Made by a program: the position numbers and the translations under genes. The notes beneath the pieces are model-generated. The model had not been told where the DNA came from. It saw only the letters and a list, made by a program, of their open reading frames with translations, and ran no database searches. Below, piece by piece: positions 1 through 64,000 of a stretch of DNA of 64,000 nt; position 1 is the first letter of the stretch, and every line of letters begins with the position of its first letter. The stretch comes from Glycomyces albidus (GTDB lineage: Bacteria > Actinomycetota > Actinomycetes > Mycobacteriales > Micromonosporaceae): NCBI RefSeq assembly GCF_009451885.1, contig NZ_WIAO01000002.1, positions 124,001-188,000 of the forward strand, read 5' to 3'.

Positions 1-189
1 AACCTGAACGGGGATCGCCTCGTTAGCAATGATGAGCGGGTGAGGGCGCCGGCGTTCTTCACGAGCGCTGCCTTCCGAGGCGCGGCCGCCCTCACCGCCG
101 CTCCATCATGCGTTAACGATCCGCGGTCCCCTCGGGCCGCATAGGACCGCGTGCCGGGACCGCTGCCCGCACGCAGGGGAGGATACGAC

Positions 190-798
190 GTGATCGTCAG
201 CAGCCTGCTGATCCTCGTCATTGCGGCGGTCTTGCTGGTCACCGGCATGATCACCGGAAACGACCAGATGCTGGTCTCATCGATCGCGGCGAGCCTCGCC
301 GCCGGGGTCGCGCTCTACGTCGGCATCCGCGGGAGGGGCGCCAAGCGCCCGCGCATCGCGTCCCAGCGGACCCGTTCCGCCGCGGACGACGACACCCAGC
401 AGTTCCGCCGGATCGTCGCGGACGACACGCCGACGACCGAGCTGCCGCTCCTCGAAGGGCGGATCTTCGAGCCCACGGACTACGCGGTCGACCGCGACCC
501 CGAGATCCGCTTCGAGGAGCCGCCGCGCCAGGCCGCGCACCGCGCCCCCGAGTCGCTCGCCGACGAGCCGGCCGAGCAGCGCATGTCCAGTGTCGAAGCG
601 GCCGCCCTCATGCGCCTGGACACCGAGGTCGCCGTGGTCGACGGCCGGCCCCGCTTCCACCACTCCGCGTGCATGCACCTGACGGGCCGCGAGCACGAGC
701 CGCTCCCGGTCGCCGAGGCCCTGGAGCTCGGGTTCACCCCGTGCGGCATGTGCGAGCCCGTCTCGCGACTCCTGATGGCGCCGCTCGCGCGCCGGTGA
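190..798 (+). CDS. Two-helix membrane protein with C-terminal Cys/His motif
   Basis: A 202-residue protein of unknown function. Two hydrophobic segments lie at about residues 2-20 and 27-46, followed by a long charged, probably disordered cytoplasmic linker. The C-terminal ~55 residues carry HHSACMH and, further on, GFTPCGMCEP, a His/Cys arrangement that could bind a metal. I start at GTG 190, where AGGGGAGGA sits 7 bases upstream, rather than at an upstream GTG at 151 with no ribosome site. No enzyme family is recognised. Confidence 0.75.
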   Translation: MIVSSLLILVIAAVLLVTGMITGNDQMLVSSIAASLAAGVALYVGIRGRGAKRPRIASQRTRSAADDDTQQFRRIVADDTPTTELPLLEGRIFEPTDYAVDRDPEIRFEEPPRQAAHRAPESLADEPAEQRMSSVEAAALMRLDTEVAVVDGRPRFHHSACMHLTGREHEPLPVAEALELGFTPCGMCEPVSRLLMAPLARR

Positions 799-836
799 AC
801 CCTGACGCACAGTCCGGAGCCAAGTTCCCGAAGTAA

Positions 837-865
837 TTGACCTCGTTGCAGGTCTTGCGTATCCT
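837..865 (+). promoter_or_regulatory. Housekeeping-type promoter upstream of the dksA-like gene
   Basis: TTGACC (837-842), a 17-bp spacer and TATCCT (860-865) match the actinobacterial housekeeping sigma consensus. The site faces the zinc-finger protein gene at 1059, which would have a ~190-nt untranslated leader. It probably also drives lspA and rluD. Confidence 0.6.
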
Positions 866-1058
866 GTGTGCTTAATTGCGCGGCAGGTCCCCGCCTCGGC
901 GGGGCCTGGCGCGCATTGTCCTCGTTTCGACGAGGTCGTCAGGAGTACGCCAACTCGGGAGCCGCGATGCCGAACGCCCGACGCAGGGCACAGCCGCGGC
1001 CCCGGCGTGCCCCGGCCCGACCGGAACCCGAGCCGACACACCCCTCCAGAGGCGCGTC

Positions 1059-1658
1059 ATGAGTCCAGCCAAGAAGACCCAGCAGCAGGCCGCGAAGCCG
1101 GCGGTCACCAAGACCGCCGCAAAGAAGAGCGCGGTGAAGAAGGCGCCCGTCAAGAAGGCGGCGGTCAAGAAGACCGCCGCCGCCAACGCCGACTCGCCCG
1201 CGGCGAAGAAGACCGTCAAGAAGCAGGTGAAGAAGGCGAAGGCCACCGTGCCGGCACCGGCCGCGCCCGCGCCGCTCGAGACCGACCACGAGCCGCGCAC
1301 CGAGAGCGAGCAGGCCGAACTGCGGGCCGCGCTCCAGGAGCGGCTCGACGAGCTCGTCGCCGAGCAGCAGCGGTACACCGACTCGATCGCCGCCGCCCAG
1401 CGCGAGCGCCTGAGCGACACCGCCGGGGACGACCAGATCGACTCCGGGTCCAAGACCGTCGAGCACGAGCACGAGGTCGCCGTGGCAGGGGCGATCTCCG
1501 AGCGCATCCGCCAGGTCAGCCACGCCCTCGAACGCATCGACGAGGGCGGATACGGCTTCTGTGAGAAGTGCGGTAAACCCATCCCGGCGGCTCGTCTGGC
1601 CGCCTTCCCGTCGGCTACCCTCTGCGTCAGTTGCAAACAGCTGGAGGAGCGACGCTGA
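1059..1658 (+). CDS. DksA/TraR-type C4 zinc-finger protein with lysine/alanine-rich N-terminus
   Basis: A 199-residue protein. Residues 1-60 are a histone-H1-like Lys/Ala/Val repeat ([12 protein letters not shown]), suggesting nucleic-acid contact. A middle coiled-coil region follows (about 85-165), then a DksA/TraR zinc finger with [10 protein letters not shown] and LCVSC (C-x2-C...C-x2-C). Family members bind RNA polymerase; the exact role of actinobacterial forms is less clear. I start at ATG 1059, where the basic tail begins; AGAGG lies just upstream. The stop overlaps the proposed lspA start, so the two genes are coupled. Confidence 0.85.
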
Positions 1659-2281
1659 GCGAGGACACCCAGCCCGAGGCCGCCGACGGCCCCGGGCCCG
1701 ACGAGACCGCCCCGAAGCCGCAGGCCGCAGCGGCGAAGCCGAACCGCAGGCGGCCGGGCCTGACCCTGGCCGCCCTGCTCATCGCGGCGTTCGCCGTCGG
1801 CCTGGACCAGTGGACGAAGTTCCTGGCCGAGGCGAACCTGGACCCGCGGGAGCCCGTCCGCATCCTCGGCGGCCTCGTCCACCTGAGCCTGACGTGGAAC
1901 TCCGGCGCGGCCTTCAGCCTCGGCACCGGCTACACCTGGATCTTCACGATCGTGGCCTCGGCGGTGGTGGTCTTCCTCATCGTCCTGTCCCGCAAGATCG
2001 TCTACCCGGCGTGGGCGGTCGCGATCGGCCTCGTGCTCGGCGGCGCGGCCGGGAACCTCGTGGACCGCTACTTCCGCGAGCCCGGCTTCGCGCACGGCCA
2101 CGTCGTCGACTTCATCAGCGTGTTCAAGCCCTACGGCGAGGCGTTCCCCATCTTCAACATCGCCGACTCGGCCCTGTGCTGCGGCGTGGCCCTCATCGTG
2201 CTGCTCGAGCTCACCGGGCACGGGTTCTCGCCCGAGTCCCGCCGGAACGACGACCACGAGAAGGCCGAGGCGCCGGCATGA
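1655..2281 (+). CDS. lspA: Lipoprotein signal peptidase (signal peptidase II)
   Basis: Membrane aspartic protease that cleaves prolipoprotein signal peptides after lipidation. It has four predicted helices and the family motifs: [26 protein letters not shown] and FNIADS, the last two carrying the catalytic aspartates. A hydrophilic 35-residue N-terminus precedes the first helix. The best start is CTG 1655: GGAGGA lies 6 bases upstream, and CTGA overlaps the TGA of the preceding gene. The only conventional alternative, TTG 1631, has no ribosome site. It overlaps rluD by ATGA. Confidence 0.93.
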
Positions 2282-3228
2282 GCGACGTCGCCGCCCGCCA
2301 GACCCGGTCGCTGCCGGTCCCCGAAGGCTTCGAGGGCCAGCGGATCGACCAGGTCGTCTCCCGGCTCCTCGGGCTCTCGCGCACCGTCGCGGCCGAGCTC
2401 GTCGCCGCCGGGGACGTCACCGTCGACGGCGCGCCGTGCGCCACCAAGTCCGAGCGGGTCTCCGCCGGAGCCTGGCTCGAGGTCGTCCTCCCGCCGCCGC
2501 CCGAGGACGTGCGGGCCCGCATCGAGGAGCCCGTCCAGGGCCTCGAGGTCGTCTTCGACGACGACGACATCGTGGTGGTCTCCAAGCCCGTCGGCGTGGC
2601 CGCCCACCCGAGCCCGGGCTGGACCGGCCCCACCGTCACGGGCGGGCTCGCCGCCGCCGGCTACCGGCTCTCCACCCACGGCGCCGACGAGCGGCAGGGC
2701 ATCGTCCACCGCCTCGACGTCGGCACCTCCGGCCTCATGGTCGTCGCCAAGAGCGAGACCGCCTACTCGGAGCTCAAGCGCGCCTTCAAGGAACGCAGAG
2801 TGTCCAAACGGTACCGGGCGGTGGCCCAAGGGCATCCCGATCCGCTCTCGGGCACGATCGACGCCCCGATCGGGCGGCACCCGCGCCACGACTACAAGTG
2901 GGCCGTGGTCGCCGACGGCAAGCCGAGCATCACCCACTACGACACGATCGAGGTCTTCCCGGGCGCGTCCCTGATGGACCTCGGCCTGGAGACCGGCCGC
3001 ACCCACCAGATCCGGGTCCACTTCTCCGCGCTCGGCCACCCGCTGGTGGGCGATCTCACTTACGGCGCCGATCCGGTGCTGGCCGGGAAGCTCGGTCTGA
3101 CCAGGCAGTGGCTCCACGCGTACCGCCTCGAGTTCGCGCACCCGGCCACCGGCCGCGCCGTCACCTTCACGAGTGATTACCCCGAAGACCTCGAGACCGC
3201 GCTGGCGCGGTTGCGAGCGGACCAATAG
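2278..3228 (+). CDS. rluD: RluA-family 23S rRNA pseudouridine synthase (RluD-like)
   Basis: A 316-residue RNA-modifying enzyme converting uridine to pseudouridine in large-subunit rRNA. An S4 RNA-binding domain occupies about residues 15-75, followed by the catalytic domain with the hallmark [18 protein letters not shown], whose Asp is the nucleophile, and [20 protein letters not shown] near the C-terminus. ATG 2278 overlaps the lspA stop by four bases, and lspA-rluD adjacency is classical. The precise target uridines are inferred from family membership only. Confidence 0.92.
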
Positions 3229-3476
3229 GAAGCCACTAGACTGGTCGCAACAGAGTCGTTGGTTCGGCTCGCAAGCACCGCCGGAGTCCGCCACATCGTC
3301 GAGGCGGGCGCAATGCACGCCTCACCCCGGGCCGGAGCGCCCGCGATTCGCAACGGGCCTTGAGGATTCGTTGTGTTCTAATAGTCGCGGGTGGTAACGG
3401 TGTCCGGTCGGGGCGGCGAGGGAACGCGGGCGGCGCTCGCGGACCGTCCACCGCATCGGTCGAGAGGAGGTCGCAC

Positions 3477-4577
3477 GTGAACACGCCCGAAGCCTGGAGC
3501 AACGAGCGGAACGACGGCTCGCGCTGGCAGAAGCTGCTCGGCCGCGGCCGCGGTCGCGCCGGAGGCGCCCAGCAGACCCCCACGCCCCCGCCTCGCGAGA
3601 CCTACCCGTCGCCGCCGGTGGGTCCACCGCCCGGCCAGGCGCACTACTCGGTGCCGACCGCGGGCCGGCGCCCGCCGGTCGCGACCCAGACCCCGCCGAG
3701 CGCGGCGCAGATGACCCAGCCGATCCGCCCCCAGCAGGGCCTCCCGCCCCAGCCCCGGCAGGCCCGGCCCCAGGTCGAACCCAGCCCGGTGGCGCTCCAG
3801 CGCCTCCGCCGCGACCTCGGCCGCAGCCAGGTCATCGCCTTCATCAACCCCAAGGGCGGCGTGCACAAGACCACCGCCACCGTCCTGTCGGCCGCGGCCA
3901 TGGGCACCGCCCGCGGCGGCGGCGTGATCGCCTGGGACGACAACGAGCTGCGCGGCACCCTGGGCCTGCGCGCGGGCTCGGCCCGGCACGGGCGCACCAT
4001 CCGCCACCTCGTGGAGCACCTCGACCAGGTCGAGGCCGCCGGCGTCCACCTGCCCGAGCACCTCGACGAGTTCCTGCGCCACTCCTCCGACGGCTCGTTC
4101 GACGTGCTCGCCGGCGACGAGGACCCGAAGCTGCAGCGCCGCCTCGACCCGACCACGGTCCTGCGCGTGCTCGACATCCTCACCCGCACCCACAACATCG
4201 TCTGCATCGACACCGGCAACAACGTCGAGTCCCCGAACTGGCGCACGGTCGTCTCCTCGGTCGACCGGCTCGTGGTCACCACGGTGCCCCGCGAGGACGC
4301 CGCGTTCTCCGCGGACTGGATGCTCGACCACCTCGAAGAGGGCGGCTACGGGCACCTCGTCAAGAACGCGGTGACGCTCCTGTCGATGCCCACGCCGAAC
4401 CCGGGCCCGCTCCTGAACGACCTCCAGCGGCACTTCTCGCAGCGCACGCGCGCCTGCGCGATCGTCCCGTACGACCCGTCGCTGGAGCCGGGCGCGAAGA
4501 TCGAGTTCTCGGCGCTGCGCCCGGAGACCCGCGCCGCGTGGTTCGAGGCCGCCGCCACGATCGTCGACGGCCTGTAA
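3477..4577 (+). CDS. ParA/MinD-like ATPase with proline-rich N-terminus (EspI-like)
   Basis: A 366-residue P-loop ATPase. Residues 1-100 are Pro/Gln/Arg-rich and low-complexity. The deviant Walker A KGGVHKTT (INPKGGVHKTTATV) lies at about 123-136, and the switch region IVCIDTGNNVESPNW near 240. The architecture resembles the EspI/MinD-like ATPases common in actinobacteria, some linked to type VII secretion; no ESX gene is nearby, so the role is open. GTG 3477 is chosen because GAGAGGAGG lies 6 bases upstream. The preceding 248-bp gap shows no gene. Confidence 0.85.
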   Translation: MNTPEAWSNERNDGSRWQKLLGRGRGRAGGAQQTPTPPPRETYPSPPVGPPPGQAHYSVPTAGRRPPVATQTPPSAAQMTQPIRPQQGLPPQPRQARPQVEPSPVALQRLRRDLGRSQVIAFINPKGGVHKTTATVLSAAAMGTARGGGVIAWDDNELRGTLGLRAGSARHGRTIRHLVEHLDQVEAAGVHLPEHLDEFLRHSSDGSFDVLAGDEDPKLQRRLDPTTVLRVLDILTRTHNIVCIDTGNNVESPNWRTVVSSVDRLVVTTVPREDAAFSADWMLDHLEEGGYGHLVKNAVTLLSMPTPNPGPLLNDLQRHFSQRTRACAIVPYDPSLEPGAKIEFSALRPETRAAWFEAAATIVDGL

Positions 4578-4636
4578 CCGGTCCCTCTACAGCACATCGC
4601 GCGGGCCGCCGCGCCGGCTGTGGCAGGATTCCAGGC

Positions 4637-5296
4637 GTGACCGACGAACCGACCCCCCGGGCCGACCCGCGCACGGACCCCCATGTGTACGGCGGCCGCC
4701 GGCCCCGGTCCGAGCGGACCGTCGGCCGCGACCTGCTCGCCGCCGGCTTCCTCGCCGTGATCCTCACCGCTCTCGGATTCCCCTTCGCGATGCTGTGGCA
4801 GGCCGTCACCCCGCGCGTGGAGTTCGTGGTCGTGGAGGGCGGCTGGACCTCCGTCGAGACCTACCCGGACGGCTACATCGAAGGCGACCTCATGTTCGCG
4901 GGGATCGGGCTGGTCCTCGGGATCGTCGCCGCCGTCCTCGCCTGGGCCGGCATGCGCGAGCGCCGCGGCCCGATCCTCCTCCTCGGCCTGGTCATCGGCT
5001 CGGTCGCGTGCCAGGTCGTGGCCTGGAAGATCGGTGCGAACGAATGGCAGGCGTTCTGGGACGCCGTCGAGCGCGCCCCCGCCGGGGTGCACATGTGGCG
5101 GCCGCCGTCGGTGCTGTTCGTCCAGCTCGACCCCGGCGCCGCCTGGGACGCGCTGAGGGTCGGCGAATTCACAACGGCCCTGGAGTCGCTCCAGCTCGGC
5201 GCGCTCGGGGTGATGGCCCTCGCCGCGACCTTCACTTACACCGTCTGCGCCGGTTGGTCACGCCGTCCGAGCCTTCGAACGGACGCTCCCGAATAG
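4637..5296 (+). CDS. Four-helix membrane protein (possibly DUF2567)
   Basis: A 219-residue predicted membrane protein with hydrophobic segments at about 38-58, 95-118, 122-142 and 190-212 and an extracytoplasmic stretch between the first two. Size and layout resemble the DUF2567 family of actinobacteria, but I cannot verify this. GTG 4637 follows CCAGGC directly; extending further upstream gives Arg-rich nonsense. It lies upstream of hisD but is probably not part of the his operon, which has its own promoter. Confidence 0.7.
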   Translation: MTDEPTPRADPRTDPHVYGGRRPRSERTVGRDLLAAGFLAVILTALGFPFAMLWQAVTPRVEFVVVEGGWTSVETYPDGYIEGDLMFAGIGLVLGIVAAVLAWAGMRERRGPILLLGLVIGSVACQVVAWKIGANEWQAFWDAVERAPAGVHMWRPPSVLFVQLDPGAAWDALRVGEFTTALESLQLGALGVMALAATFTYTVCAGWSRRPSLRTDAPE

Positions 5297-5307
5297 CGGT
5301 ATGCCTT

Positions 5308-5335
5308 TTGACCTGGAAATGCGGGTGACTACGCT
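5308..5335 (+). promoter_or_regulatory. Leaderless promoter of the his operon
   Basis: TTGACC (5308-5313), 16 bp, then TACGCT (5330-5335). The -10 element ends only 6 bases before the hisD GTG at 5342, so transcription would start at or next to the start codon. No ribosome-binding site precedes hisD, which agrees with leaderless translation. No leader peptide or attenuator could fit. Confidence 0.6.
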
Positions 5336-5341
5336 TGGGGC

Positions 5342-6673
5342 GTGCTCAGACGCATCGACCTCATCGGAGCCGTATCCGACTACCCGGCCCGCGCCCTGCG
5401 CGAGCTGATGCCGCGCGCCGCGTTCGACGTGAACGAGGCGCTGCGGTCGGTCCAGCCGCTCCTCGACGACATCGCCCACCGCGGGACCGCCGCCGTGGTC
5501 GAGATCGTCGAGCGGTTCGACGGCGTGCATCTGGAGCACCTGCGCGTGCCCGAGGCCGCGATCAAGGCCGCCGCCGCGGAGCTCGACCCCGAGCTGCGCC
5601 GCGCCTACCGGACCTCGATCGACCGCGTCCGCGCCGCGCACGAGGCCCAGCGCCTCCCCGACGTCGTCACCGAGGTCGCCCCGGGCGGCACGATCACCGA
5701 GCGGTACCTGCCGGTCGGCCGCGTCGGCCTCTACGCGCCCGGCGGCCTCGCCGTGCTCGCCTCCTCGGTGATCATGAACGCCGTGCCCGCGCAGATCGCC
5801 GGGGTCGGCTCCATCGCGCTCGCCTCCCCGGCCCAGAAGACCAACGGCGGCCGGCCCGACCAGGGCATCCTCGCCGTCGCCGGGCTCCTCGGCATCGACG
5901 AGGTCTACGCCGTCGGCGGCCCGGCCGCGATCGGCATGTTCACGTACGGCACTGAGGAGTGCGAGCCGGTCGACATGATCACCGGCCCGGGGAACATCTA
6001 CGTCACCGCCGCCAAGCGCGCCGTGCGCGGCCTGGTCGGCATCGACGCCGAGGCCGGGACCACCGAGATCGCGGTCATCGCCGACGCCGGCGCCGACCCG
6101 GTCCACGTCGCCGTCGACCTCATCAGCCAGGCCGAGCACGACCCGGCCGCCGCGTCGGTGCTCATCACCGACTCCGCGGCGCTCGCCGACGCCGTCGACG
6201 CCGAGCTCGAGCGCCGCGCGCCCCAGACCCGCCACGCCGGGCGCATCACGACCGCGCTCGCGGGGGAGCAGTCCGGGACGATCCTCGTCGCCGACATCGA
6301 CGAGGCCGTCGCCGTCGCCGACGCGTACGCCGCCGAGCACCTCGAGATCCAGACCGCGAACGCCCGCGAGGTCGCGATGCGCATCCGCAACGCCGGGGCG
6401 ATCTTCATCGGCGCGTACTCGCCGGTGTCCCTCGGCGACTACTGCGCCGGCTCGAACCACGTCCTGCCGACGGGCGGCTGCGCCCGCCACTCGGCCGGGC
6501 TGTCCGTGCACACCTTCCTGCGCGGCGTCCACCTCATCGACTACTCGCGCGAGGCCCTCGAGGTCGTCGCCGCCGACGTCGTCGCCTTCGCGAACTCGGA
6601 GGACCTGCCGAGCCACGGCGAAGCGGTCTCGGCGCGATTCGAGGCCCGGGACGCGAGGGAGGAGGCACCGTGA
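5342..6673 (+). CDS. hisD: Histidinol dehydrogenase
   Basis: Catalyses the last two steps of histidine synthesis, oxidising L-histidinol to L-histidine with two NAD+. The 443-residue length is typical. Motifs include [12 protein letters not shown], the TTEIAVIAD region, DLISQAEHD and [17 protein letters not shown], which supply the zinc and catalytic Glu/His residues. It is the first gene of hisD-hisC-hisB-orf-hisH-priA-ridA. GTG 5342 is the only start fitting the promoter just upstream. The stop overlaps hisC by four bases. Confidence 0.96.
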
Positions 6674-7806
6674 GCGAGATCGAGAACCTGCTCCGCGAGG
6701 ACCTGCGCGGGCAGTCGCCGTACGGCGCGCCGCAGCTCGACGTCCCGGTCCAGTTGAACACCAACGAGAACGCGTTCGCGATCCCCGAGGACGTGGCGGC
6801 CGTGGTCGCCGAGTTCATCGGCCGGGAGCTGCGCGGGCTCAACCGCTACCCGGACCGCGACGCGGTCGCGCTGCGCACCGACCTCGCGGCCTACCTCGGG
6901 CACGGCCTCACCGCCGACCACGTGTGGGCCGCCAACGGCTCCAACGAGATCCTCCAGCAGCTCCTCCAGGCGTTCGGCGGCCCGGGGCGCACCGTGCTCG
7001 GCTTCATGCCGTCGTACTCGATGCACCCGCTGCTCGCCCGCGGCACCGGCACCGCGTTCGTCGACGCCGGACGCGAGGACGACTACACGCTCAGCCCGGC
7101 GTACGTGCGCGCGGCGATCGAGGAGCACGACCCGGGCCTGGTCTTCCTGGTCTCCCCGAACAACCCGACCGGGACGGCGCTCGCTCCCGAGGTCGTCGAC
7201 GCCGCCTACGCGGCCGCCCGCGGCATCGTCGTCATCGACGAGGCCTACGCCGAGTTCGCCCGCGACCCGCACGCGACCGCCCTGAGCCGACTGGAGGGCC
7301 GGCCGCGCCTCGTGGTCACCCGCACCATGAGCAAGGCGTTCGCGTTCGCCGGCGCCCGCGTCGGCTACCTCGCCGCCGACCCCGAACTGGTCGAGAAGCT
7401 GCTCCTGGTGCGCCTGCCGTACCACCTCTCGAGCATCACCCAGGCCGCCGCGCGCGGCGCGCTCGCGTGCGCCCCGCAGCTCCAGGCCGAAGTGGACGAA
7501 CTCAAGCACCAGCGCGACCGGATCGTGAAGAACCTGCGCGCCAAGGGACTCCCGGTCGCCGACTCCGACGCGAACTTCGTGCTCGTGGGCGGTCTCAGGG
7601 ACGCCGCCGCCGTGTGGCGGGCGATCCTCGCCGAAGGCGTCCTCATCCGCGACGTCGGCCTCCCCGGCCGCCTCCGCATCACCGCCGGCACCGAGGAGGA
7701 GACCACCGCGCTCCTCGACGCCTTCGACGCCGCCATGGCGCGGCACCCCGAGGATTTCGCGACGCCTGCGGAGCGAACCGAAGCACAGCGAGGAGAGAGC
7801 CAGTGA
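6670..7806 (+). CDS. hisC: Histidinol-phosphate aminotransferase
   Basis: A PLP-dependent fold-type I aminotransferase that converts imidazole-acetol phosphate to L-histidinol phosphate. Length is 378 residues. Visible motifs are [31 protein letters not shown] and [17 protein letters not shown], where the Lys in SKAF forms the PLP Schiff base. GTG 6670 overlaps the hisD stop (GTGA) with a GGGAGGAGG-like site upstream inside hisD. The stop overlaps hisB likewise. Confidence 0.95.
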
Positions 7807-8411
7807 GCCGCACCGCGCACATCGTCCGCACCACCGGTGAGACCAGCGTCGACGTGTACGTCGACCTCGACGGCAGCGAGAAGGTCGTCGACGTCTCCAC
7901 CGGCGTCGGCTTCTACGACCACATGCTCCACCAGCTCGGCAAGCACGGCGGGTTCGACCTGAAGATCGCCGTCAAGGGCGACCTGCACATCGACGCCCAC
8001 CACACCATGGAGGACACCGCGATCGCGCTCGGGCAGGCGTTCGCCGAGGCCCTGGGCGACAAGGCCGGCGTGGTCCGCTTCGCCGACGCCTCGGTGCCGC
8101 TCGACGAGGTGCTCGCGCGCGCCGTCGTCGATCTCTCGGGCCGCCCGTACATGGTCCACGAGGAGCCGATGGACATCGCCCCGACGATCAACACGGACTA
8201 CCCGACCTCGATGACCCGGCACATCCTCGAGTCCTTCGCCTACCACGCCCGGATCTGCCTGCACGTGACCGTGCTCCGCGCCGCGAACCCGGGCCAGAAG
8301 CCGGACGCGCACCACGTGATCGAGGCCCAGTTCAAGGCCCTCGCCCGGGCGCTGAAGTACGCGACCCGCATCGAGGGCACGGACATCCCCTCCACCAAGG
8401 GGGTCCTGTGA
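7803..8411 (+). CDS. hisB: Imidazoleglycerol-phosphate dehydratase
   Basis: Monofunctional 202-residue dehydratase that converts imidazole-glycerol phosphate to imidazole-acetol phosphate; no HisB phosphatase domain is present. Metal-binding His/Glu motifs are FYDHMLHQLGKHG, HHTMEDTAIALGQAF and DAHHVIEAQFKALARAL. GTG 7803 overlaps the hisC stop, and AGGAGAG lies upstream. The stop overlaps the next small gene by GTGA, continuing the coupling. Confidence 0.95.
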   Translation: MSRTAHIVRTTGETSVDVYVDLDGSEKVVDVSTGVGFYDHMLHQLGKHGGFDLKIAVKGDLHIDAHHTMEDTAIALGQAFAEALGDKAGVVRFADASVPLDEVLARAVVDLSGRPYMVHEEPMDIAPTINTDYPTSMTRHILESFAYHARICLHVTVLRAANPGQKPDAHHVIEAQFKALARALKYATRIEGTDIPSTKGVL

Positions 8412-8566
8412 CCTGGGCCGGTCCGATCCTGCTCATGGCGCTCGCCGGGATCCTCCTGGGCGGGGCCGTGAGCCTGCGCCGGAACGAGCGGACCGCCGCC
8501 GCGGTCGTGACCGGGCTGCTCGCCGCCGCCGCCTTCGGCGGCGGCCTGTTCCTGATCTACGGGTAA
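8408..8566 (+). CDS. 52-residue two-helix membrane protein inside the his operon
   Basis: A short gene: GTG 8408 overlaps the hisB stop (GTGA) and TAA lies at 8564-8566. The 52-residue product begins VTWAGPILLMALAG, has hydrophobic stretches at about 3-22 and 32-51, and a charged turn RRNER between them, the shape of a helical hairpin. It sits 10 bp before hisH. Coupled overlap and a clean coding pattern support a real gene. Function unknown; a membrane-anchored role with histidine enzymes would be speculation. Confidence 0.65.
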   Translation: MTWAGPILLMALAGILLGGAVSLRRNERTAAAVVTGLLAAAAFGGGLFLIYG

Positions 8567-8576
8567 GGGGGACAAG

Positions 8577-9197
8577 GTGACCAAGCCAACCGTAGCCCTG
8601 TTCGACTACGGCTCGGGGAACCTCCGATCGGCATTCCGCGCCCTCGAGCGCGCCGGGGGCGACGTCGCGCTCACCAGCGACCTCGACGCCGCCCGCCGCG
8701 CCGACGGGCTCGTCGTGCCCGGCGTGGGCGCGTACGCCGCCTGCATGGAGGGCGTCCTCAAGAGCGGCGTGGACGCCGTGATCCGCGAGCGCGTCGCCGC
8801 CGGGGCGCCCGTCCTCGGCATCTGCGTCGGCGAGCAGGTCCTGTTCGAGGAGGGCATCGAGCACGGCGTCACCACCCGCGGCGTCGGCGTCCTCGAAGGC
8901 CGCGTCGACCTCGTGAAGGCCGACCGCATCCCGCACATGGGCTGGAACACCGTCCGCGCCGACGAGGGCATGCGCCTGTTCCGCGGCATCGGCCCCGAGG
9001 AGCGGTTCTACTTCGTGCACTCCTACGCCGCCAAGGCGGTCCCGCCCGGCGCGAAGGCCGCGATCGCCGTGCACGGCGAGCCGTTCGTCGCCGCCGTCGA
9101 GCGCGGCCCGCTCGCGGCCACCCAGTTCCACCCCGAGAAGTCCGGCGACGCCGGGTACGCGCTGCTGACCAACTGGATCAGCGACCTCGCCTCCTGA
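8577..9197 (+). CDS. hisH: Imidazole glycerol phosphate synthase, glutamine amidotransferase subunit
   Basis: Class I glutaminase that supplies ammonia to HisF (not in this window). The 206-residue protein opens with [12 protein letters not shown]. The nucleophilic Cys lies in [13 protein letters not shown], and the His/Glu partners lie in [15 protein letters not shown] 8577 follows AAGGGGGA. HisG, HisF, HisI and HisE must be encoded elsewhere. Confidence 0.95.
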
Positions 9198-9207
9198 AAG
9201 GGCCGAC

Positions 9208-9936
9208 ATGACCGAACTCCAACTGCTCCCCGCCGTCGACGTCACCGGCGGCAAGGCCGTCCAGCTCGTCCAGGGCGTCGCCGGTTCGGGCAAGCAGTAC
9301 GGCGACCCGCTCGAAGCGGCCCTCGAATGGCAGCGCCAGGGCGCCGAGTGGCTGCACCTGGTGGACCTCGACGCGGCGTTCGGGCGCGGTTCGAACCACG
9401 AGCTGCTCGCGGAGGTCGCCTCGAAGGTCGACATGCAGGTGGAGGTCTCCGGCGGCATCCGCGACGACGAGACCCTCAAGCGGGCGCTGGACTCCGGGGC
9501 CCGCCGGGTCAACATCGGCACCGCGGCCCTCGAGGACCCGGAGTGGTGCGACCGGATCTGCGGAACGTTCGGCGACCGGGTCGCCATCGGCCTCGACGTC
9601 AAGGGCGGCCGCCTGGCCGCGCGCGGCTGGACCCGCGAGGGCGGCGAGCTGTTCGCGACCCTGGAGCGCCTGGAGCGCGCCGGGTGCGCCCGCTACGTGG
9701 TGACGGACGTGAACAGCGACGGGATGCTCTCGGGCCCGAACCTCGACCTGCTCCGCAGCGTCTGCGAGGCCACCGACAAGCCCGTGATCGCCTCCGGCGG
9801 CGTGTCCTCTCTGGACGATCTGCGGGCGCTGGCGGGCCTGACGGGCATCGGGGTCGAGGGCGCGATCGTGGGAACCGCGCTGTACGAGCGTAACTTCACG
9901 GTCGCTGAGGCGTTGAACCTGCTGAAGGGGCTGTAA
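9208..9936 (+). CDS. priA: ProFAR isomerase, probably bifunctional HisA/TrpF (PriA)
   Basis: A 242-residue (beta/alpha)8 barrel isomerising ProFAR in histidine synthesis. In most actinobacteria this enzyme also performs the TrpF reaction of tryptophan synthesis; that second role is inferred from lineage. Catalytic aspartates are placed in LLPAVDV and [10 protein letters not shown]; phosphate-binding loops are [23 protein letters not shown] and [12 protein letters not shown] 9208 follows GAAAGGG. It ends 17 bp before ridA. Confidence 0.93.
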
Positions 9937-9953
9937 CCACGAGGGAGTCGCGC

Positions 9954-10355
9954 ATGGCACTGGTCGAACGGGTACCGGAGACCGGGCCGTGGGCGCAGCT
10001 CTACGGGTATTCGCGCGCCGTGGCCGTGGGCCCGCTCGTGGTCACGAGCGCGTGCACCGCCGATGTCGAGGCGCGGCCGCACCTGAGCGGCGATCCGGCC
10101 GGGCAGGCCCGCGAGGCGTTCCGGACGGCGCTCGACGCGATGGTCCACGCGGGCGCCGGGGTCTCCGACGTCGTGCGCTCGCGCCTCTATGTGACCGACC
10201 CGGTCCACGCCGACCCGGTGGGCCGGGTCCACGGCGAGTTCTTCGGCGTCGTCCGGCCGACCGCCACCGTGGTGATCGTGACCGGCCTGTTCCACCCGGG
10301 CCAGCTCGTGGCCGTGGAGCTCGAGGCGTTCCGCGCCTGGCGCGACATCGACTAG
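9954..10355 (+). CDS. ridA: RidA family deaminase
   Basis: A 133-residue RidA/YER057c/UK114-like protein. The family hydrolyses reactive enamine/imine intermediates released by PLP enzymes, or has related deaminase roles. The fold is visible in ARPHLSGDPAGQAREAFRTA, VVRSRLYVTDP and VELEAFRAW; the usual C-terminal Arg/Glu pocket is only partly recognisable. It closes the his operon 17 bp after priA, with GAGGGAG upstream of ATG 9954. Placement suggests it relieves damage from HisC, but that is inference. Confidence 0.85.
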   Translation: MALVERVPETGPWAQLYGYSRAVAVGPLVVTSACTADVEARPHLSGDPAGQAREAFRTALDAMVHAGAGVSDVVRSRLYVTDPVHADPVGRVHGEFFGVVRPTATVVIVTGLFHPGQLVAVELEAFRAWRDID

Positions 10356-10479
10356 CGCCGCGGCTGCGCCGGCGGTACCGCGATCGGCGGGTCCCGGGGT
10401 CCGAATTGCGAAGACGCTCCCGTATCGATGCGGCAAAATTCGAGGCGCCGCATGAGTGTGCGGCTTAACGACCGTTCAG

Positions 10480-10485
10480 TAGAAT
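10480..10485 (+). promoter_or_regulatory. Possible -10 element upstream of icmA
   Basis: TAGAAT lies 55 bp before the icmA start, in a 185-bp gene-free gap. The position 17 bp further upstream holds only TGTGCG, a poor -35. The same TAGAAT appears before the sigma gene at 12323. Evidence is limited to the hexamer. Confidence 0.3.
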
Positions 10486-10540
10486 TGGCCCCGAGTCCGA
10501 CCGGGGCTCGCCGCTACTTCGCCAAAAGTGAGGTGTCACC

Positions 10541-12268
10541 GTGGACGCTGAAGAGATCGCCGAAGGCCGCGAGCGCTGGGCCAAGCGCTACGCCACCGCC
10601 GCCAAGCGCGACGCCGACTTCACGACCCTCTCGGGCCTGGAGGTCGAGCCGGTCTACGGCCCGCCGGAAGGCGCCGGCGACCCCCGGATGGACCGGATCG
10701 GCTGGCCCGGCGAGTTCCCCTACACCCGCGGCCTCTACCCGACCGGCTACCGCGGCCGGCAGTGGACGATCCGCCAGTTCTCCGGCTTCGGCAACGCCGA
10801 GCAGACCAACGCCCGCTACAAGATGCTCCTGGGCGCGGGCGGCGGCGGCCTGTCGGTCGCGTTCGACATGCCGACGCTCATGGGCCGCGACTCCGACGAG
10901 CCGGCGTCCCTCGGCGAGGTCGGGCACTGCGGCGTCGCGATCGACTCGGCCGCCGACATGGACCGCCTCTTCGACGGCATCGACCTCGGCGCCGTCACCA
11001 CCTCCATGACGATCTCGGGGCCCGCGATCCCGATCTTCTGCATGTACCTCGCCGCCGCCGAGCGCCAGGGGGTCGACCTGTCGACCCTCGACGGGACGCT
11101 CCAGACGGACATCCACAAGGAGTACATCGCGCAGAAGGAGTGGCTGTTCCCGCCCGAGCCGCACCTGCGGCTCATCGGCGACCTCATGGCCTACTGCGCC
11201 GAGAACATCCCGCGGTACAAGCCGCTGTCGGTCTCGGGCTACCACATCCGCGAGGCCGGTTCGACCGCCGCGCAGGAGCTCGCGTTCACGCTCGCGGACG
11301 GATTCTCCTACGTGGAGCTCGGCCGTTCCCGCGGGCTCGATGTGGACGTGTTCGCGCCGGGCCTGTCGTTCTTCTTCGACGCGCACATCGACTTCTTCGA
11401 GGAGATCGCGAAGTTCCGCGCCGCCCGGCGCATCTGGGCGAAGTGGCTGCGGGACGTGTACGGCGCCAAGACCGAGCGGGCCCAGTGGCTCCGCTTCCAC
11501 ACCCAGACCGCCGGGGTGTCCCTGACCGCGCAGCAGCCGTACAACAACGTGGTGCGCACCGCGGTGGAGGCGCTCGCGGCCGTCATGGGCGGCACGAACT
11601 CCCTGCACACCAACGCGCTCGACGAGACGCTCGCGCTGCCGACCGACCAGGCCGCCGAGATCGCGCTGCGCACGCAGGCGGTGCTGCGCGACGAGACCGG
11701 TGTGACCAATGTGGCCGATCCGCTCGGCGGCTCCTGGTACGTCGAGGCGCTCACCGACAAGATCGAGGCCGAGGCCGAGGACCTGTTCCTCCAGATCCTG
11801 GCCCTCGGCGGCGAGACGGGCGAGGACCCGGCCGCGGTCGCGCGCGACGCCGCCGGCCGCCACGAGATCGGCCCGGTCACCTCGGGCATCCTGCGCGGCA
11901 TCGAGGACGGCTGGTTCAACGCCCAGATCGCCGAGGCCGCCTTCACGTACCAGCGGCAGCTCGAGGACGGCACCAAGCACATCGTCGGCGTCACCGAGCT
12001 CACGAACACCGTCACCGCCGACCTGGAGATCCTGCGGGTCTCCGGGGAGGTCGAGCAGGGCCAGAACGCGCTTCTGGCCGAGCGCCGCGCCGCCCGCGAC
12101 GGCGCCGCCGTCGAGCGCGCCCTCGCCGACATCGTCACGGCCGCAAAGGGGTCGGCGAACCTCATCGAGCCGATCCTGGCCGCGGCCCGTGTCGAGGCGA
12201 CCCTCGGCGAGATCTGCGGCGCGCTGCGCGAGGAGTGGGGCGAGTACCGTGAGAACGCCGCCATTTGA
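10541..12268 (+). CDS. icmA: Isobutyryl-CoA mutase large (substrate-binding) subunit
   Basis: B12-dependent acyl-CoA mutase large subunit interconverting isobutyryl-CoA and n-butyryl-CoA. The 575-residue protein has the substrate barrel but no C-terminal cobalamin domain, so it needs a separate IcmB, not encoded here. Substrate residues decide the family: Phe80 (WTIRQFSGFG) and Gln198 (EYIAQKEWLFPP), at exactly the positions that distinguish isobutyryl- from methylmalonyl-CoA mutase (Tyr/Arg). GTG 10541 is preceded by AAGTGAGGTG. Isolated between his and sigma genes; likely supports valine/fatty-acid carbon flow. Confidence 0.88.
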   Translation: MDAEEIAEGRERWAKRYATAAKRDADFTTLSGLEVEPVYGPPEGAGDPRMDRIGWPGEFPYTRGLYPTGYRGRQWTIRQFSGFGNAEQTNARYKMLLGAGGGGLSVAFDMPTLMGRDSDEPASLGEVGHCGVAIDSAADMDRLFDGIDLGAVTTSMTISGPAIPIFCMYLAAAERQGVDLSTLDGTLQTDIHKEYIAQKEWLFPPEPHLRLIGDLMAYCAENIPRYKPLSVSGYHIREAGSTAAQELAFTLADGFSYVELGRSRGLDVDVFAPGLSFFFDAHIDFFEEIAKFRAARRIWAKWLRDVYGAKTERAQWLRFHTQTAGVSLTAQQPYNNVVRTAVEALAAVMGGTNSLHTNALDETLALPTDQAAEIALRTQAVLRDETGVTNVADPLGGSWYVEALTDKIEAEAEDLFLQILALGGETGEDPAAVARDAAGRHEIGPVTSGILRGIEDGWFNAQIAEAAFTYQRQLEDGTKHIVGVTELTNTVTADLEILRVSGEVEQGQNALLAERRAARDGAAVERALADIVTAAKGSANLIEPILAAARVEATLGEICGALREEWGEYRENAAI

Positions 12269-12298
12269 CCTGAAAAGCGGATTATTCACGTTTCGTCA

Positions 12299-12328
12299 TT
12301 GATCTTGACCCCTGTTCAGGCCTAGAAT
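12299..12328 (+). promoter_or_regulatory. Possible promoter of the SigB/F-type sigma gene
   Basis: TTGATC (12299-12304), 18 bp, TAGAAT (12323-12328), about 70 bp before the sigma factor start. The hexamers resemble the housekeeping consensus. No GGGTA-type autoregulatory promoter was seen in this gap. Confidence 0.45.
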
Positions 12329-12399
12329 GAGGGGGTCAAGAACCTATATGGGGCAACATGCTTCAAACCGATGTCCATTAAGGACAGGAGGGCGATCGC

Positions 12400-13200
12400 A
12401 TGGGAGACAAGAGCACCGAAGCCCGACAGGGCTCGGACGAATACGCGCACCTGGCGCCGCTGTTCCGGGAGATGGCCTCGCTCGACGAGGACGACCCGAG
12501 GAGGGCCGAGGTCAGGGAGCGCCTGGTGACCGGATACCTGCCGCTCGCCGAGCACATCGCGCAGCGGTTCTCGGGCAAGGGAATCGCGAAGGACGACCTG
12601 GTCCAGGTCGCCTCGGTCGGGCTGATCCACGCGGTCGACCGCTTCGATCCCGAACAGGGCACCGACTTCCTCTCCTACGCGGTCCCGACCGTGATGGGCG
12701 AGGTCCGGCGCCACTTCCGGGACACGAGCTGGCCGATGCGGGTGCCCAGGCGCCTGCAGGAGCTGCGGATCGCGCTGAACCGGGCCGGCGGCGAGCTGTC
12801 GCAGCGGCTGGGCCGGCCGCCGACCGACGCTGAACTGGCCGAGCACCTCGACATCACCCTCGAGGAGGTCCAGGAGGGCAACGAGGCCCGCCAGGCGTAC
12901 CGGGCGGTCTCGCTCGACGAGGTGCCGTTCGGCGAGGAGGACGGCCCCCGACTGGCCGACACGGTCGGCGAGGAGGACGCGGCGATCGGACTGGTCGACG
13001 ACCACGAGTCCCTCGTGCCGCTCATCCAGGAGCTGCCCGAGCGCGAGCAGAAGATCCTCGCGCTGCGCTACTACGGCGACATGACGCAGACGCAGATCGC
13101 CGAAGAGGTGGGGATCTCGCAGATGCACGTGTCGCGGCTCCTCCACCGCACGCTCGACGAGCTCCGCGAAGGGCTCGGCCGGCCGGGCGAGCCGATGTAG
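12400..13200 (+). CDS. RNA polymerase sigma factor, SigB/SigF/SigG subfamily
   Basis: A 266-residue sigma-70 family group 3 factor. Region 2 contains DLVQVASVGLIHAVDRFDPEQG and FLSYAVPTVMGEVRRHFRD; region 3 has LSQRLGRPPTDAELAEHL; region 4 ends with EREQKILALRYYGDMTQTQIAEEVGISQMHVSRLLHR-type helix-turn-helix. It lacks region 1, as expected. ATG 12400 follows GACAGGAGGG. No anti-sigma (RsbW) or anti-anti-sigma gene adjoins it. Nearby genes with GGGTA-type promoters are plausible members of its regulon. Confidence 0.92.
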   Translation: MGDKSTEARQGSDEYAHLAPLFREMASLDEDDPRRAEVRERLVTGYLPLAEHIAQRFSGKGIAKDDLVQVASVGLIHAVDRFDPEQGTDFLSYAVPTVMGEVRRHFRDTSWPMRVPRRLQELRIALNRAGGELSQRLGRPPTDAELAEHLDITLEEVQEGNEARQAYRAVSLDEVPFGEEDGPRLADTVGEEDAAIGLVDDHESLVPLIQELPEREQKILALRYYGDMTQTQIAEEVGISQMHVSRLLHRTLDELREGLGRPGEPM

Positions 13201-13241
13201 CGCCGACCGGGCCGGCGGCGCGCCATTCGATCCAGACAGCA

Positions 13242-13271
13242 GGGCGGCGGGTCCGATCGGACCCGCCGCCC
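13242..13271. terminator. Convergent transcription terminator
   Basis: A perfect 30-bp palindrome (15 bp per arm, left arm GGGCGGCGGGTCCGA) sits between the converging sigma and hemerythrin genes. It can form a strong hairpin on either strand and probably stops both transcripts. No long T-run follows, as is usual in high-GC actinobacteria. Confidence 0.8.
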
Positions 13272-13295
13272 CTGTTCACCCAGCGCGGAGCGTGC

Positions 13296-13865
13296 TCACA
13301 CCTCACGGTGCGCGAGCGTGTCGCGGATGTGGTCGATGAACCCGACGCCGGGCCCGGTGATGAGGTTCGCGGGCGTCGTGTCGGGCGCGTGCGGGTGGGG
13401 CCGGGTCGGCGCGAACTCCTTGGCCGCCTGGACCTTGAACCCCAGGTCCTGGCGTTCTTCAGCGTCGCAGACCGCGGCCAGGCGGGGGAGGAGGCGCGCC
13501 TCCTCGTCGGCGATGTGCGCCCGCACGCCGGTGATGAGCCGCCGCAGGAGCGGCTCGAAGTCGGCGTCGGCGGGGCCGAGCGCCTCGAGGGCCTTCATGA
13601 GCTCCTCGGCCTCGGCGTTCGCGGCGACCTCCCGCTCGGCGAGGGAGTCCCCGTCGGGCAGGCGGTCGCGGATCACCGGGTGCACGAACTGCTCCTGGGC
13701 CACGGCGTGGCGGACGAGTTCGGCGGTGACGTGGTCGACGAGGGCCTTGCGGCCCACCGGTTCGCCGGCGGTCGCCTCGATCTCGTCGAAGGCCGCTTCG
13801 AAGGCGCGGTGGTCGGCCTCGACCACCCGGATCAGGTCGGTGTCCTGCTGCTCGATCTGGGGCAT
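13296..13865 (-). CDS. Hemerythrin HHE-domain protein
   Basis: A 189-residue four-helix-bundle protein with the His/Glu pattern of a diiron hemerythrin domain: ADHRAF, VRHAVAQEQFVHPVI and HIADEEARLLPRL. Such proteins bind O2 or other small oxidants, or store iron. A flexible His/Pro-rich tail (TRPHPHAPDT) follows the domain. ATG 13865 is preceded by GAAGGAGTA on the minus strand. It lies 67 bp downstream of the CBS gene on the same strand and may share its stress promoter. Confidence 0.85.
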   Translation of the reverse strand: MPQIEQQDTDLIRVVEADHRAFEAAFDEIEATAGEPVGRKALVDHVTAELVRHAVAQEQFVHPVIRDRLPDGDSLAEREVAANAEAEELMKALEALGPADADFEPLLRRLITGVRAHIADEEARLLPRLAAVCDAEERQDLGFKVQAAKEFAPTRPHPHAPDTTPANLITGPGVGFIDHIRDTLAHREV

Positions 13866-13889
13866 GGGTACTCCTTCGGGGGGTGAGGG

Positions 13890-13922
13890 GAGGGCGGCCG
13901 GTGTGCCGTCAGCGGCCCTCCC
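13890..13922. terminator. Hairpin between CBS and hemerythrin genes
   Basis: GGGAGGGCGGCCG pairs with CGGCCCTCCC downstream, leaving a two-base bulge and a ~12-base loop. It lies between two co-directional minus-strand genes, so it may attenuate rather than fully stop transcription. Confidence 0.4.
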
Positions 13923-13932
13923 GGGGTTCCGG

Positions 13933-14370
13933 TCACGACCGGATGGACTCCACGAGTTCGCCGGTGACGGACTCCGGCATGCGGTGCGAGATGTCGGCGA
14001 GCGCGATCATGCCGACCAGCCGCCCGTTGTCGATCACGGGCACCCGGTTGACCTGGTGCTCCTTCATCTTCGCGATGGTGGTGTCGGCATCCTCGTTCGC
14101 GTCGGCGAGGATGAGGTGCCCCTGCGGGAGCCGGTCGACGGTGTAGGACTCGGCGTCCTCGCCGGCGGCCATGACGTGCAGGACCAGGTCCCGGTCGGTG
14201 ACCATGCCCTTGAGCTTGTCGTCCGGGCCGCAGATCGGCAGTGCGCCGATGCCCAGTTCGGCCATGAGCCGCGCGGCGTTCCCCGCCGTGTCGGTGCTCT
14301 TGACGCAGGTGCAGCCGGCGTGCATGAGATCGCGCGCCTTGGCCATGCCGTTCGTTTGCTTCGACTTCAT
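13933..14370 (-). CDS. Tandem CBS-domain protein
   Basis: A 145-residue stand-alone Bateman module: two CBS repeats at about 10-65 and 75-135 (motifs GIGALPICGPDDKLKGMVTD and NRVPVIDNGRLVGMIALAD). CBS pairs bind adenine nucleotides or related ligands and act as energy or redox sensors; stand-alone versions are often stress- or hypoxia-induced in actinobacteria. ATG 14370 is preceded by GGAAGGAG at 6-base spacing, favouring it over internal Met9. A SigB-type promoter lies just upstream. Confidence 0.88.
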   Translation of the reverse strand: MKSKQTNGMAKARDLMHAGCTCVKSTDTAGNAARLMAELGIGALPICGPDDKLKGMVTDRDLVLHVMAAGEDAESYTVDRLPQGHLILADANEDADTTIAKMKEHQVNRVPVIDNGRLVGMIALADISHRMPESVTGELVESIRS

Positions 14371-14396
14371 GAGCTTCTCCTTCCCGTCGCAGCGGG

Positions 14397-14421
14397 GTAC
14401 CCGGTGGCCGACCGGCTATTC
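14397..14421 (-). promoter_or_regulatory. SigB-type promoter before the CBS gene
   Basis: Reading the minus strand: GAAT (14421-14418), 15 bp, GGGTAC (14402-14397). This fits the GnnT-N14-16-GGGTAC/T form of actinobacterial general-stress sigma factors. The -35 overlaps the 3' end of the transketolase gene. The CBS start is 27 bp downstream of the -10. Confidence 0.55.
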
Positions 14422-16258
14422 AGGCGATGAGCCGCTGCGCGGCCAGGACGATCGCGTCGGCGTCGATGCCGGCGGCCGCGAGCTGCTCGGTCGGCCCGGC
14501 CGAGCCGGGCATGCCGTGCACGGCGAGCTTCGCGAACCGCACGTCGGGCACCTTGCCGGCGACGGCGTCGAGGACGGCGTCGCCGAGGCCCCCGACGGGC
14601 CGGTGGTCTTCCACGGTGAGGATCCGGCCGGTGTCGGCGGCGGCCTGCCGCATGGCGGCGGCGTCGAGCGGCTTCACCGAGTAGGCGTCGATGACGCGGA
14701 CGGGGACGCCGTCCTGCATGAGCTGCTCGGCGGCCTGGAGGCTCTCGGAGACGGTGATCCCGGCGGCGACGATCGCGAGCCGGTCGTGCTCGGAGGCCAG
14801 CAGGGTCTTTGAGCCGCCGACGGGGAACAGCTCGTCCTCCCGGTAGATCACCGGCGTCTCCTCGCGGGTGGTCCGCAGGTAGCTGATGCCCGGGAGGTCC
14901 GCCATCGTCGCGGTCAGGTGCGCGGCCTGGTTCGCGTCGCACGGGTAGAGGACGACGCTGCGCCATAGCGCCCGCATCATGGCGATGTCCTCGAGGCCCA
15001 TCTGGCTGGGCCCGTCCCGGCCGATCGACACGCCCGCGTGCGAGCCGACGATCCGCAGGTCGGAGCCGCTGATCGCGGCCATCCGCAGGAAGTCGTGGGC
15101 GCGGGTCAGGAACGCCGCGAACGTCGCCGCGTACGGGACCCACCCCTGGGTCTGGAGGCCGACGGCCGCGCCGACGAGCTGCTGCTCGGCGATGTAGCAC
15201 TCGACGAACCGGTTGGGGAACGCCTTCGCGAACCCGGCGGTGCGGGTCGAGTCGGCGACCTCCCCGTCGAGGACGACCACGTCCGGTTCGGCTTCGCCGA
15301 CGGCCTCGAGCGCCTTCCCGAAGCCGTCGCGGGTGGCGGCCATGGTGCCGATCGGGAACGACGGCAGCACCAGCGGCATGGCCTGGCCGCGCTGGCGCGG
15401 CTCGGTCGAGCGGGGCGGGCTGACGCGGACGCGGGCCGAGCGGACGCCGCCGAGTTCGACGACGGCCTTCTCGGGCTCGGGGAGCGGCTTGCCGTGCAGG
15501 CCCTCCTTGTCCTCGGCGGCCGCGACGCCCTTGCCCTTCTTGGTCCGCGCGAGGATCGCCGTGGGCGTGTCCTCCGCTTCGGCCGCGGCGTAGGCCCGGT
15601 CGATCTCGGCCGGGTCGTGCCCGTCGATCTCGACGGTGTGCCAGCCGAAGGCGCCGATCCGCGCCGCATACGCGGCGGTGTCCCACTCGTACCGGGTGGG
15701 CCCGGTCTGGCCGAGGCGGTTCACGTCGACGATCACGCACAGGTTCCCCAGGCCGAGGTCGGCGGCGGCCGCGAACGCCTCCCACATGGACCCTTCGGCG
15801 AGTTCGCCGTCGCCGCACAGCACCCACACGCGCGCCGGGGAGCCGCCGAGCCGGGCGCCGAGCGCCATGCCCACGCCGACCGGCAGGCCCTGCCCGAGCG
15901 AGCCGGTGGCGACGTCGACCCACGGCAGCCGCGGCGTCGGGTGCCCTTCCAGGTCCGAGCCGAGCCGCCGGTACGTCATGAGGTGGTCGTCGTCGATCGC
16001 GCCGACGGCCCGGTACATCGCGTACAGCAGCGGCGACGCGTGCCCTTTGGAGAACACCAGCCGGTCGTTCCCGGCCCGGTGCGGGTGCTCGAAGTCGTAG
16101 TGCAGGTGCCCCGCCAGGAGGCCCGCCATCAGGTCGGCGGCCGACATGGACGAGGTCGGATGCCCCGACCCCGCCCGGGCCGAGGCCCGGATCGCGTCCA
16201 CCCGCAGTTGCTGGCCCAGCTCCACCAGCCCGGAGATGCGTTCGTCGATGACGCCCAT
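14420..16258 (-). CDS. Transketolase, short (TKTL-like) type
   Basis: A 612-residue thiamine-diphosphate enzyme transferring two-carbon units between sugar phosphates. The TPP motif GDGELAEGSMWEAF...VIVDVN lies near residues 150-180, the pyrimidine-binding part VECYIAEQQLVGAAVGLQ near 355, and the C-terminal domain starts near 480. It is about 80 residues shorter than the usual bacterial transketolase and resembles the animal/short type. It is not beside pentose-phosphate genes; a SigB-type promoter upstream suggests a stress-induced isoform. Confidence 0.9.
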   Translation of the reverse strand: MGVIDERISGLVELGQQLRVDAIRASARAGSGHPTSSMSAADLMAGLLAGHLHYDFEHPHRAGNDRLVFSKGHASPLLYAMYRAVGAIDDDHLMTYRRLGSDLEGHPTPRLPWVDVATGSLGQGLPVGVGMALGARLGGSPARVWVLCGDGELAEGSMWEAFAAAADLGLGNLCVIVDVNRLGQTGPTRYEWDTAAYAARIGAFGWHTVEIDGHDPAEIDRAYAAAEAEDTPTAILARTKKGKGVAAAEDKEGLHGKPLPEPEKAVVELGGVRSARVRVSPPRSTEPRQRGQAMPLVLPSFPIGTMAATRDGFGKALEAVGEAEPDVVVLDGEVADSTRTAGFAKAFPNRFVECYIAEQQLVGAAVGLQTQGWVPYAATFAAFLTRAHDFLRMAAISGSDLRIVGSHAGVSIGRDGPSQMGLEDIAMMRALWRSVVLYPCDANQAAHLTATMADLPGISYLRTTREETPVIYREDELFPVGGSKTLLASEHDRLAIVAAGITVSESLQAAEQLMQDGVPVRVIDAYSVKPLDAAAMRQAAADTGRILTVEDHRPVGGLGDAVLDAVAGKVPDVRFAKLAVHGMPGSAGPTEQLAAAGIDADAIVLAAQRLIA

Positions 16259-16294
16259 TGCATTCCCTCCGCTTCCCCTGCTCTGACGACCGGA

Positions 16295-16319
16295 CTACCC
16301 GGCGTCCACGGGCCGAAAC
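16295..16319 (-). promoter_or_regulatory. SigB-type promoter of the transketolase gene
   Basis: On the minus strand GTTT (16319-16316), 15 bp, GGGTAG (16300-16295), very close to the SigB/SigF consensus. The -10 lies 36 bp before the transketolase start. It is arranged back-to-back with a second such promoter at 16323. Confidence 0.65.
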
Positions 16320-16322
16320 CGG

Positions 16323-16347
16323 GTGTCGCGCTGCGCCGAACGGGTAT
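16323..16347 (+). promoter_or_regulatory. SigB-type promoter of the DUF4383 operon
   Basis: GTGT (16323-16326), 15 bp, GGGTAT (16342-16347), fitting GnnT-N14-16-GGGTAC/T. The DUF4383 start is 109 bp downstream. The four genes that follow lack further clear promoters and probably depend on this one. Confidence 0.6.
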
Positions 16348-16456
16348 CCGGACGGTGCGGGCCGACGGGCCCGCGGCGCGCCGCTCCGCCCGGGCACCCG
16401 CCCATAGGACGGGCGGGGCGGTGCGCCCCTCCGGGGCCTGCGAAAGGGGAAGCAGC

Positions 16457-16984
16457 ATGAACTCGCGACCGATGTCGACGACCGGCCGCCACTGGTGGGA
16501 GGCCGAGCGGCGGCGCACGACCGCCGTCCAGCAGGGCCTGAACGCCGTCTCCTGGGTCTTCCTCCTGATGGGGGTCATGGGCTTCATCCCCGCTCTCACG
16601 CCGGGGTTCGACGGCATCCGCTTCGCCGGGCCCGGCGACGACGCCGAGCTCTTCGGCGTGTTCGCCGTCTCGATCCTCACCAACCTGATCCACCTGGTGT
16701 ACGGCGTGTTCGGCCTCATCATGTCGTGGATGGCGAAGTTCGCGAGGCGCACGCTCATCGGCGGGGGCGTGTTCTTCACCGTGCTCGGGCTGTACGGGCT
16801 CATCGTGGACTTGGTGAACGCGGGCGACTTCCTGCCCTCGACGTGGGCCACCGGCCTGCTCCACCTGGGCTTGGGCGTCCTCATGATCGTGCTCGGCTTC
16901 GTCCTGCACACCCGCCTCCCCAAGGAGAGCGAGGCCCGCGGCGAGGGCGACTTCGGCGAGACCAACCGCGGCGCCGCCCGGTGA
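16457..16984 (+). CDS. DUF4383 four-helix membrane protein
   Basis: A 175-residue protein with four hydrophobic segments at about 25-45, 72-95, 101-121 and 130-152, matching the DUF4383 family, which is frequent in actinobacterial stress regulons. Function unknown. ATG 16457 follows AAAGGGGA. It leads a run of four small genes (DUF4383, Rho_N-like, Holin-X, DUF3618-like) that resembles membrane-stress cassettes. Confidence 0.8.
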   Translation: MNSRPMSTTGRHWWEAERRRTTAVQQGLNAVSWVFLLMGVMGFIPALTPGFDGIRFAGPGDDAELFGVFAVSILTNLIHLVYGVFGLIMSWMAKFARRTLIGGGVFFTVLGLYGLIVDLVNAGDFLPSTWATGLLHLGLGVLMIVLGFVLHTRLPKESEARGEGDFGETNRGAAR

Positions 16985-17062
16985 CCTGAGGTTTCCCGCG
17001 GGTGCGAGCGGGAACCCGGTCGACATCGGACCGGCCGAGATCCTTCTGGAGGTGAGACGGCC

Positions 17063-17395
17063 ATGCCGCAGCAGTGGACCGATAAGGAAGAACGGAAGTA
17101 CCGGCACATCCGGGACAGCGCCGAGGACCGCGGTGAGAGCGAGGACCGCGCCGAGGAGATCGCCGCCCGGACGGTGAACAAGCAGCGCGCGCGTGGGGGC
17201 AAGACCAAGACCGCCAGCCGCACCTCGCTCGAGGACATGTCCTCGTCGGAGCGGGGCGGGAAGCGCTCGCACTCGGGCCCGAAGGGCCGCACCAAAGAGC
17301 AGCTCTACCAAGAGGCGCGCCGCAAGAACATCAAGGGCCGTTCCACGATGAACAAGGCCGAGCTCCTTCGCGCCGTCGAGCGCAAACGCAAGTGA
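17063..17395 (+). CDS. Small basic protein with Rho_N/SAP-like C-terminus ('plasmid stabilization' type)
   Basis: A 110-residue, highly charged protein. The N-terminal half has the conserved KYRHIRDSAEDRGESEDRAE and EIAARTVNKQRA motifs seen in short actinobacterial and proteobacterial proteins often annotated as plasmid stabilization proteins. The C-terminal 35 residues (GRTKEQLYQEARRKNIKG...MNKAELLRAV) look like a Rho_N/LEM-type nucleic-acid-binding helical hairpin. ATG 17063 follows GGAGGTGAG. There is no plasmid context, so the label is historical. Confidence 0.75.
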   Translation: MPQQWTDKEERKYRHIRDSAEDRGESEDRAEEIAARTVNKQRARGGKTKTASRTSLEDMSSSERGGKRSHSGPKGRTKEQLYQEARRKNIKGRSTMNKAELLRAVERKRK

Positions 17396-17417
17396 GCCGG
17401 CGGAGAGGTGAGTTGAC

Positions 17418-17921
17418 ATGGAGGTACGACACGACCCCGAGGCCCGCGCGATCAGGCAGGCCGAACGCGAGCAGACCGGCGACTGGGCGCCGTCCCGGCG
17501 GCGGCACGACCGCGACTGGGCGGCCCAGGACCGGTACGGCCACGAATCCGTGGGTGCGATCGTCGGCGACCTGACGTCCGAGGTGGCGCACCTGGCGCGC
17601 GTCGAGGCGCAGATGGCGGCCCGCGAGGTGGCCGAGAAGGCCAAGCGCGGCGCCGCGGGCGGCGGCATGTTCGCCGTGGCCGGCGTCTTCGCGGTGTACG
17701 GCGGGGCCGCGTTCGCCCTCGCGGCGGGCCTGGCGCTCGCCCTGGTGTGGCCGGCCTGGCTCGCCGCGCTCGTCGTGGGCGTCGTGCTGTTCGCGATCGC
17801 CGGGGCCGAGGCGATGATCGGCCGCTCGATGATCAAGCGGGCGATGCCGCCGGTTCCCGACGAGACCATGGAACGCGCCCGGGAGGACGCCGAGGCGCTG
17901 CGAGGAAGGATGCACCGATGA
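17418..17921 (+). CDS. Holin-X family membrane protein
   Basis: A 167-residue protein of the actinobacterial Holin-X (DUF1469-like) type: a charged N-terminus, an amphipathic helix (SVGAIVGDLTSEVAHLARVE), then two long hydrophobic helices at about 75-105 and 108-132. Despite the name no lysis role is established; these genes cluster with DUF3618 proteins in stress operons. ATG 17418 follows GAGAGGTGA at 10-base spacing. The stop overlaps the next gene by ATGA. Confidence 0.75.
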   Translation: MEVRHDPEARAIRQAEREQTGDWAPSRRRHDRDWAAQDRYGHESVGAIVGDLTSEVAHLARVEAQMAAREVAEKAKRGAAGGGMFAVAGVFAVYGGAAFALAAGLALALVWPAWLAALVVGVVLFAIAGAEAMIGRSMIKRAMPPVPDETMERAREDAEALRGRMHR

Positions 17922-18529
17922 CCACTGGATGGAACCCGCCCGGGGCGGCGGTGCCGCCCGGGGTCGGCCTCGCACCGCCGCCGTCGACGGGCATGCCGTA
18001 TGAGCCCGAGGTCGGCGTCGTGCGCCGCGAGGAGGCCGCCGAACGCGAGCACCAGCACGAGTGGGCCGAGTACGACGCCGGCAACGCCGAACGGAAGGCG
18101 CAGGAGGCCGAGGGGAAGGCGCACGCCACGATGGACGACCTCAAGCGCGAGGCCGACGAGGCGCGCCGGCACATCAACGACGCCGTCGTCGAGCTGCGCG
18201 AGCGGCTCGGGCTCGATCCCGATGCGGCGCATGCGCACGGTCCGTTCGCGCCGGTGCGGCGCCACCCGTTCACGGTGGCCGTCGCCGCCGCGGGGGCCGT
18301 CACGGCGACGGTCGTGACCGTCGCGGTCACCCGCAGCCACAACCGGAGTGCGAAGCGGTCCGCCCGCGAGCACGCCCGGCTCGCCGCGGGGGAAGCCCTC
18401 AAGGCGTCCCGGCACGGCGGCAGGTCCGCCCGCAAGCAGCTCGACCGCGCGGCCGCCGCGGTCGGCTCGGCGGCGAACCGCCTGCGCCCGAAGCGGCGCT
18501 CCAAGCTCCGCCGTTTCCTGCACGTGTAG
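17918..18529 (+). CDS. DUF3618-like helical protein with single membrane anchor
   Basis: A 203-residue protein with a Pro-rich N-terminus, a long charged helix (about 40-105: DDLKREADEARRHINDAVVELRE) matching the DUF3618 signature, one hydrophobic segment (about 118-140) and a very basic C-terminal tail. ATG 17918 overlaps the Holin-X stop. The two are usually neighbours, suggesting a membrane complex, but the role is unknown. Confidence 0.7.
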   Translation: MTTGWNPPGAAVPPGVGLAPPPSTGMPYEPEVGVVRREEAAEREHQHEWAEYDAGNAERKAQEAEGKAHATMDDLKREADEARRHINDAVVELRERLGLDPDAAHAHGPFAPVRRHPFTVAVAAAGAVTATVVTVAVTRSHNRSAKRSAREHARLAAGEALKASRHGGRSARKQLDRAAAAVGSAANRLRPKRRSKLRRFLHV

Positions 18530-18543
18530 CGGCGGAATGAACG

Positions 18544-18575
18544 GTGCCCCGGCGGGCCATGGCCCGCCGGGGCAC
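18544..18575 (+). terminator. Intrinsic terminator after the stress operon
   Basis: A perfect palindrome (16 bp per arm, left arm GTGCCCCGGCGGGCCA), followed by TTT, 14 bp after the DUF3618-like stop. A clean end for the four-gene operon. Confidence 0.85.
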
Positions 18576-18678
18576 TTTCGCGCCCAGGGGCGCTGCGCCG
18601 CCGGACCCAGCGCCGGTGGGCGCCGCCTACCGGCGTCGCGGAATGCGAGCGGAGGGTCTGCGCAAATCGGACATCGAC

Positions 18679-18715
18679 GGGCCCCCGGTTGCAACCCTGC
18701 CCCAGGGGTCCGACA
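18679..18715. repeat. Dispersed intergenic repeat, copy 1 (core only)
   Basis: A ~37-bp core beginning GGGCCCCCGGTT and ending GGGTCCGACA closely matches the 3' half of three longer copies at 61.6, 61.7 and 63.1 kb. It contains a small hairpin, ACCCT...AGGGGT. All four copies are intergenic, as expected of a REP-like element. Confidence 0.55.
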
Positions 18716-18956
18716 GCCCGACCTCGAAGCGCAGCCGCCCTCCGTACGGGACGTCCGTCACACCCCGGCCCCGCGCACGCCCCGGGAGCGCTCCGGAACG
18801 GACCGTCCTGTCCGCTTTATTCGACGCAACGCCTGACCGCCACTGGTACCGAACGTGCGAATGCGTTAGGTTGTGGGGGATCCACCTGCGCGCAAGCGTC
18901 GAAGCCGCGCGCCCGCAGCGGGTCCACTGCGCTTCACCTGCGGAGAAATCCCTGCA

Positions 18957-18970
18957 TGTGAACGGTCACT
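18957..18970. promoter_or_regulatory. Candidate LacI-type operator of the ara operon
   Basis: TGTGAACGGTCACT is a near-perfect palindrome with a central CG, the form bound by LacI-family repressors (ideal TGTGAnCGnTCACA). It lies 22 bp upstream of the araB ribosome site. No araR gene is adjacent, so the regulator is unknown. Confidence 0.4.
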
Positions 18971-19004
18971 TCTGTTGAACGAGCATCCCCCAAGGAGGCT
19001 GCAA

Positions 19005-20669
19005 ATGACTGGCAGCGACAACGGTGCCGTTGCTATCGGGATCGACTTCGGCACGCTCTCGGGCCGAGCCGTCGTCGCGTCGGTAGCCGACGGCCGCGAA
19101 CTCGCCAGCGCCGAGCACGTCTACGCGCACGGCGCCATCGAGGAGGCCCTCCCCGGCTCCGGCGTCCCCCTGCCGCGCAGCTGGGCGCTCCAGTCCCCCC
19201 AGGACTGGGTCGACGTCATCAAGAACGCGGTGCCCGCCGCGCTGGCGGCCGCCGGCGTGAGCGCCGACCAGGTCGTCGGCATCGCCACCGACTTCACCGC
19301 GTGCACGATCCTGCCGACCACCGCCGACGGCACCCCGCTGTGCGAGCTCGACGAGTTCCGCGACCGCCCCCACGCGTGGCCGAAGCTGTGGAAGCACCAC
19401 GCCGCCCAGGGCCAGGCCGACCGCATCAACGCGGTCGCGGCCGAGCGCGGCGAGTCGTGGCTGCCGCGCTACGGCGGCAAGATCTCCTCGGAGTGGGCCT
19501 ACGCCAAGGGCCTCCAGCTCCTCGAGGAGGACCCCGAGCTGTACGCGCGCGCCGACCGCTGGATCGAGGCCGCGGACTGGATCATCTGGCAGCTCTGCGG
19601 CGAGGAGACCCGCAACTCCTGCACCGCCGGGTACAAGGGCATCGTCCAGGACGGTGAGCGCCCCTCCCGCGAGTACCTCGCGGCCCTGAACCCCGACTTC
19701 GCCGACTTCAACGCGAAGATGGAGCACCCCCTGTCGGCCCTCGGCGACAAGGCCGGCGGGCTCACCGAGCAGGCCGCTGCCTGGACCGGCCTGAACCCGG
19801 GCACCGTGGTCGCCGTCGGCAACGTGGACGCGCACGTCACCGCCGCCTCCGCCAAGGCCGTCGGCCCCGCCAAGATGGTCGCCATCATGGGCACGAGCAC
19901 CTGCCACGTCGTCAACGGCGAAGAGCTCAAAGAGGTCCCGGGCATGTGCGGCGTGGTCCGCGACGGCATCACCAAGGGCCTGTGGGGCTACGAGGCCGGC
20001 CAGTCGGGCGTGGGCGACATCTTCGCGTGGTTCACCAAGAACAGCGTCCCGGCCGCCTACACCGAGGAGGCCGACCGGCGCGGGATCTCGATCCACGAGT
20101 ACCTGACCGAGCTGGCCGCCGAGCAGCCCGTCGGCGCGCACGGCCTGGTCGCGCTCGACTGGCACTCGGGGAACCGCTCGGTCCTGGTCGACCACGACCT
20201 GCACGGCGTCATCGCCGGGCTGAGCCTGCTGACCAAGCCCGAGGAGGTGTACCGGGCGCTGGTGGAGGCCACCGCGTTCGGCACCCGCATGATCGTCGAG
20301 ACGCTCGTGAACGCGGGCGTCCCGATCGACGAGTTCGTGGCCGCGGGCGGCCTGCTGAAGAACAAGTGGCTCATGCAGACTTACGCGGACGTGCTGCGCA
20401 TGCCGATCACGGTCCTCACCTCCGAGCAGGGCCCGGCCCTGGGCTCGGCGATCCACGCGGCGGTCGCCGCGGGCGTGTACCCGGACATCCACGCGGCCTC
20501 GGAGGCGATGGGCAAGGTCGAGCGCGCCGCCTACGTCCCCGACCCGGCCCGCGCCGACGCCTACGACGAGCTGTACGCGGTGTACGTGGACCTGCACGAC
20601 CACTTCGGCCGCGGCGGCTCTGACGCCCTGCACAAGCTGCACAAGATCGCTACGGAGGCAACCAAGTGA
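19005..20669 (+). CDS. araB: L-ribulokinase
   Basis: FGGY-family sugar kinase phosphorylating L-ribulose to L-ribulose 5-phosphate, the second step of L-arabinose use. Length is 554 residues. Phosphate-binding IGIDFGTLSGRAVV lies at the N-terminus, GIATDFTACTI near 90, ATP-site GTSTCHVV near 290 and the C-terminal AAGGLLKNKWLMQTYADVL signature near 445. ATG 19005 is preceded by CAAGGAGG; the frame stays open upstream but reads as non-coding. It overlaps araD by GTGA. Confidence 0.95.
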   Translation: MTGSDNGAVAIGIDFGTLSGRAVVASVADGRELASAEHVYAHGAIEEALPGSGVPLPRSWALQSPQDWVDVIKNAVPAALAAAGVSADQVVGIATDFTACTILPTTADGTPLCELDEFRDRPHAWPKLWKHHAAQGQADRINAVAAERGESWLPRYGGKISSEWAYAKGLQLLEEDPELYARADRWIEAADWIIWQLCGEETRNSCTAGYKGIVQDGERPSREYLAALNPDFADFNAKMEHPLSALGDKAGGLTEQAAAWTGLNPGTVVAVGNVDAHVTAASAKAVGPAKMVAIMGTSTCHVVNGEELKEVPGMCGVVRDGITKGLWGYEAGQSGVGDIFAWFTKNSVPAAYTEEADRRGISIHEYLTELAAEQPVGAHGLVALDWHSGNRSVLVDHDLHGVIAGLSLLTKPEEVYRALVEATAFGTRMIVETLVNAGVPIDEFVAAGGLLKNKWLMQTYADVLRMPITVLTSEQGPALGSAIHAAVAAGVYPDIHAASEAMGKVERAAYVPDPARADAYDELYAVYVDLHDHFGRGGSDALHKLHKIATEATK

Positions 20670-21358
20670 GCTACGTTTCGACGCCTGCGGTCCGGGAGAT
20701 GCGCGAGCGCGTCTGCGCGCTCCACGCCGAGCTCCTGCGCTGGGGCCTGGTGACCTGGACCAGCGGGAACGTCTCGGGCCGCGTCCCGGGAACCGACCTG
20801 ATCGTGATCAAGCCGAGCGGCGTCTCGTACGACGACCTCACCCCCGAGCTGATGGTCGTGACCGACCTCGAGGGCAAGGTCCTCGAGGGCGACCTCGCGC
20901 CGTCCTCGGACGCGGAGTCCCACAACGAGGTCTACCAGCGGATGCCGGAGGTCGGCGGGGTGGTGCACACGCACAGCCCGTACGCGACCGCGTGGGCGGC
21001 GCGGGCCGAGCCGATCCCGTGCGTGCTGACGGCGATGGCCGACGAGTTCGGCGGGGAGATCCCGCTGGGCCCGTTCGCGCTGATCGGCTCCGACGCGATC
21101 GGCAAGGGCATCGTGGAGACGCTGCGCGGCCACCGCTCCCCGGCGGTGATCATGCAGAACCACGGCGTCTTCACGATCGGCAAGGACCCGAAGGCGGCCG
21201 TGAAGGCCGCCGTCATGGCCGAGGACGTGGCCCGAACCGTCCACATCTCGCGCCAGCTCGGGGAGCCGGTCCCCATCCCCCAGGCCGACATCGACCGGCT
21301 CTACGACCGCTACCAGAACGTCTACGGCCAGCAGCCGGCCGCCCCGAAGGAGCAGTAG
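20666..21358 (+). CDS. araD: L-ribulose-5-phosphate 4-epimerase
   Basis: Class II aldolase-fold, zinc-dependent enzyme converting L-ribulose 5-phosphate to D-xylulose 5-phosphate. Length is 230 residues. Motifs are [19 protein letters not shown], zinc ligands [11 protein letters not shown] and QNHGVFTIG, and a C-terminal ligand in [12 protein letters not shown] 20666 overlaps the araB stop. It is 7 bp upstream of araA. Confidence 0.95.
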
Positions 21359-21365
21359 GAAAGCA

Positions 21366-22862
21366 ATGGAAACCAAAGAACTCTGGTTCGTCACCGGCAG
21401 CCAGCACCTGTACGGGCCCGAGGCGATCGAGCAGGTCGCGCAGAACTCGGCGGACATCGTGGCCGGGCTGGACGGCGCCGCCGCGATCCCGGTGAAGGTG
21501 GTCGCGAAGCCGGTGCTGACCACGCCCGAGGAGATCCGCCGGGTCCTCCTGGAGGCGAACTCGGCCGACGAGTGCATCGGCGTGATCGCCTGGATGCACA
21601 CGTTCTCGCCGTCGAAGATGTGGATCGCCGGGCTCGGGGCCCTGCAGAAGCCGCTGCTGCACCTGCACACCCAGCACAACCGCGACCTGCCGTGGGCCGA
21701 CATCGACATGGACTTCATGAACCTGAACCAGGCCGCCCACGGCGACCGCGAGTTCGGGTACATGCTCACGCGCCTGCGTCACCGCCGCAAGACCGTGGTG
21801 GGGCACTGGGGCGACCCGAAGGTGCAGGAGCGCGTCGGCAACTGGGCGCGTGCGGCCTTGGGCTGGAACGAGGTCCAGAACCTGAAGCTGGTGCGCTTCG
21901 GCGACAACATGCGGTACGTGGGCGTCACGGAGGGCGACAAGGTCGAGGCGCAGATCCGGCTCGGCGTCGAGGTGAACACGTACGGCGTCAACGAGCTGGT
22001 CGAGCGTGTCGCGTCCATTGAGGACAAGGCCGTCGACGAGCTGGTGGCGGTCTACGAGGCCGACTACGACGTGGTGCCGGAGCTGCGCGCCGGCGGCGCC
22101 CGCCACGAGTCGCTGCGCGATGCGGCCCGCATCGAGCTGGGGCTGCGCTCGGTCCTGGAGGAGCACGGCGCGAAGGCGTTCACGGACACGTTCGAGGACC
22201 TCGGGAAGCTCAAGCAGCTCCCGGGCATCGCGGTGCAGCGTCTCATGGCCGACGGCTACGGCTTCGGCGGCGAGGGCGACTGGAAGACCGCGGTCCTGGT
22301 GCGGCTCATGAAGGTCATGGCGCAGGGGCTCCCCGGCGGCACGTCCTTCATGGAGGACTACACGTACAACCTCGGTTCGGAGACCCCGCAGATCCTCGGC
22401 GCGCACATGCTCGAGGTGTGCCCGACGATCGCGTCCGAGCGGCCGAAGGCGGAGATCCACCCGCTCGGCATCGGCGGCAAGGAGGACCCGGTCCGCCTGG
22501 TCTTCACCGCCCCGCCCGGCCCGGCCCTCATGGTCGGCCTGCTCGACCTGGGCACGCGGCTCCGCCTGGTGGCCAACGAGGTCGACGCGGTCGAGCCCGA
22601 CGAGGACCTCCCGAACCTCCCGGTGGCCCGCGCCGTCTGGGTGCCCCGCCCGGACCTCCAGACCTCGGCCGAGGCCTGGCTGACGGCCGGCGGCCCGCAC
22701 CATACCTCGTTCACGCAGGCGTTCGGCCGCGAGGTCATGGAGGACTTCGCCGAGATCGCCGGCGTCGAACTGGTGACCATCGACGCCGACACCAACGCCC
22801 GCGAGTTCAAGCAGGAACTGCGCTGGAACCAGGTGTACCACCACCTTGAGGGCGGCATTTAG
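21366..22862 (+). CDS. araA: L-arabinose isomerase
   Basis: Converts L-arabinose to L-ribulose, the first step of the pathway. Length is 498 residues, with the N-terminal [13 protein letters not shown] signature and Mn-binding Glu/His positions in [31 protein letters not shown] and [12 protein letters not shown] 21366 follows AAGGAGCAGTAGGAAAG. The order B-D-A is typical of actinobacteria. No arabinose transporter or regulator is adjacent. Confidence 0.96.
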
Positions 22863-22870
22863 CGACGCAT

Positions 22871-22910
22871 GCAGCGAGGGGCGGGCCGGCACGGGCCCGC
22901 CCCTCGCTGC
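22871..22910 (+). terminator. Terminator of the araBDA operon
   Basis: A 17-bp perfect stem (left arm GCAGCGAGGGGCGGGCC, 22871-22887; right arm 22894-22910) with a 6-base loop starts 9 bp after the araA stop. The converging ATPase gene ends at 22919, so the hairpin may serve both strands. Confidence 0.85.
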
Positions 22911-22918
22911 GTACGCGG

Positions 22919-24334
22919 TCAGCGCCAGGCGTCGACGAGGTCCTCGGCGGAGTAGACCGCGGACCACGGGCCGGGTTCGCTGCGGGCCCTGGAGACGCCG
23001 ATGAGCGGGGTCTCCTCGGTGGCGCCGGGCACGCGGCCGGCGGCCGCGGCCAGGGCGGTGAAGTCCTTGCGGGCGAGCGGGGCGCTCTCGTGCCACTTGA
23101 CGGATCCGAGGAAGCCGATGCGCTTGGCGATCGGCGCGCGGTCGGCGCCGACGAGGTCGATCTCGACGCTGTTGGTGCGGGTCCAGTATCCGCCGACTTC
23201 GGCCGACCAGTCCGGGTTCGCCCATGCGGCGTCCGGGGCCGTCCGCGCCAGCGACTCCCGCACCAGCGGTTCGACCGCCCGGCCGCGCCAGGCCGGCCAG
23301 CCCGTGAGGATCCGGCGGACGGCCCGGTCGCCGCGCCCGCGCTGCACCATGCCGAGGACCGGTTGGAGCAGGTGCAGCCAGAACCGCAGGTACGAGTCGG
23401 TGATCCGGTATCGGGTCTCCTTGGACGGCTTGACCGACAGGGGCACCTCGGCGGCGATCGCGCCCTTCTCGGCGAGCCGGTTGAGCGAGCGCGACAGCGT
23501 CATGCGGCTGACGTCGAGGTCGGCGAGGATCGACGTGAAGGTGCGCTCTCCGGAGGCGATCGCCGACAGCACCTGCGGCGCGTACGTCTCCGGCGGGAAC
23601 TCGCCTGCGATGGCGAGCTCTCCGGCGGTCACGAACGGGTCCGCCGGGTCGGCGAGCGACTGCTCCAGGAACGCTTCGAGGTTCGCCCCGCGCCGCCACT
23701 GGAGGCACAGCCGCGGCATCCCGCCGGTCACCAGCCTGGCGTCGATCGCCTGGGCGGGGGGCAGGCCGGTCATCTCCTGTACGTCGGCCACGGTGAGCGG
23801 TTCGATGAGGACCGGGTTGCCCCGCTGGTAGAAGGGCCGCTCGTACGTGTTCAGCGCTTCCATGATGGACAGGTCGGAGCCGACCAGGAGCAGGAGCACG
23901 GGCTTGCGGGACATGGTCCGGTCCCAGACGGTCTGCAGGCTTCCTTCGAATCCCTCCACATGCTTGGCGAGGTAGGGGAGTTCGTCCAGGACGACGACGC
24001 TGGGGCGATCGGCGGGAAGCAGCTGCGCCAGCATGCGCAGCGCGTTGTCCCACGAGCCGGGGGCCGTGCTGAAGGACTCGGCCTCGGGGAGGTCCGAGGC
24101 GAGGACCGCCTGCGTGAAGTTCTCCAGCGCCTGGACGGCCGAGAGGTCGGAGGCGGTGAAGAACACCGAGGGCGCGTCCAGTCCGCGGACGAACTCCTCG
24201 ATGAGGCGCGACTTGCCGACCCGGCGTCTGCCCCGGATGATGAGGCACTGCCCTGGCTGCCCGCCGCCGCGCGCGGCGGCCGCGTACCAGCGGGCCAGTG
24301 TGGCGAGCTCTCGCCGACGCCCGTAGAAGTCCAT
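22919..24334 (-). CDS. ATPase_2 / DUF234 family protein
   Basis: A 471-residue STAND-like P-loop ATPase. Walker A IIRGRRRVGKSRLIEEF (about 35-50) and Walker B VVVLDELPYLAKH are clear; a winged-helix region lies near 265-320, and the DUF234 C-terminus carries a nuclease-like core (SVEIDLVG). The family is widespread in archaea and bacteria; function is not established, with some members resembling toxins or defence ATPases. ATG 24334 is preferred because GAGG lies 8 bases upstream. Repeated GTACTC boxes precede it, and it is flanked by unrelated operons. Confidence 0.82.
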   Translation of the reverse strand: MDFYGRRRELATLARWYAAAARGGGQPGQCLIIRGRRRVGKSRLIEEFVRGLDAPSVFFTASDLSAVQALENFTQAVLASDLPEAESFSTAPGSWDNALRMLAQLLPADRPSVVVLDELPYLAKHVEGFEGSLQTVWDRTMSRKPVLLLLVGSDLSIMEALNTYERPFYQRGNPVLIEPLTVADVQEMTGLPPAQAIDARLVTGGMPRLCLQWRRGANLEAFLEQSLADPADPFVTAGELAIAGEFPPETYAPQVLSAIASGERTFTSILADLDVSRMTLSRSLNRLAEKGAIAAEVPLSVKPSKETRYRITDSYLRFWLHLLQPVLGMVQRGRGDRAVRRILTGWPAWRGRAVEPLVRESLARTAPDAAWANPDWSAEVGGYWTRTNSVEIDLVGADRAPIAKRIGFLGSVKWHESAPLARKDFTALAAAAGRVPGATEETPLIGVSRARSEPGPWSAVYSAEDLVDAWR

Positions 24335-24355
24335 CGACCGCACCTCGGATCCGAA

Positions 24356-24423
24356 GAGTATATGACGTGGTACTCACATGATCGGTACTCTCTCACCAAA
24401 GAGTACCGCATCAGATACTCTCC
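24356..24423. promoter_or_regulatory. Cluster of GTACTC-type boxes upstream of the ATPase gene
   Basis: Five related boxes within 68 bp: GAGTAT (24356), GGTACTC (24369), CGGTACTCT (24383-24391), AGAGTACCG (24400-24408) and GATACTCTC (24415). The third and fourth form a perfect 9-bp inverted repeat with an 8-base gap. The site lies 22-90 bp before the ATPase start and is unusually AT-rich for the region. Cooperative repressor binding is the likely purpose. Confidence 0.55.
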
Positions 24424-24541
24424 CGATCCGAGTCCGTCCACCTCGCCGGAATCGGGGACGCCGGCGACGGCGCGATCAGCCCCGAGCGTCTCCGCAATCG
24501 GGCCGGCATCGGCTCCGGCGGCCGCTTCGGGGCCGGCCGGC

Positions 24542-25708
24542 TCAAGCGTCCTGGAGCCGCCTTCGCACCCATTCCTCGGTGAGGATCGCGTCCCAGGCGA
24601 TCTCGGCGGCCCCCGTCAACGGGCCCGCCTCGCCGACCGTTCCCGCGACGATCCGGGGCGGGTCGGTGCGCCGGAACGCCATCAGGCCCTCGGCGCAGTG
24701 CGCCTCGATCACCTCGCGCCGCAGCCTGATCAGGTCCACGCCGAGCCCGGAGAGGCTGATCGCCTCCGGGTCGAGCGCGTTCGCCAAGGCGCCCAGGCCC
24801 CTTCCGAGCGCCGCCGCGTTCGCGTCGAGGGCGTCCGCCGCCTCGGTGTCGCCGTTCTCGGCCCGCCGCAGGATCTCCCGGGCCAGCTCCCGGCCCTCGC
24901 CGTAGCCGGGGCGGGCACCGAAGCGCCGTACGAGCGCGTTCGCGCCCACGTCGAGGCTCCAGCAGCCGCGCACGCCGCACATGCACTCGAGTGCGGACCC
25001 GGTGAGCGGCATGTGCCCGAACTCGCCGGCGATGTTGTGGGCGCCGCGCTGGGCGTCGCCGCCGATCAGAAGCGTTCCGCCGATGTCGAAGTCGATGTGG
25101 AAGTGCATCGCGGTGCCCCTGCCGCGCAGCGCGCCCCGGCGCGCTTCGGCGAGGCCCGCGAGCCGCGCGTCGTTGTCGATCACCGTCGTCGGCCAGTCGG
25201 CGCCGATGAGGCCGCCGAGTTCGACCTCGTCCCAGCCGAGGTGCGAGATGTGGAGGCGGTGCCCGTCGCGGATCGGCCCGGAGGTGGCGAAGCCGAGCAC
25301 CGCGAGCCGGTCGGTCTCGTGCCGTGCGACGGCGGCGCGGATCTCGGCGAAGACGCGCGGCGTCCGGTCGTGTTCGCCGCCTTCGAGTTCGGTGGCCGCG
25401 CCGCCCAGCTCGACCGAGGCGAGGGTCCAGGTGTCCTCGCGGAAGTCGACCGCGAACGCCAGGGGCCCTTCGGGATGCGGGACCAGCATCGTCGTCGGCC
25501 GTCCGCGGCCGCCGGCCTCGGCGGGGACCTCGTGCAGCAGCCGCGCCTGCTCCAGTTCCGCGACGAGTGCGGCGGCGGTGTTGCGGCCGATGCCGAGCAG
25601 CCGGGCGGCCTCGGCCCGCGTGAACGGCGCGGCCGCGTCGTGGACGGCGCGCAGGAGCCGGACCAGGTTGCGGGCCCTCAGATCGGCGCTCGTCATCGTC
25701 TGCGACAT
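24542..25708 (-). CDS. ROK-family transcriptional repressor
   Basis: A 388-residue regulator with an N-terminal winged helix-turn-helix (FTRAEAARLLGIGRNTAAALVAELE, about 28-52) and a ROK sugar-kinase-like domain. The zinc motif CMCGVRGCW near 245 and GEFGHMPL are intact. The kinase-type Asp lies in VIDNDARLAG. ATG 25708 has no ribosome site, but a CATAAT -10 lies 6 bases upstream, so the transcript is probably leaderless. Divergent from an MFS transporter, sharing a 120-bp control region with a perfect palindrome. Confidence 0.88.
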   Translation of the reverse strand: MSQTMTSADLRARNLVRLLRAVHDAAAPFTRAEAARLLGIGRNTAAALVAELEQARLLHEVPAEAGGRGRPTTMLVPHPEGPLAFAVDFREDTWTLASVELGGAATELEGGEHDRTPRVFAEIRAAVARHETDRLAVLGFATSGPIRDGHRLHISHLGWDEVELGGLIGADWPTTVIDNDARLAGLAEARRGALRGRGTAMHFHIDFDIGGTLLIGGDAQRGAHNIAGEFGHMPLTGSALECMCGVRGCWSLDVGANALVRRFGARPGYGEGRELAREILRRAENGDTEAADALDANAAALGRGLGALANALDPEAISLSGLGVDLIRLRREVIEAHCAEGLMAFRRTDPPRIVAGTVGEAGPLTGAAEIAWDAILTEEWVRRRLQDA

Positions 25709-25714
25709 GAAGGG

Positions 25715-25720
25715 ATTATG
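25715..25720 (-). promoter_or_regulatory. -10 element for the ROK gene (leaderless)
   Basis: On the minus strand CATAAT ends 6 bases before the ATG at 25708, placing the transcript start at the start codon. The -35 region (TGCGCA at 17-bp spacing) is weak. Confidence 0.4.
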
Positions 25721-25759
25721 GCAGCCCCGAAATTTTTGCGCACACCGCGAACATAATCG

Positions 25760-25801
25760 TTGACGGCGGACGCGAGCCCCTGTTATGTTCTCACTGAGAA
25801 C
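25760..25801 (+). promoter_or_regulatory. MFS promoter with perfect operator palindrome
   Basis: TTGACG (25760-25765), 18 bp, TATGTT (25784-25789). Overlapping the -10 is GTTCTCACTGAGAAC (25787-25801), a perfect 7-1-7 palindrome, in the classic position for a repressor. The divergent ROK protein is the obvious candidate. A partial complement of the box (CGAACATAATCG) lies at 25748. Confidence 0.65.
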
Positions 25802-25828
25802 AAAAACTTCGACCCGGAACCAGGACCC

Positions 25829-27049
25829 ATGACTGACCCGACCGCGCTCCGCCGCGCCCGACTCGGCCTCCACGGCGCCTTCGCCACCTCCGGCTTCGTC
25901 ATGGGCGCCTGGGCCGCCGCACTCCCCGGCATCGACGCCCGCCTCGACCTCGGTGAAGCCCGACTCGGCACCGCGCTCCTCCTCGTCCAGCTCGTCGGCC
26001 TCGGCGCCATGGCCGTCGCCGGACGCGTCGCCGACCGGATCACCAGCCGCCGCCTCCTCCTCTGGACCGCCCCCGCCACCCAGCTCATCCTCATCGCCCC
26101 CGCGATCGCCCCGAACTACACGACCCTCCTCGGCGCCGTCGTCCTCTACGGCATCGGCGTCGGCCTCATCGAAGTCGGCATCAACGCCCACTCCGTCGAA
26201 CTCGAACAGCGCTACGGCCGCCCCATCATCTCCGCCTTCCACGGCCTCTGGAGCCTCGGCAGCGCCGCCGCCGGCGCCGCCACCTCGCTCCTCCTCGGCC
26301 TCGGCCTCGGCAACCAGGCCATCCTCATCGCCGTCGCGGTCGCCTCCACGATCCTGATGGCGCTCTGCACACGTCCGCTGCTGCCGCCACCGGGTCGAGA
26401 CAACACCGGCGGCAGCAGCGGCACCCCGCTCGGCACCGCCCGCATCGGCGCCGTCCTGCTCACCGCCCTCTTCCTCCTCGGCGCCGGCGGCACCCTCGTC
26501 GAGTCCGGCGCCATGGACTGGGCGAACCTCCACGCCGCCAACGTCCTCCACGCCGACGACGCCCTCGCCCCCCTCTCCTTCACCGTGTTCGCCTGCGCCA
26601 TGACCGTCTTCCGGCTCCTCGGCGACCCGATCCGCGCCCGACTCGGCCCCGGCCGCACCCTCGCCTGGGCCGGCGCGCTCGCCGTCGCCGGATTCGCCGG
26701 CGTCATCGCCTCCGGCACCGCCGGCGGCCTCGCCCTCGCCTGGACCGGCTGGATCCTCGCCGGCACCGGCATCGCCGTCATGGTCCCCGTCGTGTTCAGC
26801 GCCGTCGGCCAAGCCGGAGGCGCCCCCTCGGACGTCGCCCTCATGTCCATGTCCGGCTCCGCCGGCCTCCTCATCGGCCCCGCCGCCATCGGCTACCTCG
26901 CCGAAGGCACCAGCCTCACGATCGGACTCATCGTCCCCGCCGTCCTCGCCGTCTTCCTCACCGTCGGCGGCCCCCTCACCATGCGCCGCCTGGCGCGGCG
27001 AGCGCCACACCCCGAACCCGTCGCGGCCGGCGCCGGAGCGCACGTATAG
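25829..27049 (+). CDS. MFS transporter (sugar/FucP- or YbjJ-like)
   Basis: A 406-residue major facilitator protein with 12 predicted helices. MFS motifs are seen in GRVADRITSRRLLL (loop 2-3) and GVGLIEVGINAHSVELEQRYGRPII (helix 4-5); the latter resembles FucP/YbjJ-type permeases. Substrate unknown; the divergent ROK repressor hints at a sugar or derivative. ATG 25829 is preceded by AGGACCC. Codon usage and GC fit the neighbourhood. Confidence 0.82.
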   Translation: MTDPTALRRARLGLHGAFATSGFVMGAWAAALPGIDARLDLGEARLGTALLLVQLVGLGAMAVAGRVADRITSRRLLLWTAPATQLILIAPAIAPNYTTLLGAVVLYGIGVGLIEVGINAHSVELEQRYGRPIISAFHGLWSLGSAAAGAATSLLLGLGLGNQAILIAVAVASTILMALCTRPLLPPPGRDNTGGSSGTPLGTARIGAVLLTALFLLGAGGTLVESGAMDWANLHAANVLHADDALAPLSFTVFACAMTVFRLLGDPIRARLGPGRTLAWAGALAVAGFAGVIASGTAGGLALAWTGWILAGTGIAVMVPVVFSAVGQAGGAPSDVALMSMSGSAGLLIGPAAIGYLAEGTSLTIGLIVPAVLAVFLTVGGPLTMRRLARRAPHPEPVAAGAGAHV

Positions 27050-27057
27050 TTGCCAGC

Positions 27058-27155
27058 GCAGAAGGGGAGTAGCTCCCAACGCTGCGGTCGACACACTGGC
27101 GCCCCCGGGCGCCCGGCCGCACGGCCTCGAACCCCGAGGCGAGCGAGACCTTCGA
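27058..27155 (+). ncRNA. yybP-ykoY manganese riboswitch
   Basis: The conserved GGGGAGTAGCTCCCA segment (27065-27079) and the GCGAGACCTTCGACC segment (27142-27156) are the two halves of the yybP-ykoY aptamer Mn2+ site. P1 forms between GAAGG (27061-27065) and CCTTC (27149-27153). It stands 72 bp before a UPF0016 Mn-exporter gene, the usual target. Downstream GGTCGAGG can pair with CTTCGACC as an expression switch. Confidence 0.8.
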
Positions 27156-27227
27156 CCAAGGCCGCACGGCCGGGTCGAGGTCCTGCCTACCCTCCTCCCG
27201 GCCGCAACACTGGGAGGATCACCCTCA

Positions 27228-27815
27228 ATGGAACCACTGCTCATCGCCGCCGCCGTCGCGTTCGGCGGGGTCTTCGTCGGCGAACTCGGCGACAAGAGCC
27301 AGCTCATGGCCCTCACCTTCGCCACCAAGTACCGGCTCCGCACCGTCGTCCTCGGACTCGTCATCGCCATCGGCGCGCTCATCGGCCTCTCCGTCGGCGT
27401 CGGCGCCGCCGTCGGCAACCTGCTCCCCACCGACTGGATCCGCCTCGCCGCCGCCGTCATGTTCATCGGCTTCGGCCTGTGGGGCCTGCGCGGCGGCGGC
27501 GAAGACGACGACGACGAAGGCCCCGTCAAAGAGCGCCGCACCGGCCTCCTCACCGTCGTCGCCGCCATGTTCCTCGCCGAGTTCGGCGACAAGACCATGA
27601 TCATCGCGATGGGCATGGGCGCCAGCTACAACCCGTGGGGCGTCTGGATCGGCGGCACCCTCGGCATGCTCGCCGCCGACCTCCTCGCCGTCTTCGCCGG
27701 CGCCTGGGTCGCCGCCCGCATCCCCGAGAAGGTCGTCCGCTACGTCTCCTCCGGCCTGTTCCTCGTCATCGGCGTCCTCCTGGGCGTCGAGGCCGTGACG
27801 GCGCTGGCGGGATAA
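27228..27815 (+). CDS. UPF0016/GDT1-family manganese exporter
   Basis: A 195-residue membrane protein with six hydrophobic helices and two copies of the family signature E-x-G-D-K-[ST]: E19-LGDKS and E118-FGDKT. An acidic loop, [16 protein letters not shown], separates the halves. Homologues (TMEM165/Gdt1, MneA) export Mn2+ or Ca2+. ATG 27228 follows GGGAGGA. The upstream Mn riboswitch strongly supports manganese efflux. Confidence 0.9.
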
Positions 27816-27825
27816 GCTGGCGGTC

Positions 27826-28290
27826 ATGCCGAAAACGGACGAGATCGTGGACACCGCCGTCATCTACACCGACGGGGCCTGCTCCGGCAACCCCGGCCCC
27901 GGCGGATGGGGCGTGTACTTCAAATGGGGCGAGCTGGAGAAGGACCTGTATGGCTCCGACCCGGCCACCACCAACAACCGCATGGAGCTCATGGCCGCCA
28001 TCCAGGCCCTCGAGACCCTCAAGCGGCCCATGCGCGTCGTGCTCTACACCGACTCGTCGTACGTCCGCAACGGCATCATGACCTGGATGAACGGCTGGAA
28101 GCGCAACGGCTGGGTCAACGCCAAGAAGGAACCGGTCAAGAACGCCGACCTGTGGCGGCGCCTCGACGAGGCCGCCGCCCGCCACGAGGTCGACTGGCGC
28201 TGGGTCAAGGGCCACGCCGGCGACCCCGGCAACGAACGCGCCGACAAGCTCGCCTGCCAGGGACGCGACGAGGCCGCCGGCCGCCGCTGA
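27826..28290 (+). CDS. rnhA: Ribonuclease HI
   Basis: A 154-residue enzyme degrading the RNA strand of RNA-DNA hybrids. The catalytic carboxylates are visible: D16 ([16 protein letters not shown]), Glu in [10 protein letters not shown], Asp in [10 protein letters not shown] and the last Asp in [15 protein letters not shown]. It has the extended basic handle ([21 protein letters not shown]), as in E. coli RNase HI. ATG 27826 lies 11 bp after the exporter gene. Confidence 0.95.
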
Positions 28291-28362
28291 CGACCTGCCG
28301 CACGGCCCACACCGTCCCGGGCCGCGCCGCCGATCCACGATGAGAATGGAACAATCACCACC

Positions 28363-29235
28363 ATGAGCGACCAGGTACCGTCACGATTCTCCGGAGGCGT
28401 CGACCTCAGCACCCTCGCCGCCGCCGCCCAGGCCCAGCAGGCCGCCCAGGGCGCGTCCGGCGACCCGGGCGTCGTCGCGATCGACGTCACCGACGCCACG
28501 GTCCAGAGCGAAGTCCTCGAACGCTCCCTCGAAGCGCTCGTCGTCGTCGCCTTCTGGGCCGACCAGGTCCCCGAGAGCCTCCAGGTCCGCGACGCCCTCC
28601 AGAAGCTCGCGAACGAGGCCGGCGGCGCCTGGGTCTACGCCCGCGCCGACGTCCTCCAGAACCAGCAGCTCGCCGCCGCGCTCCAGCTCCAGGCGCTCCC
28701 GGCCGTCGTCGCCCTCGCCCAGGGCCGGCCGCTCGACCTGCTCCAGGGCCCGCAGACCGAGCAGGGCCTGCGCCAGTGGATCGGCCGCATCACCCAGGCC
28801 GCCGGCATCGACGTCCCGCAGCCGGTCGACCCCGAACTCGCCAACGCCGAGAACCTCATGGTCAACGGCGAACTCGACGCCGCCGAGGCCGCATACGACA
28901 AGTACCTCAAGAACCACCCGGCCTCCGGCGAGGCCGAGGCCGGGATCGCGCAGGTGCGGATGCTCCGCCGCGTCGGGGCCCTCCCCGACAACGCCGTGGC
29001 CCTCGCCGACGCCGACCCCGACAACATCGAGATGGCGCTCGCCGCGGCCGACCTCCAGCTCCTGTCGGGGCAGGCCGCGGCCGCCTACGATCGGCTGATC
29101 ACGCTCGTGGCCAAGAACACCGGCGACGAGCGCGAACGGATCCGCAAGCGCCTGATCGAACTGTTCACCGTGGCCGGCACCGACGACCCGGACGTGGCGA
29201 AGGCCCGCCGCAAACTCAGCGCCGTCCTCTTCTAG
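28363..29235 (+). CDS. CnoX/YbbN-like protein: redox-inactive thioredoxin fold plus TPR
   Basis: A 290-residue cytoplasmic protein. Residues 45-150 have a thioredoxin fold in which the CxxC site is replaced by WADQVPES, so no disulfide chemistry is expected. The C-terminal half (about 160-285) contains TPR-like helices (ENLMVNGELDAAEAAYDKYL). The architecture matches CnoX/YbbN holdases that hand clients to chaperones. ATG 28363 is preceded by GAGAATGGAACA. Confidence 0.85.
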   Translation: MSDQVPSRFSGGVDLSTLAAAAQAQQAAQGASGDPGVVAIDVTDATVQSEVLERSLEALVVVAFWADQVPESLQVRDALQKLANEAGGAWVYARADVLQNQQLAAALQLQALPAVVALAQGRPLDLLQGPQTEQGLRQWIGRITQAAGIDVPQPVDPELANAENLMVNGELDAAEAAYDKYLKNHPASGEAEAGIAQVRMLRRVGALPDNAVALADADPDNIEMALAAADLQLLSGQAAAAYDRLITLVAKNTGDERERIRKRLIELFTVAGTDDPDVAKARRKLSAVLF

Positions 29236-29267
29236 ACCCGAACCGCAAGGGCCCCAAGCGCCTTCGA

Positions 29268-29299
29268 AACCTCCACGGCACCGCGGTGCCGTGGAGGTT
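29268..29299. terminator. Intrinsic terminator
   Basis: A perfect 32-bp palindrome (left arm AACCTCCACGGCACCG) begins 33 bp after the cnoX-like stop, extended by CGAA/TTCG-type pairing at its base. Confidence 0.8.
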
Positions 29300-29386
29300 C
29301 GGCTGTTCGGAGGAGGTAGATCACCTGGTGCCGCGGCGTCTGCTGTGCCAAGCTAGCGGAACAGCGAACGGTGGGGGAGGTGAACG

Positions 29387-30301
29387 GTGCCGGCGACTCG
29401 GACGAGACGCGTGGCCGTCCTCGACGCGCCCTCGAATCTCGGCCTCCGGCCGCCCACCCCGCACACCGTCCCCGGCTGCGCGAAAGCCCCCGGGGCCCTT
29501 CGCGACCACCGCCTCGTCGCACGCCTCAACGCGCTCGACGCCGGGTGCCTGACACCGCCGCGCTTCGACGCCTCCCCGTGGCGCCCCGGCGACGGCGTCG
29601 GCCAGGCCAAGGCGATCGCCGAGTACACGCGCCGGCTCGCCGACCGGGTCGAGCGCCTGTGGCAGGAGCGGCGCTTCCCGCTCGTGCTCGGCGGCGACTG
29701 CTCGATCCTGCTCGGGCCCGCGCTCGCGGCCCGGCGCCGCACCGAACGCGACCGCAAGCCCCGCGGCCTGGTGTTCATCGACGCGCACTCCGACTTCCGG
29801 CACCCGGGGAACTCCCAGTACGTCGGCGCGGCGGCCGCCGAGGAGCTCGCGCTCGCCACCGGGCGGGGCCAGCCCGACCTCACCGACATCGGCGGACTGC
29901 GGCCCTATGTGGACACCGATCATCTGGTGATGCTCGGCCTGCGCTCGGACGACCCGCACCGGGTCGAACTAGAGGCGACGGGCATCGCGCTGCGCACGGT
30001 CCCGGCCCTGCGCGCCGGCGGCGTCGGCCGCAGCGCCGAGTGGGCGCTCGACGCGCTCGGCGACGTCGCGACCTTCTGGCTCCACGTCGACGCCGACGTC
30101 CTCGACCCGTCGGTGATGCCCGCGGTCGACGGCCCGGCGCCGGGCGGCATCTCCCTGGGCGAACTCAGCCAGATCGTCGCCACCTGCGCCGCCGACGACC
30201 GCTGCGCCGGCATGGACCTGACGGTCTTCGACCCCGACTACGACCCCGACGGCGAGTACGCGAAGGCCCTCACGGACCTCCTGGTCGAGGCGCTCCAGTA
30301 G
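29387..30301 (+). CDS. Arginase/agmatinase-family hydrolase
   Basis: A 304-residue ureohydrolase-fold protein. Mn-binding motifs are VLGGDCSIL, FIDAHSDFRHP, HVDADVLDP and GMDLTVFDPDYD. The first ligand position, His in GGDHS of classical arginases, is Cys here, as in a subset of actinobacterial 'arginase family' proteins, so the substrate may not be arginine. GTG 29387 follows GGGGGAGGTGAAC. It stands alone downstream of a terminator. Confidence 0.8.
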   Translation: MPATRTRRVAVLDAPSNLGLRPPTPHTVPGCAKAPGALRDHRLVARLNALDAGCLTPPRFDASPWRPGDGVGQAKAIAEYTRRLADRVERLWQERRFPLVLGGDCSILLGPALAARRRTERDRKPRGLVFIDAHSDFRHPGNSQYVGAAAAEELALATGRGQPDLTDIGGLRPYVDTDHLVMLGLRSDDPHRVELEATGIALRTVPALRAGGVGRSAEWALDALGDVATFWLHVDADVLDPSVMPAVDGPAPGGISLGELSQIVATCAADDRCAGMDLTVFDPDYDPDGEYAKALTDLLVEALQ

Positions 30302-30332
30302 GCGCGACTCGTTCATCCTCATCCGCGTCGGC

Positions 30333-31166
30333 CTACTGAATCGTCTTCGGCTGAATAGAGCCCAGCCACGCCGCCCGGACTTCACTGCTGCGGAGCCGCG
30401 CCCTTCGTACCTCGACACTTTTCTCAGTCCTGCCCATCAGCTTTGCCGCCTCGGCCACCGAATGGGTTCGGATCAGTTCGTCTTCCTCAGGCGTCCATTG
30501 TTTTCGGACGATGTTGTAGCGGTAGGCGTTCGCCGGATCAGGGGTCCACGCGGCGACTTGTGTCGCCGCACGAAGCTTCCGACCGATGCTGACAGTATCG
30601 GGCGAGTGCCACGCCCACGCGGCAAGAGCTGCAGCTGCGAGGTTGAGCACCAGGATGTTCGCGACGCCATCGCGCTGGTTCAGCCTGGGGCTCCGCGTAA
30701 CGCCGCAGACCTCTTGGACCACTTCGCAGTAAAACTCGGCCATCGGCTTGCTCGCGGTCACGAAGCTTACGAACGGCGCGCCCTTGCCCGTGAATCCGAC
30801 GGCGCCATCGCCATCGAGCAGACCTCGCACGTAGTCGGCCTTCGCGAACGGTGGTTTCAGCGGCTCTATGATTCGCGACTTACGGCCCGGTGGCACACCG
30901 AAGTCAGCGATGGCTCGCCGTGTCGACTGGTCGTAGAAGGCGAGGGTCGCCGACGTGTACTCCTCCATGAAGTTTGTACTTCTAGTCCTTTGCCGAATCG
31001 ACGAATAGCAGGGCAGGATCGCTGCGAGCTTGGGCAGCACATCCGCATCACGCACCGAAAGCTCCAACCGGACCTTGCCCTTCCCGTTAAGGGAGCCGTG
31101 ATGCGATCCGTCCGTCTGCAGTAGGCCGATGAGGTACGCGATTTCTGGTTTCGTAACGCCAAACAT
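30333..31166 (-). CDS. Free-standing LAGLIDADG homing endonuclease with SANT/Myb-like tail
   Basis: A 277-residue protein with two LAGLIDADG helices: YLIGLLQTDGS (about 11-21) and VRGLLDGDGAV (about 113-123), each ending in the acidic metal ligand, as in single-chain homing endonucleases. The C-terminus (about 215-262, KQWTPEEDELIRTH...VEVRRARL) resembles a SANT/Myb three-helix DNA-binding domain. No intron or intein host gene surrounds it. GC is visibly lower than its neighbours, supporting transfer. ATG 31166 is the first start in frame. Confidence 0.8.
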   Translation of the reverse strand: MFGVTKPEIAYLIGLLQTDGSHHGSLNGKGKVRLELSVRDADVLPKLAAILPCYSSIRQRTRSTNFMEEYTSATLAFYDQSTRRAIADFGVPPGRKSRIIEPLKPPFAKADYVRGLLDGDGAVGFTGKGAPFVSFVTASKPMAEFYCEVVQEVCGVTRSPRLNQRDGVANILVLNLAAAALAAWAWHSPDTVSIGRKLRAATQVAAWTPDPANAYRYNIVRKQWTPEEDELIRTHSVAEAAKLMGRTEKSVEVRRARLRSSEVRAAWLGSIQPKTIQ

Positions 31167-31465
31167 GGAGCAACCGTAGAGTCGCCGGCGGACAGTCCAG
31201 GCGACGTAAGTTCGGCGTAAGTGATGGAGATCCCAACGGGTGCACGGGGAACCATCTGTCCCATCTCCGCCAGGTCGTCTGCGTCACGGGCTGATCGCCA
31301 CCCGACGGGCCGGACGCCCGCGAGTCCGGCGCGCCGGGGTCGCTCGGCTGGACGGCCGGACATGGCGGACGTTCGGCTGCCTTTGACCACAAGGGGTTTC
31401 GGTTCGACCACTGCAGGTTTACAGTCGGTGGCCCGCCCGTCTTTCGATCTGAGAGTTGCCCCTCC

Positions 31466-32530
31466 ATGAGCGATCCGTCCTTCAGCGACCCCGAGATCAA
31501 CCGGACGCCCTCCGGCTTCACCGGCCCTGAGCAGCCGACGGCGCCCCAGTACCCGCCGCCTCCCCCGCCCGGCGACGGCACCGGCGCACAACCGGCGACC
31601 GGTGCTCAGTACCCGCCGCCCCCGGTCTACATCCCGCCCGCGCCGCAACCACCGTCCGCGCCGATGAGCCCGGCGAACGGGATGGGCCTGACCGCGCTCG
31701 TCCTGGGCATCTCGGGACTCGCGACGAGCTGGATCCCATTCCTCGGCTGCCTCGGCCTCATCGCGGGCGTCCTTGCGATCGTGTTCGGCGCCCTCGGCCT
31801 CGGCAAGGCCAACCGTGGCCAGGCCACGAACCGAAGCTCGGCCGTCGCCGGGCTCGCCACCGGCATCTTGGCCGTCGTCGTCAGCCTGGCGGCCGCGATG
31901 GCGTTCTGGAGCCTCGGCGATCCCGAACGCGTCGAATTCTCCGACGAGGGCGCTGGCGACACCGGTGAGTCCGATGTGGATGAAAGCGCGGACGGCGGCG
32001 AGCCCGCTGAAGCGGCCGAAGAACCCGAGGGGGTCGGCGACGGCCAGTGGGAGGTCGGCACCGAGATCCAGCCGGGCACGTACGTGACCACGGCCGACAG
32101 CATCCTCGGCTGCTACGTCGAGCGGCTCTCCGGATTCAGCGGCGAGTTCGAGGACATCATCGCCAACACCTTCATCGCGGACGACACGAGGGGCCGGTTC
32201 ACGATCGCGGAGGACGACGCCGGCGTCGAGTTCTCCGGCGGATGCGAATGGGTGCCCGCGACCGAGGCCACGCTCGCGGCTCCCGGGGACGAGGTCGGCC
32301 CCGGTTTCTGGGAGGTGGGCACCGAGGTCCGGCCGGGAACGTACGTGACCCAGGCGGAGGAGGGCATCCTCGACGGCTGCTACGTCGCCAGGCTCGCCGG
32401 TTTCAGCCTGGAGGTCGACGACGTCCTGGCCAACGAGTTCATCGAAGGCGGCGCCCAGGGCCGCATCGAGATCGCCGACTCCGATGCCGGCGTCGAGTTC
32501 AGCGGCGACTGCGTCTGGACCCTCGAGTAG
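31466..32530 (+). CDS. DUF4190-type membrane protein with duplicated extracellular domain
   Basis: A 354-residue protein with a Pro-rich N-terminus (1-70), three hydrophobic helices (about 73-150) containing the GLTALVLGISGLAT and FGALGLGKA features of DUF4190, an acidic linker, then two tandem copies of a ~75-residue domain at about 193-268 and 277-354. Each copy opens with WEVGTEI/V.PGTYVT, has a GCYV..L.GFS core and ends D.DAGVEFSG.C.W, with two cysteines per copy that may form a disulfide. Function unknown; probably exposed at the cell surface. ATG 31466 follows GAGAGTTGCCCCTCC. Confidence 0.8.
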   Translation: MSDPSFSDPEINRTPSGFTGPEQPTAPQYPPPPPPGDGTGAQPATGAQYPPPPVYIPPAPQPPSAPMSPANGMGLTALVLGISGLATSWIPFLGCLGLIAGVLAIVFGALGLGKANRGQATNRSSAVAGLATGILAVVVSLAAAMAFWSLGDPERVEFSDEGAGDTGESDVDESADGGEPAEAAEEPEGVGDGQWEVGTEIQPGTYVTTADSILGCYVERLSGFSGEFEDIIANTFIADDTRGRFTIAEDDAGVEFSGGCEWVPATEATLAAPGDEVGPGFWEVGTEVRPGTYVTQAEEGILDGCYVARLAGFSLEVDDVLANEFIEGGAQGRIEIADSDAGVEFSGDCVWTLE

Positions 32531-32669
32531 ACGAATCGACCCGGTTCCGCACGAGGAAGGGGCGCTTCAGGGCGCCCCGAAGCACGTGACCTGTCGCCCG
32601 ATGAATTCCGGGCCTGCGCCTCGTCTGCATCTATGCGGCCGCCTGGCCGCCTGATCGGGTGGAGGGTGC

Positions 32670-33515
32670 ATGTCGGAGCGAGTGGAGCTCGGGGTCGAGG
32701 AATTCGGGGACGCGGGGGCGCCTTTGGTGCTGCTCGTGGGCGGGCCCACCATGCTGTCGTGGCCCGACCCCGTCTGCGCCGCGCTGGCGCGGGGCGGGCG
32801 GCGTGTGGTCCGGTGCGATCTTCGGGACTGCGGTGCGTCGACCACCGTCGATCCCGAGTCGCCGGCGTACACGCTGCGGGACCTCGCGGCCGACGTCGCC
32901 GAACTCGCCGGTCGGCTCGACGTGCGGCCGGCGCACCTGGCGGGCATCGGGGTCGGCGGGATGGTCGCCCAGGTCGCGGCGCTCGACCACCCGGAGGCGT
33001 TCTCGGCGCTCACACTCGTCGGGACGCGGCCGGTCGCCCCCGGGCCGGTCGATGCGGACCTGCCCGACCACGACGGCGCCACGATGCAGCGGCTGTTCGC
33101 GCGTCCGATGCCCGACTGGTCCGACCGCGACGCCGTGGCCGATTTCGCCGCCGCCGGCGCGGCGATCCTCGGCGACGACCCGGACGCGGCACGGGCGAGG
33201 GCCGAACGCATCTTCGACCGGGCCCGGGACACCACCCCCGCAGTCCAGGCGGCCAACCACCTCGGCATGGTCTTCGCCAAACTCGACTGCAGCCCGCGCT
33301 GGCGCGAGCGCCTGCCCGGACTCGCCGTGCCGACACTGGTCGTGCACGGCCGCCGCGACCCGTTCTTCCCGGTCGGCAACGGCGAAGCGCTCGCGCGCGA
33401 GATCCCCGGCGCTCGCCTGCTCGTGCTCGAACAGGCCGCGACCGCGATCCCAGAAGCGGCGGCGGACGAGGTCGCCGCCGCGATGCTCGCCCTGCAGGCC
33501 GGCGCGGACGCCTGA
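32670..33515 (+). CDS. Alpha/beta-hydrolase-fold protein lacking catalytic Ser and His
   Basis: A 281-residue protein most like the aclacinomycin-methylesterase/haloperoxidase-type hydrolases. The oxyanion strand LVLLVGGPTMLSW and the acid strand TLVVHGRRDPFFPVGN are present. The nucleophile elbow reads GIGVGG (Gly94 instead of Ser) and the usual GH-LP motif near the C-terminus reads ATAIP, so two of three catalytic residues are missing. Probably a non-enzymatic relative or with altered chemistry. ATG 32670 is preceded by GGTGGAGGGTGC. Confidence 0.8.
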   Translation: MSERVELGVEEFGDAGAPLVLLVGGPTMLSWPDPVCAALARGGRRVVRCDLRDCGASTTVDPESPAYTLRDLAADVAELAGRLDVRPAHLAGIGVGGMVAQVAALDHPEAFSALTLVGTRPVAPGPVDADLPDHDGATMQRLFARPMPDWSDRDAVADFAAAGAAILGDDPDAARARAERIFDRARDTTPAVQAANHLGMVFAKLDCSPRWRERLPGLAVPTLVVHGRRDPFFPVGNGEALAREIPGARLLVLEQAATAIPEAAADEVAAAMLALQAGADA

Positions 33516-33570
33516 TGCGGGCGCCCAGACATATGCCGGCGGTTCCACCGTCGAATCAGGATCGTCCGAC

Positions 33571-33939
33571 ATGACCGATGACGCTGAGGCGCTGGCCGAA
33601 CGTGTTCGCGCGCTGGCCGACGGCCGACCCGGGGTGGTCGGGCTCGCGCTGCGGCCGGAGGACGACTGGGTGTCCGGGACGTTCGCGTTGACCGTCAACG
33701 AGCACCCGGCGGTCGTGGTGCTGTCGGACGGGGGACTCATGGTGCGGGTCGCGAAGGCCGATCACGCCGTGTTCGGGGCCGAGCCGGGGGTGCGGCCGAA
33801 GCCGTTGAATCCCAGAGGTGCGGGCGGCTGGCTCAGGGTCGCCGTCTCGGCCGACGCCTCGGATGCCGAACTGCGCGCGTGGGTCGAGCGCGGCCTCGCG
33901 TTCGCCGGCACCCTGCCGCACCCGGACGAGTACTCCTAG
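33571..33939 (+). CDS. TfoX N-terminal-domain-like protein
   Basis: A 122-residue cytoplasmic protein. FALTVNEHPAVVVLSDGGLMVRVAKADHA and GGWLRVAV resemble the beta-sheet core of the TfoX/Sxy N-terminal domain, common as a small stand-alone protein in actinobacteria. No competence role is implied. ATG 33571 lies 56 bp after the hydrolase-like gene and the two may be co-transcribed. Confidence 0.65.
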   Translation: MTDDAEALAERVRALADGRPGVVGLALRPEDDWVSGTFALTVNEHPAVVVLSDGGLMVRVAKADHAVFGAEPGVRPKPLNPRGAGGWLRVAVSADASDAELRAWVERGLAFAGTLPHPDEYS

Positions 33940-33974
33940 CGTGCCGGCCGTCGTTGCAGGCGCCGTCGCGGTGT

Positions 33975-34397
33975 CTACCGTGCTTCGGCGCCACCGCCTT
34001 CCAGCGTTTCGCGGTACGGCGCCATGATCGCGAGCACCTTGTCGAGCGATCCGGCGTCGAGCCAGAGGTCGTACCACTCGTTGTCGGCAGGGTCGTCGGT
34101 GACGCGCTTGAGCGTGCGGAGGGCGGTGGCGCGGAGGGCTTCGGCGTCGAACGGGTGGGCGTCGAGGACCTCGGTGGCGCGTTCGCCGGGGGAGGGCGCC
34201 CCGAGGCGCATCGCGGTGAGGACCGCGGCGCCCACGGCGCCTTGGCATTCGGGGCTCTCAAGGTACTCGGTCTCGTCGAGGACGTCGATCATGGCCGATC
34301 TGAGGTGCGCGGTGTTGGCGTCCGCGTCGTCGGTGAGCGCGTCGAGGCAGTCCCACGCGCCGTCGTTGTCGAACGGTCCGTAATCCCAGGCGCCCAT
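33975..34397 (-). CDS. DUF4259-like protein
   Basis: A 140-residue acidic protein that opens with MGAWDYGPFDNDGAWDCLDAL, the hallmark of the DUF4259 family, with further helices through WYDLWLDAGSLDKVLAIM. Function unknown; family members are sporadic in actinobacteria and sometimes resemble immunity-type proteins. ATG 34397 is preceded by GAAGGAGCGGCAC, deciding against the open frame upstream. It converges with the TfoX-like gene. Confidence 0.75.
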   Translation of the reverse strand: MGAWDYGPFDNDGAWDCLDALTDDADANTAHLRSAMIDVLDETEYLESPECQGAVGAAVLTAMRLGAPSPGERATEVLDAHPFDAEALRATALRTLKRVTDDPADNEWYDLWLDAGSLDKVLAIMAPYRETLEGGGAEAR

Positions 34398-34556
34398 GTG
34401 CCGCTCCTTCGGGGGTCGATGGTGGTGCGAGCGAGTGTAGGCGGCGGGTGCGACGACGGTACCCGGCTTCGCGGAGGCGGCGCTGCCGTTCGCGGCCAGC
34501 GCGTGCGGCGTTCGAGCCTTATGCTGAAGTTCCCGCTGTTCTATGAGGATTGCGCG

Positions 34557-34874
34557 ATGACTGACCCCTTCACTGACCTTCCCATTGCCCCGCAAGGCGA
34601 TCGGCCGCCGCAGAACGGCCTCGGCAACGCGTCGCTCGCTTTTGGTCTCGTGGCGCTCGCCACGACGTGGCTGCCGGCGCTGCTGGGCCTGATCGGGTTG
34701 ATCACCGGTGTGCTCGCCGTCGTGTTCGGCGCGATCGGGCTCGCCTGGGCCCGCACCGGTCTGGCGACGAACCGGGGTACGGCGGCCGGCGGCCTGTTCA
34801 GCGGCCTTGGCGCACTGACCGTCATGGTCTTGATCTTCCTGATCGCGAGTTCCGGCGGCCCGTTCGGGGCGTGA
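34557..34874 (+). CDS. Short DUF4190-like membrane protein
   Basis: A 105-residue protein that is mostly three hydrophobic helices (about 22-45, 48-63, 78-100). The stretch NGLGNASLAFGLVALATTWL...FGAIGLAWARTGLATNRG is clearly related to the membrane part of the gene at 31466, but the Pro-rich head and extracellular repeats are absent. ATG 34557 follows TGAGGATTGCGCG. Function unknown. Confidence 0.75.
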   Translation: MTDPFTDLPIAPQGDRPPQNGLGNASLAFGLVALATTWLPALLGLIGLITGVLAVVFGAIGLAWARTGLATNRGTAAGGLFSGLGALTVMVLIFLIASSGGPFGA

Positions 34875-34952
34875 CGCCTCCGTCCGGGGCGCGGCCTCGC
34901 CGTCCGGTGCGCCCGCCGGTTAACCGCTGTCGTCGGAGCCGGTGCGGCGCTT

Positions 34953-35612
34953 ATGCTCCACGGCGTGGAGTTCGAGGAGTTCGCCGGATTGGATCACCGC
35001 GGGGCCGCCGGGCGGCTGCTCGCGGCGGGATGGAACGTCTGCGGCATCGGGGACTGGGCCTTCGTGTGGCGCTCGCCGGACGGGCGGCTGGTGGCTCGGG
35101 TGTGCGCGTTCGAGCCGGGGTACGGGGTGTTCGTCGAGCTGTGCCGGGCGCTTCCCGGGCATTCCATGCTGCCGCGGATCCGGTTCGACGCCGAGTTGGC
35201 GGGCGGGGGCCGGTTGACCGTCATGGAGGCGCTTCGGCCTGCTTCCGCCGAGGAGCGCGAGTCCGTTCTGGCGCGGTGGGAGGCCGCCGCGCCGGATGAT
35301 CCGGTGTCGGCGGTGCGGGCCGAGGCCGAGCGGTTGGATGCCGAAGCGGCCCAGCGCATTCCGTTCTGGGGCGGGCTCGACCGGAATCCCGGGAACGTCA
35401 TGCGGCGCTCCGATGGCGGCCTGGTGCTGGTGGACCTGTTCTACGCCAACGGCCTGGAGATCTACCGGGCGCTGGTCGGCGACCCTGCGAAGGTCGCCGC
35501 CGCGTTCCCCGCCGAGAAGCGGGTCTTCATCTGCGACATCGCGGTCATCGCCCGCGAGTCGTCACCCGAGGAGATCGCCGCGCTTCGCGCCGCCGCGGCT
35601 TCGATCGCCTGA
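34953..35612 (+). CDS. Protein-kinase-like (aminoglycoside phosphotransferase-type) fold protein
   Basis: A 219-residue protein. GLDRNPGNVM followed by LVLVDLFYANG resembles the catalytic loop H/G-x-D-x(4)-N and the metal-binding D of the APH/kinase fold, with VWRSPDGRLVARV in the place of the N-lobe strands. The usual catalytic loop His is missing and the protein is short, so activity is uncertain. Start ATG 34953; an in-frame later start cannot be excluded. Confidence 0.6.
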   Translation: MLHGVEFEEFAGLDHRGAAGRLLAAGWNVCGIGDWAFVWRSPDGRLVARVCAFEPGYGVFVELCRALPGHSMLPRIRFDAELAGGGRLTVMEALRPASAEERESVLARWEAAAPDDPVSAVRAEAERLDAEAAQRIPFWGGLDRNPGNVMRRSDGGLVLVDLFYANGLEIYRALVGDPAKVAAAFPAEKRVFICDIAVIARESSPEEIAALRAAAASIA

Positions 35613-35650
35613 GCGCCGCTGGTCGAGCCGGGGGGCGGCGCCCTTGCTCC

Positions 35651-36256
35651 TCAATCGGCGGGCGTCGGCGGCGCGCTGATGAGCGGCAGCACGATCTGGT
35701 CCAGGAATTCGTCGATGACCTCGTCGTTGGCGGGTTCGGCGCGGGTCAGGAAGTAGTGGGTAAGAAGGGTCGGGGCGAGGTTCACCACGCGCGGGTTGAG
35801 CGCCTCGGGTCTGACGGTGCCGCGGGCGATGCCGTCTTCGTAGATCTTGGCGAAGATCCTGATGCGCGGCGTCTCGATGCTGGTGCGCAGTTCCTCGGAC
35901 TCGGCGGAGGTGCTGCGGAGTTCGCCGACCCAGCCGCGGATCGCCTCGCCGAACGGCGTGGCCTGCTGGGCCGCGATGTGCCGCATGATCGCGCGGAGGT
36001 CGCCGCGGAGGTCGCCGCTGGGTTCGAAGTCGGGTTCGACCTCGGTGGCCTTGTGGCGTGCGGCGGCCTGGACGAGGTGGGCGCGGTCGGGCCAGCGCTT
36101 GTAGAGGGAGGCCTTGCCGGCTTTGGCGCGCGCGGCGACGGCTTCCATGCGGAGGTTGGCGTAGCCGACCTCGGCGAGTTCCGCGAGGGCGGCGTCGAAG
36201 ATGGCTCGTTCCAGGTCGTCGCCGCGCCGGCGGGCCGGTGTGGATTCGCTCACCAT
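35651..36256 (-). CDS. TetR-family repressor
   Basis: A 201-residue regulator. The helix-turn-helix lies at about 20-65 (ALAELAEVGYANLRMEAVAARAKAGKASLYKRWPDR) and a C-terminal ligand/dimer domain ends VLPLISAPP (DUF-type TetR_C). ATG 36256 follows GGAAGGA; an upstream GTG lies inside the operator and is rejected. Divergent from a DHA2 efflux pump, which it likely represses together with itself. Confidence 0.9.
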   Translation of the reverse strand: MVSESTPARRRGDDLERAIFDAALAELAEVGYANLRMEAVAARAKAGKASLYKRWPDRAHLVQAAARHKATEVEPDFEPSGDLRGDLRAIMRHIAAQQATPFGEAIRGWVGELRSTSAESEELRTSIETPRIRIFAKIYEDGIARGTVRPEALNPRVVNLAPTLLTHYFLTRAEPANDEVIDEFLDQIVLPLISAPPTPAD

Positions 36257-36267
36257 GATCCTTCCGA

Positions 36268-36288
36268 TAGTGAACGGTGCGTTCACTA
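36268..36288. promoter_or_regulatory. TetR operator
   Basis: A perfect inverted repeat: TAGTGAACG and CGTTCACTA separated by GTG, lying 12 bp upstream of the tetR start. A second CGTTCACTA half-site occurs at 36315-36323 nearer the efflux gene. The spacing and symmetry are typical of TetR-family sites. Confidence 0.7.
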
Positions 36289-36412
36289 CATGCTAGCTTG
36301 AATAAGAGACGCCCCGTTCACTACTCGATGCGTCCCGGAAACCGCCACGTACCCGGCCGCCGAGCCCCAGCGCCCCCGGCCGTTCCTCCGAAACACCTTA
36401 GGAGGCCGTCCC

Positions 36413-37993
36413 TTGACCGCCGTATCCGACGCTCCACCGCAGGCGCCCATGACCCACCGCGACGTCCTCAGGGCCCTCTCGGGCCTCCTCATGGTCCTGT
36501 TCGCGGCGATGGTCTCCTCGACCGTCGTCTCCGTGGCCCTCCCGCAGATCGTGGGCGACCTCGGCGGCACCCAGTCCCAGTACACCTGGGTCGTCACCGC
36601 CACCCTCCTCGCGAGCACCGCCTCCACCCCCGTCTGGGGCAAGCTGGCCGACCTGTTCGACAAGAAGCGCCTGCTCCAGATCGCCATCCTCATCTTCGCC
36701 GCCGCCTCGCTCGCGTGCGGGCTCGTGCAGAACACCGAGCAGCTCATCGCCCTCCGCGCCGTCCAGGGCCTCGGCATGGGCGCCCTCCAAGTCCTCGTGC
36801 AGGTCATCATCGGCGCGATGGTCAGCCCCAAGGAACGCGGCCGCTACAACGGCTACCTCGGCGGCGTCATGGCCGTCTCCACCGTCGGCGGCCCGCTCCT
36901 GGGCGGCGCGATCACCGACGCGAGCTGGCTCGGCTGGCAGTGGTGCTTCTTCCTGGCCGTCCCGATCACGGTGATCGCCTTCGCGATGCTCTCCCGCACC
37001 CTGCACCTGGACGAGGCGAAGCGGACCGACACGAAGGTCGACTACCTCGGCGCGGTCCTCATCGCGGCCGGCGTCAGCCTGCTCCTCCTGTGGGTCACGT
37101 TCGTCGGCGACGACTTCGCGTGGATCTCCTGGCAGACCCTCGCCATGGCCGGCGGCGCGGCCGCCATCCTCGCCGCGGCGGCCGTCGTGGAGACCCGCGT
37201 GAGCCAGCCGGTGGTCCCGCTGCACGTCCTCAAGCGGCGCGACCCGGCGCTGGCGACGATCGCGAGCCTCGCGGTCGGCATGGCCATGTTCGGCGGGGCG
37301 GTGTTCCTGGGCCAGTACTTCCAGATCGCGCGCGGGTTCTCGCCGACCGAGGCGGGCCTGCTGACGATCCCGATGATGTTCGGCGTGCTGGTCGCGTCGG
37401 CGGTCGCGGGGCGGCTGGTGTCGAAGTCGGGGGGCGTGAAGCCGTACATCGTGGCGGGGACGCTGGTCCTGACCGCCGGTTTCGGGATGCTCGCGACGAT
37501 CGACCACGAGACCTCCCTGGTGTTCATGGGCTTCGGGATGTTCGCGGTCGGCGTCGGCGTGGGCATGTCGATGCAGAACCTGGTCCTGGTGGTCCAGAAC
37601 TCGGTGCCGCTGCGCGAGCTCGGCGCGGCTTCGGGCGCGATCACGTTCTTCCGCTCCCTGGGCGGCACGATCGGCGTCTCGGTCCTCGGCGCGGTGCTCG
37701 CGAACCAGGTCGCCGACAAGATCCGGGACGGCCTGGCCGCCTTGGGCATCGACGCGGCGGCCGCCGGCGGCGCCGGTTCGAGCCTCGACATGGACGCGAT
37801 GCCTGAGCCGATCGCCGTGATCGTCCGCGCCGCCTACGGCGACGCGACCGGCCACCTGTTCCTCATCTCGGCGTGCATCGCGGCCGCAGGCTTCGTCGCC
37901 GCGCTGTTCCTGACGCCGGTCCGCCTGCGCGAGACCGTGGACCTCGTCGAAGAGATCGCGGTCGGCGAGGAGACCGTCCTGGGCGCCAAATAG
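36413..37993 (+). CDS. DHA2-family (EmrB/QacA-type) multidrug MFS exporter
   Basis: A 526-residue protein with 14 predicted helices. Motif A (GKLADLFDKKRLLQ) follows helix 2, motif C-like GGPLLGGAITD lies in helix 5, and the first helix has the DHA2 pattern TVVSVALPQIVGDLGG. It should export drugs or toxic compounds by proton exchange. The start is TTG 36413, with TAGGAGG 8 bases upstream. The divergent TetR gene and operator indicate ligand-induced expression. Confidence 0.9.
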   Translation: MTAVSDAPPQAPMTHRDVLRALSGLLMVLFAAMVSSTVVSVALPQIVGDLGGTQSQYTWVVTATLLASTASTPVWGKLADLFDKKRLLQIAILIFAAASLACGLVQNTEQLIALRAVQGLGMGALQVLVQVIIGAMVSPKERGRYNGYLGGVMAVSTVGGPLLGGAITDASWLGWQWCFFLAVPITVIAFAMLSRTLHLDEAKRTDTKVDYLGAVLIAAGVSLLLLWVTFVGDDFAWISWQTLAMAGGAAAILAAAAVVETRVSQPVVPLHVLKRRDPALATIASLAVGMAMFGGAVFLGQYFQIARGFSPTEAGLLTIPMMFGVLVASAVAGRLVSKSGGVKPYIVAGTLVLTAGFGMLATIDHETSLVFMGFGMFAVGVGVGMSMQNLVLVVQNSVPLRELGAASGAITFFRSLGGTIGVSVLGAVLANQVADKIRDGLAALGIDAAAAGGAGSSLDMDAMPEPIAVIVRAAYGDATGHLFLISACIAAAGFVAALFLTPVRLRETVDLVEEIAVGEETVLGAK

Positions 37994-38001
37994 CCCGGCC
38001 C

Positions 38002-38556
38002 CTACCGTTCCAGGTCGGGTCGCTCGGGCTGCGGGCAGGACCTGCGCACCTCGTCCCATTCCTCCGGCGTCACGAGCGCCACGACATCGGCGTAGGGGTC
38101 CCAGATCGCCGTCCCGGAGGACGCCAGCTCGGCGACGTAGGCCCCGCGGCTCGGCGGTGCGGAGATCGAATAGCCGAGGTCTTCGAGGCATCCGGCCGAC
38201 GCCACCATGAGGTCGAAGAACGTTCCCGCGGTGTCCTCGTCCATCGGAGGCGGCGGCCGATCGAACCCGTGCTCGGCCCAGCAGGTCTCCAGGTCGCTCT
38301 GGTACCGGTCGGCCTGCTCCGCCGGATAATCGGACTCGATCTCACCGAACTCGTTGAGGTCGACCTCCCAGCCGAGGTCGGTCATGCACTGCCGCATGAT
38401 CGCTCCGGCCTCCATGGTGGAGATGAGCGGCATGTACTCCTGTGCGGTCCCGTCACCCGGCTCCGGCTCGTCGGCGGAGCAGGCCGACACCAGCAGGAGC
38501 CCGCTGAGCAGGGCGGGAACCGCCCCGCTCAGCAGAGGATGAACGCCCGCTCTCAC
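38002..38556 (-). CDS. Predicted lipoprotein, translationally coupled
   Basis: A 184-residue secreted protein with an N-terminal signal (SGAVPALLSGLLLVSAC) and lipobox VSAC at about residues 22-25. The mature part has several cysteines (QCMTDLG, TCWAEHG, GCLEDLG, SCPQPE) and no recognised domain. GTG 38556 overlaps the stop of the upstream secreted-protein gene (GTGA), so the two are coupled. It converges with the efflux gene, whose stop is 8 bp away. Confidence 0.75.
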   Translation of the reverse strand: MRAGVHPLLSGAVPALLSGLLLVSACSADEPEPGDGTAQEYMPLISTMEAGAIMRQCMTDLGWEVDLNEFGEIESDYPAEQADRYQSDLETCWAEHGFDRPPPPMDEDTAGTFFDLMVASAGCLEDLGYSISAPPSRGAYVAELASSGTAIWDPYADVVALVTPEEWDEVRRSCPQPERPDLER

Positions 38557-38909
38557 AGACAACGCGCCCCTGCGCGATCGAAGGCGTCCGCCACGACGCT
38601 CCACCTCGAGATCGAGTTGAAGGTCGTGCGGGTGTAGACGGTCGTCGGCGAGGTGGTCGCGCCGGAGCGCCGCACGGTGTCGTAGCCCCTTGCCACCAGG
38701 TGGGACCAGTCGCCGACCGTACCGGTGCTGTAGACGGCCACGGACTGGCCGGGCCCGCAGGTGACCGAGCCGCCGCCGGCCTCCTCGGCCTGGGCGGGGG
38801 ACGCCATGGCGACGCTCAGGACGGCGGCCGCTCCGACGACGGCCGCGGCCGTGGCGAAGCGCCGCAGCCCGGCCGGTTTCCCGGTGGATTCGCGTGGATT
38901 TCGTGACAT
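38553..38909 (-). CDS. Small secreted protein, paralogue A
   Basis: A 118-residue protein with a clear signal peptide (RRFATAAAVVGAAAVLSVAMASPAQA, cleavage after AQA near 42). The ~76-residue mature domain has two cysteines near its ends and the motif STGTVGDWSH...SPTTVYTRTTFNSISRWSV. It aligns along its length with the next gene upstream (39077-39433). No known family is recognised. ATG 38909 follows GAGAAAGGCAATCGA. Confidence 0.75.
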   Translation of the reverse strand: MSRNPRESTGKPAGLRRFATAAAVVGAAAVLSVAMASPAQAEEAGGGSVTCGPGQSVAVYSTGTVGDWSHLVARGYDTVRRSGATTSPTTVYTRTTFNSISRWSVVADAFDRAGARCL

Positions 38910-39076
38910 TCGATTGCCTTTCTCTCGATGGAACGGCGCGCCGGTCGCGACTGCGCCTCATGTGCCGGCGCCTTCTGAGTTGGGATCGGGTCTCTCGGTG
39001 AGACGGGTGTTCCAGTTGGCGAGCCGATTCCGTTGCGGTCAAGCGGTCTCAGCGCGAGCGCCGAGGAAGCCGCAGC

Positions 39077-39433
39077 TCACTTCTCGTAGCAGTTCGCGTA
39101 GGCGGTGTTGAAGTCCGCCGCGGTGACCTTCCAGTCGCGAACGGTCGACCATCCGAAACTGACGCGAATGGTCGCGGGTGACATGGCCAGTCCAGTGCGC
39201 GTGCGCGCAGAGCCGCTGCTCGGCCAGTGGGTGTGCGCGTAGTTGCCGACGGTCGAGGTGCTGATGGTGACGACCTTGTGCGTGCTGAAGCAGCTCGTCG
39301 GGTGTCCCTCGTACGTCTTGGCCTGGGCGGGAGCGGCCAGTGCCGCCGAAGCCGCCAATACCGCGCCGATGACCGTGGCGCGGACGGCCAGCCGGCGCAC
39401 GATTCCGAGTCGCTTCGATGATTGCGGTGACAT
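39077..39433 (-). CDS. Small secreted protein, paralogue B
   Basis: Also 118 residues: a signal peptide (LAVRATVIGAVLAASAALAAPAQA) then a mature domain with one cysteine near each end and STSTVGNYAHTHW...SPATIRVSFGWSTVRDWKV. Conserved positions with paralogue A include ST-TVG, SP-T, F-S-V-W-V-A-F and the terminal A-x-C. ATG 39433 follows GGAAGGCGATCGA. The pair plus lipoprotein forms a minus-strand cassette. Function unknown; secreted effector, bacteriocin-like or envelope roles are all possible. Confidence 0.75.
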   Translation of the reverse strand: MSPQSSKRLGIVRRLAVRATVIGAVLAASAALAAPAQAKTYEGHPTSCFSTHKVVTISTSTVGNYAHTHWPSSGSARTRTGLAMSPATIRVSFGWSTVRDWKVTAADFNTAYANCYEK

Positions 39434-39888
39434 TCGATCGCCTTCCTGTTTCGGAGCCGGCGTCGCCGCGTGCCGTGCAAGCGCGTCGCGGCGACGCAGG
39501 TGGGTTCGCTCCCAACGATCGAGGCGGTCTGCACGGATGCCGCACGAGTCGCGCACGGCCCGTTGTGATCCCGGTCCGTCCCGACTCGAATGGCCGCAGG
39601 GGACGCGATCCAGCGTCGGGGCCGGCTCCCGCTGACCGAGACGGTGTGACTCGGCAAGGGCGCCGGTCCGCCCGCTCTGGCGGCGCGGCGGGCGCCACTG
39701 GCTCCTCGCCCGCCTTCGATCCCGAATCGGCCGACTCACAGCCCCTGTTTCATCGCCTACGGGCCGCGCCGCTCGAACTTGACCGACATGGCAGCGCCAG
39801 GATTCGCTGGAGATCGAGGAGCGCTACCAGCAGGCCAAGACCCTGCCGTCTCGACCAAGCAAGAACAACGCCAGGCCAGGCGAAAACA
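39434..39888. other. 455-bp gap without a recognised gene
   Basis: No reading frame here has a plausible ribosome site and protein-like composition. Probably control sequence for the secreted-protein cassette plus decayed DNA; no operator, promoter or repeat was recognised. Confidence 0.4.
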
Positions 39889-40362
39889 CTAAATTCGACT
39901 GCATCGATGAGCCTGGCAGGCCCAAAGGTCCTTCGCGGATCCTGAATACCCCCACTGGAACACCGGCGACGCCAGTGCGACAGTGTGGTCTGAGAACTTG
40001 CGACTGCGGAAGCGATCATCGATCGTCTCTACCAGCTGACGCAGCTCTTGAGCCGAACGGCGGGGAAGCCGGTGGATGGCGATCTCCAACAGCTCTCGGG
40101 TCGATGGCCCCAGACAGCCGCACTCGCACGCGAAGTCCGGAGCCAGCAGAAAACGAGCCGGGCCACTTGCTCGACGCTGCCATCGCTTGAGCGCCGAAGC
40201 TACGGAACCAGTCCTGAACTGCGGATCCCGGTGTTCAAGACGCCGGATCGCGGCAGCAAGGGAACCAGAAACGCCAGACAATCGCGGCGGTGGATACAGG
40301 CCCCACTTGCCGGGGCGAGGGCGTTGAAGCGCGCGAACACGCGCCGGCGACCTACGCGGCAT
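39889..40362 (-). CDS. Conserved actinobacterial hypothetical protein
   Basis: A 157-residue basic protein. The stretch CECGCLGPSTRELLEIAIHRLPRRSAQELRQLVETIDDRF resembles a common actinobacterial protein with a CxCG segment and a conserved LP-x3-A-x-ELR-x-LV motif. The C-terminus holds two more Cys/His residues that could complete a metal site. Composition is less GC-biased than neighbouring genes. ATG 40362 is preceded by AGAAAGGG, a tight spacing, so the start is uncertain. Confidence 0.5.
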   Translation of the reverse strand: MPRRSPARVRALQRPRPGKWGLYPPPRLSGVSGSLAAAIRRLEHRDPQFRTGSVASALKRWQRRASGPARFLLAPDFACECGCLGPSTRELLEIAIHRLPRRSAQELRQLVETIDDRFRSRKFSDHTVALASPVFQWGYSGSAKDLWACQAHRCSRI

Positions 40363-40584
40363 CGCCCTTTCTGCACGAGGTCAACATGCCGATCATTATG
40401 CGCCCTGCGCCGCTGAGGCCACGACCTCGCCTCCACCAATCCCAAATGCTGCAGCGGTACCAGGGCCTGTCCGGTGAATCCCGCCCGCCGCGTCGCCGAA
40501 CGACCCGGCCATCACACCGGCGGCAGGGTCGCCAGGCGCTCTGCGGGCGAACAGCCGCGACCCGAATCGCCTTGCCGGACGGCC

Positions 40585-41235
40585 CTAGTCGCGGCCGACC
40601 CAGGTGGCGAGGTCGACCTCGTTGCCCTCCGGGTCGGCGAGCGTCCAGTGCATCGGCGCGAACCGGTCGGTGACGAGCGTGCCGCCGGCGGCGAGCGCCG
40701 CGGCGACCCGCGCCTCCGCCTGCTCGTGCGGGACACCGACATCGATGTGGATGCGGTTGCGGCCCTTCCGCATGACGTCCATCTGCTGCACGAAAACCGG
40801 CGGGTACAGCCCGTCGGGGTCGGCGATGTCGGAGTCGCCGACCATCTCGTAGCCGAGGACGGCGCACCAGAACGCCCGGACCTTGTCCACGTCGAGGGCG
40901 TCGATCGCGAACTCCCAGGTACGGGTGGAGCCGGGGTCTGCGTGGACGCCGAGCGCCGCGGCCGCCGCCGAGATCTGCCGCGCGAGTTCGAGATCGGCGT
41001 CCGTCAAGGACCAGTGCTCCTTGGTGACCAGCCGCACCTCGAGCACCGCGGAGCGCAGGTTGAGGTCGGGATGGTGCCCGGCCGCTTCGGCGAGCCGGCC
41101 GATCTCGTCGACGAGTCGCACGCCCGTCGCGAAATCGCCCGTGCGGTACAGCGCGAACGCCACGGACCACAGGACCCGCCAGTCGTCGACGCCGTCGGCT
41201 TCGTGGAACTGCTTCGGTGTGATGAAAGCTGTCAT
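40585..41235 (-). CDS. Fusion of pterin-4a-carbinolamine dehydratase-like and VOC (glyoxalase-like) domains
   Basis: A 216-residue two-domain protein. Residues 1-100 carry the PCD signature AGHHPDLNLR...VTKEHWSLTDADLELARQI; residues 105-216 form a VOC/glyoxalase-fold domain (WEFAIDALDVDKVRAFWCAVLG, RIHIDVGV, DPEGNEVDLATW). PCD domains recycle pterin cofactors; the VOC half may bind a metal or small molecule. The substrate is unknown. ATG 41235 is preceded by no strong site. Confidence 0.82.
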   Translation of the reverse strand: MTAFITPKQFHEADGVDDWRVLWSVAFALYRTGDFATGVRLVDEIGRLAEAAGHHPDLNLRSAVLEVRLVTKEHWSLTDADLELARQISAAAAALGVHADPGSTRTWEFAIDALDVDKVRAFWCAVLGYEMVGDSDIADPDGLYPPVFVQQMDVMRKGRNRIHIDVGVPHEQAEARVAAALAAGGTLVTDRFAPMHWTLADPEGNEVDLATWVGRD

Positions 41236-41400
41236 GGCGCGATCGTAGAAGCGCCGACCGACAGGCGAGGCCGTTCGCTCGACCTCGTTTCGGCATTACG
41301 GGCCGGTCCGAACGGCATTACGGGGCCGGTCCGACGACGCCTCAGCGCCCGAGCCGCCCTGCCGGGACCGGTCCCGTCCCGGTTCGCTTACGGTGGAACG

Positions 41401-42369
41401 GTGACCGCCGACAACGCCCCCGCCGACGACGCCGCATCGGGCAACGCCGCTTCCGGACCTGCATCAGACAGCGTCGAGCCCGGCCGTGTCGCGCCGGCCG
41501 GCTCCGCTTCCGGCGCCGCCTCCGACAGCGTCCCTTCTGGCCGTGCCGCCTCAGGCGACGCTGCTTCCGACGGTGCCGCATCGTCCACTGCCGCATCCGA
41601 GGGCGCCCGATCCGATTCCGACCCGACCGACCCGACCGACCCGACCGACCCGACCGACTCCGACAGCCTGGAACTGACCCCGCCTCCGCCGCCCGAGACC
41701 GGCGGCTCCAAGTGGATGCCGCTGGGCGTCGCGGCCGTCGCCGCCGGGCTGCTCGCGGTCGCGGTGGTCGTGTGGCAGCCCTGGGACCGGTACGGTTCGA
41801 CCTGCTGGGAGTCCGATTCGAACCTCATCGACGACGAGGCGCGCCTCTGCTACACCATCCCCGAAGGCTGGGACCGCATGAGCGACAGCGAACTCGAGGA
41901 CAGCGTGGCGTCTTCCGGCTTCGACGTGCCCTCCTCGGGCGTCCTGTACTCCGAGGACGGCGTGTTCGCGCAAGTCGAGGTGCACTCGCTCGACGCCTAC
42001 TTCGGGGACGGCGAGATCGAAGGCGACTACGACCCCGACGAGGAGCTGCAGATCAAGGCCGAGCTGGTGACGGTCCGATCCCAGGCGATGTTCGAGGGGC
42101 ACGACTCAGTCGAGTCCGACCCGCTGACCATCGACGGCTTCGAGGCCGCCACGGCGTCCGCCGACGCCCCCGACCCCTTCGGCACGGACATGCTGGCCGA
42201 TTCGCCCGATGTGAGCATGTGGGTCCGCACCACGATCGTGGACCTCGGCGACGAGCAGTCGGTCCTGTACTCGATGGCGCTCGTCTCGGCCGCCGACCTC
42301 CGAGGCGAATCCGGAGCCATCGCGGAACTCAACGAGGTGCACGACTCGATCGAAGTGCTGGACTCCTAA
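41401..42369 (+). CDS. Single-pass membrane protein with Ala/Ser-rich head and DPT repeats
   Basis: A 322-residue protein. Residues 1-72 are Ala/Ser/Gly low complexity; then (Asp-Pro-Thr)4, encoded by a perfect 9-bp tandem repeat at 41620-41655. One hydrophobic helix (about 105-125) is followed by a ~195-residue acidic extracellular domain with two close cysteines (TCWESDSNLIDDEARLCYTIPEGW). The opening YTIPEGW resembles lipoprotein-type sensor domains, not assignable. GTG 41401 is the first plausible start. Confidence 0.65.
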   Translation: MTADNAPADDAASGNAASGPASDSVEPGRVAPAGSASGAASDSVPSGRAASGDAASDGAASSTAASEGARSDSDPTDPTDPTDPTDSDSLELTPPPPPETGGSKWMPLGVAAVAAGLLAVAVVVWQPWDRYGSTCWESDSNLIDDEARLCYTIPEGWDRMSDSELEDSVASSGFDVPSSGVLYSEDGVFAQVEVHSLDAYFGDGEIEGDYDPDEELQIKAELVTVRSQAMFEGHDSVESDPLTIDGFEAATASADAPDPFGTDMLADSPDVSMWVRTTIVDLGDEQSVLYSMALVSAADLRGESGAIAELNEVHDSIEVLDS

Positions 42370-42450
42370 CCTCGTCGCGTTCGAAGCGGACGCGACGCCG
42401 CGACCCGTTTGCCGAAGAAATTCGCTTTGCGGCGCTGGGAAGATCGGGTC

Positions 42451-43200
42451 GTGCACCACGATCCACTGACGACCCGCGCCCGGACCCTCTGGCAGGCGCT
42501 CGCCGCCGCGCCCGTGGCCTTCCCGTCGAACGGCGGCCTGCAAGTGGTCGCCTCCCCGGGATCGATGATGTGCCCGCCCTCCTGGACCGGAATCGTGGCG
42601 CTCGGCGATGCCGCGATCGCGACCGTCCCGACCGATCGCGCGGCCGAACTCGTCCAGCGCGCACTGCGCCCCTTTGACGTCGAATCGCTCACCGACCCGA
42701 CGGTCATGGCGAAGGCGCTGCCGGTCCGGGACGTGCTCGGCCCGGCGATGCTCGCGTACGTGTCGAGAGACGCGTTCACCCCGCCGCAGCCGGACACCGA
42801 GGTCGAACGGCTCCCGCCCGAGCACCCGGATCTCCAAGCGCTGCTGGACTCGGCCGGGGAGGACGACGCGGACGAAAGCGGCATCGCCGAGATCACCTCA
42901 CCGGCGTTCGTCGTGCGCGAGCACGGGAGGGTCGTAGCGGCGTCCGGGTACCGGTTGTGGCCCGAGGCGACCGCGCACATGTGCGTCCTGACCGCCGAGG
43001 CCGAACGCGGTCGCGGCCTCGCGAAGCGGGTCGCCGGCGCCGCGGTGGCCCATGCGCTCGCCGCCGACCTGCTGCCGCAGTGGCGGGCGAGGCTGGAGGC
43101 CTCGCGCCGCGTCGCGCGAGCACTCGGTTTCCGGGAGTTGGGAGGCCAGTTGAGCGTCGACCTGGATCTCGATCGGTTCGAGGCGTCCGGCCCGGGCTGA
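42451..43200 (+). CDS. GNAT-family acetyltransferase
   Basis: A 249-residue protein with the GNAT acyl-CoA site MCVLTAEAERGRGLAKRVAGAAVAHALA (about 180-208, including the R-G-x-G-L/R loop) in the C-terminal half. The N-terminal half is a divergent half-domain. GTG 42451 is chosen because GGGAAGA lies upstream; a TTG at 42409 would add 14 residues. Substrate unknown. Confidence 0.72.
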   Translation: MHHDPLTTRARTLWQALAAAPVAFPSNGGLQVVASPGSMMCPPSWTGIVALGDAAIATVPTDRAAELVQRALRPFDVESLTDPTVMAKALPVRDVLGPAMLAYVSRDAFTPPQPDTEVERLPPEHPDLQALLDSAGEDDADESGIAEITSPAFVVREHGRVVAASGYRLWPEATAHMCVLTAEAERGRGLAKRVAGAAVAHALAADLLPQWRARLEASRRVARALGFRELGGQLSVDLDLDRFEASGPG

Positions 43201-43227
43201 GCCCGGGTCTGGGCCACGGGCGTCGAT

Positions 43228-43650
43228 TCAGGCGACCGGATACCGGGGGAGCGCCGCGATCACAATGGCAAGGTCGTCTTTGCGGGCCGGCCAGGTCTTC
43301 ACCGCCACTTGGACGCCGTTCGGCAGCGCCCGCATCAGGTCGCCGTCATTGAAGTAGATCCGCTCGCCGACCGGGCCGCCGTAGACGCGGTCCTTGATGC
43401 CGAAGATGTCGATCATGCGCAGCTCATCGGTCGCGGGGTCGTACACGAAGTAAGGCCGGGTGAATTCGAGGACGCCCATGATGGCCTGCAGGGCCCCGAA
43501 GACCAGGAACCCGATCCCGCCGACGTTGTCAAGGCCGAAGGTCAGGAACGAACCGCCCGTAATGACGAGCAGGCCGCAGGCGAACACGACCGAGGGCGAG
43601 AACGCGCGGCGCCGAACCGCGATCAGATGGGGTCGAGGGCCGGTCTGCAT
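43228..43650 (-). CDS. Small membrane protein with C-terminal globular domain, paralogue A
   Basis: A 140-residue protein with two hydrophobic helices (about 18-68) and a cytoplasmic C-terminal domain (YFVYDPATDELRMIDIF...GERIYFNDGDLMRALPNG). It is related along its length to the gene at 52100. ATG 43650 is preceded by TTGGAGCGAG, which rejects the longer frame to 43701. Function unknown. Confidence 0.7.
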   Translation of the reverse strand: MQTGPRPHLIAVRRRAFSPSVVFACGLLVITGGSFLTFGLDNVGGIGFLVFGALQAIMGVLEFTRPYFVYDPATDELRMIDIFGIKDRVYGGPVGERIYFNDGDLMRALPNGVQVAVKTWPARKDDLAIVIAALPRYPVA

Positions 43651-43727
43651 CTCGCTCCAATTGCCGCTGCGGTGAAGTATGAAGACGGCCCGAGCGTACA
43701 CGCCCGGGCCTGTCGAGAAGTCGGTTG

Positions 43728-43979
43728 TCAGTCGCGCTCCGCGGCGCGGAGGAGGCTGGTGAAGTCGGTCCGCTCCAGATCGAAGACCGGGGAGGCATCA
43801 CCGAGCTTGCTGTCCCGAACCTGGAAGCCAGATGAAGCGGGTCGGGCCTCGACACAGGCAGAGTCCTGTGCGCCGCTGCTTCTCCTGGACTTGCGCCAGG
43901 GCGCCACGCGGGCTTCAACGCAACCGGAATCCTGTGCGCCGCCGCTTCTGCTGGACTTGCGCCACCCGGCTTGGCTCAT
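43728..43979 (-). CDS. DUF397 protein with duplicated core
   Basis: An 83-residue protein with two tandem copies of the DUF397 core, WRKSSRSGGAQDSGCVEAR and WRKSRRSSGAQDSACVEAR, then the usual D-S-K...F-x-F/L tail. It overlaps the upstream HTH gene by ATGA, the typical arrangement of actinomycete WhiJ-like/DUF397 pairs that control development or act as toxin-antitoxin-like modules. Single-core forms are the norm, so the duplication is unusual. Confidence 0.85.
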   Translation of the reverse strand: MSQAGWRKSSRSGGAQDSGCVEARVAPWRKSRRSSGAQDSACVEARPASSGFQVRDSKLGDASPVFDLERTDFTSLLRAAERD

Positions 43980-44794
43980 AGCTTGAACTCCTTAATCGAC
44001 CTGGCCCGGTCTGCCACCGAGGCGAGCGCGTTTCGGTAGTACTTCACGGACTCTGCCTCCTCGAAGTATATGTAGGCGTTCTGCGCTTCGACGTAGACGA
44101 TATCCGGATCGTCTTCGGCCGGAAAGGAGAGCAGGAAGAAGGGCAGGTGCATCAGCGGGGGCGGCCCTTCTGAGAAAGGCAGGTACCGCACCGTCGCGTG
44201 GTCGAGCGAGTCCGCCTCAATCAGTCTGTCGAGCTGCTCGGCGTCGCAGCCGAATCGCAGAGCCGCCTCGCTCAAGAGGAAATGATGCTCCGGGCCGTCG
44301 CCTCCCCAGAACGGCTGCTGGCTGCGAAGTCGTTCCTGGGTCTCCTGTTCGGCTTCCAGCTCGCTGAGATTGTGATTCCGCCCGAAAAGCATTCGCATGT
44401 GCTTCTCGGTCTGAAGCTGACCTGGGACGAAGGTCGACTCGAACTGGTGAACCACACTCGCGCGCAGTTGTAGTTCGCGGAAAGCCTTGAAGCCGAACAG
44501 GCTCCGCCCGCGCGGCTGAGTCCATGTGGTTGCCGGTCCCAGCCGCCATAGGCGCTCGAGCTCGAACTTCTCCTCCCTGGGCATCCCGTAGAGATCGCAG
44601 AGCGACCCGATGGCCGGGAACGTGATCGAGGTGGCTTCGCCGTCCTCCAATCGCTGCGCGGTGCGGGTCGATCCGACCCTCGCTGCGATCTCCGGGTGGC
44701 GCAGCGCGAGTCCCGCCTTCCTGCGCGCGAGCTTGAGCTTGCGGCCGATGAGTTTGCGCCGCATGGGAGTCTGTCGTGTCGCGTCGTTACGCAT
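43976..44794 (-). CDS. XRE helix-turn-helix / DUF5753 regulator
   Basis: A 272-residue regulator with an N-terminal Cro/CI-type HTH (about 12-75) and the C-terminal DUF5753 domain (FVPGQLQTEKHMRMLF, FLLSEAALR, PFFLLSFPAEDDPDIVYVE). Such proteins pair with small DUF397 partners. GC is lower than the surroundings, and its HTH is diverged (RHPEIAARVGSTRTAQRLEDGE). ATG 44794; a TTGCGA-N17-TTACTG promoter a few bases upstream suggests a leaderless transcript. Confidence 0.88.
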   Translation of the reverse strand: MRNDATRQTPMRRKLIGRKLKLARRKAGLALRHPEIAARVGSTRTAQRLEDGEATSITFPAIGSLCDLYGMPREEKFELERLWRLGPATTWTQPRGRSLFGFKAFRELQLRASVVHQFESTFVPGQLQTEKHMRMLFGRNHNLSELEAEQETQERLRSQQPFWGGDGPEHHFLLSEAALRFGCDAEQLDRLIEADSLDHATVRYLPFSEGPPPLMHLPFFLLSFPAEDDPDIVYVEAQNAYIYFEEAESVKYYRNALASVADRARSIKEFKL

Positions 44795-44955
44795 TCACTC
44801 AGTAAAGCAATGACTACGGATTTCGCAACCCTCATCGATGTCGCGTTTCGTGTGGCGTTCGGCCGTGGCGTGTGGGCGTACTCCACACGCCACGGCCACG
44901 TGCCGCGGCACCGGGGTGTACGCCGATTGCGACACTCTGACCTGCGGTTTTGCTC

Positions 44956-44984
44956 TTGAATCGGTGTTGATCGCGCCCTACTGT
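44956..44984 (+). promoter_or_regulatory. Promoter of the gene pair at 45038
   Basis: TTGAAT (44956-44961), 17 bp, TACTGT (44979-44984) fits the housekeeping consensus and lies 54 bp before the start at 45038, in the 243-bp divergent gap with the XRE regulator. Confidence 0.5.
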
Positions 44985-45037
44985 CGACACATCGCGAGTC
45001 GCTTCGCGGAATCTCGCGACCGGAGGACCAATCTGAA

Positions 45038-45370
45038 ATGGAGGCAGTGATGTACCGAGCAGGAGCACAGGAGGTGCGACGGCCGGATCCGTTGGAGCGC
45101 GGGCGGTTCAGCGACGGTAGCCGCGAATACGTGGTGTGCGCGTCGAGCCTGAGCGCGCCGGACTCGTTCCAAGTCTGGGTGAGCGGGAACCGGGCCGACA
45201 TCGTGATGGTCGTGTCGGGCCTCAACTCCCGGGACCTGCACGCCACTTGGGGCGAGGAGTGGCGCACCCGGTCGGTCGAATGGCGGGAGTGGGCGCGGAC
45301 CTGCGCCTTCCACGTCTTCCACAACGGCAGCGTCACGACCAGGGCCGGGATCAGGCACTGCGATGGTTGA
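45038..45370 (+). CDS. Hypothetical protein, first of an overlapping pair
   Basis: A 110-residue protein with a beta-rich pattern (EYVVCASSLSAPDSFQVWVSGNRADIVMVVSG) and a Trp-rich C-terminal part. No family is recognised. The ORF begins at ATG 45038; ATG 45050, five codons in, is an alternative start. It overlaps the next gene by 8 bp, so the two are probably translated together. Confidence 0.6.
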   Translation: MEAVMYRAGAQEVRRPDPLERGRFSDGSREYVVCASSLSAPDSFQVWVSGNRADIVMVVSGLNSRDLHATWGEEWRTRSVEWREWARTCAFHVFHNGSVTTRAGIRHCDG

Positions 45371-45656
45371 GACGCCGCCGGCGCCTCCCGCGGCCGATGA
45401 CGGCTGGCTGGGCGACTTCCGCAGGGGCCCAGCGGTATTCGCGGTGTTCCGGGTCGGAGTGGAGCACGGCCGGCACCCGTTGAGTCCGCCGGAGTACCGC
45501 ATCGAGTGCAACGACGGCGCCGGCCCGCGGGAGATCTGCCGGTTCGTCGACGAGCCGGAGGCCGTCGTCGAGTGGTTCGGCGCCTGGCAGGGCGACGACT
45601 GGTGCGACTGGATCCTGGCCGAAGCCTGGAAGACCATCCAGAACCCCGAGCGGTGA
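45363..45656 (+). CDS. Hypothetical protein, second of the pair
   Basis: A 97-residue acidic protein rich in Trp (WLGDFRRG, VVEWFGAWQGDDWCDWILAEAW). No family is recognised. It starts at ATG 45363 inside the upstream gene. The neighbouring HTH/DUF397 module is divergent and may be unrelated. Confidence 0.6.
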   Translation: MVETPPAPPAADDGWLGDFRRGPAVFAVFRVGVEHGRHPLSPPEYRIECNDGAGPREICRFVDEPEAVVEWFGAWQGDDWCDWILAEAWKTIQNPER

Positions 45657-46025
45657 GCGGCATCGGCCGCCGCCCGCGCGGCAGCGCGACCGCGTAGAAG
45701 GGGACGGGGGCGGCGGGCATGGTGGAGTCCGCCGCCCCGCTCACTCATTCGAGGGATACGAGGCGCTGGTGCCGAGGATGGCAGGGCAAGACGATGGAAC
45801 CGGTCGGCGGGAAGCACCTCGCGAACCCGGCCGCCGGCAACCCGGGCGCGCCGGTGCCGACGCTCGCAGGAGAGACGATCAAGTCGGTCGACGGGATGCT
45901 CCGGAAGTCCAGTCCCTGCGTAGAGAGAGCCGGCGGTGACCCCGGGTGGGCGGGGTGATTCCGAAGGGCCCCAATATGGGACCCTTGTCGAGGGCAGATC
46001 GCCTCCCCGGACTCCCAAGCGAAGC
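45657..46025. other. 369-bp gap before the kinase gene
   Basis: One 79-codon frame (45719-45958) has no ribosome site and an unconvincing composition, so no gene is called. No promoter, operator or repeat was recognised. Confidence 0.4.
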
Positions 46026-47495
46026 ATGATGGACGACGACACCACCGATGCAGACTTCCTGTCCCCAGATCAACTCCAGAGCCTTCTCCCCGGATTCCGC
46101 CTCGATGCGAAGCCGCTGAGTTCGACGGCGATGAGCCGGGTGTACCTGGCGTCCGACACGCGGCTGCACGACCGGAAAGTGGTCGTCAAGATCATGGCCG
46201 CCTACCTGGCCGAGCTCCCCGGCTTCCGCAAACGGTTCCTGCGCGAGATCGAGCTCATGGCGGAGCTCGAACACCCCCACATCATGTACATCATCGCCGC
46301 CGCACGGAACCAGGACCGCCCGCTCTACTTCGTCATGCCGCGCGCCGAGACGGACCTGAAAGCCCGCCTCGCGGACGGCGCGCTCGACCCGCAGGAGACC
46401 GCGCGCGTCATCACTCAGGTCGCGAGCGCGCTCGACTTCGCTCACGACCGCGGAGTGTTCCACCGAGATGTGAAGCCCGCCAACGTCCTCTTCGGCACTG
46501 GAGGCCATGTCTACCTGAGCGATTTCGGGGTGGCGAAGCACGCCGCCGGCGAGGACCTGACCCGCGCCGGGGATTCGATCGGCACCCGCCGGTACACCGC
46601 ACCGGAGGTCTACAGCGCCTCTCGCGCAAAGGATTCGGAGGCGAAACCGGACGGCCCGCTCGACCGGTTCGGCGACGTGTACTCGCTCGGGGCGGTGCTG
46701 TTCCACTGCCTTACCGGCAAGCGGCCGTTCGACGAGGCCGATGACATGACCGTCGCCGAACTGCACCGGAAAGGGGTGGTGCCCCGGATCGCCGAGGTGC
46801 GGCCCGACCTCCCGGCGGCGTTCGACGCGATCGCGGCCAAAGCGATGAGTTCCGAACCGGAACTGCGGTATGCGACCTGCGGGGAACTCGCGGAGGCATT
46901 CTCCAAGGCGGTCGCCCGCAGCGAGGCCGAGACGGTTGTCGGTCGCGATGCCGGCGAACGTGCGGCGCGCGTCGACCGCACCGGAGGCGATGCTGCGGCC
47001 GGTGCCGGTCGCGGCGGTGACTACCGGAAAGCCGGCGGCGGGCGGCGCAGCCCGGGCCTCGCCGTTGCGGCGCTGGTGGCGGGTCTGCTGGCCGGGGGAG
47101 CACTGTCGTACTTGGCGTTCGGCGCTGATGCGGGGACGTCTGCTCAGGGCGGGGTCGTCGAAGGGTCGGTCGATCCGACGGTCGAGCCGGTGACCGGCGA
47201 CGACCAGGCTCACCGTGCGCCGGTGGTGGGGGAGTGCCTCACTGCGGACGAGGATTACGTGGTCGTCGCGTGCGATTCCGAGGCGGCGGCGCAGCGGGTC
47301 TACCGGATCGTCACCGACCCCGAAGACCCGAACCCCGAGCAGCCCAAGCACAATGACGCCGCCTTCGAGGTGTGCGGGTCGGACGCGTCCGTCGAATACG
47401 CCTACCGCTACTCCGACTCGGCGCTTCGGGAGGGCCGCGAATGGAATCCGGACACCGACCGGATCTACTACGTCATCTGCGTCCAGGAGCCGTGA
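46026..47495 (+). CDS. Receptor-type Ser/Thr protein kinase with degenerate glycine loop
   Basis: A 489-residue Hanks-type kinase. Lys55 (VVVKIM), catalytic loop HRDVKPANVLF near 144, LSDFGVAKH and APE-like TAPEVYS are intact. The ATP-binding glycine loop reads LSSTAMSRVYLA, with no glycines. A helix at about 345-368 leads to a ~115-residue extracellular domain with four cysteines (VGECL, VVACDS, FEVCGS, YVICVQ), similar in layout to LppU-like domains. ATG 46026 is chosen; a GTG at 45936 is possible. Confidence 0.85.
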   Translation: MMDDDTTDADFLSPDQLQSLLPGFRLDAKPLSSTAMSRVYLASDTRLHDRKVVVKIMAAYLAELPGFRKRFLREIELMAELEHPHIMYIIAAARNQDRPLYFVMPRAETDLKARLADGALDPQETARVITQVASALDFAHDRGVFHRDVKPANVLFGTGGHVYLSDFGVAKHAAGEDLTRAGDSIGTRRYTAPEVYSASRAKDSEAKPDGPLDRFGDVYSLGAVLFHCLTGKRPFDEADDMTVAELHRKGVVPRIAEVRPDLPAAFDAIAAKAMSSEPELRYATCGELAEAFSKAVARSEAETVVGRDAGERAARVDRTGGDAAAGAGRGGDYRKAGGGRRSPGLAVAALVAGLLAGGALSYLAFGADAGTSAQGGVVEGSVDPTVEPVTGDDQAHRAPVVGECLTADEDYVVVACDSEAAAQRVYRIVTDPEDPNPEQPKHNDAAFEVCGSDASVEYAYRYSDSALREGREWNPDTDRIYYVICVQEP

Positions 47496-47637
47496 CGACT
47501 CAGCGATTCTTGAGCTGGGGCGCTGGCCGGAGCGCTGGCCGGGACGGGTGTTCGAGGCTCGCCAGGTCGGGTCGGGTCGGGACGGGTCGCGCTCGCGCCG
47601 AATGGGTCTGGGCTGGTGTTGGTAAAGCCTTGTGTCG

Positions 47638-47960
47638 GGCCCCGGCGGGCTGCGAGGCGGACACGATTCCGGGCGGGCTCGGTTGCGCACCGAGGGCGCG
47701 TGCGAGTTGCGGTCAGAGCGGCAGCGACGAGGGGCGGGAGTGCGTGCGGGCTTGATTGCGTGTTGCCGATTCACGCGGGTTGCGGTCAGGGCGGCAGCGA
47801 CGAAGGGCGGGAGTCGGTGCGGCTCGGTTGCGTGTTGCCGGTTCGCCGAGGTTGAGGTCAGAGCGGCAGCGACAAGGGGTGGGAGTCGGCGCGGGCTCGG
47901 TGGCGCGTTCACGGTTCCTGTGGGTCACGGTCAGAGCGGCAGCGACGAGGGAGTGTCGGC
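47638..47960. repeat. Repeat array A, ~73-bp imperfect tandem repeats
   Basis: GGTCAGAGCGGCAGCGAC or a one-base variant recurs at 47711, 47784, 47856 and 47929, spacing 73, 72 and 73 bp; the sequence between is also similar (GGGCGGGAGTCGGTGCGGGC...). A degenerate unit precedes at 47638. The period is not a multiple of three, so it is not coding in origin. Confidence 0.8.
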
Positions 47961-48547
47961 CGGGTGAGTGTTCGAAGCTCTGGCCGGGGCGGGTGGCGCT
48001 CGCCGGGGGATTCGGATTCGTGCCAGATTGCTTGGGGCGCTTGGGGTCCGGTTCTTGAACGTGAGTGTTCTCCAGTCGTGTGGGTGATGACGGTGTCGCA
48101 CAGGGGTGCGAGAATGGGGGTACGCACAGGGACAGGGAGTTCGGTGCAGGTGCAGGGCGGTGCAAGCAGACTGAGACAAGCCTCTGGCCGGCCGGTAGAC
48201 CACACTGACTTCGAGGCAGGGCCCCCGACGCAAGCGGTCGGATCCGGGTCGATCTCATCCCTCACTGCGATCGGGACCCGCAGCAGTCAACCGGCCCCAC
48301 CCCATGGAGGGGGTGGGGAGGTGATCGGGCGGGGGATCGACCGGTCGGGATCACCCCGCCGGCGGCAGTGCTCCAACGAGGCACAAGACCGGACCACCAC
48401 AGGAGACGACGAGACTTGCAAGCACGACAAGGGACGATCCGGTGCTGCGCCCCGCGCGCACGGCCCGCCACGGGCATGACCGGTCACTGCCCGAGGTCGC
48501 TGCTGCCCTTCACAACTCAACAGGGGATACGCCGAGAAGCGCTGGCT

Positions 48548-48870
48548 CAGGGGTGCGCAACGGGTCTGGCACAAGGCCAGGGGTAGCGGTGAGTGTCGCG
48601 CGAGCGCGCGCTCAGGCCGCAGTCGTGAGCGCCGCAGGAGTGCGCACAGGTTCTGGCGCGAGGCCAAGGGAAGCGCGACGCGCGAGCGTGCACGCAGGCC
48701 GCAGCCGGACCGCCACAGGAGTGCGGACCGATCTGGCGAGAGGCCAAGGGAAGCGCGAGCGTGCGCTCAGGCCGCAGCCGGACCGCCGCAGAGTGCGGAC
48801 AGTTCTGGCGAGAGGCCAAGGGAAGGGCCGCGCGAGCGTGCGCTCAGGCAGCGACCGGTCCACCACCGGT
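48548..48870. repeat. Repeat array B, ~73-82-bp imperfect tandem repeats
   Basis: CAGGCCGCAG-type starts recur at 48613, 48695, 48768 and 48845, with degenerate units before and after. Each unit contains GCCGCAGGAGTGCG, TCTGGCGAGAGGCCAAGGGA and GCGAGCGTGCGCT. The sequence is unrelated to array A, though the period is close. Confidence 0.75.
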
Positions 48871-49380
48871 GCTGAAGCGACCGGAGCCCATGCCCAGAGC
48901 GATCGGAGCCGATGGTGCCGCGGTGCGTTTGCGGCTGATGAATCGGCGTCCGCCGGGGCCGGCTCGGTGTGCCTGGGCTGGACGGGAGCGGGACCGAAGT
49001 GGGCCCGGGGTCCGTGCAGAGGCTGGTGCGCGAGCGTGCTCTGACGCGCTGCGGCCGAACCGCCGCGCCTGCCGGAGCGGCGGGGCCGAGCAGGATCGGG
49101 TCCCGCGCCTCCCAGGGGCGCTGGGGTCGGCGCGGCCGTGGTCGACCCGGGCCGGTTCGGTGGCGGCGGATCGGCTGCACGAACGCGGACGGACCCGGCG
49201 GCGGGAGCGAAGCGGAGGGGATGCGGGGATGGCGCATGCGCGGTCCTGGCGTTGCGGTGCTGGAAGCGGCTCTGGCCTGGTGTGAAGCGGTGCCGGGCGG
49301 CCGAGGCGGCCAGGGCCGGGCATGCATCACCGAGCCGGGTCACTTAAGCGTTGTCCCGCAAGTGGTCGGTGGAAGCCTGG

Positions 49381-49800
49381 TCAGTTCGCTTCGGGGGCGT
49401 TTCCGGTGGCGCCAGCATCGCGCAGCGACTTCCCCAGCGACCCGGTGAGGATGCGGGGATACCGGCGCCACCACCACCAGTCGGGCTCACGGAGCTTATG
49501 AAAGTGGGAGAGCGCTGCTCCGTCGTCGGCGATGGTCGCGGCTGTGAAGCGGTTGTCCAGGGCCATCAGCCTCGGTGTCCAATCCTGGACTATGAAGTCA
49601 TGGAGCAGCCCGGACGCCTCCCGGAGCCAGTTTCGGCTGTAGAGGTCGTTGGTGTAGTTGTAAATGTCGCCGTCGTAGCCTTGTTCGACCTCGCCCACCA
49701 GCCGCTCCCACTTGCCGACCATCTCAGCGATGGTGAACGCCTTCCGCCAGCCGTCCCGATACAGCCGCTCGCTCACCTCAGCCTCGCTATATGTACCCAT
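49381..49800 (-). CDS. Hypothetical protein
   Basis: A 139-residue protein rich in aromatic residues (GYDGDIYNYTNDLYSRNWL, EPDWWWWRRYP). It looks folded and helical and has lower GC than its flanks, but no family is recognised. ATG 49800 is used; a GTG lies one codon upstream. It sits between repeat DNA and a decayed transposase, an accessory location. Confidence 0.6.
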   Translation of the reverse strand: MGTYSEAEVSERLYRDGWRKAFTIAEMVGKWERLVGEVEQGYDGDIYNYTNDLYSRNWLREASGLLHDFIVQDWTPRLMALDNRFTAATIADDGAALSHFHKLREPDWWWWRRYPRILTGSLGKSLRDAGATGNAPEAN

Positions 49801-49933
49801 CACGACAGATTCTCGCAGACATCCTGCGGATCAAACGGGTAGCTTGCGTGGCGAGCGTGCGACCGCTCGCTCATCTCGAGCCTCCCGCATCGGAAGCCGT
49901 TGGAGCGCAACAGATCATGATGTTGTGTCAGGG

Positions 49934-50480
49934 GTGATCACGGCGAAGGATGAGCTCATGGTGCCCCTGTTCAGCGGGCTGAGTCCTCGCCGGTTCGCCA
50001 AGCTGGTCCGCCAGCTTCGCCGCGAAGGCGCCGATCCTGTGCTCCGGGGTCGTCCTTGGAAACTTACCTTCGAGGATCGGGTGCTGCTGGTCGCAGCCTA
50101 CTGGCGTACCAACCTCACGATGCGCCAGATCGCGGCGTTGTTCGGCACCTCGAAGTCGGCCGCTGACCGGATCATCGGCGACCTCGCGCCGAAACTGGCG
50201 CTCCGCCCAAGGCAGCGGTATGCGCCGGAGACGGTGCTGATCGTCGACGGCACACTGGTTCCTACCAGGGACCAGGCGTGGCGGCGAAGTCGAAGAACTA
50301 CCGGTACTCGACCAACCATCAGGTGGTTATTCGCGCCGACACGCAGCTCGTGGTCGTGGTCGGGACACCGCTGCCGGGCAACCGCAACGACTCGGTCGCC
50401 GTCGCCGCTTCCGGCGTTGACAACGCCACCCGTACCGCGACAGTCATCGCCGACGGCGGCTACCAAGGCACCCGAGCCGG
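49934..50480 (+). pseudogene. Decayed IS5-family-like transposase
   Basis: The frame starting GTG 49934 reads a typical transposase N-terminus (VPLFSGLSPRRFAKLV, LTFEDRVLLVAAYWRTNLTMRQIAALFG, VDGTLVPTRD). Near 50270 the coding frame shifts, and homology continues in another frame (AKSKNYRYSTNHQVVIRADTQL, GNRNDSVAVA, VIADGGYQGT). After 50475 the expected C-terminal DDE part is missing and repeat DNA begins. A frameshift plus 3' truncation make it inactive. Terminal inverted repeats were not found. Confidence 0.8.
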
Positions 50481-50503
50481 ATCGGGTCCGAGCGGATCGG
50501 ACG

Positions 50504-51120
50504 GAAGCGGACCCGGCCACGGCAACCTGCCTCCGTGGCGTGCCGCCCAACCCGGCATCGGTGCCCGTCCGGACCTGGCATCTGATCGCGACCCGAGCCC
50601 CGGAGCGCGCCCTAAACCATGCTCTCACCCGCTTGTCGCTGCCTGATCGAACACCGACCCCGACCAGACCCGAGCGCGACCGGGCACCGGTTCACAGGCC
50701 ATTGCTGGGGGTTCGACGCCGGCCGAAGCGGACCCGGCCACGGCGACACGCCTTTGGTACGTGCGGCTCAACTGGGCATCGGTGCCTTGACGGGCCTCGC
50801 TCGGATTCGACTCGAGCCCCGGAGCGCACCCCCAACCACCCGCCCATCTCGTTGCCGCCCGATCGAACACCGGCCCTGACTCGACCAGGGGATGACCACT
50901 TTCCGGTTCGTAGGTCTTGGGTCATTGCTGGGGTTTCGAGGCCGGGCGAAGTGGGCCCGGCCGCGGCGACACGTCTTCGACACCTGCGACTCGACTCGTC
51001 ATCGGTGCCTTGCGGACCTGGCGCGGAGCGCTAGCCGAGCCCCGGAGCGAACCCGCAACCACGCGCCCACCCGGTCGTCGTCGCCCGATTGAACACCGAT
51101 TCCGCCGCGGCCATTGCTTG
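50504..51120. repeat. Three ~222-bp tandem repeats
   Basis: Units start at 50504, 50725 and 50948 (GAAGCGGACCCGGCCACGGC or variant). Shared landmarks include GCATCGGTGCC, GAGCCCCGGAGCG, CCCGATCGAACACCG and CATTGCTGGGG. Divergence between units is moderate; the third is truncated. They directly abut the transposase remnant. The frames through them are Arg/Pro-rich and not accepted as genes. Confidence 0.8.
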
Positions 51121-51231
51121 ACCAGGTTCCTGAAGGATTGCGATCGGTTGTCGGTGCCCAAGTTCCGCAAGACTTGGAACCAGTACCTCAGTCCGATGAG
51201 GACTTCCGTGCCTGCGTTGGCGACCGGTGGG

Positions 51232-52038
51232 TCACAGGAGCATCCACAGTTGTTCGGCATCCCCGGAGTCGCAGTTCTGCAAGGCGACCGCGTCGCCCGA
51301 CTCGGACGACGAGCTCTTGAGGACGGCCAGGCACAAGGTGTCGCTGGCGGCCGTGCGGAGCTGGTAGGCGCTGCCGGTCGGGAGGAGTTCCCAGGTCTGG
51401 GCGTCGAGGCCGTCGCAGCCGTCGAACCCGACGAGCATGCCGTCTTCGGTGCCGCCGTTGTCGGCGGTCATGCAGGGCGTCCAGTCGTCGAAGGCCATTT
51501 CGACGAAGTACGCGCCGCCGTCCTTGACCCAGGTCAGTTCCGGCTCGGTGCTGCCGCAGTCGCCCAGGACCAGCACGCTGCGGTCGCCGCCGGGCTCCTC
51601 GCCCCAGGTCATGCACAGGCCGCTGGCCTCCTGCCGCGCCCGATAGACGCCGGTCCCGGGCAGTGCGGTCGCGTTCTCGGCCGTGTCCGATGCGGACGCC
51701 GCAGTGGTCGTCTCCCCGGTCGGCTCCGCTTCGACGGACGGCGACCCGCTCTCCTGTCCCGTTCCGGCCGTTTCGCTCGGGCTGCCCGTGGGGCCCGAAC
51801 CGGTCGCCGAACCGGGGTCGAATTCGGCGTACGCGACCGAATCGGCGTCGACCCCGGTCGTGTTGTCCGACATGGCCTTCCAGATGACGGCGGCGGTGAG
51901 GGCGAGGGCCACGGCCGCTGCGGAGGCGAGCGACTTGCGGGTGAGCACCTGCCGCCGGTCCGGGACCGGGAACGCGTCGAGCGGGCCGTCGGCGTCCCGC
52001 GCCGGCTCGGAGTTCTCGGTCTCCACGGGGTCAGTCAC
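51232..52038 (-). CDS. Membrane-anchored ricin-type lectin protein
   Basis: A 268-residue protein. A short cytoplasmic head and one helix (about 38-55) lead to a Ser/Thr/Gly-rich linker and a ricin B (beta-trefoil) domain at about 128-268, with the repeating Q-x-W-type endings TWVKDG, AQTWELL and AEQLWMLL and paired cysteines (GLCMTW, LGDCGS, PCMTAD, FDGCDG). Probably binds carbohydrate outside the cell. It ends 24 bp before a gene-free repeat region. Confidence 0.82.
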   Translation of the reverse strand: MTDPVETENSEPARDADGPLDAFPVPDRRQVLTRKSLASAAAVALALTAAVIWKAMSDNTTGVDADSVAYAEFDPGSATGSGPTGSPSETAGTGQESGSPSVEAEPTGETTTAASASDTAENATALPGTGVYRARQEASGLCMTWGEEPGGDRSVLVLGDCGSTEPELTWVKDGGAYFVEMAFDDWTPCMTADNGGTEDGMLVGFDGCDGLDAQTWELLPTGSAYQLRTAASDTLCLAVLKSSSSESGDAVALQNCDSGDAEQLWMLL

Positions 52039-52099
52039 TGGGGGCGTCCTCGGGGTGGATTCGGTCGCGATGAGCGGGTTGATCCTACCCGGCGGGCCG

Positions 52100-52573
52100 T
52101 CAGCGCCCGGTGATGGCGGGCCCGTCCGGCGGCAGGGGGCGCTTACCGGGTTCGGTCGGGAGGGCCTGGATGAGGCGGGCGGCGTGGTCGCGGTTGGTGC
52201 CGACGAGGCTGACGCGGTGGCGGCTCCCGTCGGGGAGCTCGCGGATGATGCGCCTGCCGTCGAAGTAGACCCGCTCGCCCTGCTCGGCGCCGACGCCCTC
52301 CTTGCCGGGACCGATCGCCATGAACACGGTCAGGGCGCCGGTCGCCGGGTCGTACAGGTACCTGGGGCGGAACAGGGCCCCGAGCCCGGCGCCGAGGAGC
52401 GCCAGGCCGGTGAGGCCGATCGGGACCAGGACCGGCAGGAACGGCGTGAAGACCGAGACGGCCGCGCACGCCGTGAGGACGACGCCCATGCCGGTCATGA
52501 GCGCGGACGCCTTGCGGGAGTAGCCGACCTTGATCGGGCGGGGGCGGAGGGGATGAGGGGCGTCGGACGGCAT
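52100..52573 (-). CDS. Small membrane protein, paralogue B of the 43228 gene
   Basis: A 157-residue protein with two hydrophobic helices (about 24-66) and a cytoplasmic domain containing RYLYDPATGALTVFMAIG and GERVYFDGRRIIRELPDG. Its DPAT...GER-YF signature and layout match the gene at 43228, so the two are paralogues 9 kb apart. No function is known. ATG 52573; it follows no strong ribosome site. Confidence 0.7.
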   Translation of the reverse strand: MPSDAPHPLRPRPIKVGYSRKASALMTGMGVVLTACAAVSVFTPFLPVLVPIGLTGLALLGAGLGALFRPRYLYDPATGALTVFMAIGPGKEGVGAEQGERVYFDGRRIIRELPDGSRHRVSLVGTNRDHAARLIQALPTEPGKRPLPPDGPAITGR

Positions 52574-52638
52574 CGCGTCTCCTGCGGGCGAGGGGCGGGC
52601 GGGCCTTCAGGATAGCGAGCGGAGGCTCGGCGGCCGGG

Positions 52639-54216
52639 TCAGTAGTTCCGCCACTCGGACTGCACGAGTTCGAGGATGACCGGGTGCATGAGCGTGGACG
52701 GCTGCATGTCCATCTCGGCCCGGTCGGGCGGGAAGACCTGGGCGGCTTCCAGGAGCTCGGGGGTCAAGGACCGGAACGGGCCGGCCGCGGGGTCCAGGCC
52801 CAGTTCCGGGACGGTCCCGTCGGCCTGGACGAGGTGGTAGCCCCAGTCGCCGAAGCTCGGCACCGACACCCAGTACGGGGCCGCGGCGTACCCGGCGTCA
52901 TCGAGGGTGGCCTTGATGGTCCAGAAGGTCTTCGGCGCGAAGTACGGGGACCCGCTCTGGACGACCATGCGGCCCGCGTCGGTGAGGCGGTCGCCGGCGA
53001 GCGCGTAGAACTCGGTCGAGTAGAGCTTCGCGGTCTCGGTCGCGTCCGGGTCGGGCATGTCGACGATGATCGCGTCCCACCGGCCGGTCTGCGTGCGCAG
53101 CCAGGTGAAGGCGTCCTCGTTGACGACCGTGACGCGCGGGTCGTCGAGGGCGTCCCCGTTGAGCGCCACCAGGTCCTCGAAGTCCCGGGCGAGGTCGGTG
53201 ACGGCGCCGTCGAGGTCGACCAGGGTCACCGACTCGACGTCCGGGTACTTCAGGATCTCGCGGACCGCGAGCCCGTCGCCGCCGCCGAGGACGAGGACGT
53301 TCGCGCGCGGGCCGTCCATCGCCGGGTGGACCAGCGCCTCGTGGTACCGGTATTCGTCCACCGAGGAGAACTGGAGGTCGCCGTTGAGGTACAGGCGCAG
53401 ATCCTGCTCGCCGAACGGCGACAGCGACTCGGTCATCACGATCTGCTGGTACCGCGTGTCCTCGGTGTAGACGATCGGCGCCGAGTAGAGCGCCTGGCGC
53501 GCATCCGTCTCGAACTTGTCCGTGTACAGGAACGCCGCCACCAGCAGCACCGCCGTGCCCGCCGCGACCAGCGCCAGGAGCTGCTTCGCCATCGTCGACA
53601 GGTCGCCGCGGAACAGCAGGAACACCAGGAGCACGCCCGCGACCGCGTTCAGCGCCCCCACCAGGAGCGCCCCCTGGATCTGCCCGAACACCGGCAGCAG
53701 GATGAACGGGAACGCGAGCCCGCCGATGAGCCCGCCCAGGTAGTCCGCGGCGTTCAAGTCCGCGACCGCCGCGCCCGCCGCCTGCTCGCGGATGCGCTGC
53801 AGCAGCTCCATCAGCAGCGGGATCTCCGCCCCGATCAGCAGCCCGATCGCGGCCGCGACCACCACCAGCGGCAGCGAGTACAGGTCCGTCCACGCGAACG
53901 CCGCGTACAGCAGCATCACGCTGAAACCGCCCAGGAGCGCCAGCGCCAGCTCGACCGCGGCGAACGCCAGCGCCGGCCAGCGCCGCAGCGGCTTCGCCGC
54001 CAGAGCGCCCAGGCCCATCGCGCACACCATCACCGCCAGCACGATCGACGCCTGCTGCGCGGTGTTCCCCACCAGGTAGGAGCCGAGCGTGATGAGCGCC
54101 AGTTCGTACACGAGCCCGCACGCCGAGACCGCGAACGCGGTCGCGAGCAGGCCGAAGCGCGCCAGGCGGACCCGGCGCGCACTCAACGTCGTCTGCGGGG
54201 CGGTCGCAGCGGTCAC
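52639..54216 (-). CDS. Membrane-embedded spermidine synthase-like aminopropyltransferase
   Basis: A 525-residue protein. The N-terminal ~215 residues contain about seven helices; the C-terminal ~290 residues are a spermidine-synthase/methyltransferase domain with LVLGGGDGLAVREILKY, VDLDGAVTDLAR and IIVDMPDPDATETAKLYS. Soluble homologues transfer aminopropyl groups from decarboxylated AdoMet; whether this membrane form does is untested. It is the last gene of a five-gene operon with DUF350, DUF4247, DUF2617 and DUF4178. Confidence 0.85.
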   Translation of the reverse strand: MTAATAPQTTLSARRVRLARFGLLATAFAVSACGLVYELALITLGSYLVGNTAQQASIVLAVMVCAMGLGALAAKPLRRWPALAFAAVELALALLGGFSVMLLYAAFAWTDLYSLPLVVVAAAIGLLIGAEIPLLMELLQRIREQAAGAAVADLNAADYLGGLIGGLAFPFILLPVFGQIQGALLVGALNAVAGVLLVFLLFRGDLSTMAKQLLALVAAGTAVLLVAAFLYTDKFETDARQALYSAPIVYTEDTRYQQIVMTESLSPFGEQDLRLYLNGDLQFSSVDEYRYHEALVHPAMDGPRANVLVLGGGDGLAVREILKYPDVESVTLVDLDGAVTDLARDFEDLVALNGDALDDPRVTVVNEDAFTWLRTQTGRWDAIIVDMPDPDATETAKLYSTEFYALAGDRLTDAGRMVVQSGSPYFAPKTFWTIKATLDDAGYAAAPYWVSVPSFGDWGYHLVQADGTVPELGLDPAAGPFRSLTPELLEAAQVFPPDRAEMDMQPSTLMHPVILELVQSEWRNY

Positions 54217-54238
54217 GACCGCGGTCGCCTCGTGCTCG

Positions 54239-54676
54239 TCACGACAGCGCCATCGCGATCACGCCGCCGAGCGCGACGTGCATCGCCGCGTTCACCCACA
54301 CCGCGGGCTGCAGCTCGTCGTCGGTCAGGATGTCGCCGAGCTTCCCAGGGGTGAGCAGGTCGAGGATGAGGAACGCGATCGCCATGGCGCCCAAGCCGAT
54401 CACGCCGTACACGAACGTCGAGACGACGCCCCGGACCACGCCGCCCTCGGACGCCCAGATCGCGCCGACCACGATCAGGCCGACACCGAGGACGTTCGAG
54501 GTCAGCAGGACCGCGGCGTTCTTGTTCCGCTCGGTCCAGATCAGCTCGCCGAGCTTCCCGGGGGTGAGCCAGTCGGTGACCAGGTAGCCGAGCACCATGA
54601 GGACGATCCCCACGACGCTGTACGCGACGGCGCCGAGCAAGGGGTCGAGGACGTCGCGGCTGAGCTCTTCGAACAT
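54239..54676 (-). CDS. DUF350 membrane protein
   Basis: A 145-residue protein with four helices arranged as two repeats, each ending in LTPGKLG (DWLTPGKLGELIW and DLLTPGKLGDILTD). This internal duplication defines DUF350 (YjfL-like). Function unknown; homologues cluster with polyamine-synthase-like and DUF4178 genes in distant bacteria. It is 22 bp from the synthase gene. Confidence 0.85.
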   Translation of the reverse strand: MFEELSRDVLDPLLGAVAYSVVGIVLMVLGYLVTDWLTPGKLGELIWTERNKNAAVLLTSNVLGVGLIVVGAIWASEGGVVRGVVSTFVYGVIGLGAMAIAFLILDLLTPGKLGDILTDDELQPAVWVNAAMHVALGGVIAMALS

Positions 54677-54721
54677 GTCAGGTGGCCGTGCCTTTCAGAA
54701 TGCGCTTCATGACAACTGGGC

Positions 54722-55195
54722 TTACTTGCCGGAGCCGGGGCCGCCGCCCCGGAACGGCGACGGAGGCGAGGACGACCAGCCCCAGCCGCCGAGGATGAAG
54801 ACCGACGAGTAGTGGTTGTAACCGGAGCGGTAGTCGTGCACCAGGATCTTCGAACCGCCCTGGTACGGCGACACCGCGACGATGTGCTTCGTGTACTGCA
54901 GGTAGTAGACGCCGCCCGAGGAGCGCTCGTCGACCGCCTCGGCGTCGTCGTCGATCTGGTCGGCCACGGTCGCGGGCGACAGGCTCGACGTGTAGGCCCT
55001 GCCGCCGCCCTCGTCCAGGTTCGCCGCCCGGGTGTAGTGGTCGCGGATCGTCCCGGTGGGGTTCGAGAAGTTCGAGTTCATCAAGAACACCCCGCCGCAG
55101 CACAGCGCCAGCACGACGATGATGGCCGTCCAGTGCTTCCAGTTCATGCCGCGCGACGCGGGGGTCGGAGGGGGCTGCTGCTGTCCGTTGGTCAT
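54722..55195 (-). CDS. DUF4247 protein
   Basis: A 157-residue protein: short Pro/Gln-rich head, one helix (about 20-40), and an extracellular domain with DEGGGRAYTSSLSPATVADQI and GVYYLQYTKHIVAVSPY, matching DUF4247, and a Gly/Ser-rich tail (GWGWSSSPPSPFRGGG). ATG 55195; next gene in the operon is DUF350, 45 bp away. Function unknown. Confidence 0.8.
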   Translation of the reverse strand: MTNGQQQPPPTPASRGMNWKHWTAIIVVLALCCGGVFLMNSNFSNPTGTIRDHYTRAANLDEGGGRAYTSSLSPATVADQIDDDAEAVDERSSGGVYYLQYTKHIVAVSPYQGGSKILVHDYRSGYNHYSSVFILGGWGWSSSPPSPFRGGGPGSGK

Positions 55196-55228
55196 TCGGC
55201 GTTCCTCGGTCGTCTCTCGGGGGTTCGG

Positions 55229-55741
55229 TCAGCTTACGGCTTCGACGCGACTGCTGGTGGTCACGACCTCGCCGTACTGCGGGTACGTGTGGACCGTGCG
55301 CCACGACAGCGGCTCGGTCCCGGTCACCTCCAGCGCCGTGAGCGCGTCCGGGTCGCCCCCGAACAGGCCCACGAGCAGGTCCGGTTCCGCAGTGCGCTGC
55401 ACGGCCCGGTCGCGCAGGGCCCGCACGCGGCCGCGCAGCTCGGGGACCGTCAGCGTCTCGACGGTGCACTCGTACCGGTGCCGCCACGCGCCGACGCGCT
55501 GGCTGAAGGACTCCGGCAGGTCGGGGGCGACGTCGGAGCGGTACGCGAGGGTCTCGGCGATGAACCCGTCAGGGGTCGCCACGACGGCCTGGTGGCTGGC
55601 GCCCAGCAGCCGCAGGGACAGCCGCAGGGGCCCGGCGTCGCGGTCCATGCGGTCCAGGACCGGCATCGGCGGCGCGTCGGGCCGGAAGGTGAGCGAGGCG
55701 GCCGAGACGTCGGCGAACGGCACCTCGATATGCGCTATCAG
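55229..55741 (-). CDS. DUF2617 protein, probably starting at CTG
   Basis: A 170-residue protein with VPFADVSAASLTF near the start and the DUF2617 pattern through GFIAETLAYRS and ALTALEVTGTEPLSWRTVHTYPQYGEVV. A GTG at 55723 would clip the first strand of the family. CTG 55741 restores it (LIAHIEVPF) and has GGAG 7 bases upstream, while the GTG has none. Cytoplasmic; function unknown. Confidence 0.78.
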   Translation of the reverse strand: MIAHIEVPFADVSAASLTFRPDAPPMPVLDRMDRDAGPLRLSLRLLGASHQAVVATPDGFIAETLAYRSDVAPDLPESFSQRVGAWRHRYECTVETLTVPELRGRVRALRDRAVQRTAEPDLLVGLFGGDPDALTALEVTGTEPLSWRTVHTYPQYGEVVTTSSRVEAVS

Positions 55742-55784
55742 CGTGTGCTCCGTGGGGGGATCGTCGTGCGGGCGGGCGGAGCGG

Positions 55785-56390
55785 TCAGGCTTCGCTCTGG
55801 TGGTAGATCGTGATCTGGTTCCGGTCGAGCGTGAGGCCCTTCGCGAGCTCCCACTTGCCCTCCTCGCCGAACCGCTCGAACGAGAGCTTCTGGCCGTCGG
55901 GGCCGGCGTAGTCGTGGTACTTGACCGAACCGGTCGGGGCGAGCCCGGTGGTGGCCTCGGACACGTACCGCGCGGTGCCCTTCTCGTCGGACCGGTACGA
56001 GACGCCCTCGTAGCTGAGCTCGCGGGGGCCCGGCTGCAGGTCGGAGTCGGTGATCTCCTCCCACATGACCACCTCGAGGTCGGGGTCGGCCTCGACCGAC
56101 AGCCAGCGCTTCACGCCGGTGCCGGTGTCCAGGAAGTGCTCGGACCACTGGTAGTCGCCCTCGGACAGCCGCAGGCTGCCGCGGACGGCCAGGGTCTTGC
56201 CGTACAGCTCGACCAGGTCGGCGGCCTTGAGGCGGCGGGGGTCGCCGCGGAGGACGTCGGTGTCGGCGTCGGCGAACGGGTCCACCGGCCCGGGGGCCGG
56301 GACCGATTCGTCCTTGCGGGTGTTGTTCTTGCGCCACAGCCACCAGCCGAGGACGGCCAGGGCGATGAGGAGGAGGACGACCCAGATCAT
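55785..56390 (-). CDS. DUF4178 protein with N-terminal membrane anchor
   Basis: A 201-residue protein with one helix at 2-21 and a DUF4178 beta-sheet domain (about 50-195: LRLSEGDYQWSEHFLDTGTGVKRWLSVE, VMWEEI, YEGVSYR, FERFGEEGKWELAKG). ATG 56390 is chosen directly before the hydrophobic helix; a GTG-started longer frame adds a hydrophilic tail. It opens the five-gene minus-strand operon. Confidence 0.8.
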   Translation of the reverse strand: MIWVVLLLIALAVLGWWLWRKNNTRKDESVPAPGPVDPFADADTDVLRGDPRRLKAADLVELYGKTLAVRGSLRLSEGDYQWSEHFLDTGTGVKRWLSVEADPDLEVVMWEEITDSDLQPGPRELSYEGVSYRSDEKGTARYVSEATTGLAPTGSVKYHDYAGPDGQKLSFERFGEEGKWELAKGLTLDRNQITIYHQSEA

Positions 56391-56567
56391 GGCGGTGCCT
56401 TCGCGTTTCGGGGGGTGCTCGGTGACGGGATGGTTTCCTGCTCTCACTCTACCGTCGCTTCGGCAACATCGGTGTCACCCGTGCGCCATGTGGGCAACCT
56501 AGGATCTAGCCTTGAGGCGGCGCACAACGATGTGGGCCGAACGTGATTCGGACTGGAGTATCGAGAC

Positions 56568-59500
56568 GTGTTGGCGTTCATCGGAGACGAAGAGTTCCGC
56601 GAAACCCTCCCCGACCGGGAGGAACTGCTGACCGAGGCGGCCCGACTGGCCGGATCCGACGAATCCCTGGCGCGGCTGGTGGAGCTGTACTGGAGCCTCG
56701 TGTCGGACGACGACCTTGTCGGCCGCAGCGCCCAGCAGCTCCTGGAGACCACCGCCCACCACCGCCGCATGGCCGAGACGCGCTCCCCGGGGCAGGTCTG
56801 CCTGGAGATCGACTGCCCCGACGACGCCGAGGGCCCCGACGCGGCCTCCTCGACCCGCGTCGACCTCGTCTGCGACGACTCCCCGTTCCTGGTCGACTCG
56901 CTCACCGGCCTGTTCAACCGGCACGGGATCGACATCGCCGTGTTCGTCCACCCCATCGTCCCGGTCCGCCGCGACGCGGACGGGAACCTCGAAGAGGCGC
57001 CCGCCGACGACGGCCGCCCCGAATCCTGGATGCACATCGAGGTCCAGCGGCTCTCCGACCCCGACGAGATCGCCAAACTCGAGACCGAGATCGGCGTCGT
57101 CCTCGCCGACGTCGCCGCCTGCGTCGCCGACTGGCAGGCCATGCGCGCCAAAGCGCTCGAGATCGCCGACGGACTCGACGCCACCGCCACCGGCGCCGAA
57201 GGCACCACGCCGCTGCCCGTCCCGCCCAAGGACATCGACGACACCGTCGAACTCCTGCGCTGGCTCGCGGACGACAAGTTCACGTTCCTGGGGTTCCGGC
57301 AGTACAAGCTCACCGGCGAAGGCGAGGACCAGGCGCTCTCGCCGCTCGCCGAGACCGGCCTGGGCCTGCTGCGCAAGGCGCCCGCCGCGCCCCGGCCGCT
57401 GACCACGTTCAACGCCGACGCCCGCTCCCAGATCGGCACCAAGCGGCTCCTGGTCATCACCAAGTCGAACGCGCGCTCCACCGTCCACCGGACGTCCTTC
57501 ATGGACTACATCGGGGTGAAGACCTTCGACACGAACGGCGAGCCCGACGGCGAGCTGCGCTTCCTCGGCCTGTTCACCTCCGCCGCGTACCTCTCCAGCG
57601 TCACCGAGCTGCCCGTCGTCAAGCGCAAGGTCGAGGAGGTCCTCGAACGCTCGGGCGTGACCCTCTCCTCCCACTCCGGGAAGGACCTCGTCACCGCCCT
57701 CGAGACGTACCCGCGCGACGAGCTGTTCCAGGCCCGCACCGACGACCTGTACTCGACCGCGATGGGCGTGCTGCGCCTCGCCGGGCGCCGCCGCCTGCGC
57801 CTGTTCGCCCGCCGCGACGTCTACGGCCGCTTCTACTCATGCCTGATCTACCTGCCCCGGGACCGGTACAACACCGAGAACCGGATCAAGATCGAGCAGA
57901 TCCTGCGCCGCCGCCTCCACGGCAAGGCCGTCGACTACGACGCCCGCGTCACCGAGTCCGTGCTCGCCCGCCTCCACTTCGTCGTCCGCATCGACCCGTT
58001 CGCCGAGCACCCGCCCGTCGACGTCGAGTCGATCCAGGCCGAACTCGCCGACGCCACCCGCTCCTGGGACGCCGACCTCGCCCTCCAGCTCGACCACCAC
58101 GTCGGCGAAGGCCAGGCCCGCACCCTCTACAAGACCTACGCGGCCGCGTACCCGCCCGCGTACAAGGCCGAGCACACGCCCATCGACGCCGCCAAGGACA
58201 TCGCGAAGCTCGAACTGCTCCGCGACGACGGCGACATGGAGCTCCAGCTGTTCCGCCGCGGCGGCGACGACGCGAACGTGCACTTCAAGCTCTACTCGTT
58301 CAACCAGCCCGTCGGCCTCTCCGAGGCCCTCCCGGTGCTCCGCGACCTCGGCGTCCGCGTCGCCGAGGAGCGCCCGTACCACATCGAGCGCCCCGACGGC
58401 ACCATCCACCTGCACGACTTCGGGCTCGAACTGCCCGGCCGGGCCGCCGAATCGATCCCGAAGCTGCGCATCCGCTTCGAGAACGCCTTCCGCGCCGCCT
58501 GGGCCGGCGAGGCCGAGTCGGACCGGCTCAACGAGCTCGTGATCGCCGCCGGCCTCACCTGGCGGCAGGTCGTCGTCCTCCGCGCCCTCGCGAAGTACCT
58601 GCGCCAGTGCGGGTTCGTGTTCTCCCAGGAGTTCATCGCCGCGACCCTCGGCGCCTACCCCGAGATCGCCGCGAACCTGGTGCGGCTCTTCGAAGCCCGC
58701 TTCGACCCGCGCGTGGGAGCCGACCGCGACGCCGCGGTCGCCCGCATCGACGACGCGCTCGCGGAGGGCCTCGCCGCCGTCCCGAGCCTCGACGCCGACC
58801 GGATCCTGCGGGCGTTCCTGACGCTCATCCGCTCGACCCTGCGGACCTCCTACTTCCAGCGCGGCGCCGCGGGCCGGCCCAAGGAGTACGTGGCGTTCAA
58901 GTTCGACGCCCGCTCGATCGACTTCCTGCCCCGCCCGCGCCCGCTGTTCGAGGTGTTCGTGTACTCCCCGAACTTCGAGGGCGTCCACATGCGGTACGGC
59001 AAGGTCGCGCGCGGCGGCCTGCGCTGGTCGGACCGGCGCGAGGACTTCCGCACCGAGATCCTCGGCCTGGTCAAGGCCCAGGAGGTCAAGAACACCGTCA
59101 TCACGCCCGTGGGCGCGAAAGGCGGGTTCGTGCTCAAACGCGACGGGTTCGCCGACCGGGCCGCGTTCCAGGCCGAAGGCGTCGCCCGGTACCGCGAGTT
59201 CATCTCGGCGCTGCTCGACATCACCGACAACCGCGACGCCGACAACACCGTCGTCCCGCCGCCGAACGTGGTCCGCCACGACGGCGACGACCCGTACCTC
59301 GTCGTCGCCGCCGACAAGGGCACCGCGACGTTCTCCGACATCGCCAACGCCGTCGCCGCCGAGTACGGGTTCTGGCTCGGCGACGCGTTCGCCTCCGGCG
59401 GCTCGGTCGGCTACGACCACAAGAAGATGGGCATCACCGCGCGCGGCGCCTGGGAGTCCGTCAAGCGCCACTTCCGCGCCGAGGGCCTGGACACGCAGAC

Positions 59501-61433
59501 GCAGGACTTCACCGTCGTCGGCATCGGCGACATGTCCGGCGACGTGTTCGGCAACGGGATGCTGCTGTCCGAGCACATCCGGCTCGTGGCCGCGTTCAAC
59601 CACATGCACATCTTCATCGACCCGGACCCCGACGCGGCCGTCTCGTACGCCGAGCGGCGCCGCCTGTTCGACCTGCCGCGCTCGACCTGGGCCGACTACG
59701 ACCCGGCGCTCATCTCAACCGGCGGCGGCGTGTGGGAACGCTCGGCGAAGTCCATCCCCGTCTCCGACGAGGTCCGGGCCGCGCTCGGCATCGACGCCGA
59801 CGTCAAGGACCTCACCCCGCCCGAACTCATCCGGGCGATCCTCACCGCGCCGGTCGACCTGCTGTGGAACGGCGGCATCGGCACGTACGTGAAGTCCGCC
59901 GCGCAGACCGACGCCGACGCGGGCGACAAGTCCAACGACGCGGTCCGCGTCAACGGCGAGGACCTGCGCTGCCGCGTCGTCGGCGAAGGCGGCAACCTCG
60001 GGTTCACGCAGCTCGGGCGCATCGAGTACGCCCAGTCCGGCGGGCCCGAGGGGCGCGGCGGGCGCATGAACACCGACTTCATCGACAACTCCGCGGGCGT
60101 GGACACCTCCGACCACGAGGTCAACATCAAGATCCTGCTGCGCTCGGCGACGCTCACCGGCCGGTGCGACCCCGCCTCGCGCGACAAGCTGTTCATGGAG
60201 ATGTCCGACGCCGTCGCGGACGCGGTCCTGGCCGACAACTACGGCCAGAACATGGCCCTGGCCAACGCGATCCGCCTCAACCGGCGCCTGCTTCCCGTCC
60301 ACATCAGACTGATGAAGCACCTGGAGAAGACCGTCGGCCTCGACCGCGAGATCGAGGGCCTCCCCAGCGACAAGCAGCTCAAGGAGCGTGCCGCCGCCGG
60401 GACCGGGCTCACCGAGCCCGAGCTCTCGGTGCTCCTGTCGTACGTGAAGATCTGGGCCAAGCGCGCCGTCCTCGACTCCGACCTGCCCGACGAGGAGTGG
60501 ACCGCGCCGGTGCTGCGCGAGTACTTCCCGGCGCCGCTGCGCGAGCCGTACGCCGACCTCATGGCCGAGCACCCGCTGCGCCGCGAGATCGTCACCACCG
60601 CGGTCGTCGGCGAGGCCGTCAACCGCGGCGGCACCACGTTCTTCTTCCGCATCGCCGACGAGACCGGCGCCGACGTCGTCGACGTCATCCGCGCGTACGT
60701 GATCATCCGCGACGCCTTCGGCCTGCCGGCCCTGTGGCGGCGCATCGAGGCCCTCGACAACCAGGTGCCGCAGGAGGCGCAGGTCGCGGCCATGCTCGTG
60801 ATCCGGCGGCTCCTCGACCGGGGCGTGCGCTGGCTCGTGCAGCACCGCCGGGGGCACCTCGACGTGGCCGCCGAGATCGGGCGGCTCCGGCCGGGCCTGG
60901 CGGTGCTCCAGCCGATGCTGCCGGTGCTGCTCATCGACTCCGAGGCGGTCGGGTTCGAGCGGTTCGTGGACCAGCTCGAGGACCAGGGCATGCCCGCCGA
61001 GCTCGCACGCGAGGCTTCGGCGCCGATCTTCGGGTTCGGGCTCGTCGACGTCGTGGAGTGCGCGCGGCTGCTCGAGACCGACCTGGAGACGACCGCGAAG
61101 GTGTACTACGGGATCGCCGCCCGCGTGCACCTCGACGAGATCCTCAACCAGATCTCGGCCCTGCCGCGCACGAACCGGTGGCAGACGCTCGCGCGGTCGG
61201 CGCTGCGGTACGACCTGTACGGCGCGATGGCCGGCCTGACGGCGAGCGTGCTCGAGGCGAAGCCCGGCACCGACCCGGCCGAGGCCGTCGACTCGTGGGC
61301 CGAGCGCAACGCCGCCGAAATCGCGCGGATCCACGAGGCGACCGAGGAGGCCGGGCGCTCCGACGAGAAGCTCGCGGTCCTGTCGGTCTCGCTCAGGCAG
61401 ATCCGCGGATTGGTGGACACCGACGGGGAGTGA
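56568..61433 (+). CDS. gdhB: NAD-specific glutamate dehydrogenase, large 180-kDa type
   Basis: A 1621-residue enzyme of the L_180 class, deaminating glutamate to 2-oxoglutarate with NAD+. The N-terminal ~700 residues are ACT-like regulatory segments. The catalytic core contains KVARGGLRWSDRREDFRTEI (about 810-830) and EVKNTVITPVGAKGGFVLK, then the nucleotide-binding part VVGIGDMSGDVFGNGM (about 984-1000) and RVVGEGGNLGFTQLGR. GTG 56568 follows GGAG. It is transcribed alone, divergent from the DUF operon. Confidence 0.93.
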   Translation: MLAFIGDEEFRETLPDREELLTEAARLAGSDESLARLVELYWSLVSDDDLVGRSAQQLLETTAHHRRMAETRSPGQVCLEIDCPDDAEGPDAASSTRVDLVCDDSPFLVDSLTGLFNRHGIDIAVFVHPIVPVRRDADGNLEEAPADDGRPESWMHIEVQRLSDPDEIAKLETEIGVVLADVAACVADWQAMRAKALEIADGLDATATGAEGTTPLPVPPKDIDDTVELLRWLADDKFTFLGFRQYKLTGEGEDQALSPLAETGLGLLRKAPAAPRPLTTFNADARSQIGTKRLLVITKSNARSTVHRTSFMDYIGVKTFDTNGEPDGELRFLGLFTSAAYLSSVTELPVVKRKVEEVLERSGVTLSSHSGKDLVTALETYPRDELFQARTDDLYSTAMGVLRLAGRRRLRLFARRDVYGRFYSCLIYLPRDRYNTENRIKIEQILRRRLHGKAVDYDARVTESVLARLHFVVRIDPFAEHPPVDVESIQAELADATRSWDADLALQLDHHVGEGQARTLYKTYAAAYPPAYKAEHTPIDAAKDIAKLELLRDDGDMELQLFRRGGDDANVHFKLYSFNQPVGLSEALPVLRDLGVRVAEERPYHIERPDGTIHLHDFGLELPGRAAESIPKLRIRFENAFRAAWAGEAESDRLNELVIAAGLTWRQVVVLRALAKYLRQCGFVFSQEFIAATLGAYPEIAANLVRLFEARFDPRVGADRDAAVARIDDALAEGLAAVPSLDADRILRAFLTLIRSTLRTSYFQRGAAGRPKEYVAFKFDARSIDFLPRPRPLFEVFVYSPNFEGVHMRYGKVARGGLRWSDRREDFRTEILGLVKAQEVKNTVITPVGAKGGFVLKRDGFADRAAFQAEGVARYREFISALLDITDNRDADNTVVPPPNVVRHDGDDPYLVVAADKGTATFSDIANAVAAEYGFWLGDAFASGGSVGYDHKKMGITARGAWESVKRHFRAEGLDTQTQDFTVVGIGDMSGDVFGNGMLLSEHIRLVAAFNHMHIFIDPDPDAAVSYAERRRLFDLPRSTWADYDPALISTGGGVWERSAKSIPVSDEVRAALGIDADVKDLTPPELIRAILTAPVDLLWNGGIGTYVKSAAQTDADAGDKSNDAVRVNGEDLRCRVVGEGGNLGFTQLGRIEYAQSGGPEGRGGRMNTDFIDNSAGVDTSDHEVNIKILLRSATLTGRCDPASRDKLFMEMSDAVADAVLADNYGQNMALANAIRLNRRLLPVHIRLMKHLEKTVGLDREIEGLPSDKQLKERAAAGTGLTEPELSVLLSYVKIWAKRAVLDSDLPDEEWTAPVLREYFPAPLREPYADLMAEHPLRREIVTTAVVGEAVNRGGTTFFFRIADETGADVVDVIRAYVIIRDAFGLPALWRRIEALDNQVPQEAQVAAMLVIRRLLDRGVRWLVQHRRGHLDVAAEIGRLRPGLAVLQPMLPVLLIDSEAVGFERFVDQLEDQGMPAELAREASAPIFGFGLVDVVECARLLETDLETTAKVYYGIAARVHLDEILNQISALPRTNRWQTLARSALRYDLYGAMAGLTASVLEAKPGTDPAEAVDSWAERNAAEIARIHEATEEAGRSDEKLAVLSVSLRQIRGLVDTDGE

Positions 61434-61575
61434 CCGGTTTTCGGGCAGCACAGGCGGGGTCGTCTTCCGGCCCCGCCTCGGTGATGCCGGGGCGCGATGC
61501 CGAGGGTCGTGAAGCGGCGCGGGCGATGTTCTGCCGCACGGGGTCCGGCGGTTTGGCGAGCTCGGGGAACTGAGA

Positions 61576-61655
61576 CCGGTTCGCGGGCAGGGGCAGAGGC
61601 ACTGAGGCCGGTTCGCAGGGCCCCCGGTTCAACACCCTGACACGAGGGTCCGACA
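61576..61655. repeat. Dispersed intergenic repeat, copy 2
   Basis: An 80-bp unit beginning CCGGTTCGCGGGCAGGGGCAG and ending GAGGGTCCGACA, with an ACCCT-N6-AGGGT hairpin near its 3' end. About 85% identical to the next copy by eye. Confidence 0.75.
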
Positions 61656-61680
61656 AAACGCCTGGTTCGAGATTCCGAGA

Positions 61681-61759
61681 CCGTTTTGCGGGCAGCGGCA
61701 GCGGCACTCAGGCCCGTTCGCAGGGCCCCCGGTCAATACCCTGGCACGAGGGTCTGACA
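61681..61759. repeat. Dispersed intergenic repeat, copy 3
   Basis: A second unit in the same orientation, 105 bp downstream of copy 2 (GTTTTGCGGGCAGCGGCAG ... CGAGGGTCTGACA). Confidence 0.75.
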
Positions 61760-61895
61760 GTTTGGTCCGGGCCGGGTGCTGCAATGGCGGCTTGCTCGGG
61801 GTTTATCGGTCACTCGCGGGCTCGTGCGCGCTAGTCGCAGCGGAACGCGAGTGCAGCCCGTGGATAATGTGGGCTCGGAGGAGAAGGAAGTACGA

Positions 61896-63065
61896 ATGCC
61901 GAAGAGCCACACCCCCGGGGTGCCCAAGCTGCTGCGCGTCCTCAACGACCAGGCCGCGCTGAAGCTCCTGCTTGAAGACGGGCCCCAGACCCGCGCCCAG
62001 CTCGCCGAGCGGACCTCGATGTCGAAGGTCACCGCCTCGCAGATGATGGAGCGCCTCCAGACCCGCGGCCTCGTCGAGGTCGTCGGGTCCAAGTCGGGCG
62101 GGCGCGGCCCCAACGCGTCGCTGTACGCGGCGGTGCCCACGTTCACATACGTCGTCGGCGTCGAGGTCGGGCCCGTGACGACCAAGGGCGCGTGCGCGGA
62201 CTTCACCGGCCGCATCGTCGGCCGCGCGGAGATCGACGTGGAGGGCTCGACCGACCCGGTGGCGGTCGTGCGCCGCGTCGTGACCGACTCGGTGGCCGAC
62301 GCGGGCATCGAGATGGCGAAGGTCCAGCGGATCACGCTCGGCACCCCCGGCGTCATCGACCCCGCCAGCGGCGACATCGGCTTCTCCTGGAACCTCCCGG
62401 CCTGGCACCGCGGCCTGCGCACCGCCCTCAACGAGGAGTTCGCACCCGCGGTCGCGATCGAGAACGACGTCAACCTCGCGACCCTCGCCGAGCAGCGCTC
62501 CGGCGGCGCCGGCGGCGCCGCCGACTTCGTGTACGCGTGGTTCGGCGGCGGCCTCGGGCTCGGCGTCATCCTCAACGGGCAGCTCTACCGCGGCGCCTCT
62601 GGTGCGGCCGGTGAGATCGGCTTCCTCCCGGTGCCCGGCGGCGACCTGCCCACGGGCGGTGTCGTCACGCGGCTGTCGAAGGGCTCGTACCAGCGGGTCA
62701 TCGGCGGGGACGCCGTGATCGACATCGGCGCGAAGCACGGCTTCGAGGCGGCCGAGCCCGAGGACGTGCTGACCGCGGCGCTCGCCGCGGGCGAGGCCGG
62801 CGTGCCGTGCCTCGAGGAGATCGCGCGCGGGATCGCCCTCGGCATCGTGGCCGTCTGCGTCCTCCTCGACCCGACGGTCGTGGTCCTCGGCGGCCCGGTC
62901 GGCTACGCCGGCGGCCTCGAACTCGCCGGCCGCGTCGCCGCCCAGACCTCGCAGCTCGCCCCGGTCAACCCGAGCGTGGTCGCGGGCACGGTCATCGAGG
63001 AGCCGATCATGCGCGGCGCGATCCTCCACGGCCTCGACGCGGTCCGAGAAAGCCTCTTCGACTGA
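61896..63065 (+). CDS. ROK-family transcriptional regulator lacking the zinc-Cys motif
   Basis: A 389-residue regulator: N-terminal winged HTH (QTRAQLAERTSMSKVTASQMMERLQTRGL, about 30-58) and a ROK domain with IENDVNLATLAE and FGGGLGLGVILNGQLYRGASGAAGEIG. The usual C-x-C-G-x2-G-C zinc cluster after GEIG is absent (FLPVPGGDLPTGGV instead). ATG 61896 follows GGAGGAGAAGGAAG. Likely a sugar-responsive repressor; the target is unclear because the neighbours are a dehydrogenase and an ABC permease. Confidence 0.88.
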   Translation: MPKSHTPGVPKLLRVLNDQAALKLLLEDGPQTRAQLAERTSMSKVTASQMMERLQTRGLVEVVGSKSGGRGPNASLYAAVPTFTYVVGVEVGPVTTKGACADFTGRIVGRAEIDVEGSTDPVAVVRRVVTDSVADAGIEMAKVQRITLGTPGVIDPASGDIGFSWNLPAWHRGLRTALNEEFAPAVAIENDVNLATLAEQRSGGAGGAADFVYAWFGGGLGLGVILNGQLYRGASGAAGEIGFLPVPGGDLPTGGVVTRLSKGSYQRVIGGDAVIDIGAKHGFEAAEPEDVLTAALAAGEAGVPCLEEIARGIALGIVAVCVLLDPTVVVLGGPVGYAGGLELAGRVAAQTSQLAPVNPSVVAGTVIEEPIMRGAILHGLDAVRESLFD

Positions 63066-63098
63066 CCACATTCGACTGACGGCGGCCGGGCTTGCGGG

Positions 63099-63179
63099 CC
63101 GTTTCGCGGGCAGGGGCAGAGCCGTCGGGGGCCGTTTCTCGGGCCCCCGGTTCAACACCCTGACATGCGGGTCCGACAG
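63099..63179. repeat. Dispersed intergenic repeat, copy 4
   Basis: An 81-bp unit (GCCGTTTCGCGGGCAGGGGC ... GCGGGTCCGACA) directly after the ROK gene, in the same orientation as copies 2 and 3, so the regulator is bracketed by the repeats. Confidence 0.7.
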
Positions 63180-63234
63180 GAACGGGCCCCAGGTGGCGGG
63201 GGATCCCCTGATCGGGTGCATTGGAAAAGGCGAA

Positions 63235-63266
63235 GGCCGCCCCGCCGCAAACGCGGCGGGGCGGCC
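63235..63266. terminator. Intrinsic terminator between converging genes
   Basis: A perfect 14-bp stem (left arm GGCCGCCCCGCCGC) with an AAAC loop, 16 bp beyond the permease stop. It can serve both the minus-strand permease and the ROK transcript. Confidence 0.85.
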
Positions 63267-63281
63267 GTTCGCATCAGGTTC

Positions 63282-64000
63282 CTACGCGGCGTCACGGCGT
63301 TTGAAGGACCAGGTCGCCAGGGCTCCGAAGAGGAGGACGATCGCGCCGAGCATCACACCCGCGTCGCCCCAGGTGATGACCATGACGTCGGGGTTCATGT
63401 CCATGCCGGACTCCTGCCAGTCGTACAGCTCGACCCGGCCGGTGATCCATGCGGTCACCCACGTGTACAGCGAGAGCCGCTCGGGGTACGGCACCGGCAG
63501 CGCCATCGTCGTCATCCGCACGACCAGGTCGCCGACGATGAGGTACCCCGCGATGACGCCTCCGGCGATCGCGGTGTGGCGCCCAAGCATCGCGAGCGAC
63601 GCACCCAGCGTCGTCATGCCCAGCGCCAGGATGCCGCTCCGCAGGAGGTACTCGAGGGTCTCCTCCCACCACTGGGCGTCGAGATTGCCGACGTCGCCGC
63701 GGACCGCGGCCGTGAGTATCAGCAGACCGAACCCGAGCGCCGTCAGAGCGACCACCGCGGCCGCGCAGACCGCCAGGGCCGCACCGAGTTTCGCGGCCCA
63801 GAGCTGCATCCGGTTCGGGTGCCACACCATCAGGTTCGACATGCCGCCGCTCGACCACTCGGCGCCGATCGCCGAGGAGGCCAGCATCATCATGATGAGC
63901 CCGGCGACGACCACAGCGCCGATGAGCAGGAACGGGCCCTCCTCCTCGAAGCTGAACGTGTACGTCCAGATGTAGCTCTCGGCCGACATGCCGACGTACG
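63282..64000 (-). CDS. ABC-2-type transporter permease (partial, cut by window edge)
   Basis: At least 235 residues, with the N-terminus beyond 64000: the frame stays open through the last bases (YVGMSAESYIWTYTFSF). About five hydrophobic segments are visible. EWSSGGMSNLMVWHPNRMQLWAAKLGAAL resembles the cytoplasmic loop of ABC-2 permeases that follow an ATPase subunit, which would lie outside the window. The C-terminus is FGALATWSFKRRDAA. Confidence 0.75.
   Translation of the reverse strand, partial: YVGMSAESYIWTYTFSFEEEGPFLLIGAVVVAGLIMMMLASSAIGAEWSSGGMSNLMVWHPNRMQLWAAKLGAALAVCAAAVVALTALGFGLLILTAAVRGDVGNLDAQWWEETLEYLLRSGILALGMTTLGASLAMLGRHTAIAGGVIAGYLIVGDLVVRMTTMALPVPYPERLSLYTWVTAWITGRVELYDWQESGMDMNPDVMVITWGDAGVMLGAIVLLFGALATWSFKRRDAA

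Follow-up and report, generated by a model that had tools for sequence, protein, structure and literature searches.

A conserved five-gene operon around a membrane aminopropyltransferase in Glycomyces albidus, with DUF2617 as its probable AdoMet decarboxylase

In the window analysed here, a stretch of 64,000 nucleotides of Glycomyces albidus DNA, ORF calling revealed five minus-strand ORFs across 52639-56390, separated by gaps of 43, 33, 45 and 22 nt, in agreement with a preliminary description of the locus as five minus-strand genes with short gaps. All five Pfam matches (DUF4178, DUF2617, DUF4247, DUF350 and Spermine_synth) are well above cut-off. In operon order the genes are:

55785..56390, minus strand: DUF4178 protein (PF13785, 6.3e-35), one N-terminal TM-like segment by hydropathy
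55229..55741, minus strand: DUF2617 protein, proposed pyruvoyl-type AdoMet decarboxylase (Pfam DUF2617, 5e-38), no TM-like segment
54722..55195, minus strand: DUF4247 protein (PF14042, 6.6e-24), one N-terminal TM-like segment by hydropathy
54239..54676, minus strand: DUF350 (YjfL-type) membrane protein (PF03994, 5.7e-28), four TM-like segments by hydropathy
52639..54216, minus strand: membrane aminopropyltransferase (SPD; NF002956, 658.5 bits; Spermine_synth, 1e-35), seven TM-like segments and a spermidine-synthase domain

The DUF2617 gene probably starts at CTG 55741 or GTG 55723. Because hydropathy gives 1, 0, 1, 4 and 7 TM-like segments along the operon, with DUF2617 as the soluble member, the claims of four membrane-anchored proteins and of one seven-helix protein were correct. 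The genes had also been described as lacking an internal terminator, and this too held: no sigma-70-like site was found in 51000-57000, and the two terminator-like sites in that region (chance expectation 1.5) both lie within coding sequence. Downstream of the operon, SPD is followed by a relative of the gene at 52100-52573 at five of the 75 named loci that extend far enough, all of them from Glycomyces, and by a relative of the lectin gene at 51232-52038 at none of the 75, and with such counts both were left out as parts of the system. The notion that 52100-52573 is a gene of this window only was dropped as well, most compared stretches stopping just past SPD.

The last gene of the operon, SPD, is a clear member of the PRK03612/NF002956 polyamine aminopropyltransferases, scoring far above the NF002956 cut-off of 472 bits and combining a transmembrane N-terminal half with the catalytic Asp and the GGGDG motif. 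The Asp of VDxPDP is retained in 44/45 and 6/6 rows and GGGDG in nearly all rows, while the loop that reads PTYP in the soluble B. subtilis enzyme is PSFG[DE]WGF in SPD. As the NCBI family carries the function name 'polyamine aminopropyltransferase', the earlier statement that no member of the set has an agreed function needs amending.

The cluster is conserved beyond chance. Across 148 genomes of the class, DUF2617 lies within 8 kb and on the same strand at 33 of 36 SPD places, and the full five-gene order occurs at 11; this count excludes SPD matches below cut-off, a second piece of DUF2617 in one genome (G192) and nine DUF350 rows (four above cut-off) from genomes without SPD. In a second sample of 219 genomes of the order, with which the class sample partly overlaps, 57 of the 59 DUF2617 genes have a same-strand SPD gene no more than 2 kb away, and SPD is likewise present at all 80 named DUF2617 loci (best 80 of 573). 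In one genus with large genomes, the same locus still has DUF2617 and SPD but no DUF350, DUF4178 or DUF4247. At phylum level, a DUF2617 search found the family in 15 of 197 genomes. As proposed at the outset, other phyla also have DUF350 and DUF4178 alongside spermidine-synthase homologues. Five of the six non-actinobacterial loci fetched have SpeD within 7 kb of SPD, and all six lack DUF2617.

Within the order, DUF2617 and the AdoMet decarboxylase (AdoMetDC) family PF02675 seldom occur together in a genome with SPD. SPD is present in 72, DUF2617 in 59 and PF02675 in 52 of the 219 genomes, and among the 72 with SPD, 56 have DUF2617 only, 15 PF02675 only, one both and none neither (Fisher p 1.4e-14, computed over genomes related to one another). 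The corresponding numbers for the 34 SPD genomes of the class sample are 29, 3, 2 and 0. In the two class-sample genomes with both (G023 and G182) the PF02675 protein has, by eye, Tyr at the catalytic Cys, and in the single order-sample genome with both (G338) the PF02675 match is weak (43.8 bits, cut-off 25) and has an internal stop; the genome of the window itself has no PF02675 match. Moreover, 15 of 16 fetched AdoMetDC-type loci retain DUF4178, DUF4247, DUF350 and SPD, all without DUF2617, the sixteenth (G332) being cut by a contig end. Among 14 reference genomes, ten have SPD-type matches (E up to 0.001; only Corynebacterium glutamicum above cut-off), of which eight have PF02675, and the remaining two, C. 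glutamicum and Haloferax volcanii, are the only two of the 14 with DUF2617. AdoMetDC is apparently replaced by DUF2617 in the same operon role.

Structure comparisons point the same way. The predicted DUF2617 models have the alpha/beta sandwich fold of AdoMetDC, and the best structural match of two such models is the eukaryotic (class 2) enzyme; judged by alignment ranges only, the alignment to a human alpha chain begins at residue 49 in one model (chain from 3ep7) and at residue 50 in the other, in both cases against human residue 69. Spermine synthase (3c6k) is also among the matches to a DUF2617 model, and class 1 AdoMetDC entries are absent from the matches listed for either. Profile-profile comparison of DUF2617 with AdoMetDC scores 31.7, above all 200 column shuffles (mean 12.0, maximum 19.9) and above eight unrelated profile pairs (10.7-20.7), with a probability of 42-54% for PF02675 and a weak match over the motif H-T-[YW]-P-x-x-G. 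Plain profile search did not place DUF2617 in PF02675 (class 1; no match in 36 DUF2617 proteins, E up to 10), and the class 2 family is absent from the Pfam matches of DUF2617 proteins. Against solved-structure sequences the DUF2617 profile gave just one chance-level match (E 0.73), and against the single human AdoMetDC sequence it was not significant, so that sequence homology to class 2 was not detected by this comparison, the top local alignment of which pairs His150 with His243.

Active-site columns were scored over 60 non-redundant DUF2617 homologues, and the codons concerned are:

55595..55597, minus strand: Ser48, proposed pyruvoyl-forming serine in the invariant A-S-H (60/60)
55541..55543, minus strand: Tyr66, at the matching hairpin Cys in 48/60 homologues and Tyr in 12/60 including the window
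55337..55339, minus strand: Thr134, invariant (60/60), proposed counterpart of human Ser229
55289..55291, minus strand: His150 in W-x-T-x-H-x-Y-P (60/60), proposed counterpart of human His243 and T. maritima His68 from the profile alignment to AdoMetDC

Ser48, which would supply the serine expected at a pyruvoyl-forming processing site, is thus invariant together with His49, Thr134 and His150, the last of which aligns with the His motif of SpeD as a processing or catalytic histidine should. The Tyr66 column may correspond to the catalytic cysteine of AdoMetDC (human 82, T. maritima 83), with Tyr in the Glycomyces clade, and the proposed pairing of Thr134 with Ser229 follows the role of Ser229 in the human enzyme. 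Like class 2 AdoMetDC, DUF2617 is one chain with the serine in its N-terminal half and the histidine in its C-terminal half, but it has ~165 instead of ~330 residues, Ala-Ser instead of Glu-Ser, no detectable sequence match and, in Glycomyces, Tyr instead of the catalytic Cys. With SpeD (class 1b, PF02675) it shares H-T-[YW]-P-x-x-G, whereas serine and histidine are five residues apart in SpeD (T. maritima 63 and 68) and about 100 apart in DUF2617.

Taking together gene order, conservation, the pattern of DUF2617 or AdoMetDC, the similarity in predicted fold and the invariant residues, we propose, with a probability of about 0.8, that the five genes encode a membrane-bound system for aminopropylation that makes its own donor by means of DUF2617, a divergent, compact AdoMet decarboxylase. 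The DUF2617 proenzyme would cut itself between Ala47 and Ser48, the latter becoming the pyruvoyl cofactor, and would decarboxylate S-adenosylmethionine aided by residue 66 and by His150. The seven-TM SPD may then pass the aminopropyl group from decarboxylated AdoMet (dcAdoMet) to an acceptor at the membrane, with DUF350, DUF4178 and DUF4247 as putative accessory membrane or envelope parts. The preliminary idea of a membrane polyamine-type system stands in so far as the cluster is conserved, contrary to the refuting condition set for it, and centres on a membrane aminopropyltransferase with its catalytic residues in place. It gave no role to DUF2617, which, far from being filler, is the strongest clue and likely an AdoMet decarboxylase, and the sensor or scaffold roles that it suggested for DUF4178 and DUF4247 are conjectural.

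AdoMetDC relatives have repeatedly been turned into arginine or ornithine decarboxylases (accessible part of PMC10407285), and DUF2617, with fold and pyruvoyl group of AdoMetDC, might likewise act on arginine, ornithine or a similar substrate and supply the acceptor amine, not the donor. The Tyr at the expected catalytic Cys of the Glycomyces clade would suit such a change, which we nevertheless consider unlikely: DUF2617 is absent just where the genome has an AdoMetDC-family gene (15/15 SPD genomes without DUF2617), a pattern that suits a replacement of AdoMetDC and not diamine supply, the remaining operon is unchanged where the replacement occurs, and 56 of the 72 genomes with SPD lack a dcAdoMet source of PF02675 type if DUF2617 is set aside. 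Very unlikely, in our view, is a non-catalytic relative acting through bound AdoMet or dcAdoMet, either to regulate the transferase or to present the ligand to it. Dead relatives with other roles are described in the accessible parts of PMC6221367 (the trypanosome AdoMetDC prozyme) and PMC11999265 (the N-terminal domain of human spermine synthase, the protein of the 3c6k match), and Cys is lost in Glycomyces; binding alone, however, would not need four residues invariant in 60/60, and 29 of 34 class-sample SPD genomes have no PF02675 enzyme to regulate. That the complementarity is a by-product of lineage, DUF2617 and AdoMetDC sorting with different taxonomic families and the former being an unrelated protein of similar sandwich fold, is highly improbable even though 11 of the 15 order-sample AdoMetDC-type genomes belong to one family (f95) and only three independent pairs fall on supported branches, because the switch is seen more than once, in f95, in genus g4 of f2 and in f74, as well as in G332 (f90, contig cut), the reference genomes repeat the contrast (C. 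glutamicum and H. volcanii against eight others), and fold, motif and profile evidence is independent of phylogeny.

Reading DUF2617 as an AdoMet decarboxylase differs from its previous placement. A variant without PspA of the PspA-linked spermidine-synthase/YjfL operons, which share DUF4178, DUF350 and a seven-TM spermidine-synthase-like enzyme with the operon in the window, has already been published, and the accessible part of PMC11237479 names its DUF4247 (CCP45395.1) and DUF2617 (CCP45394.1), predicts the latter to be an enzyme of beta-sandwich fold in which two histidines are conserved, and regards the two proteins together as a substitute for the CesT/Tir-PspA dyad, whereas we read DUF2617 as the stand-in for AdoMetDC. 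Eight proteins between 51232 and 61433 were scanned without a match to PspA, the gene that, alone or as CesT/Tir-PspA, would mark a PSP envelope-stress operon. No link of DUF2617 to AdoMet decarboxylase was found among the papers listed by the literature search, most subscription papers lying outside its reach. For H. volcanii, the accessible part of PMC5178350 (2016) reports two seven-TM spermidine-synthase homologues and no AdoMet decarboxylase in this species or any other halophile sequenced, and raises the question of the donor's origin. Since H. volcanii carries DUF2617 by profile search of the reference genomes, there is now a named, testable gene that could explain it.

The same AdoMetDC gap exists in C. 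glutamicum and in the 56/72 and 29/34 sampled actinobacterial genomes with SPD. If our reading is true, DUF2617 would explain donor supply to the membrane aminopropyltransferase in many actinobacteria and perhaps in salt-loving archaea, a protein so far without an assigned function (CCP45394.1, presumably of Mycobacterium tuberculosis) would gain a reaction, polyamine pathway predictions for actinobacteria and haloarchaea would change, and the small pyruvoyl enzyme family would gain a new branch. Tentatively, DUF2617 may even represent a third class of AdoMet decarboxylase, a single-chain prokaryotic enzyme of ~165 residues in Actinomycetota and haloarchaea with eukaryote-like serine and histidine halves, supplying the donor for membrane aminopropylation of something other than a free diamine (e.g., a lipid or envelope molecule) and possibly sharing ancestry with the eukaryotic enzyme.

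A search for long proteins containing DUF2617, among the 8000 candidates sharing most words, returned one match, P0185, with DUF4178 and DUF4247, which was not counted as a fusion because, judged by its sequence, it seems to be the operon read through with a frame shift. Plasmids gave no DUF2617 match and 27 records with SPD-like matches, of which seven were fetched; the match on a Halobaculum plasmid is a soluble speE adjoining an annotated AdoMetDC, and that in an Ensifer record covers the second half of SPD only.

The five genes run from 56390 to 52639, all on the minus strand and in the order given by the preliminary description, with intergenic gaps of 22-45 nt; a site scan of the operon region returned no promoter-like or terminator-like match between them, in agreement with the earlier claim of no internal terminator.

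First gene, minus strand: DUF4178, one TM-like segment
Second gene, 55229..55741, minus strand: DUF2617, soluble
Third gene, minus strand: DUF4247, one TM-like segment
Fourth gene, minus strand: DUF350, four TM-like segments
Fifth gene, 52639..54216, minus strand: SPD, a membrane aminopropyltransferase with seven helices and a spermidine-synthase domain

Upstream lies a large NAD-glutamate dehydrogenase gene in the opposite orientation. Among the matches listed, the closest named DUF2617 loci are those of Glycomyces dulcitolivorans (94%) and G. artemisiae (92%).

Conservation of the cluster was confirmed by searching for six families in one common set of 148 genomes from the class, with the results merged by script. 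SPD exceeded the cut-off at 36 places in 34 genomes, with the full five-gene order at 11 places; DUF4247 was missing at five, DUF4178 at three, DUF350 at one and DUF2617 at three, and at one place DUF4247 was missing and DUF350 placed in front. DUF2617 and SPD stood alone at 12 places, all from one genus with genomes of 6.1-9.9 Mb. These gene orders identify DUF2617 and SPD as the core of the cluster, and SPD was present in all of the best 80 of 573 confirmed named DUF2617 loci. The recurrence of DUF350, DUF4178 and spermidine-synthase homologues in distant groups likewise held, as annotated clusters of Novosphingobium and Alteromonas combine DUF4178, DUF350, SPD and an annotated speD. One Alteromonas plasmid run (L106:6887-13545) contains SPD, speD, a toxic-anion-resistance protein, DUF4178 and DUF350.

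An aminopropyltransferase requires decarboxylated AdoMet, the product of AdoMet decarboxylase (AdoMetDC; PF02675, SpeD, in bacteria). A profile search of the window's own genome gave no PF02675 match. DUF2617 occurred in 31 of the 34 SPD genomes of the class sample and PF02675 in only 6 of 148, among them all three SPD genomes without DUF2617. In the partly overlapping order sample (219 genomes, 72 with SPD), 56 SPD genomes carried DUF2617 only, 15 PF02675 only, one both and none neither; among the 147 genomes lacking SPD, 36 carried PF02675. At 15 of 16 fetched PF02675-type loci DUF4178, DUF4247, DUF350 and SPD were kept and DUF2617 was absent (at L117 and L125 the script listed SPD ahead of DUF350, an effect of the long, overlapping stop-to-stop SPD frame); the 16th (G332) is truncated at a contig end, where DUF2617 could be lost in the assembly gap. 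Every family search also covered 14 reference genomes. Ten of them had SPD-type matches, eight of these with PF02675, and DUF2617 occurred in exactly the remaining two, C. glutamicum and H. volcanii. At six fetched non-actinobacterial SPD loci DUF2617 was absent throughout, and SpeD lay within 7 kb at five (once on the opposite strand), with none at the Tritonibacter locus.

This pattern is limited by the relatedness of the sampled genomes: the DUF2617 distribution on the SPD tree (51 rows) needs only four changes. On supported branches, DUF2617 differs within three independent pairs, and SpeD shows the reverse difference in 2.8 of 3 on average, a number of pairs too small to reach significance (sign test, p 0.25). 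Among the exceptions, G338 has both genes, its PF02675 match being weak with an internal stop. G023 and G182 also have both, with Tyr, judged by eye, for the catalytic Cys of the PF02675 protein. That protein (loci L023 and L024) reads A-S-H...HTWPEFS...LLAYG; Ala precedes the serine and Tyr replaces the Cys, the same two deviations as in Glycomyces DUF2617, and it is possibly an AdoMetDC relative acting on a different substrate. Judged by a motif, the frame just downstream resembles a phosphopantetheinyl transferase. SPD above cut-off was absent from G482, which has an open DUF2617 gene, and from G503, with a DUF2617 fragment adjoining DUF4178; decay of the system is a possible explanation. 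Two loci (L020, L021) fuse an AdoMet decarboxylase and a soluble spermidine-synthase domain in one reading frame, as PMC11107197 reports for Pelagibacter.

Among 60 non-redundant DUF2617 proteins (71 of 131 removed as redundant), Asp10, Ala47-Ser48-His49, Glu62, Thr134, Trp146, His150, Tyr152 and Pro153 are invariant. The motifs LLGA-S48-HQ ... ETxA-C66 and LT134 ... WRTV-H150-TYPQ parallel VLSE-S68-SM ... LKT-C82 and GYS229 ... YWTI-H243-ITPE of human AdoMetDC (numbers except 68 counted by hand; sequence taken alongside chains of S68A and H243A type), in which S68, C82, S229 and H243 are active-site residues. Serine-to-cysteine spacing is 14 in the human enzyme and in 4 of 60 DUF2617 proteins, and 18 in 48 of 60. 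The corresponding T. maritima residues are given as S63, H68 and C83 in PMC10407285. Profile comparison with bacterial AdoMetDC aligned the His motif (E 1.3e-4), as did a second alignment (score 31.7, probability 42%), against maxima of 19.9 for column shuffles (200 runs), 16.0 for reversed profiles and 20.7 for eight unrelated pairs; a looser run stretched the alignment across the C-half. Counting against this, none of the AdoMetDC models in Pfam matched the DUF2617 proteins, nor did the DUF2617 profile significantly match the single human sequence. Position 66 is Cys in 48 of 60 and Tyr in 12, namely the window's copy, Glycomyces and near relatives. In the window's copy Tyr66 is a genuine weak point of the AdoMetDC reading; the enzyme of this lineage may rely on a different proton donor, be slow or act on a different substrate.

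DUF2617 would cleave itself at Ala47-Ser48 to form a pyruvoyl group and with it decarboxylate AdoMet; SPD would then move the aminopropyl group at the membrane, with DUF350, DUF4178 and DUF4247 tuning or hosting the system. What the data show of this scheme is the anatomy, the replacement pattern, the predicted fold and the residue conservation. PMC11237479 connects clusters of this kind with polyamines and with membrane stress, and the general idea of the preliminary description is therefore already in print; PMC5178350 poses the source of decarboxylated AdoMet in halophiles as an open question. No link between DUF2617 and the missing decarboxylase was found in the literature searched, outside which most subscription papers lie. 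The reading is of a known cluster in which DUF2617, its least noticed member, receives an assignment that is new, well supported and directly testable.

SPD itself was compared in 45 actinobacterial and six other sequences. Asp287-Glu288, Tyr291 and the Asp of VDxPDP are each kept in 44 of 45 and Gln420 in 42 of 45, all of them in 6/6 others, and the GGGDG glycines are nearly always kept. The B. subtilis enzyme has the loop PTYP, whereas most SPD sequences have PSFG[DE]WGF, and by inference the acceptor may be other than putrescine.

Downstream, 65 nt past SPD, 52100-52573 encodes a protein with two TM-like segments, whose relatives follow SPD at five loci, every one from Glycomyces, out of 75 named. 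Next, 51232-52038 encodes a protein that has a ricin-type beta-trefoil lectin domain and a single TM-like segment, with relatives downstream of SPD at none of the 75. Judged from translation, 49712-50646 holds broken transposase-like reading frames.
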